Below, in pieces: positions 1 to 43,751 of a stretch of DNA of 43,751 bases. The first letter of the stretch is position 1. Each line of letters begins with the position of its first letter. The translations under genes were made by a program, and so were the position numbers. This DNA comes from Planosporangium flavigriseum (GTDB taxonomy: Bacteria; Actinomycetota; Actinomycetes; Mycobacteriales; Micromonosporaceae): assembly GCF_011947225.1 (NCBI RefSeq), contig NZ_JAATVW010000030.1, forward strand, positions 1 through 43,751, written 5' to 3'. The notes beneath the pieces are model-generated. The model ran no database searches, had not been told where the DNA came from, and worked only from the letters and a program-made list of their open reading frames with translations.

Positions 1-1
1 C

Positions 2-337
2 GTCACCGTCTGCTACTACGGCGGCAAGGACCGAATCCAGGCCTCGGCCAAGGTCACCGGCGACAGCGCCGACCGGCTAAACAAATTGATCGAGACAGCC
101 CCGGCCGGCCGTAACCCGGTCCGCCCACCCCAGAGCTGCGACGCGAGCACCGACACGCCCCATCCGGACGCGGTCCTCCTGACCGGCAACCGCACCGTCC
201 GCGTCCGGTTCAGCACGTGCACCGGCCGCGGCATGGACGACGGCGCCAGGACCGCTCAGACGACCCGCAGCATCGTCCAGGCGATCATGGCGCCGATCCA
301 CACCGGCTACAGCGTCAGCGGCGACCTACCCGCATAA
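2..337 (+). CDS. C-terminal part of an unrecognised protein (5' end outside window)
   Basis: An open frame enters from the left edge and stops at 335-337 (TAA), giving about 111 residues with no in-frame stop. I do not recognise the family. The visible part is fairly polar and contains three cysteines (in VCYYGG, QSCDAS and FSTCTG), and ends in GYSVSGDLPA; there is no membrane segment. The Cys pattern could fit an exported protein with disulphides, but this is inference because the N-terminus is missing. It converges on the anthranilate synthase gene and the two 3' ends overlap by 31 bp, so no terminator fits between them. Coding status is supported by the lack of stops and by third-position GC bias, not by homology. 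Confidence 0.6.
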   Translation, partial: VTVCYYGGKDRIQASAKVTGDSADRLNKLIETAPAGRNPVRPPQSCDASTDTPHPDAVLLTGNRTVRVRFSTCTGRGMDDGARTAQTTRSIVQAIMAPIHTGYSVSGDLPA

Positions 338-2142
338 AGCAACGGTGCCACCAGCTCGCGCAGCAGGTCGATCCCGTGCTCGGTCAGCACCGACTCCGGG
401 TGGAACTGGACGCCCGCGAACGTCGGGCCGCGCAGCGCGTGGACCTCTCCGGAGTGCTGGTCCCGGCTCACCTCAACGCCCTCGAAAGCCGAGGAGCAGA
501 CGGCCGTGTACGTCGAATAGAAACCCACCCGCTCCGCCCGGCCGAAGAAGTCGATCTCGCGCTGCATGCCCTGATAGGGGCTGTCCTTGCGGTGCAGCGG
601 TAGGCCGAGGGCGCCCGCCAGCACCTGATGGCCGAGGCAGATCGCCAGCATCGGCTGCCGCGCTGCCAGCAGATCGCGCACGAGCCGGTCCAACGCAAAA
701 ATCTTGGGATCGGCGAGATCACCCGGATCTCCCGGCCCCGGTCCGACCACGACCAGGTCAAACCCCTCACGATCAAAATCTTCACGGTACGAGCGGAGCG
801 TCACCCCGAACCCCAGCGCGCGCAGTTGGTGGGCGAGCATGCCGGTGAACGTGTCCTCGGCGTCCACGACGAGCACCCGACGGCCGTCGAAGACCGGCGA
901 AGCGACCCGTTCCTCAAGCCAAAATGAAGCCAGCGTGTCGTTGCGGCGCGCCAGCCCCGCCTGTACCTGATCATCAGCAACCAGGACGGCAGGAGCCGAA
1001 GCATCGCCACTCCCCCGCAGCCCGAGCGCGGCCATGACCCCGGCGGCCTTGGCATAGGTCTCGGCGACCTCGTGCTCCGGTGTCGAGTGCCGGACCAGCG
1101 TCGCCCCGACCGGCACCCGCAGCTCACCCTCGGCGGAAAAGACCGCGGTACGGATCAGGATCGGTGCGTCGAGCGTCTGCCTACCGAGAGTGTCCCGGCC
1201 GATCAGAGCGAGAACTCCGCCGTAGTACCCACGCCCACGCTGCTCGTGGCGGGCCACCACCCGGCATGCGTTCTCGATCGGGCTGCCGACGACGGTCGGC
1301 GCGAACATCGTCTCCCGCAGCACCTCACGCGCGTCCTTCGAGCCGCGCCCGACCAGCAGGTACTCGGTGTGCGTCAAGTGGGCCATCTGCTTGAGGTACG
1401 GACCGACGACCTGGCCACCCCGATCCGCGACGGTCGCCATCATTTTGAGCTCCTCGTCGAGCACCATGTACAACTCGTCGGTCTCCTTGCGGTCGGCGAG
1501 AAACGCCAGGAGCTCGTCACGGTCCGGACCGCCCGCGGGGTGGCGGTAGGTGCCGCTGATCGGGTTCATCATGACCAGGCCGTCGTCGACGCTGACGTGC
1601 CGTTCGGGGGTGGCACCGACGAACGTCAGCGAACCGGTGTGCACCAGGAAGGTCCAGTACGCTCCGCGCTCGTCGCGCAGCAATCGGGCGAACGCGGCCA
1701 GGGCGGCGGCAAGCGGGTCTCCGTCGACGGACGCCTCGAAGACCCGGTGGATGACGAAGTTGGAGCCCTCGCCGCGGCCGATCTCGTCTCGGAGCACGTC
1801 TTCGACGATCCGCGCATACGAAGCGTCATCCACGTCGAAGGCACCGCCACGGACCCGCGGCGGCGAAGACGGCAGCCCCGCCAGCACCTCGTCGACCGGC
1901 GCCTCGGCATAACCGCCGATCGGCAGGTACAGCAGCGCAGCGCCGTCGTCGACGGCCTCGAAGCCGCGCTCGCGCACCTGCCGATAAGGCACAAGCGCGA
2001 GGACGTCCGGACCGGCCGAAGCGTCGTCGCGCAGGGGCAGTTCGGCGAGGGACGAGGCCGTCTCGACCGTACCCGTCAGGATCTCGACATGGTCGCGGCC
2101 CTCGCGACGCAGCAGCGCGAACGGGCCCTCGGGGATCTCCAC
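307..2142 (-). CDS. trpEG: Fused anthranilate synthase (TrpE-TrpG / PhzE type)
   Basis: This 611-residue protein joins a chorismate-binding synthase domain (about residues 80-390) to a class I glutamine amidotransferase (about 415-605). It should convert chorismate plus glutamine to anthranilate or, if PhzE-like, to 2-amino-2-deoxyisochorismate. The amidase triad is visible: Cys502 in ICLGHQ, then His581 and Glu583 in QFHPES. The synthase motif reads PISGTYRHP, which resembles PhzE more than classical TrpE (PIAGTRPRG). No other phenazine genes are present, and a Trp-codon leader lies upstream, which argues for tryptophan supply. I chose the GTG at 2142 because GAGAGG sits 7 nt before it; an in-frame GTG at 2172 has no such site. 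Fused, attenuator-controlled genes of this kind are known in Streptomyces venezuelae. Confidence 0.88.
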   Translation of the reverse strand: MEIPEGPFALLRREGRDHVEILTGTVETASSLAELPLRDDASAGPDVLALVPYRQVRERGFEAVDDGAALLYLPIGGYAEAPVDEVLAGLPSSPPRVRGGAFDVDDASYARIVEDVLRDEIGRGEGSNFVIHRVFEASVDGDPLAAALAAFARLLRDERGAYWTFLVHTGSLTFVGATPERHVSVDDGLVMMNPISGTYRHPAGGPDRDELLAFLADRKETDELYMVLDEELKMMATVADRGGQVVGPYLKQMAHLTHTEYLLVGRGSKDAREVLRETMFAPTVVGSPIENACRVVARHEQRGRGYYGGVLALIGRDTLGRQTLDAPILIRTAVFSAEGELRVPVGATLVRHSTPEHEVAETYAKAAGVMAALGLRGSGDASAPAVLVADDQVQAGLARRNDTLASFWLEERVASPVFDGRRVLVVDAEDTFTGMLAHQLRALGFGVTLRSYREDFDREGFDLVVVGPGPGDPGDLADPKIFALDRLVRDLLAARQPMLAICLGHQVLAGALGLPLHRKDSPYQGMQREIDFFGRAERVGFYSTYTAVCSSAFEGVEVSRDQHSGEVHALRGPTFAGVQFHPESVLTEHGIDLLRELVAPLLYAGRSPLTL

Positions 2143-2199
2143 TGGGTTTCCTCTCGGTCTGGCCGCCTGCACGAGGCGGAAAGACCGCGGAAACGCCGA

Positions 2200-2221
2200 C
2201 GGCCGCCTCGAAAGGCGGCCG
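2200..2221 (-). terminator. trp attenuator hairpin
   Basis: A perfect 9-bp stem, CGGCCGCCT / AGGCGGCCG, closes a UUCG tetraloop in the minus-strand transcript, 39 nt after the leader stop codon and 58 nt before the synthase start. The following U-tract is poor (GTTTCC, TCTTTCC), as is usual for high-GC actinobacterial terminators. It is taken as the terminator fold of the attenuator. Confidence 0.75.
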
Positions 2222-2258
2222 CGGATGGTCAGGTCACGCGCGGGTAAGGATGGCCGCC
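2213..2258 (-). promoter_or_regulatory. Competing antiterminator pairing in the trp leader
   Basis: The transcript has GGCGGCC at 2258-2252, two nt after the leader stop codon. It is complementary to GGCCGCC in the 5' arm of the attenuator hairpin (2220-2214). A ribosome stalled at the Trp codons would leave this segment free to pair and block the terminator; a ribosome at the stop codon would cover it and let the terminator form. The pairing is read directly from the sequence; the mechanism is inferred from classical trp attenuation. Confidence 0.65.
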
Positions 2259-2260
2259 GG

Positions 2261-2296
2261 TCAGGCGGGCCACCAGAAGTTCAAACGCGCGGACAT
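2261..2296 (-). CDS. trpL: trp leader peptide (MSARLNFWWPA)
   Basis: An 11-codon ORF, too short for ordinary gene finding, lies between der and the anthranilate synthase gene. It encodes MSARLNFWWPA, with two adjacent TGG codons (Trp8-Trp9) three codons before its TGA stop. No Shine-Dalgarno is seen; instead a TACACT -10 box lies exactly 7 nt before the ATG, so the leader may be translated from a leaderless mRNA. Ribosome stalling at the Trp codons would control folding of the downstream hairpin. The combination of tandem Trp codons, an anthranilate synthase gene downstream and competing hairpins makes the call strong, though it is not experimentally shown. Confidence 0.85.
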   Translation of the reverse strand: MSARLNFWWPA

Positions 2297-2303
2297 GATC
2301 AAC

Positions 2304-2312
2304 AGTGTATCA
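2304..2312 (-). promoter_or_regulatory. Extended -10 promoter for the trp leader
   Basis: TGATACACT reads as an extended -10 element (TGnTAnnnT) with TACACT at 2309-2304. Its TGA is the der stop codon. The -10 box ends 7 nt before the leader ATG, so transcription is predicted to start at or near the A of that ATG. No good -35 box is seen. Confidence 0.5.
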
Positions 2313-3779
2313 GCCCCGGCTGCGCCCGTTCTTCTTCCGGGGACGTACCGACACGTGGATCGGCGAACCGGCGAAGTCGAACTCCTCGCGCAGCTTGCGC
2401 TCCACGAAGCGCACGTAGCCGGGATCGAGCGGCCCGGTGGTGAACAGCACGAATCGCGGCGGACACGTGCCCGCCTGGGTGGCGAACAGGATGCGGGGCG
2501 CCCGACCACCGCGTACCGGGTGCGGGGTGGCCTGTACGAGCGCGGTGAGGAACTGGTTGAGCCGGCCGGTCGGCACCCGCCGAGACCAGTTCTCCAGCGC
2601 CGTCCGAAGGGCCGGGGCGAGCTTGTCGACCGCCCGGCCGGTCATGGCCGACACGTTGAGGCGCAGCGCCCACGGCACGCGCCGCAGGTCCCGCTCGATC
2701 TCGCGGGACAGCTGGTGCCGGCGGTCCTCGTCGACGAGGTCCCACTTGTTGAACGCGATGATCAGCGCCCGGCCGGCCTCGGCGACCATGGTGATGATGC
2801 GCTGGTCCTGCTCGCTGATCGGCTCGTGGGCGTCCAGCAGCACGATGGCCACCTCGGCCGCCTCGATCGCGGCGGCGGTGCGCAGGCTGGCGTAGTACTC
2901 GGTACCGCTGGCAAAACCGACGCGCTTGCGCAGGCCCGCGGTGTCGACGAAGTTCCAGACCTCGCCACCGACGCTGACCAGGCTGTCGACCGGGTCGACC
3001 GTGGTGCCGGCGATCGCGTCAACGACCGCCCGCTCCTCCTTGGCAAGCCGGTTCAGCAGGCTGGACTTGCCGACGTTGGGGCGGCCCACGAGCGCGACGC
3101 GGTGGGGGCCGCGCGGCCGGGCCACGCCGGTGGGCTCCTCGGGTATCGCGGCGAGGACGGCGTCGAGCAGGTCACCCGAGCCGCGTCCGTGCAGCGCCGA
3201 CACCGGGTGCGGCTCGCCGAGGCCCAGCGACCACAGGTGGGCGGACTCGGCCTCCTGCCGGGCGTTGTCGACCTTGTTGGCTACGAGTACCACCGGCTTG
3301 CCGCCGCGGCGCAGCATGCGCACGGCCGCCTCGTCGTCGTCGGTCGCGCCGACCCTCGCGTCGACCACGAACAGCACCACGTCGGCCGTCAGCACGGCGG
3401 CCTCGGCCTGGGCGGCGATCGCCTTGGCCCGGTCGCGCGCGTCGCGCTCCCAGCCGCCGGTGTCGACGATCGTGAACTTGCGCCCGGACCACAGCGCGTC
3501 GTAGGCGACCCGGTCGCGGGTCACGCCGGGTACGTCCTCGACGACCGCCTGCCGGCGGCCGATGATCCGGTTGACCAGGGTGGACTTGCCGACGTTCGGC
3601 CGTCCGACGACCGCCACGACCGGCACCGGCCCCTCGTCGACCTCTTCGATGTCGCCCTCGGCGGCCTCGGCCTCCTCGAAGTCGGCTTCGTCGAACTCCT
3701 GGAAGTCCGCTTCGTCAAAGTCTTCCTCGTGGAAGTCGACCTGATCCAGCTCGGTCCGGTCCGATTCGTTCATAGTCAC
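2310..3779 (-). CDS. der: Ribosome-assembly GTPase Der (EngA)
   Basis: A 489-residue tandem GTPase needed for 50S subunit maturation. Both G domains are clear: GRPNVGKST near residues 59-67 and again near 234-242, with NKVD and NKWD specificity motifs, followed by the C-terminal KH-like domain. The first ~50 residues are a strongly acidic extension with [17 protein letters not shown]-like repeats, a common feature of actinobacterial Der. The GTG start overlaps the cmk stop (GTGA); an ATG six nt further in (3773) is an equally possible start. It is the last gene of a cmk-der pair and its stop codon is embedded in the trp leader promoter. Confidence 0.96.
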
Positions 3780-4444
3780 TGTCGCGTCGCCCCGTCCACC
3801 AGTGCCTTCAAATGCGCCACGACTTCGTCGATACCCAGCTCGGTGCTGTCGAGCACCACCGCGTCGTCGGCCTGGCGCAGGGGATCAGCCGCCCGACTGG
3901 AGTCGAACGTGTCGCGGCGGGCCAGATCCGCCACGGTCGCCGCGAGGTCGGCCGCGTTCTCGGCGCTGCGCCGGCGGCCCCGCTCATCCTCCGACGCGGT
4001 CAGGTACACCTTCAGGTCGGCGTCGGGCGCGACGACGGTGCCGATATCACGGCCCTCAACGATGATGCGCGGCTCGGCGGCGATGATCTGGCGCTGCTGG
4101 GCGACCAGCCGCGCGCGGACGGCGGGTACCGCCGCGACCGGCGACACGGCCGCGGTCACCTCAGGCCCGCGGATCGGACCGTCGACCGGGGTGTCGTCCA
4201 CGCTGATGTGCGGATCCCGCGGATCGGTGTTGATGGTGAGGACCACGTTGTCGGCGATCTTGGCGACCGCTTCGGCATCGGCCGGGTCGATCCCGTCCCG
4301 CAGGACCGCCCAGGTCACCGCCCGGTACATCGCCCCGGTATCCAGGTAGCGCGCGTCCAGCGCGACGGCGAGACGACGCGAGACGGTGGACTTGCCGGAC
4401 CCCGAGGGCCCGTCCACGGCCACCACGCAACGCTGTTCGCTCAC
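3776..4444 (-). CDS. cmk: Cytidylate kinase
   Basis: A 222-residue kinase that phosphorylates CMP/dCMP to the diphosphates. The P-loop GPSGSGKST lies at residues 13-21; the [13 protein letters not shown] segment and the EGRDIGTVV motif are typical of bacterial Cmk. It starts with ATG ([15 protein letters not shown]) and overlaps der by 4 nt, so the two are probably translationally coupled. It follows the pseudouridine synthase gene after a 71-nt gap. Confidence 0.96.
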
Positions 4445-4515
4445 TCTGCCTGCCTCCGATGCGCTTCCACGACCCCCTCAATAATGCCGGGCGTTACCTC
4501 ACGGCTTCCCGCCGG

Positions 4516-5256
4516 CTACCCTTCCACGGCCTTGAACAGGGCGGCGACCTCCGCATTGGTCAACCGGCGGGTACGTCCGGGCTTGAGATCGCCGAGCCGG
4601 ATCGGCCCGATCGCGGTACGGATGAGGCGGTTGACCGGGTGGCCGACCTCCTCGAACATGCGCCGGACGATGTGCTTGCGGCCCTCGTGAATGACGACCT
4701 CGACCAGGGCGGTGCGCTGGTGGGCGTCCACCAGCTTGAACTGATCGACCCGGGCTGGCCCGTCCTCCAGCTCCACGCCGGCCAGCAACTGACGCCCGAC
4801 CGCGCGCGGCACCGGGCCCGCCACCTCGGCACGGTAGGTCTTGGCCACCTCGTACGAGGGGTGCATGAGCCGGTGCGCGAGGGTGCCGTCGTTGGTGAGC
4901 AGCAGCAGCCCCTCACTGTCGGCGTCCAGCCGACCGACGTGGTAGACCCGCTGGTCGACGTTGCCGACGTAGTCGGCGAGGGCCTCCCGGCCACGCTCGT
5001 CGGCCATCGTCGACACCACGCCGCGCGGCTTGTTCATGGCGATGTACACGAGCTTCTGGTTCGTGACCACCCGCTCGCCGTCGACGTGGATCGCGTCGGT
5101 CTCGGGGTCGGCCTTGTCCCCCAAGGTCGCGCGCTTGCCGTTGACGGTGACCCGACCGGCCGCGATCAGCTCCTCGGAGGCCCGGCGCGAGCCGACCCCG
5201 GCAGCGGCGAGGACCTTTTGCAACCGTTGGGTGTTCTCTGACTCAACCCTGGGCAT
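4516..5256 (-). CDS. rluB: 23S rRNA pseudouridine synthase, RluB/RsuA family
   Basis: A 246-residue enzyme that isomerises uridine in 23S rRNA (or 16S, if RsuA-like). An N-terminal S4 RNA-binding domain (about residues 8-60, LQKVLAAAGVGSRRASEELI) is followed by the catalytic domain with the aspartate motif GRLDADSEGLLLLTND. The ATG at 5256 lies inside the 3' end of scpB (14-nt overlap). Its place between scpB and cmk is the standard actinobacterial order; the exact target uridine cannot be told from sequence. Confidence 0.93.
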   Translation of the reverse strand: MPRVESENTQRLQKVLAAAGVGSRRASEELIAAGRVTVNGKRATLGDKADPETDAIHVDGERVVTNQKLVYIAMNKPRGVVSTMADERGREALADYVGNVDQRVYHVGRLDADSEGLLLLTNDGTLAHRLMHPSYEVAKTYRAEVAGPVPRAVGRQLLAGVELEDGPARVDQFKLVDAHQRTALVEVVIHEGRKHIVRRMFEEVGHPVNRLIRTAIGPIRLGDLKPGRTRRLTNAEVAALFKAVEG

Positions 5257-6052
5257 TTGCTATCTCATCCACATCATCGGGTAGGAACGGGGCCAGCGGC
5301 GGCAACTCGTCGATGCTGTTGATGCCCAGTTTTTCCATGAACAGTGCTGTTGTGCGATACAGGAAGGCACCGCTTTCGGGCTCGCTGCCGCAGTCCTCGA
5401 CCAGGCCGCGGGCCAGCAGGGTACGCACGACGCCGTCGCAGTTGACGCCACGGATCACCGAGATCCGGGACCGGGTGACGGGCTGCTTGTACGCGATGAC
5501 GGCGAGGGTTTCCAGTGCCGCCTGCGTCAGTCGTACCTGCTGCCCGTCGAGGACGAAGCGCTCCACGTACGCGGCGTAGTCGGCCCGGGTGTACAACCGC
5601 CAGCCACCCGCGGCGCGCCGCAGCTCGAACCCACGACGCTGTTCGGTGTACTCGCCGACGAGGTCGACGAGTACGGCCAGGATGCGGTCGGTGGGCTGGT
5701 CGAGCACCTCCGCGAGGGTCATCTCGGACACCGGCTCGTCGATGACCAGGAGGATCGCCTCGACCGCGCCGCGCAGCTCAACCGGGTCCTCGAAGCGGAT
5801 CGCAGCGGGCGGTTCAGGCTCAGCGGCCGGCTCAGGCTCAGGCTCAGCGGCCGGCTCAGGCTCAGCGGCCGGCTCAGGCTCGGCCTCTGCAACCGGTTCA
5901 GCCTCCGCCGCAGGCTCAGCCTCGACCGACTCGACCTCGGCAACGGGCTCAGGATCAGATACCGGAGCGGGCGCGGGCGGACGTTCCCACGGCGGAATCC
6001 ACGTCGCCGCCTGGTCCGCGAGCGACCGGGCAGCCGCGTCATCGCCGCTCAC
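5243..6052 (-). CDS. scpB: Segregation and condensation protein B
   Basis: A 269-residue subunit of the SMC-ScpA-ScpB condensin. The winged-helix ScpB core occupies about residues 85-260 (RFEDPVELRGAVEAILLVIDEPVS ... and the ALETLAVIAYKQPVTR segment). The first ~80 residues are a low-complexity Glu/Pro/Ala region built from repeated AEPEP units, encoded by a short tandem DNA repeat, and are not part of the family core. Its GTG start overlaps the scpA stop by 4 nt. Confidence 0.94.
   Translation of the reverse strand: MSGDDAAARSLADQAATWIPPWERPPAPAPVSDPEPVAEVESVEAEPAAEAEPVAEAEPEPAAEPEPAAEPEPEPAAEPEPPAAIRFEDPVELRGAVEAILLVIDEPVSEMTLAEVLDQPTDRILAVLVDLVGEYTEQRRGFELRRAAGGWRLYTRADYAAYVERFVLDGQQVRLTQAALETLAVIAYKQPVTRSRISVIRGVNCDGVVRTLLARGLVEDCGSEPESGAFLYRTTALFMEKLGINSIDELPPLAPFLPDDVDEIANAQG
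5814..5892 (-). repeat. Tandem repeat coding AEPEP units in scpB
   Basis: Imperfect tandem copies of a roughly 18-24 bp unit containing GGCTCAGCGGCCGGCTCA give the Glu-Pro-Ala linker of ScpB. Copy number is likely to vary between strains by slippage. Confidence 0.6.
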
Positions 6053-7002
6053 TGCGCCTCCTCCTCAACACTCTTAGTCTCGTCCTCGCCGTACTCGTCG
6101 ATGTCGAGACCACCGCCGGCGTCGTCCCTGCCGGTCCACCGCACGTTCAGCTCGCCGAGCGCCTGCACCTGGTCGAAGCCGACCAGGCCTTCCCGGTACA
6201 GCTCCAGTAGCGCCAGGAACCGCGCCACGACCTCCAGGGTGCTGTCACAGTCGACGCACAGCGTACGGAAGGAGGCCACACGGAGCCGAATCAGCTGCTC
6301 ACGGATCTTTTCAGCGTGCTCACGAACGCTGACGCGCACCATGTGGATGTGCTCGATCGACACCACCGGCGGCACCTTGGGGGCGAACGCCTTCATCGCG
6401 AGCGCGGCGAGGCGCTCCGGCCCGATGCCCAGGACCATGTCGGGCAGCGCCTCGGCGTAGCGCGGTTCGAGCTGGACCTGGCGGGGCCACCGGCGGGACG
6501 CGACCGCCTCCATCCCGGAGATCGCGGCGGCGGCCTCCTTGAACGCCTTGTACTGCAGGAGCCGCGCGAACAGCAGGTCGCGCGCCTCCAGCAGGGCCAG
6601 ATCCTCCTCGTCCTCGACCGCGGCCGCGGGTAGCAGCCGGGCCGCCTTCAGGTCGAGGAGCGTCGCCGCGATGACGAGGAACTCGCTGGCCTCGTCGAGG
6701 TCCCAGTCGTCGCCCATGGCGCGGATGTACGCGATGAACTCGTCGGTGACCTGATGCAGCGCTACCTCGGTGACGTCGAGCTTGTGCTTGCCGATGAGCT
6801 GCAGCAGCAGGTCGAACGGGCCGGTGAAGTTGGCCAGCCGGACGGTGAAGCCGGCCGGGGCGTCGTCAGCAGCCGGGGTGCCGTCGACACCCGCGGCAGC
6901 CTCGTCGACGAGCCCGGACGCCCCGTCAACAGGCGCCGGCACCTCATCGACAGGCACGGTCGTCTCGTCGACAGGCGCGGTCACCCGAAGACCGTAGCTC
7001 AC
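6049..7002 (-). CDS. scpA: Segregation and condensation protein A
   Basis: A 317-residue kleisin of the SMC condensin complex. The typical start of the family, FTVRLANFTGPFDLLLQLI, begins near residue 48, preceded by a Val-Asp-rich head with several PVDE/PVDG repeats. The C-terminal winged helix carries FLALLELYREGLVGFDQ. The GTG start at 7002 gives the longest form; no strong ribosome site discriminates among the starts in the head. It is 60 nt downstream of parA and overlaps scpB by 4 nt. Confidence 0.94.
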   Translation of the reverse strand: MSYGLRVTAPVDETTVPVDEVPAPVDGASGLVDEAAAGVDGTPAADDAPAGFTVRLANFTGPFDLLLQLIGKHKLDVTEVALHQVTDEFIAYIRAMGDDWDLDEASEFLVIAATLLDLKAARLLPAAAVEDEEDLALLEARDLLFARLLQYKAFKEAAAAISGMEAVASRRWPRQVQLEPRYAEALPDMVLGIGPERLAALAMKAFAPKVPPVVSIEHIHMVRVSVREHAEKIREQLIRLRVASFRTLCVDCDSTLEVVARFLALLELYREGLVGFDQVQALGELNVRWTGRDDAGGGLDIDEYGEDETKSVEEEAQ

Positions 7003-7062
7003 GACCCCATGCTCACCGGCGAGGCACCGATGAAATAGGACGAAATCACAGGCGCGGCGGCC

Positions 7063-8004
7063 TTACCTGTCGTCCCGCTCGGCCTGCGCCGCGATGACCT
7101 CCCGGGCGAGTTGCCGGTAGTTGCGCGCACCGGACGAGGCCGGGTCGAGCGTGGTGATCGGGGTGCCGGCCACGGTGGACTCCGGGAACTTCACGGTCTT
7201 GGTGACCACCGTCTGGTACACCTTGTCGCCGAACGCCTCGACCACCCGCTGGAGCACCTGGCGGCAGTGGGTCGTCCGGCTGTCGTACATCGTGGCGAGA
7301 ATGCCCTCGAGGTCGAGGTCGAAGTTGAGCCGTTCGCGCACCTTGTCGATGGTGTCCAGCAGCAACGCCACCCCGCGGAGGCTGAAGAACTCGCACTCGA
7401 GCGGGATCAGCACCCCGTGGGCGACGGTCAGCGCGTTGATCGCAAGCAGGCCCAGCGACGGCTGGCAGTCGATGAGGATGAAGTCGTAGTCGCGCAGCAC
7501 CGGCCGGAGCGCCCGCGCGAGGGCCATCTCCCGGGCCACCTCGTTGACGAGCTGGATCTCGGCGGCGGAGAGGTCGATGTTGGCCGGCAGCAGGTGCAGA
7601 CCGGCCACGTCGGTCTTGATGCGGATGTCCTCGATGCCGACCTCGGGGTCCATCAGCAGGTTGTAGACCGACAGCTCCAGCTCATGCGGGTTGACGCCGA
7701 GCCCGACCGAGAGCGCGCCCTGCGGGTCGAAGTCGACCAGCAGCACCCGCCGGCCGTACTCGGCGAGAGCCGCGCCCAGGTTGATCGTGGTGGTCGTCTT
7801 GCCGACGCCGCCCTTCTGGTTGGCCATCGCGATGATGCGCGCCGGGCCGTGCCGGTCGATCGGGAACGGATCCGGGATGGGCCGCCGCGTGGTGTACGCC
7901 GTCGGATCGGCGGGACCGAGATGCGCGCCGAGATCCATGGCGGACTGCTGCTCCGCCCGAAGCACAGAGGTCCACGCCTCTGCCTGCTGCTCGCCAATGC
8001 CCAT
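7063..8004 (-). CDS. parA: ParA-family ATPase
   Basis: A 313-residue Soj/ParA-type ATPase. The deviant Walker A KGGVGKTTT lies near residue 63, with LLVDFDPQG (Walker A' region) and the DYDFILIDCQPSLG Walker B region following. The ~55-residue head is variable. No parB is next to it, so this is the scpA-linked paralogue found in actinobacteria (as Rv1708 in M. tuberculosis) rather than the origin-linked parAB pair. It probably helps position DNA or another cargo; the cargo is not known from sequence. Confidence 0.9.
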   Translation of the reverse strand: MGIGEQQAEAWTSVLRAEQQSAMDLGAHLGPADPTAYTTRRPIPDPFPIDRHGPARIIAMANQKGGVGKTTTTINLGAALAEYGRRVLLVDFDPQGALSVGLGVNPHELELSVYNLLMDPEVGIEDIRIKTDVAGLHLLPANIDLSAAEIQLVNEVAREMALARALRPVLRDYDFILIDCQPSLGLLAINALTVAHGVLIPLECEFFSLRGVALLLDTIDKVRERLNFDLDLEGILATMYDSRTTHCRQVLQRVVEAFGDKVYQTVVTKTVKFPESTVAGTPITTLDPASSGARNYRQLAREVIAAQAERDDR

Positions 8005-8232
8005 CTACTTCCCGCCCCCTCCCGGTGGCACACACCCGCCGCCCGGGTCCGCACCGGTTCGCCGACTCCAGGCACGCGCGGAAATGGCCGTCGCCCGACT
8101 GTACGCCACGACCAACCTAAATCTCCTTACAGGACACGGCGTGTCGTTACCGCGACAAGCCAAATACTGCCTGTGAACGGCAGGTAGACAGCCGATCCCG
8201 CACGAACGATGTACCCGAAAAGGGGCAATATG
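8005..8232. other. 228-bp intergenic region upstream of parA
   Basis: No ORF is supported here. It lies between the xerD stop and the parA start, both on the minus strand, and should hold the promoter of the parA-scpA-scpB-rluB-cmk-der series. A short hairpin CTGCC-TGTGAAC-GGCAG is at about 8168-8184 and could weakly end xerD transcription. I do not see a convincing -10/-35 pair. Confidence 0.4.
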
Positions 8233-9201
8233 TCAGCCACGAGCGCGTGGGTGGGCCGTCGCGTACACCTCGCGCAGCCGCTCCACCGTTACCAGCGTGT
8301 ACACCTGCGTTGTCGTCACCGAGGCGTGCCCTAGCAGCTCCTGGACCACCCGGATGTCCGCGCCGCCGTCGAGCAGGTGGGTGGCGTAAGAGTGGCGCAG
8401 CGTGTGCGGCGACACCCCGCGGTCGCCGTCGACCGGCAGCCCGGCGGCGACAGCGGCCTGGCGCAGGATCGTCCACGCGCTCTGCCTGGACAGCCGTCCA
8501 CCCCGGGCGTTCACGAACACCGCAGGGCTCCCCCGCCCGGCGGCGAGCAGCCCCGGCCGCGCCCGGACGAGGTAGGCCTCGAGGGCCTCGCGGGCGTACC
8601 CGCCGACCGGAACCAGGCGCTGCTTGCCACCCTTGCCGTGCAGCAGCACCGTGCCCTCGCGGAGGTCCAGGTCGTCGACGGCACAGCCGACGGCCTCCGA
8701 GATGCGCGCGCCGGTGGAGTAAAGAAACTCCAGCAGCGCCCGGTTACGCAGGGCTAGGGGTTCGTCGAGGCCGGCGCCGGCGGCGGCCAGCAACTGCTCG
8801 ATCTGCGTGACATCGAGGGCCTTGGGCAGCCGCTTCGGCAGCGTCGGCGGCTTGACCTCCCGCGCCGGGTCATGCGTGGTCAACCCCTCCCGGACGGCGA
8901 ACCGGTGCAGCCCACGGACCGCACTGGCGGCGCGCGCCGCGGACGCCGCCGACAGCGGCGGATGGTCGTCGCTACCGGTGCGCAGCGTGGCCAGGTGCCC
9001 GGCGATCTCCGAGGGCCCGACCGCGGCGAGGTCGGACACCCCCGCCGCGGTGAGCACCTCCAGGTAGCGATCAAGATCACGACGGTACGAGCTGAGCGTG
9101 TTCGCGGCCAGCCCCCGCTCGACCGTCAGGTGATCAAGATAGGTTCGCAGTACCCGCCGGAGAGCCGGTCCGGGTTCGTTGTTCGGCGCCGGGCTGTTCA
9201 G
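8233..9201 (-). CDS. xerD: Tyrosine recombinase XerD, probable CTG start
   Basis: A 322-residue site-specific recombinase for chromosome dimer resolution. The catalytic set is visible: TGARISE (Arg), HGKGGKQRL (Lys), [12 protein letters not shown] (His-x-x-Arg), LLGHAS and the final QVYT tyrosine. Starting at the first ATG/GTG/TTG (GTG, 9057) would remove the first part of the core-binding domain. The same frame is open upstream and encodes [20 protein letters not shown], a textbook XerD N-terminus. No ATG, GTG or TTG occurs there; the best start is CTG at 9201, with GAGGTG five nt before it and a CTGA overlap with the ald stop. The start is inferred; the upstream coding stretch is clear. Confidence 0.9.
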
Positions 9202-10313
9202 GCGAGCACCTCGGCGACCGGCAGGTGGCTCAAGCCGTGGACGTCGGCCACCGGGCCGTACGTGACCTGGCCGGCATGCGTGTTCAGCCCCGCTGCCAGG
9301 GCCGGGTCGACGCGCAGCGCGTCCCGCCAGCCGCGGTTGGCCAGCTCCACCGCGTACGGGAGGGTGACGTTCGTCAGCGCGTACGTGGAGGTGTGCGGCA
9401 CCGCGCCGGGCATGTTGGCCACGCAGTAGAAGACCGAGTTGTGCACCTGGTACACCGGGTCGGCGTGCGTGGTGGGGCGCGAGTCCTCGAAGCAGCCGCC
9501 CTGGTCGATGGCGATGTCGACCAGCACGCTGCCCGGCTTCATCCGCTTGACCAGGTCGTTGGAGACCAGCATGGGCGCCTTCGCGCCCGGCACCAGAACC
9601 GCGCCGATGACCAGGTCAGCGTCGATCACGGCCTTCTCGATCTCGTACGCGTTCGACGCGACCGTCTGCAGGTGGCCCCGGTAGATGGCGTCCGCGGCGC
9701 GCAGCCGGGAGATGTTCTTGTCCAGCAGCAACACCTCGGCCTGCATGCCCAGGGCGATTGAAGCGGCGTTCATGCCGGAGACCCCGGCGCCGATGACGGC
9801 GACCTTCGCCGCGTAGACACCGGACACGCCGCCCATCAGGACGCCACGGCCACCGCCCTGGCGCATCAGGTGGTACGCGCCGACCTGCGGCGCGAGCCGG
9901 CCGGCGACCTCCGACATCGGCGCGAGCAGCGGCAGCGACCGGTCCGGCAGCTCGACGGTCTCGTACGCGATGCCGGTGACGCCGCGGTCCAGCAGCGCGC
10001 GGGTGCAGTCAGCCGACGCGGCCAGGTGCAGGTACGTGAAGAGCACCTGCCCTTCCCGCATGCGGTGGTACTCCTCCGCGATCGGCTCCTTGACCTTGAG
10101 GACCAGCTCGGCGGTCCCCCACACGTCGTCGGCGTCCGCGAGGATGGTCGCGCCGGCAGCGCGGTACTCCTCGTCGGTGATGGACGACCCCAGCCCCGCT
10201 CCGGACTCGACGAAGACGTCGTGACCGTTTCGAACGAACTCGTTCACGCCCGACGGCGTTATCGCTACGCGGTACTCGTGGTTCTTGACCTCGCGCGGGA
10301 TTCCGACCTTCAC
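9198..10313 (-). CDS. ald: Alanine dehydrogenase
   Basis: A 371-residue NAD-dependent enzyme interconverting L-alanine with pyruvate and ammonia. The start [20 protein letters not shown] is diagnostic, with the catalytic-region FTYLHLAAS and the nucleotide-binding segment [23 protein letters not shown] at 10313 is preceded by GAGGGG 9 nt upstream. It appears to be coupled to xerD through a 4-nt CTGA overlap, so the recombinase would follow alanine/redox control of ald. Confidence 0.97.
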
Positions 10314-10456
10314 CGTGTGCGACCCCTCAATCGCTAGGTAGTGGCCCCGTTGCCACCTGCGAGGACGCGGAGCCTCGCCGACGGGAGTCTAGGTCTGAGA
10401 TGCCGATGCGGCATGGATCACACTGGAAACCACTGGACCGCATGGTTAACAGCATG
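10314..10456. promoter_or_regulatory. Upstream region of ald with dyad and direct repeats
   Basis: Between the NUDIX stop and the ald start lie a palindrome ATGCCG-ATG-CGGCAT (10400-10414) and an exact direct repeat CACTGG at 10421-10426 and 10431-10436, one helical turn apart. On the minus strand TAGACT (10391 region) could be a -10 box. These are possible sites for an Lrp/AldR-type regulator; nothing in the window encodes one. Confidence 0.35.
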
Positions 10457-14321
<3,865 letters not shown>

Positions 14322-14343
14322 CGCCCCAGACTCTCGGCGATCA

Positions 14344-15567
14344 TCAGGAGAACTGAACCGGTAGCTCCAGCAGGCCCCGGAACGGCGACGCCGCCGGCAG
14401 CCGGCGCAGCTGCTCGACCGGCACCGCGAGCCGCGGGTCCGGCAATCGGCGCAGCAGTGCCCCGATGCCGATCTGAGCCTCCATCCTCGCCAGCGAGACC
14501 CCGAGGCAGTAGTGGACACCGTGACCGAAGCCGATGTGCGGGCCACGGTCGCGGCAGAGGTCCAGCCGGTCCGGGTCGGCGAAGTGCTCCGGGTCGTGGT
14601 TCGCCGAGTTGATCACCACGCCGACGATCGACCCGCGCGGGATGCGTACGCCCTGGTACTCGATGTCCTCGGTGGCGATCCTGGGGCTGGCCACCGGCAA
14701 CGGGCCGTCGAACCGGAGAAGCTCCTCGATCGCCTGGGGCAGCAGATCCGGCTTGGCGCGCAGAAGTTCGAGCTGGTCAGGGTTGGTCAGCAGGGCCACC
14801 GTCGCATTGCCGAGGAAGTCCGCGGTGGTCTGGTGTCCCGCGAACAGCAGCAGGAACGTGGTGGTGACGAGTTCCGACTCGGCCAGCGTCCCGTCGTGGT
14901 CGCAGGCCTCGATCAGCGCGCTGATCATGTCGTCGGCGGGATTCCCGCGTTTGGCCTGCACGAGGTCGGCAAGGTAATGGTTCAGCCGTAGCTGGGCCTC
15001 CTGCACGGCCGCCCGCTCCTGCTCCGGAGGTCGACGGGACGACCCGGACGTCCTGATCACCTGGGTCCAGTCGAGGACCCGATCGTGGTCGGTCGCCGGG
15101 ATCCCGAGCAGGTCGGAGATCACCATCATCGGTAGCGGGATCGCGAAGTCGCGCATCAGATCGGCCTGGCCCTGCGGGACGATCTTGTCGAGCAGGTCGT
15201 CCACGATCTCCGCCACGCGCGGCCGCAACGCCTCGATCCGGCGGGGCGCGAACGCCTGCGACACGACCCGGCGCAGCCTGGTGTGCTCCGGCGGGTCGGA
15301 GTTGAGCATGTTCTTGTTCAGCCCCTCCGAGTTCGGCCCGAAGATTCGCAGGTAGTGCTGGCCGGGGCCGTAGAGGTCCTTGGACAGCCGGGGGTCGGTC
15401 AGCGCGGCCTTGGCGTCGTCCAGCCTGGTGATCAGGTACTGGTCGAACCGCAGCGAGCTGACCGGGCACACCGGAGCGTCCGTCCGCAGGCGCGCGAAGG
15501 TGGGATAGGGATCGGCGACGAACTCGTCGGTGTAGAGCTCCGACGCGGGTACGGCGCGGTCGGTCAT
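14344..15567 (-). CDS. Cytochrome P450 of the polyketide operon
   Basis: A 407-residue bacterial class I P450. Landmarks are the I-helix LLLFAGHQTTADF, the ExxR of EELLR and the heme loop FGHGVHYCLG with the cysteine near residue 354. There is no membrane anchor; it would need a separate ferredoxin and reductase, which are not in the window. It is the last gene of the polyketide operon and overlaps the ABM monooxygenase gene by 4 nt (ATGA), so it most likely oxidises the aromatic polyketide. The substrate cannot be read from sequence. Confidence 0.93.
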   Translation of the reverse strand: MTDRAVPASELYTDEFVADPYPTFARLRTDAPVCPVSSLRFDQYLITRLDDAKAALTDPRLSKDLYGPGQHYLRIFGPNSEGLNKNMLNSDPPEHTRLRRVVSQAFAPRRIEALRPRVAEIVDDLLDKIVPQGQADLMRDFAIPLPMMVISDLLGIPATDHDRVLDWTQVIRTSGSSRRPPEQERAAVQEAQLRLNHYLADLVQAKRGNPADDMISALIEACDHDGTLAESELVTTTFLLLFAGHQTTADFLGNATVALLTNPDQLELLRAKPDLLPQAIEELLRFDGPLPVASPRIATEDIEYQGVRIPRGSIVGVVINSANHDPEHFADPDRLDLCRDRGPHIGFGHGVHYCLGVSLARMEAQIGIGALLRRLPDPRLAVPVEQLRRLPAASPFRGLLELPVQFS

Positions 15568-15884
15568 CTCGACTCCTCGGGCTCGCTCCGCACGCTGTGC
15601 AGGACCTGGTACGTGTGCCGTTGCGCGGACTCGCGCAGGTCACGGATCACCCGCATCAGATCGTCGCGGTGCCCGCTGTGGCCGAAGGCGTCCAGCCGCT
15701 CGCGGTCCGCCCAGTCGCTGATTATCAGGTAGCTGCGCGGGTCGTCGGCGTCGCGGACCAGGTCCTGGCGCAGGCAGCCGTCCAGCGTGCGGATCTTCTC
15801 CGCCGCCGACAGCCACTCCGATTCGAACCGTTGCTCGCAGCCCTCCCTGGCGCGCATCGCGAGCACCGTGCGGACCCTCGTCAC
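15564..15884 (-). CDS. Small ABM-type monooxygenase
   Basis: A 106-residue protein of the antibiotic biosynthesis monooxygenase (ABM) ferredoxin-like fold, the family of cofactor-free anthrone oxygenases such as ActVA-Orf6 and TcmH. It reads VTRVRTVLAMRAREGCEQRF ... SYLIISDWADRERLDAF and is clearly a paralogue of the first domain of the neighbouring flavoprotein (RARPGCE, RDAGDGRSFVVVTEWAD). The GTG start at 15884 overlaps the flavoprotein stop (GTGA). It may oxidise an anthrone-like intermediate to a quinone; alternatively it acts as a non-catalytic helper. Confidence 0.85.
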   Translation of the reverse strand: MTRVRTVLAMRAREGCEQRFESEWLSAAEKIRTLDGCLRQDLVRDADDPRSYLIISDWADRERLDAFGHSGHRDDLMRVIRDLRESAQRHTYQVLHSVRSEPEESR

Positions 15885-18163
15885 TTCGCACCTCCGAACA
15901 CCAGCTGAAGGTTCTTGCGCAGCGCGTCGGCGTCGAGTGGCTGGCTTCGGAAACCGACATGCCCGTCCGGGCGGATCAGGTACAGGGCGGTGCCGGTGAC
16001 GCCGTAGGCGGCGCGGAACTCGCCCGCGGTGTCGCGTACAACGGGCGGGTTGAGCATCGCCGGCACGCTGGCGTCCGGGCTGGCCAACAGGTACGCGTCG
16101 AGCTCCCCGGACGCCAGCTCGCGGACCTCGGCGCACACCTTCTCCACCGCGGCCACCGCCGCCTCGTCGGCCGAGCCGTCCGCGTAGAGCAGCAGCGTGT
16201 GCCGCGTCCCGCAGGTCAGGTCACGCAGTCGCAGCGGATGTCCGACGCCCCGCCGGTGCAGGCCGCCAGCGTCGGGGGCGCGGTCGCCGGGCTTGGGGGC
16301 GTCGGCGGCCAGGGCATCGGGAGGGGAGACGGACTCGCCGACGAGCGGACTGTCCGAGTAGCTGAGCAGCATGGACATCTCCTGCAGGAACTGGCGCTTC
16401 AGGTCCTCGCGGTCCAGCTCGTCGGTGAAGGCCATCCGCACCGCACGCCCGACGATCTCCTCGCCTTCCGGGCGCCGTTCGGCCTCGTAGCTGTCGAGCA
16501 GCCCGGGCGCGGCGATTCCCCGTACTGCGAGGGCCAGCTTCCACGCCAGGTTCCAGGAATCCTGGATCCCGGTGTTCATGCCCTGGCCGCCCGCGGGTGG
16601 GTGCAGGTGCGCCGCGTCGCCGGCGACGAACACCCGGCCGTCGCGGTACCGGTCCACGATCCCGTGGCTGATCCGGAACACCGACGACCAGCGCAGGTTC
16701 GACGCGCGCGTGCCGGGCGGGGCCAGCTGGTCCAGCGCGGCCTGGACGTCGGCCAGGGTCGGTGCGGCGAGCTCCTCGCTGAACCCGGGCGGGGCCTCCG
16801 CCCCGCCGGTCTGCGCGAAGAACCTGGGCGGCGCCAGCGTCGCGATCCGGTACCGGGACTCACCGCGCAGCGGTACGCACACCAGCATGCCGTCCATCCG
16901 GCCGTCGGTGGAGTGCATGAACCGCAGCAGATGGCCCTCCGGCATGTCCCAGTCCACGTCCACGTCGCCGAGCATGAACAACTGCGGGAACCGGCCCAGC
17001 CCGCCAAGGAACGTCAATCCGAGCAGCTCGCGGACCTTGCTGTGCGCGCCGTCGCAGCCGACCAGGTACTTCGCGCGTACCGTCTCGCCGCCGCCGCCGG
17101 CCGCGCGCGCGAGCGTGGCCAGCACGCCGTCGTCGTCCTGGATGAACGTGACCAGCTCGACCCCTCGCTGCGGGCGCACGCCGAGCGTGGCCAGCCGCTC
17201 GGTGAGGATGCGCTCGGTCTCGTACTGGGGCAGGCCGAGGTGCGCGTACGGCAGCTCGGGCAGCTCCCAGCTCATCCGGTGGGTCTGGACACCGTTGACG
17301 AACACCATGTTGCCGGTCAGCCAGATCCCGGCATCCATGGCGTCCCGGACGATGCCCTGCTCCGCCCAGATCTCCATGGTGCGGCAGTGAATTCCGATCG
17401 CCTTGTCGGCCTGGCCGGGTGGGGTGGTCAGCTTCTCGATCACCCGGCACTCGATGCCGCGCCGGGCCAGCTCGACGGCGGCAGTCAGCCCGGTGGGCCC
17501 CGCGCCGACGATGAGTACATCCGTTGTCGTGTGCACGTCGATCTCCCTGCCCGTACTGGCTTCTCGTGTGGGATGGGTCGCGAGGTGGAAGAGGCGGCGC
17601 CGGAAGTCTGTGCGGAGGAAGGACGCGATCGGCCCGGCCTCCTCCTGCGCATGCGCCGGGTTGTCGATCCAGCGGAAGAACTCCGCTTCGCCGCGCCATT
17701 CGGCGAAGATGTGGAAGATGTCCGAACCGGGCTCGTGCAGCAGGTCCTCGCGCAGGTATCCAGGCACCCCGGCCATCCGTGCCTTGACCTCGGCGTATCC
17801 GCGTGTGAACGCCGCCAGCCTGGCGGCCGGCACGGTGACCGAGACCTCTACGAAGATCCCCGGTGCCTCGTCGCCCGGGTCGCGCATCACCCGGTAGCTG
17901 TCCGGTGCGGGTTCCTCGCACAGCGGACGAACGGCAGCGGCGAAGCGGGCGGCGACCGGCCCGATCTCGTAGTCGCGCAGTGCCGAGTCGTCGGCCCACT
18001 CGGTGACGACGACGAACGAGCGCCCGTCGCCCGCGTCGCGGAGCAGTTGCCGCAGGAGGTTGCCGGCCAGCTCGCCGATCTGCTCGGCGACCGCGCGCCA
18101 CGCGGACTCCACGGCGTGTTCGCACCCCGGGCGCGCGCGTAGCCGGCGCATCGTCCTGATCAC
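15881..18163 (-). CDS. ABM-ABM-FAD aromatic hydroxylase fusion
   Basis: A 760-residue three-part protein. Residues ~1-93 and ~102-197 are two ABM-fold domains. From ~212 there is a class A flavoprotein hydroxylase with VGAGPTG at 219-225, a YLVGCDGAHSKVR NADPH/FAD motif and VFVAGDAAHLHPPAGGQGMN near the FAD ribityl site. The last ~130 residues form the thioredoxin-like tail seen in PHBH/PgaE-type enzymes. It should hydroxylate the polyketide ring using FAD and NAD(P)H, like WhiE ORFVIII. I chose the GTG at 18163 because GGAG lies 5 nt upstream and the ABM domain begins there; an ATG 39 nt upstream is possible. The two fused ABM units are unusual. Confidence 0.9.
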   Translation of the reverse strand: MIRTMRRLRARPGCEHAVESAWRAVAEQIGELAGNLLRQLLRDAGDGRSFVVVTEWADDSALRDYEIGPVAARFAAAVRPLCEEPAPDSYRVMRDPGDEAPGIFVEVSVTVPAARLAAFTRGYAEVKARMAGVPGYLREDLLHEPGSDIFHIFAEWRGEAEFFRWIDNPAHAQEEAGPIASFLRTDFRRRLFHLATHPTREASTGREIDVHTTTDVLIVGAGPTGLTAAVELARRGIECRVIEKLTTPPGQADKAIGIHCRTMEIWAEQGIVRDAMDAGIWLTGNMVFVNGVQTHRMSWELPELPYAHLGLPQYETERILTERLATLGVRPQRGVELVTFIQDDDGVLATLARAAGGGGETVRAKYLVGCDGAHSKVRELLGLTFLGGLGRFPQLFMLGDVDVDWDMPEGHLLRFMHSTDGRMDGMLVCVPLRGESRYRIATLAPPRFFAQTGGAEAPPGFSEELAAPTLADVQAALDQLAPPGTRASNLRWSSVFRISHGIVDRYRDGRVFVAGDAAHLHPPAGGQGMNTGIQDSWNLAWKLALAVRGIAAPGLLDSYEAERRPEGEEIVGRAVRMAFTDELDREDLKRQFLQEMSMLLSYSDSPLVGESVSPPDALAADAPKPGDRAPDAGGLHRRGVGHPLRLRDLTCGTRHTLLLYADGSADEAAVAAVEKVCAEVRELASGELDAYLLASPDASVPAMLNPPVVRDTAGEFRAAYGVTGTALYLIRPDGHVGFRSQPLDADALRKNLQLVFGGAK

Positions 18164-18221
18164 GGCGTCTCCTCGGCCGGCTGCCCGCTGAGACGACCGC
18201 ATCCAGCGCCTCGACCCGTCA

Positions 18222-18887
18222 TCAGTCCGAGGCCCGCCAGCGGTAGAACTCCTTGGCCACCGCGTCCTGGTGGCTCTGCCACTGCGGGCTGTAGTGGCCG
18301 ACGAACGGGCTGAGGTCCGCCATGAGCTGGGCGAAGGCGGGCTTCTCGTGGCTTCGCGTCCGGGCCTCGACGGACGGCAGCGCGCTGTACTCCAACAGGT
18401 GCAGATAGACGTCGTCGAGCGAGTACAACCAACGCCCTCGGACGCCCATCTCGCCCGGCAGCGGCCCGGCGTCGGACTCGGCGAAGAGGCGTGCGATGTC
18501 CGGCTCGGCGCCGGGCCGGAGGCGCTGGACGATGACGGCTTCTTCCGTCACGGCCGATTCCGGCTCCGTGGCCGGAACCCAGCTGTAGAACTCCTTGGCG
18601 ACGGAGTCGGACGGGACCTTCCAGTCCTTCGGGTACGGCGTCACGTACGGCGCTATCTCTTCGGCGATCTGCTGGAACGCGGGCAATCCCCGGGGTCGCT
18701 CCAGCGTCTTCGGATCCACGTTGCGCTCGATCACGTGGATGTACAGGTCGTCCAGTGACAGCAGGGTGCGCCCGATCACGCCGAAATCCTGCGGTCGCGT
18801 CGCCCTGTCGTAACGGCCGAAGACTTCGGCGACCTTGTCCTCACTGCCCGGGACGATGTGACAGACGATCACGCTTCGGAAAGTCAT
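18222..18887 (-). CDS. Two-domain polyketide cyclase (tandem TcmI-like repeat)
   Basis: A 221-residue protein made of two copies of the TcmI-type cyclase fold (about residues 1-108 and 113-221). Both copies keep the family pattern: an N-terminal strand, RTLLSLDDLYIHVIE or RWLYSLDDVYLHLLE, then F.Q...(L/I).P(Y/F)V, and an ending AVAKEFYSW / AVAKEFYRW. It is a relative of the single-domain cyclase next door. ATG has a strong AAGGAG five nt upstream. Its likely job is later-ring cyclisation or chaperoning of the polyketide chain; SchA/CurD-like function is an alternative. Confidence 0.82.
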   Translation of the reverse strand: MTFRSVIVCHIVPGSEDKVAEVFGRYDRATRPQDFGVIGRTLLSLDDLYIHVIERNVDPKTLERPRGLPAFQQIAEEIAPYVTPYPKDWKVPSDSVAKEFYSWVPATEPESAVTEEAVIVQRLRPGAEPDIARLFAESDAGPLPGEMGVRGRWLYSLDDVYLHLLEYSALPSVEARTRSHEKPAFAQLMADLSPFVGHYSPQWQSHQDAVAKEFYRWRASD

Positions 18888-18965
18888 GGCTACTCCTTGG
18901 GTGGCTGCTCGCTACGGCTGGATCACGTTCCGTCGTGGTGCGTTGCTGAGCCTGCATTGACCGCT

Positions 18966-18982
18966 GATCCACGATGTGGATC
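18966..18982. repeat. Hairpin after the TcmI-like cyclase gene
   Basis: GATCCAC-GAT-GTGGATC forms a 7-bp stem with a 3-nt loop two nt beyond the cyclase stop codon, in the 97-nt gap before the two-domain cyclase. It may set mRNA stability or partial termination within the operon. Confidence 0.45.
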
Positions 18983-18984
18983 CC

Positions 18985-19305
18985 TCACGGCTCCCAGCGA
19001 TAGAACTCGGAAGCCATGGCGTCCGCGGGGCTGCGCCAGGTCGCGGGGTCATACGCCTCGATGTACGCCGCGAGCTCCGCATTGATCTGCTGGAACAGGG
19101 CGTCGTCCCGCACCCGCTCGACCGCCGGGCCTACCGGCCTGTCGGCCTCGATGAGATGCATGTAGAGATCGTGAAACCGGAACAGAGTGCGCGATCGGAC
19201 ACCGATGAGGTGGGGCAGCTCGGTGCGGTCGGAGCGGGCGAAGACGTCCGCGACGGCCTGCTCGGCATCGGGCTTCATCCGGGCGACGATCAGGGTTCGG
19301 TGCAT
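18985..19305 (-). CDS. TcmI-family polyketide cyclase
   Basis: A 106-residue single-domain cyclase closely matching the TcmI/WhiE ORFVII family: HRTLIVARMKPDAEQAVADVF, LPHLIGVRSRTLFRFHDLYMHLIEA and the ending AMASEFYRW. These enzymes close the later rings of aromatic polyketides. I used the ATG at 19305 (MHRTLIVARM), preceded by GAGGAA; an in-frame ATG 21 nt upstream lacks family support. It sits between the aromatase/cyclase and the two-domain cyclase, as part of the same operon. Confidence 0.9.
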   Translation of the reverse strand: MHRTLIVARMKPDAEQAVADVFARSDRTELPHLIGVRSRTLFRFHDLYMHLIEADRPVGPAVERVRDDALFQQINAELAAYIEAYDPATWRSPADAMASEFYRWEP

Positions 19306-19381
19306 CTGACTTCCTCTCATGCCCATCGCGATATCCCTGGGGCGCCGTCACGAAGGCCCCAGGGGACAGCGTTCATACCGA

Positions 19382-20108
<727 letters not shown>

Positions 20109-20143
20109 CGGGTAACTCCTTCACTTCAGGTAGGGAAATCTGA

Positions 20144-21400
20144 TCAGCCGGCATCCGGCGGGCGGCGCAGCACGAGGGCGGAGGCGAACCCTCCGAAACC
20201 GCGGGCGATGACCAGTACGTTCGAAAGCGGTAGCCGCCGCGGTTCACCGGTCACAAGGTCGATGTCCTCGTCGACGTCGGCCGGGATGACCGACGGGGTC
20301 GGTGGGAGCGCGCCGTCGCGGATCGCCAGCGCGGCGGTGACAACGTCCAGCGCGGCGCCGCCCGAGTACAGCCGCCCGACTCCCGCCTTCGGCGCGGTCA
20401 CCGGGGCCCGGGCCGCCCGCTCACCCAGCGCGATACGCAACGCCTCGACCTCGGCCCGGTCGGCCGCCCGGACACCGACCGCGTCGGCGACGACCGCGTC
20501 AATGTCCGAAGGGGACAGACCGGCGTCGGCGAGCGCGCCGCCGATGGCCGCGGCCAGCGCGGGCGCGGACGCGGCCCAACCGCCGGCGTCCGCCCGGTCA
20601 TCGGACGGCCCGGCGAAGGCCGTGGCGTAACCCGCTATCTCGGCGAGGACCGGGACACCCCGGTCCCGGGCGCTCGCCCACTCCTCGACGACCATCATCG
20701 CCCCACCCTCGCCCGGCACGTGCCCGGCGGCGTCGCGGGTGAAGGGCCGGTAGGCGCGTTCGGGATCGGCGCCGGTGAACAGGGTGCCGGCCGGTATCTG
20801 GCAGGTCAGCGCGTACGGGCCGATCGGCGCCTCGGTACCGCCGGTGAGCACGGCCCGGGTGCCGCGCCGGATCGCCCGCCGCGCGTGCCCGAGCGCGTCC
20901 AGCCCGCCCGCGCCCTCCGTGCAGATCACGCCGCACGGGCCGCGAAGCTGGTTGGCGATCGACAACTGACCGGTCGAGGCGGCGTAGAACCAGGCGATGG
21001 ACTGGTACGGGCCGACGAACGCGGGCCCCTTCGACCACAGTGCCTGGATCTCCCGCTGCCCGAAGAGGTTGCCGCCGGACGAGGCCGACGTGGTGACCCC
21101 GATCGAGAACCCCTCGTCGCCGGCGTCCGGTAACCCCGCCGCGGCGAGCGCCCGCGAAGCGGCGACCAGAGCGAAGTGCGTCCACCGGTCGGTCTGCGCG
21201 AGGATCCGCTGCTCCACGGCACCGCCCGCGTCGAAGTCGCGGACCTCGCCGGCCAGCCGGGCCGGGTACGCGGACGCGTCGAAATGCGTGATCGGGCCGA
21301 TCGCGCTGCGACCGGCCAGCGTCGCCGTCCAGTACTCCTCGGTGTCACCCCCGGTGGGCGCCACCACGCCGAGCCCGGTAAGAACGGCCCGCCGTGTCAT
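20144..21400 (-). CDS. Chain length factor (KS-beta)
   Basis: A 418-residue ketosynthase-like partner of KS-alpha, setting chain length. It aligns over its length with the neighbouring KS-alpha, but at the active-site cysteine position reads [12 protein letters not shown], so Gly163 stands where KS-alpha has Cys169 and where most CLFs have Gln (EQAGG). Other landmarks: [26 protein letters not shown] and the C-terminal [12 protein letters not shown]. The ATG overlaps the KS-alpha stop by 4 nt (ATGA), the usual coupling for the heterodimer. The Gln-to-Gly change may alter malonyl-ACP decarboxylation. Confidence 0.95.
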
Positions 21401-22665
21401 CGCGCCCTCCTGCCGCAGGCGTCGAGCACGACAGCGGACTGGAAGCCACCGAACCCGCTACCCACGCTGACCACCAGGTCGAGCGGGGCCGGCCGGGCCT
21501 GCCGGGGCACGTAGTCGAGATCGCATTCTGGATCGGGTGTCTCGTAGTTCGCGGTCGGCGGGATCACCCCGTTGGCGATCGCCAGGACACACGCGACCAG
21601 CTCGATGCTGCCGATCGCGCCGAGCGAGTGACCCACCATCGACTTGATGGAGCTCATCGCGGTGCGGTAGGCGTGCGGTCCGAGGCTGCGCTTCACGGCT
21701 GCCGTCTCATGGCGGTCGTTCTGCCGGGTGCTCGACCCGTGCGCGTTGACGTAGTCCACCTCGTCAGGATTGGCCCGCGCCTGCGCCAGCGCCGACGTGA
21801 TGGCGGCGGCCATCTCGACGCCCGCGGTCGTCAGCCCCGTCATGTGGTAGGCGTTTCCGAACGTGGCGAAGCCCGCCAGCTCGCAGTAGATCCGCGCGCC
21901 GCGGCGTCGAGCGTGCTCGAACTCCTCCAGGATCAGTACGCCGGCGCCCTCCCCCAACACAAAACCGTCCCGATCCGCGTCGAACGGGCGGGAGGCGTGT
22001 GCAGGGTCGTCGTTGCGGGCGCTCGTGGCTTTGATCGCGTCGAAACACGCGACGCTGATGGGCGAGATCGGCGCGTCGGACGCACCGGCGATCACGATGG
22101 CGGCCTGCCCGTCCTCAATCAACTGGAACCCGTAGCCGACGGCGTCCAGCCCTGAGGTGCAGCCGTTGGAAACCGTCATCACCGGGCCGTGCGCGGCGTG
22201 GTCGCCGGCGATCTCCGAGGCGAGCGTGCTGGGCACGAGAGCGTGGTACAGGTACGGGTGGGGGCTGCCGGAGTCGACCAACCACTGGCGTCCGGTGTCG
22301 GACACGACGACGTACTCGTCCTCCAGCCGGATGGTGGAGCCAACCGCCGTACCCATGACGACGCCGGTGCGCCAGCCGTCGATCGCGCCCGCGTCGAGCC
22401 CGGCATCCTCGACCGCCTCCCGCGCCGCGACGAGCCCGAACAGGATGTGCCGGTCGAGTCGGTACACCTGCGCGTCCGTGAGCCCCGCTGCGCGCGGGTC
22501 GAAGTCACACTCGGCTGCGATCCTCGATCGGAACCGCGACGCATCGAACAGGGAGAGTGGTCGGGTGGCGGTACGCCCGTCGACCAGCAACTCCCAGAAG
22601 TCCTTGGTTCCGATCCCGCCTGGGGCGACGACACCGACACCGGTGACGGCGACCCTCCTGGTCAT
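21397..22665 (-). CDS. Ketosynthase alpha of type II PKS
   Basis: A 422-residue condensing enzyme. The catalytic Cys169 is in [13 protein letters not shown], the first His in [11 protein letters not shown] and the Lys/His pair in [13 protein letters not shown], all as in WhiE/Tcm ketosynthases. The start [17 protein letters not shown] at 22665 overlaps the cupin stop (ATGA). With CLF and ACP it forms the minimal PKS. The gene order cupin, KS-alpha, CLF, ACP, aromatase, cyclase is that of whiE-type spore-pigment clusters. Confidence 0.97.
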
Positions 22666-23120
22666 CGGGCACTTCCCTGACCACCATCGGTCTCGGTGTC
22701 GACGTGCCCGAGCTCCGGTCGAGGGGCGAGCGGGCCCAGGTGGAACACGCACTGGGCCGGCTCCGTGCCGCTGTTGCGCAGCCGGTGCCGCGTACCGGGC
22801 GGGATCAGCAGGGCGTCGCCGGGCCGCATCGGGTGCGGCTCGCCGTCCAGGTCGACGACGAGTTCGCCCTCGATGAGGTACAGGAACTCTTCGGAGTACG
22901 GATGGTAGTGCTCGGCGATCCGCTCACCCGGCGCCAGATCCGCCCGGCCGAGGAACCCGGACGTCGAGCCCACTGACTTGGGACCGAGCAGGACACGTAG
23001 CTCGCCGCCGCGCCGCACGTCGGTGGGCACGTCGCCGGCGGACACGAGTCCGATCGGCCGGTCGGGCTGCCGTTCATGCACCGGATACGGCTCCGGCGGG
23101 GCAAGGGTGGTGCGCTCCAT
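22662..23120 (-). CDS. Cupin protein of whiE ORFII type
   Basis: A 152-residue single-domain cupin. Metal-binding residues are visible in [17 protein letters not shown] (two His, one Glu) and the later [13 protein letters not shown] histidine. In spore-pigment clusters a cupin of this kind always precedes the ketosynthase, and its exact role (cyclisation or modification) is not settled. ATG has GAGGT six nt upstream. It is the first gene of the polyketide operon. Confidence 0.9.
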
Positions 23121-23535
23121 ATTGAAACCTCACAGGTGTCAGCGCCGGCGAGGGGCATATCGCGCTTTATTACGATCAAGAGCGATTTCCCCGGGCAGCG
23201 GGGAACCACAGACCCGTACGGCGTTGCCGCGTCGGACCTGTTGCTTCTGCACTTTCGGCACCGGCGACGCATCAGCGCCGGTGGGGTATCGGCTGACCGT
23301 GTCCATGAGCGGGAACGGCCACCGTCGAACGCACTCCTCGCGCACCCATCACCGCGACAATCACGGCGAGCGACGAAGGTCCGAGGAAATTCGGTGCTTA
23401 GGCTCAGATGCTATCCAGGTAGCTGCCAGGTCGCACGGCGATCGAAACTGGTCAAACCGGCGCGAAGCTCGGAGGTCGATCAAGCCGGCTGGTGGCGATG
23501 CTCATACGGAGCGGGCGGACGCGAGGACGAGCGGG
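23121..23535. other. 415-bp intergenic region, presumed promoter of the polyketide operon
   Basis: No supported gene lies here. It separates the stop of the membrane-protein gene (23536) from the cupin start, both on the minus strand. The part next to the cupin is AT-richer than its surroundings (CTTGATCGTAATAAAGCGCG around 23160-23180), which fits a promoter; TAAA followed 16 nt later by GCCGGCGC is a partial match to a WhiG-type promoter but not convincing. Another AT-rich patch with CAGGTAGCTGCCAGGT lies near 23415-23430. I see no clear terminator for the upstream gene. Confidence 0.4.
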
Positions 23536-25767
23536 CTACGAGGCGGCGGTGTCCTGGGCGGCGGCCACGGCGGCCACGGCGGCCGCGTCCGGCGCGGCGG
23601 ACGGGACCGGCGCGGCGGACGGGACCGCCGGCGTCGCGGTCACGGCCGAGCCGGTCGGATCCACCGTGACTGCGGGGGTGCGCTCGTCCGCGTGCCGCAG
23701 CACCCGCAGCGCCGCCAGGACGGCGAGCGGCAACACGGTCGCCGCGGCACCGCCAGCCGTGTTGAAGCCCACGCCCTTCAGCGGGCCGGCGATCAGGGTC
23801 GCGACCGCCGTACCGGTCAGGCCGGCGCGGACCGCCGGGAACAGGCCGAAGAGGCGCTTCAGCCCGCCCCAGGGGCGCAGCAGCGCGAAGTAGACCATCA
23901 CGGCGGCGCCGACCACCAGCAGCGTGAGTGGGCTCGTCACCGTGACCACGACGTTGTCGGACTCGATCGGGTAAAGGACCAGACGGCTGGTGCCGTCGCC
24001 CAGGTGGCCGAGGAAGCGGCCGACACTGCCGCGCTGGCCGACCGGCCGGGTCATGTCGAGCACCGCGAACGCGATGGTCACCGCGATACCCGCCATCAGG
24101 GCCCAGGCGACCCGTGGGAAGGTCAGCCACCCGCCGCCTGCCATCGCCGCCGCGACGCAGACACCGGCGGCCAGGGCGACCGCGCCGACCGCATCCGTAC
24201 CGAGGTACGGGCTGCCGACGAGGACCACCGCCACGCCGCCGAGCACCGCGACCACGACCGGGCGCCACTGCCGCGTGACGTGCTGGGCCAGGCACCCGGC
24301 GGCCACCAGCACGCCGGCGGCGAACACGCCGAGCGCGAGCGTTGCCAGGCCGGTGTACTGCCCGCCGGTGACGGCCGAGTACCCGACGACACCGTTGAGC
24401 TGAAGCCGCGAACCGGTGAGCACATCCGTTGCTACCACCGCTGCCGCCAGGGCGGCGATCCCGCCGAGCGGCCCAAGTACCCGCCGCACGAAGCGGGACA
24501 GCGTGATCATGGCCGTGGCCACCACGATGGCGGCCACCGTGACAGCGGCGAAGACCAGGCCCGGCACCGGCGTGCGCCACCAGGGCACGACCCCGGCCAC
24601 CAGCGCCGCCGGTACGGCCAGCGAGGCCGCGACCAGCAGTACCTCGACGCCGCGCTCGAACCATGGCGGGTTGGGCACGGGTGCGACCGGCCCGGCCGGC
24701 CGGCGGGCGCGGCGCAGGAGCGGGATGGCGGCGACGAACAGCAGAAGCTGGCAGACGGCGAGGACGGTGATGAACCGTGCGGCCACCGGTCGCTGGACGC
24801 GCGCCTCCTGGTCGGCGTCGACCAGGCGTTCCACCGCGGTCGCCAGCGTTGCGTGCCGGCCACCGGCGACCGCAGCGGGTGAGCCGGGGAACAGCTTGCT
24901 CGGCATCGACCGCCCGAGCGCCGCCAGCGCCGTCGGCGCGATATCGGTGAGCTGCAGATAACCCGGGCGACCAGTGCTGGTCGACGTCAGCAGGCCGCCG
25001 TTGTACCCCCCACCCTCCGCGACGGCGACGTGCAGTCGCGCATCCACACTGGTGTCCGAGACACCGGCGAGCACCAGCAGCGACCGCTGCGGGCGGGCCG
25101 CGACGATCCGGGCCAGTTGCGCGTCGGCCGCCCGGGCGGCTTCCTTCCGCGCGCTCCCCTCGCCGGCGACCGTGCCGAGGTCCACCACCGACAGCACACA
25201 GCCGGCGAGGGCCTCCTTCGGGTCGTCGGGGATCCGGTCGTTGTACCGGTCGATCCGGCCGAACGGGCGGGCGGCGGCGAGCGCCGCCCCAGGCCCCATC
25301 GTGGTCGTGCAGCGCACCGACTCGGCCAGCGCACCCGGCTGGGCGCTCCACGGCAGGTCCTTGTTCAGGCTCTCGATGCGCTTCTTCTCCGCGGCCGACA
25401 GGAACGCGCCGCCCGGGCCCGGGTGGTCGATGCCGACCGACAGCGGCGGGCACTCGCCTTCCGTGCGGTCGGCGGTACGCGCGGCGTAGTTACCCGCGCC
25501 GAGGGTGAGCCAGCCGTCTCCGGGGCACGTCGGGCGCCGCGCCGACCGTACCGACAGCGCACCGATCGATCCGCTGCCGGCCAGCTTCCACATCGTCGGC
25601 GTGTCCGTGGCGTTGACGTCGTCCCAGCGCAGCCCGGCGGCGCCGGTAACAATCACGTAGTCCGCTGTGCGGGCGGGCACCGCGGTGGCCGGTGCCGGCA
25701 CGAGGCCGACGATGCTCGCGACCACGGCGAACAGCGCGATCAGGTATGGCGGCATCCGTCCACTCAA
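23536..25767 (-). CDS. Polytopic membrane protein with alkaline-phosphatase-like exported domain
   Basis: A 743-residue protein. An N-terminal signal/TM segment (residues ~7-30, ending PAPATAVPA) leads to a ~300-residue outside domain, then about ten TM helices (~315-700) and a Pro/Ala-rich tail. The outside domain has the layout of the alkaline phosphatase superfamily: VIVTGAAGLRWDDV, then TPTMWKLAGSGSIGALSV, RPTCPGDGWLTLGAG and later VLAGVSDTS and PGYLQLTDIAPT. The first metal-binding Asp (VxxxxDG) is replaced by Ala-Ala-Gly, so it may not be an active phosphatase. The start is TTG in a TTGA overlap with the glycosyltransferase stop, with AGGAGG before it. Function unknown; its neighbours suggest envelope assembly. 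Confidence 0.82.
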   Translation of the reverse strand: MSGRMPPYLIALFAVVASIVGLVPAPATAVPARTADYVIVTGAAGLRWDDVNATDTPTMWKLAGSGSIGALSVRSARRPTCPGDGWLTLGAGNYAARTADRTEGECPPLSVGIDHPGPGGAFLSAAEKKRIESLNKDLPWSAQPGALAESVRCTTTMGPGAALAAARPFGRIDRYNDRIPDDPKEALAGCVLSVVDLGTVAGEGSARKEAARAADAQLARIVAARPQRSLLVLAGVSDTSVDARLHVAVAEGGGYNGGLLTSTSTGRPGYLQLTDIAPTALAALGRSMPSKLFPGSPAAVAGGRHATLATAVERLVDADQEARVQRPVAARFITVLAVCQLLLFVAAIPLLRRARRPAGPVAPVPNPPWFERGVEVLLVAASLAVPAALVAGVVPWWRTPVPGLVFAAVTVAAIVVATAMITLSRFVRRVLGPLGGIAALAAAVVATDVLTGSRLQLNGVVGYSAVTGGQYTGLATLALGVFAAGVLVAAGCLAQHVTRQWRPVVVAVLGGVAVVLVGSPYLGTDAVGAVALAAGVCVAAAMAGGGWLTFPRVAWALMAGIAVTIAFAVLDMTRPVGQRGSVGRFLGHLGDGTSRLVLYPIESDNVVVTVTSPLTLLVVGAAVMVYFALLRPWGGLKRLFGLFPAVRAGLTGTAVATLIAGPLKGVGFNTAGGAAATVLPLAVLAALRVLRHADERTPAVTVDPTGSAVTATPAVPSAAPVPSAAPDAAAVAAVAAAQDTAAS

Positions 25768-26915
25768 CGCGCCTCCTGGCTGGCTCCGCGGACAGCGCCG
25801 GCCACCTCGTCGTACACCGCACAGACCTGGGCCAGCGTGTCCGCCTCGGTCGGCCAGGTGGCCGCCCGCTCAGCGCCCCGGCGACCGTACTCGGCCCGCA
25901 GGCCCCGATCATCCAACAGCGACCGTACGGCATCGTCAAGGGCGTCGATGTCTCCCGGCGGTACGAGCAGCGCGGCGTCGCCGACGAGCTCGGGAAGGCC
26001 GCCGACGGAGGTGGCGACCAGCGGGGTGCCCGCGCGCATCGCCTCCTGGGCGAACAGCTGGCGCGCCTCCCAGACGCTGGTCACCACGGCCAGGTCGGCG
26101 GCGGCGAGCAGGTCGGGGACGTCCGTGCGGTGCCCCGCGAGGACGACCGGTGCCCGCTGCTCGGAGATCTGGCCGGCCAGCCTCATGTACGCGGGTCCGC
26201 TGCCGGCGATCACCACAACCGGGACGGGCTGCCGGGCACGCCACCGCGACGCCGCGGCGACCAGCACGTCGTAGCCCTTCTGCGGGTGCAGTCGGCCCAC
26301 GGACAGCACCATAGGCCGGTCCGGCGCGATCCCAAGCTCCTCGCGTACCTCCTGGGCCGATCTGGTGACCGGGGCGAGTTCCGGGGCTGCCACGGCGCCC
26401 AGGCGGGCGTCGCGGGCGCCGAGCGCGGCCGCCCGGTTGACCAGGTCGGCGGAGGCGCCGAGCGTGACGTCGGCGGCGCGGGCGACGTACCCCTCCAACT
26501 GCCGGTACACGCGGCCGCGTACGCCCTGCGCCAGGACCTGGTTGTGCCAGGTCACCACCAGCGGGCAGCCGGTGGGCCGGGCGAGCGCCGCGACCAGGCC
26601 GGCCCGCAGCCCGTGTGCGTGCACCAGGTCCGGCGCGGCGGCCCGAAGCGCGCGGCGCAGCGCGTGTACGGCGGCGGCATCGCGCGGCTGGGGGCTCGCC
26701 GGGATCTCCACGGGCACGAACCGTGCGCCGGCCAAGGTGAAGTCGAACTGGCGGTCGGTGTCGACCGGGCCGCACACCGTGACCTCCACGTCGAGCCCGG
26801 CGAGCCCGGCCGTCAGCGACGCGACATGCCGGCCGATGCCACCGGTGCTGGATGCGAGCACGAGCGCGACGCGCCGACGCGGCTCCGGCACGCTCACAGC
26901 CGCCTCCTCGCTCAC
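25764..26915 (-). CDS. GT4-family glycosyltransferase
   Basis: A 383-residue GT-B glycosyltransferase. The N-terminal domain has RRVALVLASSTGGIGRHV (acceptor loop) and VHAHGLRAGL; the donor domain has VLSVGRLHPQKGYDVL and the E-x7-E motif EARQLFAQE followed by MRAGTPLVATSVGGLPELV. Donor and acceptor are unknown. The GTG start overlaps the murJ stop (GTGA); a second GTG at 26894 has a better ribosome site (GAGGAGG at 5 nt) and may be the real start. Sitting between murJ and a membrane phosphatase-like gene, it probably glycosylates a lipid-linked envelope intermediate. Confidence 0.9.
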   Translation of the reverse strand: MSEEAAVSVPEPRRRVALVLASSTGGIGRHVASLTAGLAGLDVEVTVCGPVDTDRQFDFTLAGARFVPVEIPASPQPRDAAAVHALRRALRAAAPDLVHAHGLRAGLVAALARPTGCPLVVTWHNQVLAQGVRGRVYRQLEGYVARAADVTLGASADLVNRAAALGARDARLGAVAAPELAPVTRSAQEVREELGIAPDRPMVLSVGRLHPQKGYDVLVAAASRWRARQPVPVVVIAGSGPAYMRLAGQISEQRAPVVLAGHRTDVPDLLAAADLAVVTSVWEARQLFAQEAMRAGTPLVATSVGGLPELVGDAALLVPPGDIDALDDAVRSLLDDRGLRAEYGRRGAERAATWPTEADTLAQVCAVYDEVAGAVRGASQEAR

Positions 26916-28630
26916 TGCTCAAGACCTCCCTGTCGCCTGCCATTGGCCGGCGACGCACTGTCGGGCGCCTGGCTCCGGAAGCGCGCCACCCGGCGCACCA
27001 ACCCAGCCAGCAGCGGGCGGACGTCGCGGGGGTCCAGGACGTACGCCACGCCGAGGAAAGCGGCGGCTACCACGGCACCGGACAGCATGCCCTGTCCGAC
27101 TGCTCCGGCCACACCCGGGGTGGCGTCGCCCCACACCAGCCGGCGTACCCCGACACCGGCGGCAGCGGCGACGAACCCGGCGATGACCGACGCGCCAAGC
27201 GTGCGGGCCAGCCCGTCGATCGCGGCCCGGCCGGCCCGCCGCGCCACTCCGGCCAGCAGCAGCGCGCCGAGCAGCAGCATGCCGGCGGAGTTGGCCAGGG
27301 CGAGCGCGGCCACCCGGGCGGTGCCGGGCAGCGCCCTGGACAGCAGGAGTGCGGCGAGCGCGACGCCGGCCCAGCCGAGGACCGTGGCGGCAGCGGCGTG
27401 GCGGGTGTCACCGCGGGCGTACAGCGCGCGGGACAGCAGCGCGAAGAGGGCGTACCCGAGCAGGCCGGGAGCGAGGCACGCGATGCCGGCGGCGACCCTC
27501 GCCGGGCTCGCGGTCGTGCTCGCCAGGGCCCAGGCGAGCGGCTGCGCGGCCGCGGCCAGGGCGGCGGCGCCCAGGCAGGCCAGCAGCACCAGTCCGCGCG
27601 TCGCGCCGGCGAGGATGGCCGCATAAGCGGCGCGGTTCTCGCCTGCCGCGGCCTCGGCGAGCGCGGGGTAGGCCGACGTGGCGATCGGCAGCGCGAGGAC
27701 CGCCCAGGGCAGCAGGTAGACCGTCTGCGCCACGGTGAACTGCACCAGCGTGCCGGCCACGCCGCCGTTGGCAAGCACGATGGTGAGGGCGACGGCGAGC
27801 TGCTGGGCGGCGACCGTGACCGCCCCGGCGGCGGCGAGGCGGCGGACCGTGGTGGCCGCGGACTGCTCGAACGAGTACGTCGGACGTAGCCGCAGCCGCA
27901 GGCCCCGCAGCGGGATCAGCAGGCACAGCGACAGGACGGCCACGCCGAAGGTCGTGCCCACCGAGAGCACCGCTATGTCGGAACCACTGACGTGTGCGAC
28001 ATCGGGGCGGCGGCCGGCGACGACGGCGAAACAGGCGTACGCGCCCATGACAGTCACGCTCGACAGCAACGGCGCGAGCACCGGCCAGGCGAAGCGCCGG
28101 TGTGCCTGGAGAACTCCGGTGAGCACGATGCCGACCCCGTACAGCGGCAGTTGCGGCGCGAATACCCGCAGCATGTCGGCGCCGACGGCGGCGGCCCGCG
28201 CGTCGGCGCCCGGGTCGAGCGTCCGGACGATCGGCCCGGCGGCCAGCGCGACGATCGCGGCGGCCGGCACCAGCAGCGTCAACACCCACGTCAGCAGCGC
28301 CGACGCGGTCGCGGACACGGCCGCGCGGTCGCCCCGGGCGATCGCGCCGGCAAGCATCGGCACGACCAGGCTGGCTAGCGCGCCGCCCGCCACGATCTCG
28401 AAGATGATGTTGGGGACGGTGTTGGCGCTCTGGTAGATGTCGCCCAGGTCGCGGTCGCCGACGGCGTGGACGAACACGAGCGTACGGGCGAAGCCCGCCA
28501 ACCGGGCCGCGACCGTGAGGACCGCGATGAGTAGCGCGGCGCTGGCCAGCCGGGCCGCCCGCGGCATCCGCCCCGGCGCCGTCGCGCTGTTCGCTCTGGT
28601 CACCTCGGTCACTTCGGAAGTGTCGCGCAC
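26912..28630 (-). CDS. murJ: Lipid II flippase MurJ (MVF family)
   Basis: A 572-residue membrane protein with about 14 TM helices, of the MurJ/MviN family. The N-terminal AARLAGFARTLVFVHAVGDRDLGDIYQSANTVPN-type region (split here by residues 40-75) is characteristic, as are LPLYGVGIVLTGVLQAHRRF and ARGDTRHAA. It should flip lipid II or a related lipid-linked sugar across the membrane. The start (GTG) is not supported by a strong ribosome site and could lie 18-27 nt downstream. It lacks the long C-terminal pseudokinase region of mycobacterial MviN. Confidence 0.92.
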   Translation of the reverse strand: MRDTSEVTEVTRANSATAPGRMPRAARLASAALLIAVLTVAARLAGFARTLVFVHAVGDRDLGDIYQSANTVPNIIFEIVAGGALASLVVPMLAGAIARGDRAAVSATASALLTWVLTLLVPAAAIVALAAGPIVRTLDPGADARAAAVGADMLRVFAPQLPLYGVGIVLTGVLQAHRRFAWPVLAPLLSSVTVMGAYACFAVVAGRRPDVAHVSGSDIAVLSVGTTFGVAVLSLCLLIPLRGLRLRLRPTYSFEQSAATTVRRLAAAGAVTVAAQQLAVALTIVLANGGVAGTLVQFTVAQTVYLLPWAVLALPIATSAYPALAEAAAGENRAAYAAILAGATRGLVLLACLGAAALAAAAQPLAWALASTTASPARVAAGIACLAPGLLGYALFALLSRALYARGDTRHAAAATVLGWAGVALAALLLSRALPGTARVAALALANSAGMLLLGALLLAGVARRAGRAAIDGLARTLGASVIAGFVAAAAGVGVRRLVWGDATPGVAGAVGQGMLSGAVVAAAFLGVAYVLDPRDVRPLLAGLVRRVARFRSQAPDSASPANGRRQGGLEQ

Positions 28631-28643
28631 CGGGCGCCGGCCT

Positions 28644-29492
28644 TTAGTCCGTCCGCCGGCCCAGCGCGTCCAGTTCGCGCAGTACCGGGGTGCGGTCGAT
28701 GACCTGGGTGAAGCTCACCTTCTCGCTGGCCGCGGTGAGGGCGGCGATCCCGGCCAGCGCTGCTGCCCGGCCGACCGTGCCGGTACGGGCCGCCAGTGCG
28801 GTACCGAGCAGCGCACCGAGCGCGTTGGCGCCGGCGTCGCCCAGCATGATCTCCTCGCCGAGATCTGCCGGCAGCAGCCCGGCCGCGGCGCCGACCGTTC
28901 CGGCGGCGACCCCGCCGGCCGCGCCGCCGGCCGCCGCGATCGGCGCGCCGACGAGCAGCCCAGCCTTGATGGCCCGGCCGGGGCGCAGGTCGAGCAGATT
29001 GATCAGGTTGGCGCTGCCGGCGATGACGCCAGCGGCGAGCAGCGTGTCGACCACGCGCCGCGGCCGCCCGGACGGACGGTCGGCGTCCAGCAGAGTCGCG
29101 GCGGCCAGCGCGCTGGCGCCCACGCCGGCAATCTTGACCAGCCCGCTGGTGACCCGCCCCTCGGCGAGCGCCCGCAGGTGCCCGCGGAAGCCCTTCGCCT
29201 GCTGCCCGGGCCGGACCCCGACCAGGTCGTCGTAGGCGCCCACCGCGCCGGCGCCGAGGCCGGCGACGATCGTCGCGGCCCGCACGCCCCGGCGACCTGC
29301 GCCGAGCGCCGCGGCGGTGGTGGCGCCGAGCGCCAGCGCCGGGCCGCCGGCGAGCGTCACCTGCCGGCCGCGGAAGTTGGTACGGGCCAGCGTCGCAGGG
29401 TGGACGCTGGTGGCCACGATGGTGAGCGCCTGGCGGGCTGCCAGCGCGCCCATACCCGCAGCGAGCAGGCGCCGGCCCAGGCTAGGAGCCAC
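28644..29492 (-). CDS. Degenerate MraY/WecA-like membrane protein
   Basis: A 282-residue polytopic protein (about eight short TM segments, very Ala/Gly-rich). It keeps three landmarks of polyprenyl-phosphate N-acetylhexosamine-1-phosphate transferases: AYDDLVG with KGFRGHL, the N-x-x-N-x-x-D segment [11 protein letters not shown], and [11 protein letters not shown]. Yet the second Asp of the DGLDG motif is absent and no HHH/HIHH loop is seen before the C-terminus. It could be a diverged transferase or a non-catalytic relative. The GTG start overlaps the MctB gene by 11 nt. Its position next to murJ suggests a role in cell-wall lipid intermediates. Confidence 0.75.
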
Positions 29493-30435
29493 TGGGCTTG
29501 CTCACGGTCGGCTTGGGCATCAGCGCCGTCGCTCCGTCACCGATGCCGTAGTGCCCGGCGCCACCCGCGATCTGTTCGGCGAGGGTGAGCGCGACGATGA
29601 CCCGCCCCTGCGGCGTGGCGATGTTGTCGACGGTCGAGATCGTCTTGGTGAGCGCGGGGTCGCGACGGACGGCCGTCACCGCGTTGCCGTCGGTACCCAC
29701 CCCGTCGCTGCCGACGACGAGGTGACCCGACTTGGCCAACTGGTCGACCATGTTCACCACGGCCGCGTTGCGCTTCGTGGCGTCGTGGTCGACGTACGGC
29801 GCCCCGGTGAGCAGGATGACGGCCTCGGCCGGCCCGGTCGGGGTGCCGGTCGTGATGATCCAGCCGCCCGTCGCGTACGCGCTGAGCACGGTCCGGCGCT
29901 GGTCCTCCGGGATGGCGGCCTGTCCCGCCGCGCGGTCGACCAGCACCGCGGACAGCAGCGCGGTCGAGGTCTGGACGCCGTCGGTGTTGGGTGACGCGGG
30001 GTCGCTCACGCTCACCGGCCGGCTGATCGTGGCCAGGTCCAGCAGCTGCGAGTTGTTGGCGGGGTCGGTGAACTTGTCCTGGATCTCGACCTGGGCCGTG
30101 ATCTTGGCGCCCCCGACCTGCAGCGTGTCGACCACGTCCTTGACGTACTTGCTCGCCGCCGGCAGCGCGACGACCAGGACGCGGCGGTTGCGCAGCTTCT
30201 CGGCCAGGATGACCGGCGCGGCCTGCGTGGCGAACTGCTCCTGCGTGTTCGCCTCGGCCTTGAGGTGGTTGACCTGGTCGCGCAGCTGCTGGTTCTGCCG
30301 ACCGATCCCGTTGACCCGGTCGTTGAGCGCGTCCACCGCGGGCCCGTTGAGCGCCGCCGTGCCCACGACGAGACCGATCGCCAGCGCGAGGAAGACAGCG
30401 GTCAGCGAAACCACGTGGTACCGAAAATTGATCAC
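29482..30435 (-). CDS. steB: MctB/SteB-family membrane-anchored protein
   Basis: A 317-residue protein with one N-terminal TM helix (residues ~8-30, [19 protein letters not shown]) and a coiled-coil stretch ([20 protein letters not shown]) before the outside domain. It matches the family known as MctB (Rv1698, copper efflux) and SteB of Corynebacterium, which partners SteA at the division site. GTG start, 18 nt after steA, same strand. Which role, copper resistance or septum assembly, applies here is not shown by sequence; adjacency to steA favours division. Confidence 0.88.
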
Positions 30436-30453
30436 AGGGCCGCAAACCTTCGG

Positions 30454-31626
30454 TCAGGAGAAAATCGAGAACATGAGATTGTCCCACCACTCGGCGACCA
30501 CCCCGAGGTACGCCTTGCCCACGGTGGAGACCGCCACGGCAGAGGCCATCGCCGCGATCGCGGACAGTACCAGCAGGAGCAGAGACGAGCCGGACATGCT
30601 CTGCCGGTACAGCCGGCTGACGCCCTTGGCGTCGACGAGCTTGCCGCCCACCTTCAGCCGGGTCAGGAACGTCGACGCCATGCCGCCACGGCCCTTGTCG
30701 AGGAACTCGACCAGCGTCGCGTGGGTGCCGACGGCGACCATCAGCGACGCGCCCTTCTCGTCGGCGAGCAGCATCGCGATGTCCTCGCTCGTCGCCGCGG
30801 CCGGGAACGAGATGGCCGGCAGGCCGAGCTGGTGCACCCGGGCCAGACCGGGCGCCCGGCCGTCCGGGTAGGCGTGCACGACGATCTCGGCGCCGCAGCG
30901 CAGCACGTCGTCGGAGACCGAGTCCATGTCGCCGACGATCATGTCCGGGGTGTAGCCCGCTTCGACCAGCGCGTCGGCACCGCCGTCGACCCCGATGAGG
31001 ACCGGCTTGAACTCCCGGATGTACGGGCGCAGCACGTCCAGGTCGGCCTTGTAGTCGTAGCCGCGCACCACGATGAGGCAGTGCCGACCGGCGATCTTCG
31101 TCTCCACCTCGGGCACGCCGACACCGTCGAGCAGCAGGTCACGTTCCTGCTTGAGGTACTCCATGGTGTTCGCGGCGAACGCCTCGAGCTGCACCGACAG
31201 GCCCTCACGGGCGTCGGCCATGGCCTTGGCCACGGTCTCGGAGTCCTGCCGCCGCCCCTCCGCCACCGGCTTGCCGTCGCAGAAGACCGCGCCGCCCTCG
31301 ATCCGGACGGCGTCACCTTCGCGGAGCCGGTCGAACAGGTCTTCGCCGAGGTCGTCCACGAGCGGGATACCGGCCTGGACGAGCACCTCGGGGCCGAGGT
31401 TCGGGTAGCGGCCGGAGACCGACGGCTTGGCGTTGAGCACCGCCGCGACACCGGCCGCGACGAGTGAGTCGGCCGCGACCCGGTCAAGGTCGACATGGTC
31501 GATCACCGCGATCTCGCCGGGCCGCAGCCTTCCAACGAGTCGTTTGGTCCGCCGATCAAGTCGCACCGCGCCGGAGATAACACCCGGCTCGGCGGGCCGG
31601 GTCCGACGCAACGTTGGCAGTCGCAT
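30454..31626 (-). CDS. steA: Cytokinetic ring protein SteA
   Basis: A 390-residue protein. The core resembles thiamin pyrophosphokinase catalytic folds (PDMIVGDMDSVSDD, GVDGGADALVEAGY), the C-terminus carries one hydrophobic segment (SSLLLLVLSAIAAMASAVAV) and a short tail. This is the Rv1697/SteA family, reported to act with SteB in cell separation. I chose the ATG at 31626 (AGGA 9 nt upstream) over a GTG 6 nt earlier. It heads the steA-steB-PNPT-murJ-GT4-membrane protein series, likely one operon. Confidence 0.9.
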   Translation of the reverse strand: MRLPTLRRTRPAEPGVISGAVRLDRRTKRLVGRLRPGEIAVIDHVDLDRVAADSLVAAGVAAVLNAKPSVSGRYPNLGPEVLVQAGIPLVDDLGEDLFDRLREGDAVRIEGGAVFCDGKPVAEGRRQDSETVAKAMADAREGLSVQLEAFAANTMEYLKQERDLLLDGVGVPEVETKIAGRHCLIVVRGYDYKADLDVLRPYIREFKPVLIGVDGGADALVEAGYTPDMIVGDMDSVSDDVLRCGAEIVVHAYPDGRAPGLARVHQLGLPAISFPAAATSEDIAMLLADEKGASLMVAVGTHATLVEFLDKGRGGMASTFLTRLKVGGKLVDAKGVSRLYRQSMSGSSLLLLVLSAIAAMASAVAVSTVGKAYLGVVAEWWDNLMFSIFS

Positions 31627-31779
31627 CGTCACTCATCCTGGCATGCCGACGCCGCCAGCGGGGTCGCGACATGCGCGAGTACGCACGGTAAAGATGCACA
31701 GATCGCCCGTTACGCGCCGTTTGAGGCACTCGCTATGGATCAGTGGCACGGTCGGGAAGCTCTGTCGCCGCTGCGACGC

Positions 31780-31816
31780 CCGCAGTCGCCGCGGCCGTGC
31801 TCCGCAGTCGCCGCGG
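31780..31816. repeat. 15-bp direct repeat between steA and recN
   Basis: CCGCAGTCGCCGCGG occurs exactly at 31780-31794 and 31802-31816, spaced 22 bp start to start, right after the recN stop codon. Each copy includes CCGCGG. Role unknown. Confidence 0.6.
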
Positions 31817-33577
31817 TCAGCGGCGCTTCTCGCGGGCGGCGACCGCCAGCAGTTCTTCCGCATGCGCAATGCCCAGGTCGGAGTCGGGCAAACCCGCGAG
31901 CATGCGCGCCAGCTCCCTGGCCCGCTCGGTGTCCTCGACCAGCCTGACGCCGCTCGTGGTCACCGCACCCCCGGTGTCCTTCGCCACCACCAGGTGACGA
32001 TCGGCGAACGCCGCGACCTGGGGCAGGTGCGTGACCACAAACACCTGGTGCCCGTTGGCGAGCCTGGCCAGCCGGAGGCCGATCTCGACCGCGGCCCGAC
32101 CGCCCACGCCTGCGTCGACCTCGTCGAAGACCAGCGTCGGAGGGCCGCCGACCCCGGCGAAGACCACTTCGATAGCGAGCATCACGCGGGACAGCTCACC
32201 GCCGGAGGCGCCCCGCTGCAACGGCAACGCGGGCGCGCCCGGATGGGCGTGCAGACGCAGCTCGACCTCGTCGGCGCCGTCCGGACCCACGCCGGTCGGC
32301 GTACCGCCCACCTCCAGCGTCGGCTCGCCCCGGCCGGCTGACTTCGGCGCGACCACCACCTCGATCCGCGCGTGCGGCATCGCCAGGCCCGCCAGCTCGG
32401 TGGTGACGTCGCTGGAGAACCGGCCAGCGGCCTCCCGGCGCGCCGCCGACACCACCGCGGCCGACTCGGCCACCTCACCGGCCAGCCGTCGGCGCTCCCG
32501 GTCGAGCTCTTCGAGGAGCTCGTCGGAGGTGTCCAGCTCGGCCAGGCGGGCGCGGGCCCGGTCGGCCCAGGCGATCACCCCGTCCACGTCCTCGGCGTAC
32601 TTACGGGTCAGCCCCTTGAGCGCCGCCCGCCGCTCGTACACCGCCTCCAGCCGCGCCGGATCGGCGTCGAGGGCGTCCAGGTAGCTGGACAGCTCCGCCG
32701 CCACGTCGGTCACCAGCGCGGCCGCCTCGGCCAGCCGGCCGGCGAGGTCACCGAGGCTGCGGTCGACCCCCGCCTGCGCCTCCAGGGTGTTGCGGGCCAT
32801 GCCCAGCATGCTCACCGCGTCCGGCGCGTCATCGGCGGCGGCGTCCACGCCCCCGGCGACCGCCTGGTACGCCATCTGCGCCGCGGTGCGCAGGCCCTCC
32901 GCATGCTCCAGCCGCTGCGCCTCCTCGCGGAGCGCCTCGTCCTCCCCCGGCTGCGGGTCGACCCGGGTGATCTCGTCGAGGCCCAGGCGCAGCAGGTCGG
33001 CCTCCTGGTTGCGCTCGCGGGCGTTACGCCGCCGATCGGCGAGGTCGTCCTCGACGCGCCGCCACTGCGCGTACAGCTCGTGGAACCGCTCCAGCAGCTT
33101 CTCGTGCTCCGGACCGGCGAACCGGTCGAGCGCCGCGCGCTGCTCGGCCGGGCGCAGCAGCCGCAACTGGTCGGACTGCCCGTGCACCGCCACGACCTGC
33201 TCGCCGACGTCACCGAGTACGGAGACCGGCACCGACCGGCCACCGACGTGCGCCCGCGAACGCCCCTCGCTCGTGACCGTGCGGCTCAGCAGCAGGCTGC
33301 CGTCCTCGTCCGGCTCGGCGCCGGCCTCGGCCACCCGGGTCAGCACGGCCCTACCCGAGCCACCCGAGAGCCGCAGCCGCCCCTCGACGACCGCACGACC
33401 AGAATCAGCACGGACGCGGCCGGCGTCGGCCCGCCCACCAAAGAGCAGGCCGAGGCTCGTGACGACCATCGTCTTGCCCGCACCCGTCTCCCCGGTGATG
33501 ACCGTCAGGCCAGGACCGAGGGGAAGGGTGGCATCTTCGATGACGCCGAGTCCGGTGATGCGGAGCTCCTCCAGCAC
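31817..33577 (-). CDS. recN: DNA repair protein RecN
   Basis: A 586-residue SMC-like ATPase for double-strand break repair. The P-loop GETGAGKT is at 29-36, the ABC signature ASGGELSR and Walker B LVFDEVDAGVGG lie near the C-terminus, with coiled coils between (VEDDLADRRRNARERNQEA and similar). I chose the GTG at 33577 (encoding MLEELRITGLGVIEDA), where the family begins; an in-frame stretch upstream overlaps nadK and is not coding. No Shine-Dalgarno precedes it, and a TTGGAG-N18-TACTGT promoter ends 7 nt before the GTG, so the mRNA may be leaderless. Confidence 0.95.
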   Translation of the reverse strand: MLEELRITGLGVIEDATLPLGPGLTVITGETGAGKTMVVTSLGLLFGGRADAGRVRADSGRAVVEGRLRLSGGSGRAVLTRVAEAGAEPDEDGSLLLSRTVTSEGRSRAHVGGRSVPVSVLGDVGEQVVAVHGQSDQLRLLRPAEQRAALDRFAGPEHEKLLERFHELYAQWRRVEDDLADRRRNARERNQEADLLRLGLDEITRVDPQPGEDEALREEAQRLEHAEGLRTAAQMAYQAVAGGVDAAADDAPDAVSMLGMARNTLEAQAGVDRSLGDLAGRLAEAAALVTDVAAELSSYLDALDADPARLEAVYERRAALKGLTRKYAEDVDGVIAWADRARARLAELDTSDELLEELDRERRRLAGEVAESAAVVSAARREAAGRFSSDVTTELAGLAMPHARIEVVVAPKSAGRGEPTLEVGGTPTGVGPDGADEVELRLHAHPGAPALPLQRGASGGELSRVMLAIEVVFAGVGGPPTLVFDEVDAGVGGRAAVEIGLRLARLANGHQVFVVTHLPQVAAFADRHLVVAKDTGGAVTTSGVRLVEDTERARELARMLAGLPDSDLGIAHAEELLAVAAREKRR

Positions 33578-33584
33578 GGACAAG

Positions 33585-33614
33585 ACAGTAGTCGTGGGGA
33601 ACGTCAGTCTCCAA
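33585..33614 (-). promoter_or_regulatory. Candidate promoter of recN (leaderless)
   Basis: TTGGAG (33614-33609), an 18-nt spacer and TACTGT (33590-33585) form a reasonable sigma-A-type promoter whose predicted start coincides with the GTG of recN, 7 nt on. It lies in the 55-nt gap after nadK. Confidence 0.5.
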
Positions 33615-33632
33615 CGCTCCGCGCCGAGATCA

Positions 33633-34541
33633 CTATGCCGGCGGCTCCGGCCAGCGCTCCGCGCCGTTGCCCCGCCAGCCGGCCACCGGCAGGCCGAACT
33701 TGGCGACCAGCCGGTCGGTGAACGGCTTCGGCCGCAGCCGCACGACCCGTACCGGCAGCTGACCACGGGTGACGGTCACGCTGGAGCCCGGCTCGAGATC
33801 GAACGTGCGACGCCCGTCACAGGCCATGAAGGCGAACGTCGTGTACGGGTCGACCGTCACCTGGATCGTCGATGTCGGTGCGGTCACCAGCGGCCGGCTG
33901 AACAGCGCGTGCGCGCTGACTGGGACCAGCAGCAGCGCCTCCAGTTCCGGCCAGACCACCGGACCGCCGGCCGACATCGCGTACGCGGTGGAGCCGGTCG
34001 GCGTCGCCACGACCACGCCGTCGCAGCCGTACCGCGACAGCGGCCGGCCGTCGACGTCGACGCGTACCTCCAGCATCTTCTCCCGGGCGCCCTTTTCGAT
34101 GCTGATCTCGTTGAGGGCCCACGAACGGGCCACGATCTGGCCGTCGCACTCCGCGACGACCTCGAGCGTGAGGCGCTCCTCCACGGCGTACTCGCCGGCC
34201 ACCACGTCACTCACGGCCAGGTCCAGATCGCTGATCTCGGCCTCGGCGAGGAACCCCACGTGCCCGAGGTTGATGCCGAGCAGCGGGGCGCCGAACGGGC
34301 GGGCCAGTTCCGCCGCGCGCAGCACCGTCCCGTCGCCGCCCAGGGCGAAGACGATCTCGACGCCGTCGGCGGCGTACGGGCCGGAGACCGCCTCGACCCC
34401 CGGCAGGTTGAGCTCGGCCGCCTCCTCGGCGAGTACCCGCACGTTGAAACCCGCGTCCAGCAGGTCACGGGTGACCGTACGAGCGGGTTCGAAGTTGGAC
34501 CGACGTCCAGTGTGCGTCACCAGTAGCGCCTCGCGGCTCAT
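33633..34541 (-). CDS. nadK: NAD kinase
   Basis: A 302-residue enzyme phosphorylating NAD to NADP. GGDGT is at 68-72, followed by LGINLGHVGFLAE and the glycine-rich DGVVVATPTGSTAY segment; all are typical. ATG overlaps the tlyA stop by 4 nt (ATGA). The order tlyA-nadK-recN is the conserved actinobacterial one. Confidence 0.97.
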   Translation of the reverse strand: MSREALLVTHTGRRSNFEPARTVTRDLLDAGFNVRVLAEEAAELNLPGVEAVSGPYAADGVEIVFALGGDGTVLRAAELARPFGAPLLGINLGHVGFLAEAEISDLDLAVSDVVAGEYAVEERLTLEVVAECDGQIVARSWALNEISIEKGAREKMLEVRVDVDGRPLSRYGCDGVVVATPTGSTAYAMSAGGPVVWPELEALLLVPVSAHALFSRPLVTAPTSTIQVTVDPYTTFAFMACDGRRTFDLEPGSSVTVTRGQLPVRVVRLRPKPFTDRLVAKFGLPVAGWRGNGAERWPEPPA

Positions 34542-35347
34542 TCAGCACCTCCGCAACCCGCTACGCGTCGCACCGTCTCCTGGTTCACCGGCGGGGCGCC
34601 ACGGCGAAGCCAGAGGAAAAACTCAATATTGCCCGACGGCCCCGGCAACGGACTCCGCGCGACGCCGGCCACGCCGAATCCGAGTTCGGCGGCGGCCTTG
34701 GCCACGTCGAGCACCGCGTCGGCACGGGTCTCCGGGTCACGCACCACGCCACCGGCGCCGACCCGCTCCCGGCCGACCTCGAACTGCGGCTTCACCATCG
34801 GGACCAGATCGCCGTCCGGCGCAGTACAGGCGGCCAGCGCCGGCAGCACCAACCGCAGCGAGATGAACGACAGGTCGGCGACGGTCAGATCGGCCGTACC
34901 GTCGATCGCCTCGGGGGTCAGCGTCCGCACGTTGGTGCGCTCCAGTACGCGTACCCGCTCGTCGGTACGCAGCGGCCAGGCGAGTTGCCCGTACCCGACG
35001 TCGACGGCGACGACCTCGGCCGCTCCGGCGCGCAGCAGCACGTCGGTGAAGCCGCCCGTGGAGGCGCCGGCATCGAGACAGCGCCGGCCCTCGACGGTCA
35101 GCCCCTCGGGAACGAACGCCTCGAGCGCGCCGGCCAGCTTGTGCCCGCCGCGCGAGACGTACTCGGAGCGCGCGTCGCCACCGGTCACCCGCACCGGGTC
35201 CGCGGGGTCGACCTGTGCGGCGGCCTTATGTGCGGTTGTGCCGCGGACCTCGACACGGCCGGCCTCGATGAGGGCGGCGGCCTGCTCCCGGGATCGGGCC
35301 AGACCTCGACGGACCAGTTCGGCGTCGAGTCGGATACGACGCGCCAT
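34538..35347 (-). CDS. tlyA: TlyA family rRNA 2'-O-methyltransferase
   Basis: A 269-residue protein with an N-terminal S4 domain (LDAELVRRGLARSREQAAALIEAGRV) and an FtsJ-like methyltransferase domain (CLDAGASTGGFTDVLLRAGA, VAVDVGYGQL, VADLSFIS, VKPQFEVG). In mycobacteria TlyA methylates 16S C1409 and 23S C1920 riboses, which makes ribosomes sensitive to capreomycin. ATG at 35347 gives the standard N-terminus MARRIRLDAELV. Confidence 0.94.
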   Translation of the reverse strand: MARRIRLDAELVRRGLARSREQAAALIEAGRVEVRGTTAHKAAAQVDPADPVRVTGGDARSEYVSRGGHKLAGALEAFVPEGLTVEGRRCLDAGASTGGFTDVLLRAGAAEVVAVDVGYGQLAWPLRTDERVRVLERTNVRTLTPEAIDGTADLTVADLSFISLRLVLPALAACTAPDGDLVPMVKPQFEVGRERVGAGGVVRDPETRADAVLDVAKAAAELGFGVAGVARSPLPGPSGNIEFFLWLRRGAPPVNQETVRRVAGCGGAE

Positions 35348-35363
35348 GACGCTGCGCGACTCC

Positions 35364-35615
35364 CTAACTTTGCTCGATCGAGCGCAGGGTCTCCTGCAGC
35401 GTGCGGTGTACGGATTCGTAGACGGAGATCTGCTGATCCGGTGGCAGCTGCGCGGCCCGCTCGAGTTCGGCGAGGACAGCTTCGAGCTGCGCCTGCCCGG
35501 CCGGTCCGGTGGTCTCAGCGGCGCCTCGTGCGTCGTCCGACTGCGGGGCCAGCCGCGACGCCAGGCCGGCCAGCCGCCGCGGGTCGAATGCGGACGGCTT
35601 CATCGGTTCGCTCAT
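35364..35615 (-). CDS. Small conserved protein (Rv1693-like position)
   Basis: An 83-residue polar protein, mostly helical by appearance: an N-terminal [14 protein letters not shown] segment and a C-terminal helix [40 protein letters not shown] (broken at residue ~65). No motif is known to me. A small ORF is found at this place, just upstream of tlyA, in other actinobacteria (Rv1693). It overlaps the next gene by 4 nt and ends 16 nt before tlyA, so it is likely part of that operon. Confidence 0.78.
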
Positions 35616-36547
35616 TCGCCGGCTCCCCCGCCGCTGGAGCCACCGGCTGCCCTACGGGCGGGCGCCTTCTTCGGCGGCGCCTTCTTGGCCGGGGCGCGAC
35701 CGGTGGTGGCCTTCCGTCCGGGTGCCTTCTTGGCCGGGGCAGCCTCGGTCCGACCGGCGGCCTTCTTGGCGGCCGCCTTCTTGGCCGGCTCGGCGGCCTT
35801 CCGGCCCGTTGCCGTCTCCGCGGTCGCCTTCTGGGCGGTCGCCTTCTTCGCGGCCGCCTTCTTCGCGGCTACTTTCTTCGCGGCTACTTTCTTGGCCGGC
35901 TCGGCCTCGGCGGTGGCCTTGGCCGGCGCCGCCTTGGCAGCGGTCTTCTTGGCCGCCTTCTTCGCCGCCCGCCCGCGCGGTGCCGCCGGCTCCGCGGCAC
36001 CCGGCGCAGCGGCATGCGGCGCAGCGGCCTCCTGCGCAGCGGCCGACTCCACGATGATGGCCGCCTCTTCGAACGCGGCCGTCTCCTCGAGCGCGACCAC
36101 GGCCTCCAGCGCTTCAGCGGCGGCGTACTCGTCCACCACGGGTTCGGTGATACGCGCCTCCACGTCGCCACCGAACGGCTCCGCCGGCACCGGGACGGCG
36201 ACGGCGACCGCCGGCGCCGACGCGACCATTTCAGCTGCCTCGGCGTGCGCGGCCGAGAGCTCCGCCTCCAGGTGGCGAACCCGCGCGGTCAGCTCGGTGA
36301 CCTCCTCCGCGGTGGCCAGGCCGACCCGGCTCAACGCGCGGTCCAGCTCCGCGCGTACCAGCTTGGTGATGGCCTCCCGGTTGGCGACGCCGGTCTTGAT
36401 CAGTTCATCGGCGAGGTCCTGTAGCTGCTCTGCCGTCGCACCGCCCTTGCCGAGCACCTGCTTGACGGCCTTGGTCGCCTTCTTCCGCGACTGGTCGGTC
36501 AGGCCGAGCGCCAACTCCAGGTAGGCCCGCCACGCTTCCTGCCGCAT
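35612..36547 (-). CDS. Phasin-like helical protein with histone-H1-like Lys/Ala tail
   Basis: A 311-residue protein. Residues ~1-100 are helical with heptad character ([56 protein letters not shown] split accordingly), resembling phasin or PHA-regulator domains. A central Ala/Glu-rich acidic linker (~100-190) is followed by ~120 residues of repeated [10 protein letters not shown] / PAKKAP units, like the tails of histone H1 and of mycobacterial HupB. It may bind nucleic acid or polyphosphate through the tail. The ATG at 36547 is preceded by GGAGGGAG. No enzymatic motif; function uncertain. Confidence 0.82.
35640..35960 (-). repeat. Lys/Ala codon repeats of the H1-like tail
   Basis: Imperfect tandem repeats, often with GCCTTCTTGG or GCCTTCTTCG on the plus strand, encode the KKAAAKK/PAKKAP tail. 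The repeats are short and degenerate and are likely to vary in number between strains. Confidence 0.6.
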
Positions 36548-36590
36548 CGTGCGCTCCCTCCACCACAGTCTGGGCAACCATGCTGATGCC

Positions 36591-36648
36591 ACGCTACCGG
36601 GGCGGCTGCAACGCTACCGGGCGAGGTACATACGGCTTGCGGTAGCGT
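36591..36648. promoter_or_regulatory. Three copies of ACGCTACCG in a divergent promoter region
   Basis: ACGCTACCGG occurs at 36591-36600 and 36611-36620 (20 bp apart, same orientation) and CGGTAGCGT, its inverse, at 36640-36648. The last copy includes TAGCGT, a possible -10 box for the SCP2 gene. The region divides the minus-strand H1-like gene from the plus-strand SCP2 gene, so the repeats could be an operator for one or both. Confidence 0.5.
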
Positions 36649-36684
36649 GCCCAAGAACTCGGCAGACATTTCGGGAGTTGGGAA

Positions 36685-37023
36685 ATGGCAAGCGTTGAAG
36701 AGTGCCGTGCGGCGCTGGAGCACCTGACGCAGCGGATGGCGGCCAACGCGGATGCCGCCAAGGCGAAGCTCGACTTCGACCGCACATTGAGCTGCCAGAT
36801 TCCCGACCTGGGCGTCGCCTTCCGCGCTCGACTCAGCGGCGGTCAGATCCACGATGTCGAGGAGGGTGACGACCCGAAGGCGAAGCTGAAGCTGACGGCC
36901 GCGAGCGACGACCTGGTCGCGCTCGTACAGGGCAAGCTCAGTGCGGCGTCCGCGTGGGCCAGCGGCCGGATCAAGATTGATGCCAGCCTGATGGACATTA
37001 TGAAGCTGCGCAAGCTGCTGTAG
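36685..37023 (+). CDS. SCP2 sterol-carrier-like domain protein
   Basis: A 112-residue stand-alone SCP2 fold. The pattern FDRTLSCQIPDLGVAFRARLSGG, then AKLKLTAASDDLVALVQGKLSAASAWASGRIKIDAS and the ending MDIMKLRKLL is typical. Such domains bind lipids or acyl chains in a tunnel; the ligand is unknown. ATG follows GGGAG by 7 nt. It lies upstream of the nos genes on the same strand but with a ~200-nt gap, so it is probably a separate unit. Confidence 0.87.
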   Translation: MASVEECRAALEHLTQRMAANADAAKAKLDFDRTLSCQIPDLGVAFRARLSGGQIHDVEEGDDPKAKLKLTAASDDLVALVQGKLSAASAWASGRIKIDASLMDIMKLRKLL

Positions 37024-37226
37024 CTCGCGATCGCGGTGACCACCCCCGCCGGCGCCGGCGGCTGGTCGATGGTCCATTACACCCGGGCGGAAGCACAACC
37101 GCTCATCACATTGATGTCAAACTATGCGCAAGGTCGACGTCCAAGGTCGCGTAACACGCCCGACATGGTCACACTACTAAATGTGCAGGCACGTTTACTT
37201 TAAGTGTGGGCGGGGTGGTGGCGCAC
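37024..37226 (+). promoter_or_regulatory. AT-richer region upstream of the nos genes with direct repeats
   Basis: The 203-bp gap before the first nos gene is less GC-rich than its surroundings. It holds TACTAAATGTG (37175-37185) and TACTTTAAGTG (37196-37206), an 8-of-11 match spaced 21 bp (two helical turns), and AAGGTCG twice (37130-37136, 37143-37149). TAAATG and TACTTT could serve as -10 boxes. These are candidates for a regulator site; no regulator is encoded nearby. Confidence 0.45.
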
Positions 37227-38525
37227 ATGAGCACACCTGGATACCGCGGACCTTCCGCCCCGACGTGGGACCCTACGGCGACCGTCGACCCAGCCGAAGC
37301 CGAAGAGTTCCTGTGCCTGCTCCATCAGGAACACCCGACCCTGGGCCCGGTAAGGCCGCGCCTGGATCAGGTCCGCCGGGAAATCGCCGAGTCCGGCACG
37401 TACGCACACACCTCGACAGAACTGACCTTCGGAGCCCGGACCGCGTGGCGCAACGCCAGCCGCTGCATCGGCCGCCTGTACTGGCGCAGCCTGCTGGTGC
37501 GCGACCTGCGCGGCGTACGTACCCCGAAAGCGGTCTTCGCCGAGCTGGTCCGCCACCTCGAGATCGCAGGTGGCAACCGCGGTGACGCACCTGGCAGCCG
37601 CCGCATCCGGCCGGTCATCTCCGTCTTCGCGCCGGCTCGGCCAGGTAGACCGCCGGAGACAAGGCTGTGGAACGAGCAGCTCATCCGCTACGCCGGCTAC
37701 CGCAACACCGACGGCTCGGTCGTCGGCGACCCGCGCTACGCGGAGTTCACGGAGGCGGTGACGGCGCTGGGCTGGCGCGGCAAGGGCAGCCGGTTCGACG
37801 TACTCCCGCTGGTCATCGAGTCGACCCTGCCCGGTCCGCGCCTGTTCGACCTACCCAGGCGGGTCCTCGTGGAGGTCCCGCTGACCCACCCGGAGTACCC
37901 GTGGTTCGCACGGCTCCGGCTGCGCTGGCACGCCGTCCCCGCCATCTCGAACATGCGCCTATCGATCGGCGGCGTCAGCTACCCGCTCGCACCGTTCAAC
38001 GGCTGGTACATGGGCACCGAGATCGGCGCCCGCAACCTCGCCGACCCCGACCGCTACGACCAGCTCCCCGTCGTCGCCGCCCGGCTCGGCCTGGACACCT
38101 CCAGCGAAACCACCCTGTGGAGGGACCGCGCCCTGGTCGAACTGAACCGGGCGGTGCTGTGGTCGTTCGAACGCGCCGGACTGCGCATCAGCGACCACCA
38201 CACCGAATCGCGCCGGTTCCTCGACCACCTCGCCAAGGAGGAGCGCGCCGGCCGCAAGACGCCCGCGGACTGGACCTGGATCGTGCCACCGCTATCGGGC
38301 GCAGCCACCCCGGTCTTCCACCGGTACTACCACGAGGCCGACCAGCGGCCGAACTTCTACCTCGACCAGGAGACCGCCGAGCTGGGCCGCTGCGGCCGGA
38401 CCGCAGCCGGAGCGCGACCGCAGGTCTGCCCGTTCATGGACGGGCGATCCTGCGCCACCGCGGGGCCAGTGGACCGGCTGGACCCGGAAACGTTCGACGG
38501 GTACGCCGGAGCGACGATCCAGTAG
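37227..38525 (+). CDS. nos: Nitric oxide synthase oxygenase, copy 1
   Basis: A 432-residue bacterial NOS oxygenase domain making NO and citrulline from arginine with heme and a pterin. The heme cysteine is Cys80 in [10 protein letters not shown]; the substrate site is in [16 protein letters not shown], with the Glu that binds the arginine guanidinium; PVFHRYY closes the heme pocket. There is no reductase domain, as is usual for bacterial NOS. After DQRPNFYLD the protein has a ~50-residue tail with three cysteines (RCGRT, VCPFM, RSCAT). I chose the ATG at 37227, which aligns with copy 2; a GTG at 37206 is possible. Confidence 0.93.
   Translation: MSTPGYRGPSAPTWDPTATVDPAEAEEFLCLLHQEHPTLGPVRPRLDQVRREIAESGTYAHTSTELTFGARTAWRNASRCIGRLYWRSLLVRDLRGVRTPKAVFAELVRHLEIAGGNRGDAPGSRRIRPVISVFAPARPGRPPETRLWNEQLIRYAGYRNTDGSVVGDPRYAEFTEAVTALGWRGKGSRFDVLPLVIESTLPGPRLFDLPRRVLVEVPLTHPEYPWFARLRLRWHAVPAISNMRLSIGGVSYPLAPFNGWYMGTEIGARNLADPDRYDQLPVVAARLGLDTSSETTLWRDRALVELNRAVLWSFERAGLRISDHHTESRRFLDHLAKEERAGRKTPADWTWIVPPLSGAATPVFHRYYHEADQRPNFYLDQETAELGRCGRTAAGARPQVCPFMDGRSCATAGPVDRLDPETFDGYAGATIQ
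37665..37787 (+). repeat. 123-bp identical tract shared by the two nos genes (copy 1)
   Basis: Exactly identical to 39054-39176, at the constant 1,389-bp offset between the genes, including all third codon positions. It is flanked by segments with many differences, as expected for a gene-conversion patch. Confidence 0.85.
37962..38390 (+). repeat. 429-bp identical tract shared by the two nos genes (copy 1)
   Basis: Exactly identical to 39351-39779. A single mismatch at 37961/39350 separates it from a further ~40 bp of identity upstream. Identity ends sharply at 38391/39780, where the two coding sequences become unrelated. Confidence 0.9.
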
Positions 38526-38535
38526 CCGGGTCACA

Positions 38536-38552
38536 TCGCACAGCGTGTGCGA
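38536..38552 (+). repeat. Short hairpin between the nos genes
   Basis: TCGCACA-GCG-TGTGCGA gives a 7-bp stem 10 nt after the stop of the first nos gene. It is too weak to be a certain terminator and could be a protein-binding dyad or an mRNA-stability element. Confidence 0.45.
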
Positions 38553-38615
38553 CACCCCCGCACTGCCTTCTGCGACCGTGCTCTCTCGATCAACCGAAAG
38601 TGGGGAGAGGCACGA

Positions 38616-39890
38616 GTGGGCATACCCGGATACCGCGACGAGCCTGCTCCAGCCTGGGATTCGCAGGCACTGGTCGATCCGTCCGAGGCCGAGGAGTTCC
38701 TGTGCCTGCTCCATGACGAGCACCCGGAACTCGGGCCGGTTCGTCACCGCCTGACCCAGGTACGCCAGGAGATCGCCGAATCGGGGACATACGTCCACAC
38801 CCCGGATGAGCTGACGTACGGTGCGCGGATTGCGTGGCGCAACGCCAGCCGCTGCATCGGCCGCCTGTACTGGCGCAGCCTGCTGGTGCGCGACCTGCGC
38901 GCGGTACGCACGCCGGAAGGCGTCTTCGCTGAGCTGGTCCGCCACCTCGAGGTCGCAGGTGGCAACCGCGGTGACGCCCCTGGCAGCCGCCGCATCCGAC
39001 CGGTCATCTCCGTCTTCGCGCCGGCGCACCCGGGCAAAATGCCGGCCGTACGACTGTGGAACGAGCAGCTCATCCGCTACGCCGGCTACCGCAACACCGA
39101 CGGCTCGGTCGTCGGCGACCCGCGCTACGCGGAGTTCACGGAGGCGGTGACGGCGCTGGGCTGGCGCGGCAAGGGCGAACGCTTCGACGTACTCCCGCTC
39201 GTGCTCGAGTCGCCGCTCGGCGGTCCGCGCCTGTTCGACCTGCCCGAGCACGCCATCGTCGAGGTGCCGCTGGCCCACCCGGAGTACCCGTGGTTCGCCG
39301 AACTGGGGCTGCGCTGGCACGCCGTCCCCGCCATCTCGAACATGCGCCTGTCGATCGGCGGCGTCAGCTACCCGCTCGCACCGTTCAACGGCTGGTACAT
39401 GGGCACCGAGATCGGCGCCCGCAACCTCGCCGACCCCGACCGCTACGACCAGCTCCCCGTCGTCGCCGCCCGGCTCGGCCTGGACACCTCCAGCGAAACC
39501 ACCCTGTGGAGGGACCGCGCCCTGGTCGAACTGAACCGGGCGGTGCTGTGGTCGTTCGAACGCGCCGGACTGCGCATCAGCGACCACCACACCGAATCGC
39601 GCCGGTTCCTCGACCACCTCGCCAAGGAGGAGCGCGCCGGCCGCAAGACGCCCGCGGACTGGACCTGGATCGTGCCACCGCTATCGGGCGCAGCCACCCC
39701 GGTCTTCCACCGGTACTACCACGAGGCCGACCAGCGGCCGAACTTCTACCTCGACCAGGAGACCGCCGAGCTGGGCCGCCGTGGCCGTCGCGACACGACT
39801 GCCGCTTCGCCTCCCGCCTGGCCCTTCCGGCAGCGGCCACCGGCATCCGATCAGCCGGAGTCCGCGGGCAGTCCGCATAGCCGTCTCTGA
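38616..39890 (+). CDS. nos: Nitric oxide synthase oxygenase, copy 2
   Basis: A 424-residue NOS oxygenase, aligned without gaps to copy 1 from the start to residue ~388. It keeps Cys80 in [10 protein letters not shown], the pterin/substrate region and PVFHRYY, so it should be active. The GTG start follows GGGGAGAGG by 5 nt. The last ~36 residues (after AELGR) are unrelated to copy 1, rich in Arg/Pro/Ser, and look like read-through of formerly non-coding DNA upstream of the alcohol dehydrogenase gene. Two tandem nos genes are unusual; the copies may be differently regulated or simply recent duplicates. Confidence 0.92.
39054..39176 (+). repeat. 123-bp identical tract (copy 2)
   Basis: The partner of 37665-37787. 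Confidence 0.85.
39351..39779 (+). repeat. 429-bp identical tract (copy 2)
   Basis: The partner of 37962-38390; its right end is the junction with the unrelated tail of copy 2. Confidence 0.9.
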
Positions 39891-39912
39891 GGCGGGGACG
39901 CAGACTTGGGTC

Positions 39913-40911
39913 ATGCGCGCCTGGCAGGTCCACCGCCCCGGCCCGATCGGGACCGGCCCGCTGCGGCTGGCCGACATCCCGGTTCCGTCCCCGGCGCCCG
40001 ACGAGTTGCTCGTGCAGGTGCACGCCTGCGGGGTGTGCCGGACCGACCTGCACATCGCCGAAGGTGACCTGCCCGTCCACAAGCCGGACGTGGTGCCCGG
40101 CCACGAGGTCGTCGGCACGGTCGCCGCGGTCGGCGACGCGGTACAGGGTTTCCTCATCGGCGATCGCGTCGGCATCGCCTGGCTGCGGCACACCGACGGC
40201 GTGTGCGCGTACTGCCAGCGCGGCGGGGAGAACCTCTGCCCCCAGTCGCGCTACACCGGCTGGGACGCAGACGGCGGGTACGCCGACTACGCGACGGTGC
40301 CGGCCGATTTCGCGTACCAGCTTCCCGAGGGGTACGAGAACACCGAACTCGCGCCGCTGCTGTGCGCCGGGATCATCGGGTACCGGGCACTGCTCCGCTC
40401 CGACCTGCCGCCCGACGGGCGGCTGGGCATCTACGGCTTCGGCGGGTCGGCGCACCTGGCCATGCAGGTGGCGCTCGCGCGGGGCGCCTCCGTGCACGTC
40501 CTGACGCGCTCGGTGGCGCACCAGGAGCTCGCCCTTGAACTTGGTGCCACGTCGGTGGGTGACGCCACGGAGGAGCCACCTGAGCGGCTCGACTCGGCCA
40601 TCCTGTTCGCGCCGGTCGGTGACCTGGTGCCCGTTGCGCTCGCCGCGCTGGACCGGGGTGGAACCCTCGCAATCGCCGGGATCCACCTCACCGACGTGCC
40701 GCCGCTGCACTACGAACGGCACCTGTTCTACGAGCGGACCCTGCGCAGCGTCACCGCCAACACCCGCGAGGACGCCCGGCAGTTCCTCGCGTTCGCGCAG
40801 GACCACCGGCTACACGTCCGGGTGAACCCCTACCCGTTCGACGACGCCGCGCTGGCCCTCGAAGACCTCGAGGCCGACCGGGTCAACGGCGCCGCCGTCA
40901 TCGTCATGTGA
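39913..40911 (+). CDS. Zinc-dependent alcohol dehydrogenase
   Basis: A 332-residue medium-chain dehydrogenase. The catalytic-zinc ligands are in CGVCRTDLH and GHEVVG; the structural zinc site is [12 protein letters not shown]; the NAD-binding motif is [16 protein letters not shown]. It is of the AdhA/propanol-preferring subgroup. The ATG at 39913 ([11 protein letters not shown]) matches the family start; a longer frame to 39781 runs inside the nos gene and is not credible. It follows the second nos gene after 22 nt on the same strand, so it could be cotranscribed. A link to NO chemistry (for example nitrosothiol reduction) is possible but it is not a class III (GSNO reductase) type by sequence. 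Confidence 0.92.
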
Positions 40912-40933
40912 GGGTTCGTCACGCGAGGCTCCG

Positions 40934-41911
40934 TCACGCCAGGCCCAGGGCGCGCAGCGCACGCTCGGCGTCGGGTCCGTCGGCGACGGGCGCGCCGTCC
41001 GGGGTCGCTGCCCCCGCGAGTACGCGCAGAGCCCCGATCGGGTCGCCGCTGCCGGACAGCCGGCCGTCGGTGACCCGCCAGGTGCTCTCCTTCGGCGGTA
41101 CCCGCACCTCGTCCGCCGGCGCGAAAAGGCCGCTCAGGTCGGCGGCGAGGTACGTGGGCCGCCGCTGCGGCGGTGTGCTCAACACGTCCGCCGCCCCGTG
41201 CGCCCCGGTGAGGACGAGCAGGCTGTCCATGCCGGCCCGGTGGGCACCCTCGATGTCGGTGTCGATGCGATCCCCGACCACCAGCGGCCGGCGTGCCCCG
41301 CGTGCTCGCGCCACCTGCTCGAACAGCGTCGGCTCGGGCTTGCCGACCGCCACGTCCGGCTGCCGGCCCAGCGCCGTGACCAGCACGGCGACGAGTGAAC
41401 CGTTGCCGGGCAGCGGCCCGCGCGGCGTCGGCAGGGTCCGGTCGATGTTCGTCGCGACCCAACTCGCCCCGGCCCGGATGGCCACGGACGCTTCGGCCAA
41501 CTGCTCCCAGCCGACCTTCGGCCCGTACCCCTGCACGACCGCCACCGGAGCGTCGTCGGCCCGATGGACCGGGCGCAACCCCACCTCGGAGATCTCCTCG
41601 TGCAGCGCGGGCGACCCGACCACGAGGACCGGGCTGCCTGCGGGCAGCCGCCCGGCCAGGACGGCGGCGGAGGCCTGCGCCGAGGTCGTCACCTCGTCGG
41701 CCTGCGCGGGTACGCCGATGGTCGACAGCAACGCCGCTACCTCGCTGGCGCGGCGCGAGGCGTTGTTCGTCGCGTACGCCCGCGGCGTGCCCCGCTCGGA
41801 CAGCTTCGCCAGGGCCTCCGGCGCACCGGGAACGGGCTGCTCTCCCAGGTAGACAACCCCGTCCAGGTCGAAGATGACGAGGTCGTACCCGTCAACGAGC
41901 GCCTCGCTCAC
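40934..41911 (-). CDS. HAD-superfamily sugar/nucleotide phosphatase (NagD type)
   Basis: A 325-residue HAD hydrolase. The nucleophile motif is VIFDLDGVVYLGEQPVPGA near residue 11, motif II-like YATNNASR, the C2-cap region and the closing VGDRIDTDIEGAHRAG (motifs III/IV). It is the orthologue by position of Rv1692, which has been described as a glycerol-3-phosphate phosphatase; that activity is inferred only. GTG overlaps the TPR protein stop by 4 nt (GTGA). It converges with the alcohol dehydrogenase gene, 22 nt apart. Confidence 0.9.
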   Translation of the reverse strand: MSEALVDGYDLVIFDLDGVVYLGEQPVPGAPEALAKLSERGTPRAYATNNASRRASEVAALLSTIGVPAQADEVTTSAQASAAVLAGRLPAGSPVLVVGSPALHEEISEVGLRPVHRADDAPVAVVQGYGPKVGWEQLAEASVAIRAGASWVATNIDRTLPTPRGPLPGNGSLVAVLVTALGRQPDVAVGKPEPTLFEQVARARGARRPLVVGDRIDTDIEGAHRAGMDSLLVLTGAHGAADVLSTPPQRRPTYLAADLSGLFAPADEVRVPPKESTWRVTDGRLSGSGDPIGALRVLAGAATPDGAPVADGPDAERALRALGLA

Positions 41912-43751
41912 CGCCTGTCGTCCTCGCGGTCGGTGTCCCGGAGGGCCACGATCCTGGACTCCCGGTCCTCATCCTCGTCGTCCAGCTCTTCGGCCTCGGC
42001 GGCGCGCTCGTCCTCCGCCTCGATGTCGCTCTCGGCGACCTCGTCCTCGAGGTCTTCGTCCTCGTCCTCGTCCTCGTCGCGGTCCTCGTCCTCGTCGCGG
42101 TCCTCGTCCTCGTCCGCTTCGAGGTCTTCATCCGCCTCGAGGTCTTCATCCGCCTCGTCTTCGAACTCCGCGTCCAGGTCCTCGAGCACCACACCGTCGA
42201 GTTCGAGCAGGCGCTCGGCCGCGTCGGTGGTCAGGTCCTCGTCGATGTCCGCCGCCCGACCGAACCACTCCCGCGCCTCGTCCCGGCGCCCGGCCGCGAG
42301 CAGCGCGTCGGCATACGCGTACCGCAGCCGCGCCACCCACGGCTCCCGCGACGCGGAGGTCAGCTCGCGGACCTGCAGCATCGCCACGGCTGCGTCGCGC
42401 TGGCCGAGGTCGCCCCGCGCACCCGCGCCCACGATGAGCAGCTCCACCGCCTCTTCCGGAGCCAGCTTCGACCGATCCGCGGTGCGGTAGATATCGATGG
42501 CGCGCTCCGGACGTCCCAGGGCCCGCTCAGCGTCGGCGATGACCGCGAGATGCGATTGCCGTCCGGTCAGCCGGTGGAACGTGCGAAGCTCCGCGATCGC
42601 AGGCTGCCACTCCCCGTTGTGGTACGCGGCCAGACCCAGCGCCTCACGTACCGCGGCGATGCGCGGTGCGATCCGACGGGCCGCGCGGGCATGCGCAAGC
42701 GCCAGCTCCGGGTCCTCGTCGAGCAGCCGGCCCGTGGCGACCAGGTGACGAGCGACCATCGAGGCGTCCGTCGACTTCAGGCTGCGAAGCTCCTCGCGTA
42801 CGTCCCGGTCGAGATCGCGCGCACTGATGTCCTCCGGAAGCTCCGGTGCCAGGTCGGTACCGCCCCGCCGATCCTCATCGCGCCAATCCGCCCGCGGTCC
42901 ACGGTCGTCCCGGAAGCCCCGGTCACGGTCGCCACGCGGTCCGCGGTCCCGCCGATCGTCGCGCCGCTCCCTGAAGTCGGCGGCCTCGCGCTGCTCGGGA
43001 ATCCCCTGCTCGAGCGGGGCCACATCAACGATGTCGCCCGACGGCTCTTCCACCGCGCCCGGTGCTGAGCGGGCGGCATCGAGGTCTACCGGCTCTTCGC
43101 GCTCCGGCAGCGGCGTCGGCTCGACGGTCGGCCGGCCGCCCCTCTCCTCGGAGCCGGCGCCGTACTCCCGGCGCGCAAATCCGGCCTGACGGGAACCACC
43201 CTCCTGGCGGTACCCGCCCCGCTGCTCGCGGTCGCCGAACCCGCCCCGCTGCTCGCGGTCGTCACGATGGCCGCGGTCGTCACGATGGCCGCGGTCGTCC
43301 CTGCGCTCCGGCCGGGGTCCACGATCCTGGAAACCGGGGCGGTCCCCCCGGCCACGGTCGCCGCCGTAGCCGCGCTCCCGGTCCGGCCGGTACCCCCGAT
43401 CCCGGTCGCCGTAGCGTGCGCGATCATCCCGGTCGCGGTACCCACCGCCCGGACGGCCCCGCTCGCCGCCGCGTTCCTCATAGCGCCGACCCGCTCCGCG
43501 GTCGCGGTCATCGAATCGTCCCCCGCCGAACCGTTCGCCGCCGGGTCGCGTCGGGCGCCCACCGCGGTCCTCGGTACGCGGCCGGCCGCCTGTGTCCCGG
43601 CCGGCCCCGTACGCCGGCCGCCGCTCTCCGCCCTCACGGTCCCGCCACTGCGGGCGCCGCTCGTCTCGGGGCGGGCCGCCGGCGCGGTCGTCGCGGCGGT
43701 ATCCGCCCTGCGGCCGATCGGTGCGCCCACCAGCCTCGTCGCGGCGGTATC
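41908..43751 (-). CDS. TPR protein with Arg/Asp/Gly-rich head and poly-acidic tail (5' end outside window)
   Basis: The frame runs to the right window edge without a stop, giving at least 614 residues; the internal GTG at 43053 is not the true start. The first ~250 visible residues are disordered and dominated by RGG/RDDRG/YRDRD repeats. The middle (~280-480) is a helical repeat region with TPR-like helices (ALAHARAARRIAPRIAAVREALGLAAYHNGEW, broken near residue 330; AIDIYRTADRSKL). The end is acidic, with runs such as EDEDRDEDEDRDEDEDED. It is the positional equivalent of Rv1691. The charge separation could drive phase separation or RNA binding; this is inference. Confidence 0.85.
   Translation of the reverse strand, partial: YRRDEAGGRTDRPQGGYRRDDRAGGPPRDERRPQWRDREGGERRPAYGAGRDTGGRPRTEDRGGRPTRPGGERFGGGRFDDRDRGAGRRYEERGGERGRPGGGYRDRDDRARYGDRDRGYRPDRERGYGGDRGRGDRPGFQDRGPRPERRDDRGHRDDRGHRDDREQRGGFGDREQRGGYRQEGGSRQAGFARREYGAGSEERGGRPTVEPTPLPEREEPVDLDAARSAPGAVEEPSGDIVDVAPLEQGIPEQREAADFRERRDDRRDRGPRGDRDRGFRDDRGPRADWRDEDRRGGTDLAPELPEDISARDLDRDVREELRSLKSTDASMVARHLVATGRLLDEDPELALAHARAARRIAPRIAAVREALGLAAYHNGEWQPAIAELRTFHRLTGRQSHLAVIADAERALGRPERAIDIYRTADRSKLAPEEAVELLIVGAGARGDLGQRDAAVAMLQVRELTSASREPWVARLRYAYADALLAAGRRDEAREWFGRAADIDEDLTTDAAERLLELDGVVLEDLDAEFEDEADEDLEADEDLEADEDEDRDEDEDRDEDEDEDEDLEDEVAESDIEAEDERAAEAEELDDEDEDRESRIVALRDTDREDDRR
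42040..42170 (-). repeat. Acidic codon repeat (Asp/Glu) in the TPR protein
   Basis: Tandem units of TCCTCGTCCTCG and TCGAGGTCTTCATCCGCC on the plus strand encode the DEDED and LEADED runs. The repeats are in frame and multiples of three, so they alter length without breaking the gene. Confidence 0.7.

Follow-up and report, generated by a model that had tools for sequence, protein, structure and literature searches.

The NOS oxygenases of Bacillus (structures 2flq and 1m7v) belong to the same family, and have the same domain length, as the two nitric oxide synthase (NOS) proteins of Planosporangium flavigriseum analyzed here, and align to residues 24–382 of the first of them. The heme cysteine, the glutamate and the core motifs of the Bacillus enzymes are also present in both P. 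flavigriseum proteins. By contrast to Bacillus, the latter are encoded by two adjacent, apparently partly converted genes and carry longer, unlike C-terminal tails. In Micromonosporaceae such as Dactylosporangium roseum and Actinoplanes, nos genes occur singly, with about 64–83% protein identity among the matches listed; most of them have the palindrome described below and a Cys-Pro pair in the tail, and no other genome searched carries an adjacent full-length pair. TxtD, RufN, FlsN1 and Laj3 are reported to be NOSs encoded in natural-product clusters, where an actinobacterial NOS serves as a source of NO (PMC10831120). By contrast to such clusters, a ketosynthase and an aromatic hydroxylase are encoded here at a distance of 16 kb or more from nos. 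As for regulation, the NsrR site of Streptomyces coelicolor is described as two 11-bp repeats around one base, located before flavohaemoglobin genes (PMC4432287).

The window, 43,751 nucleotides long, comprises one entire contig of a draft assembly that totals 5.72 Mb in 85 contigs (99.14% complete, contamination estimate 0.58%). Genes nosA (37227–38525, ATG start, 432 aa) and nosB (38616–39890, GTG start, 424 aa), referred to as A and B, lie head to tail on the forward strand, separated by a 90-bp spacer. The initial annotation took both for full-length NOS oxygenase genes; in line with this, both frames are intact and match the Pfam family NO_synthase (PF02898, E = 1.1e-144 for A and 2.4e-146 for B), covering positions 8–360 and 7–360, respectively, of the 362 of the model. 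This is the only Pfam domain in each protein, and a fused reductase domain is absent from both. The direct neighbours are an SCP-2-like gene (36685–37023, forward strand, identified by Pfam) 5′ of nosA, a zinc alcohol dehydrogenase gene (39913–40911, forward strand) 3′ of nosB, and housekeeping genes. Further away, positions 15884–21400 encode a beta-ketoacyl synthase (ketosynthase) and a flavoprotein that resembles aromatic hydroxylases and has an ABM domain; this suggests a polyketide cluster located at least about 16 kb 5′ of the nos pair.

Genomes were surveyed for NOS matches, which were found in 164 of 354 from the family, 55 of 394 from the class and 8 of 396 from the phylum, the present genome being counted in the class and phylum samples as well. 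The present genome was the only one with two adjacent full-length nos genes, so that the proposal that tandem nos genes are uncommon holds in every sample searched. In the family survey, where five candidates per genome were scored, 16 genomes had more than one NOS match; in those other than the present one, the matches were either separate loci, with 67 kb between the nearest two, or fragments of a single broken gene. The only other double match in the class and phylum samples (G791) consisted of two abutting pieces of one gene, and no second NOS match was found at 80 named loci whose flanks covered up to 6 kb in either direction. Several nos genes look broken or mis-sequenced, with overlapping or abutting pieces (L183, L190, L042/L045 and G791:C46). 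No description of a tandem bacterial nos pair was found among the matches listed in the open-access literature, which is weak evidence of novelty.

Over the first 388 codons, from the start codon at 37227 to position 38390, A and B differ at 119 of 1164 aligned bases with no indels; 1045 bases are thus identical, and so are 348 of the 388 residues. An alignment free of indels had been claimed for the whole pair; this stands up to 38390, and fails beyond it, where the C-terminal tails differ in length and sequence. Exact tracts of 429 bp (37962–38390 in A, 39351–39779 in B, with dS 0.01 in the surrounding segment) and 123 bp (37665–37787 in A, 39054–39176 in B), reported earlier at an offset of 1389, were reproduced, together with a third tract of 70 bp that contains the heme cysteine codon (37443–37512 in A, 38832–38901 in B); all are on the forward strand. 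Another stretch, 37542–37636, is near-identical, with three differences. Diverged segments of A on the same strand include the 5′ segment 37227–37442 (dS 1.18 to B) and the middle segment 37788–37917 (dS 0.44, dN 0.18 to B). In 10,000 shuffles of the aligned sites no identical run exceeded 113 bp, so that lengths of 123 bp and 429 bp were never reached. When only third positions were considered, the 429-bp tract corresponded to 143 identical positions in a row versus a shuffled maximum of 64; runs of 41 or more, equivalent to the 123-bp tract, occurred in 234 of 10,000 shuffles, and the 123-bp tract on its own is therefore modest evidence.

The alignment was partitioned, 133 codons falling in diverged segments and 252 in shared tracts. 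Synonymous differences between A and B amounted, in rounded numbers, to 54 at 106 sites in the former and 3 at 194 sites in the latter (Fisher p ~6e-26), corresponding to dS values of 0.85 and 0.02, respectively; silent divergence is thus patchy rather than even, as had been anticipated. The same contrast was weak when each gene was compared with the single nos gene of a congener, G002 (p 0.05 for A, 0.33 for B). Within the shared tracts A and B showed dS 0.57 and 0.56, respectively, to that gene, which indicates that the codons of these tracts are free to change. Gene conversion between duplicate bacterial genes is known, for example, for the tuf genes, and the pair described here is similar to the tuf type in that tracts almost free of silent divergence lie next to diverged flanks, here in NOS genes. 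Taken together, the silent divergence of 0.02 within the tracts versus 0.85 outside, and yet of 0.56–0.57 from the congener within them, bears out the conversion first put forward from the exact tracts: patchy gene conversion between old copies is well supported as the process that made the catalytic cores alike. Conversion is much younger than the copies and, as exact, near-exact and diverged stretches alternate, may have taken place more than once.

The history of the copies was analyzed with trees built from 57 rows, four of which were identical to others and were dropped to leave 53 sequences. In the tree of the diverged segments, A, B and the congener gene formed one clade (100/100). The order within it was less clear: A joined B with support 87/10, a tree placing A with the congener was 0.11 log units worse (AU p 0.49), and a tree constrained to join B and the congener was 6.0 log units better than the one the free search had found (AU p 0.64). 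The end branch of A (0.35) was about twice that of B (0.15), and outside the tracts B was nearer to the congener (dS 0.71) than to A (dS 0.85). In the tree of the shared tracts, A and B were almost one sequence (100/99). Hence, of the notion of conversion after duplication, the conversion stands, but a simple recent duplication is not supported: with several orders of A, B and the congener compatible with the tree, the age of the second copy is close to that of the species split, unless this copy derives from a close relative. Path lengths from the congener were 0.34 to B and 0.54 to A outside the tracts, and 0.18 to both inside; for another relative (L024) the distance fell from 0.69 outside to 0.35 inside. 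If the faster rate of A holds along the whole gene, these lengths lean towards B as a possible donor of the converted sequence.

The genus provides further evidence on the locus. In G002, the single nos gene is directly followed by the same alcohol dehydrogenase gene as nosB, and the DNA 5′ of nosB aligns with that 5′ of the G002 gene, starting just past the stop codon of A; nosB is thus the positional counterpart of the G002 gene. No NOS match was found in two of the three other genus genomes searched (G001 and G003), where the SCP-2-like gene adjoins the dehydrogenase gene across gaps of 108 and 92 bases, respectively. The stop region of A and the DNA before the dehydrogenase gene in these nos-less congeners are the same at 12 of 13 bases, a likeness that may be due to chance. 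It hints that G001 and G003 may have lost nos, gain in the other two genomes being the alternative. On the G002 contig with the SCP-2-like gene, the next gene is encoded by the minus strand; the G002 nos contig opens with a minus-strand open reading frame that is P-loop ATPase-like by eye; no second nos gene was found on either contig.

The 40 residue differences between A and B all lie at positions 2–231, and none in the long C-terminal tract. Active-site landmarks are the same in both proteins and include Cys80, Glu265 and Ile240 as well as Trp, Phe and Tyr residues; we take Cys80 to be the heme cysteine and Glu265 the substrate glutamate, and assign the other landmark roles on the same assumption. 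The C-terminal tails are distinct. The tail of A contains a Cys-Pro pair (38427–38432, forward strand) in the motif VCPF, whereas that of B contains Trp-Pro (39819–39824) in the motif AWPF, one residue further along; the matching of these codons depends on the alignment. Cys-Pro pairs act elsewhere as heme-regulatory motifs. Among the NOS proteins of the family, after exclusion of 7 of 94 rows devoid of the anchor motif, 67 of 87 carried the pair in tails that are otherwise very variable; in a set that includes other families it was present in 38 of 82 rows, a total that includes A and B. As 20 of the 87 relatives likewise have no Cys-Pro pair, B is not exceptional in this respect.

The upstream regions of the two genes also differ. 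A palindrome, TCGCACAGCGTGTGCGA, located at 38536–38552, 63 bp 5′ of nosB, constitutes a candidate operator that has no equivalent before nosA. Its pattern, TCGCACA-N3-TGTGCGA, has an exact match in the present genome only at this position. Sites with one mismatch are located before the flavohaemoglobin gene of the same genome, a feature thus shared by that gene and nosB and missing from nosA, and near an ECF sigma gene; with up to two mismatches allowed, the palindrome showed no enrichment in the present genome (22 sites versus 44 for the control). Upstream regions were scored for TCGCACA-N(1–8)-TGTGCGA with a threshold of 12 out of 14, B reaching 14 and A 10. The 94 distinct nos upstream regions of the family, a subset of the 164 nos genomes that includes the congener used to define the motif, reached the threshold in 72 cases and fell below it in 22, versus 1 of 470 shuffles. 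For flavohaemoglobin genes, taken from the 30 best-matching loci, the figures were 29 of 30 regions and 2 of 300 shuffles; in both sets common descent links the rows, a relation for which the shuffles make no correction. The exact palindrome occurred at 73 sites in 49 of 81 family genomes, versus 4 for the reversed control, with 32 of 81 having none, and at least 34 of these sites were within 250 bp upstream of flavohaemoglobin genes and at least 9 upstream of nos. That the palindrome is common to the nos and flavohaemoglobin genes of the family appears as a strong statistical result, and the genes behind it lead us to infer that it may respond to NO.

Genes around the other 30 exact sites were also inspected. 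Neighbours were read at 31 loci with a home-made choice of open reading frames, and six proteins were run in Pfam, among them one from each of the four groups named next. The neighbours included NIT-domain (nitrate/nitrite sensing) kinase-like proteins at five loci (L249, L250, L269, L277 and L278), MHYT-like proteins at three (L273, L274 and L277), glutaredoxin-like proteins at five and PNPOx-like proteins at three; for many of these sites the adjacent genes show no obvious link to NO. The palindrome also lies near ECF sigma genes at L243, L244, L246, L259, L275 and L279, with a glutaredoxin-like gene opposite in five of the six. Palindrome loci of the family further span L129, L191 and L200–L229 (nos or flavohaemoglobin). 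No description of an operator of the type TCGCACA-N3-TGTGCGA was found among the matches listed in the open-access literature. The NsrR regulon likewise has a palindromic site before flavohaemoglobin genes (PMC4432287); compared with the 11-1-11 arrangement given there for Streptomyces, the site found here is 7-3-7, has another core and also stands before nos, and it does not conform to an NsrR palindrome of that type. The present genome has five Rrf2 matches, of which two are strong, with no sign in the portion read of the three cluster cysteines expected of NsrR, and three are weak. Both the arrangement of the Streptomyces site and the cysteines missing from the portion read of the strong Rrf2 proteins make NsrR an unlikely reader of the palindrome.

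Several explanations for the pair and its tracts were weighed. Strong constraint on the catalytic core could in principle preserve identity with no conversion at all, and the active-site landmarks do fall in the tracts, but silent divergence from the congener in these very codons amounts to dS 0.56–0.57; refuted by these silent differences, constraint was ruled out as the source of identity and retains virtually no probability. An artefact of assembly, in which mixed strains or a wrong join in the draft yield the tandem or its exact tracts, might be feared in a draft of 85 contigs where a long exact tract could exceed short reads. Against this, the tail of A, the 90-bp spacer and the start of B are unlike the repeat and link the genes, both of which are internal to the contig, a one-base difference at 37961 is retained within a stretch of 473 bp, and contamination is estimated at 0.58%; such an artefact is very improbable. 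A different origin is conceivable for A, which might be no local duplicate but a nos gene from a close relative, placed beside the resident B and then partly overwritten by conversion. The closer relation of B to the congener outside the tracts, the longer branch of A, the better score of the tree joining B and the congener, and the upstream DNA of A, in which the operator of B is missing, all agree with this. On the other hand, A, B and the congener form a fully supported clade with no nearer source known, no alternative order is rejected by the AU test (p 0.64 and 0.49), and the stop region of A resembles the DNA before the dehydrogenase gene in nos-less congeners, as in a local copy. We regard arrival of A from outside as possible, if on the unlikely side.

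The reading we prefer, with a probability of about 0.6, is that P. flavigriseum has two working NO synthases, nosB belonging to a putative NO regulon and nosA standing outside it, so that their control would have parted and their chemistry would not. Both proteins would produce NO with the same active site; nosB would be controlled, through the palindromic operator, together with an NO-removing flavohaemoglobin, whereas nosA, which has no palindrome but has the Cys-Pro tail pair, would remain outside the regulon, conversion holding the two catalytic cores alike while control differs. Alternatively, the copies could be redundant, the second gene reflecting dosage or drift and the differences in operator and tail being of no consequence. 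The identical active-site landmarks would fit this, as would the dispensability of nos in the genus, where two of three other genomes searched have no match; but the palindrome that A is missing is widespread in the family, and both frames are intact despite dS 0.85 outside the tracts, so that both copies seem to have been long kept. Redundancy is accordingly doubtful, and the differences in operator and tail would favour different control over mere dosage. Scans for promoters and terminators in the pair found nothing, including no terminator-like site in the 90-bp spacer; with so short a spacer free of such a site, the promoter of A may also drive B. A more elaborate version of two working synthases, which is speculative and improbable in its entirety, would be a two-gene circuit: nosA would supply basal NO, which through a regulator at the palindrome would switch nosB and flavohaemoglobin jointly to give a self-limited pulse, as part of a family NO regulon with a non-NsrR site that would comprise nos and flavohaemoglobin genes and would extend, in some genomes, to NIT-domain kinases and MHYT proteins.

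The novelty here lies in the differences of operator and tail between A and B. The purpose of bacterial NO, and the timing of its production, are open questions, for which the pair offers a natural comparison: within one cell, a near-identical catalytic core is placed under what appear to be two different modes of control. The common palindrome makes the joint regulation of NO synthesis and removal, and the regulator responsible, directly testable in the family.
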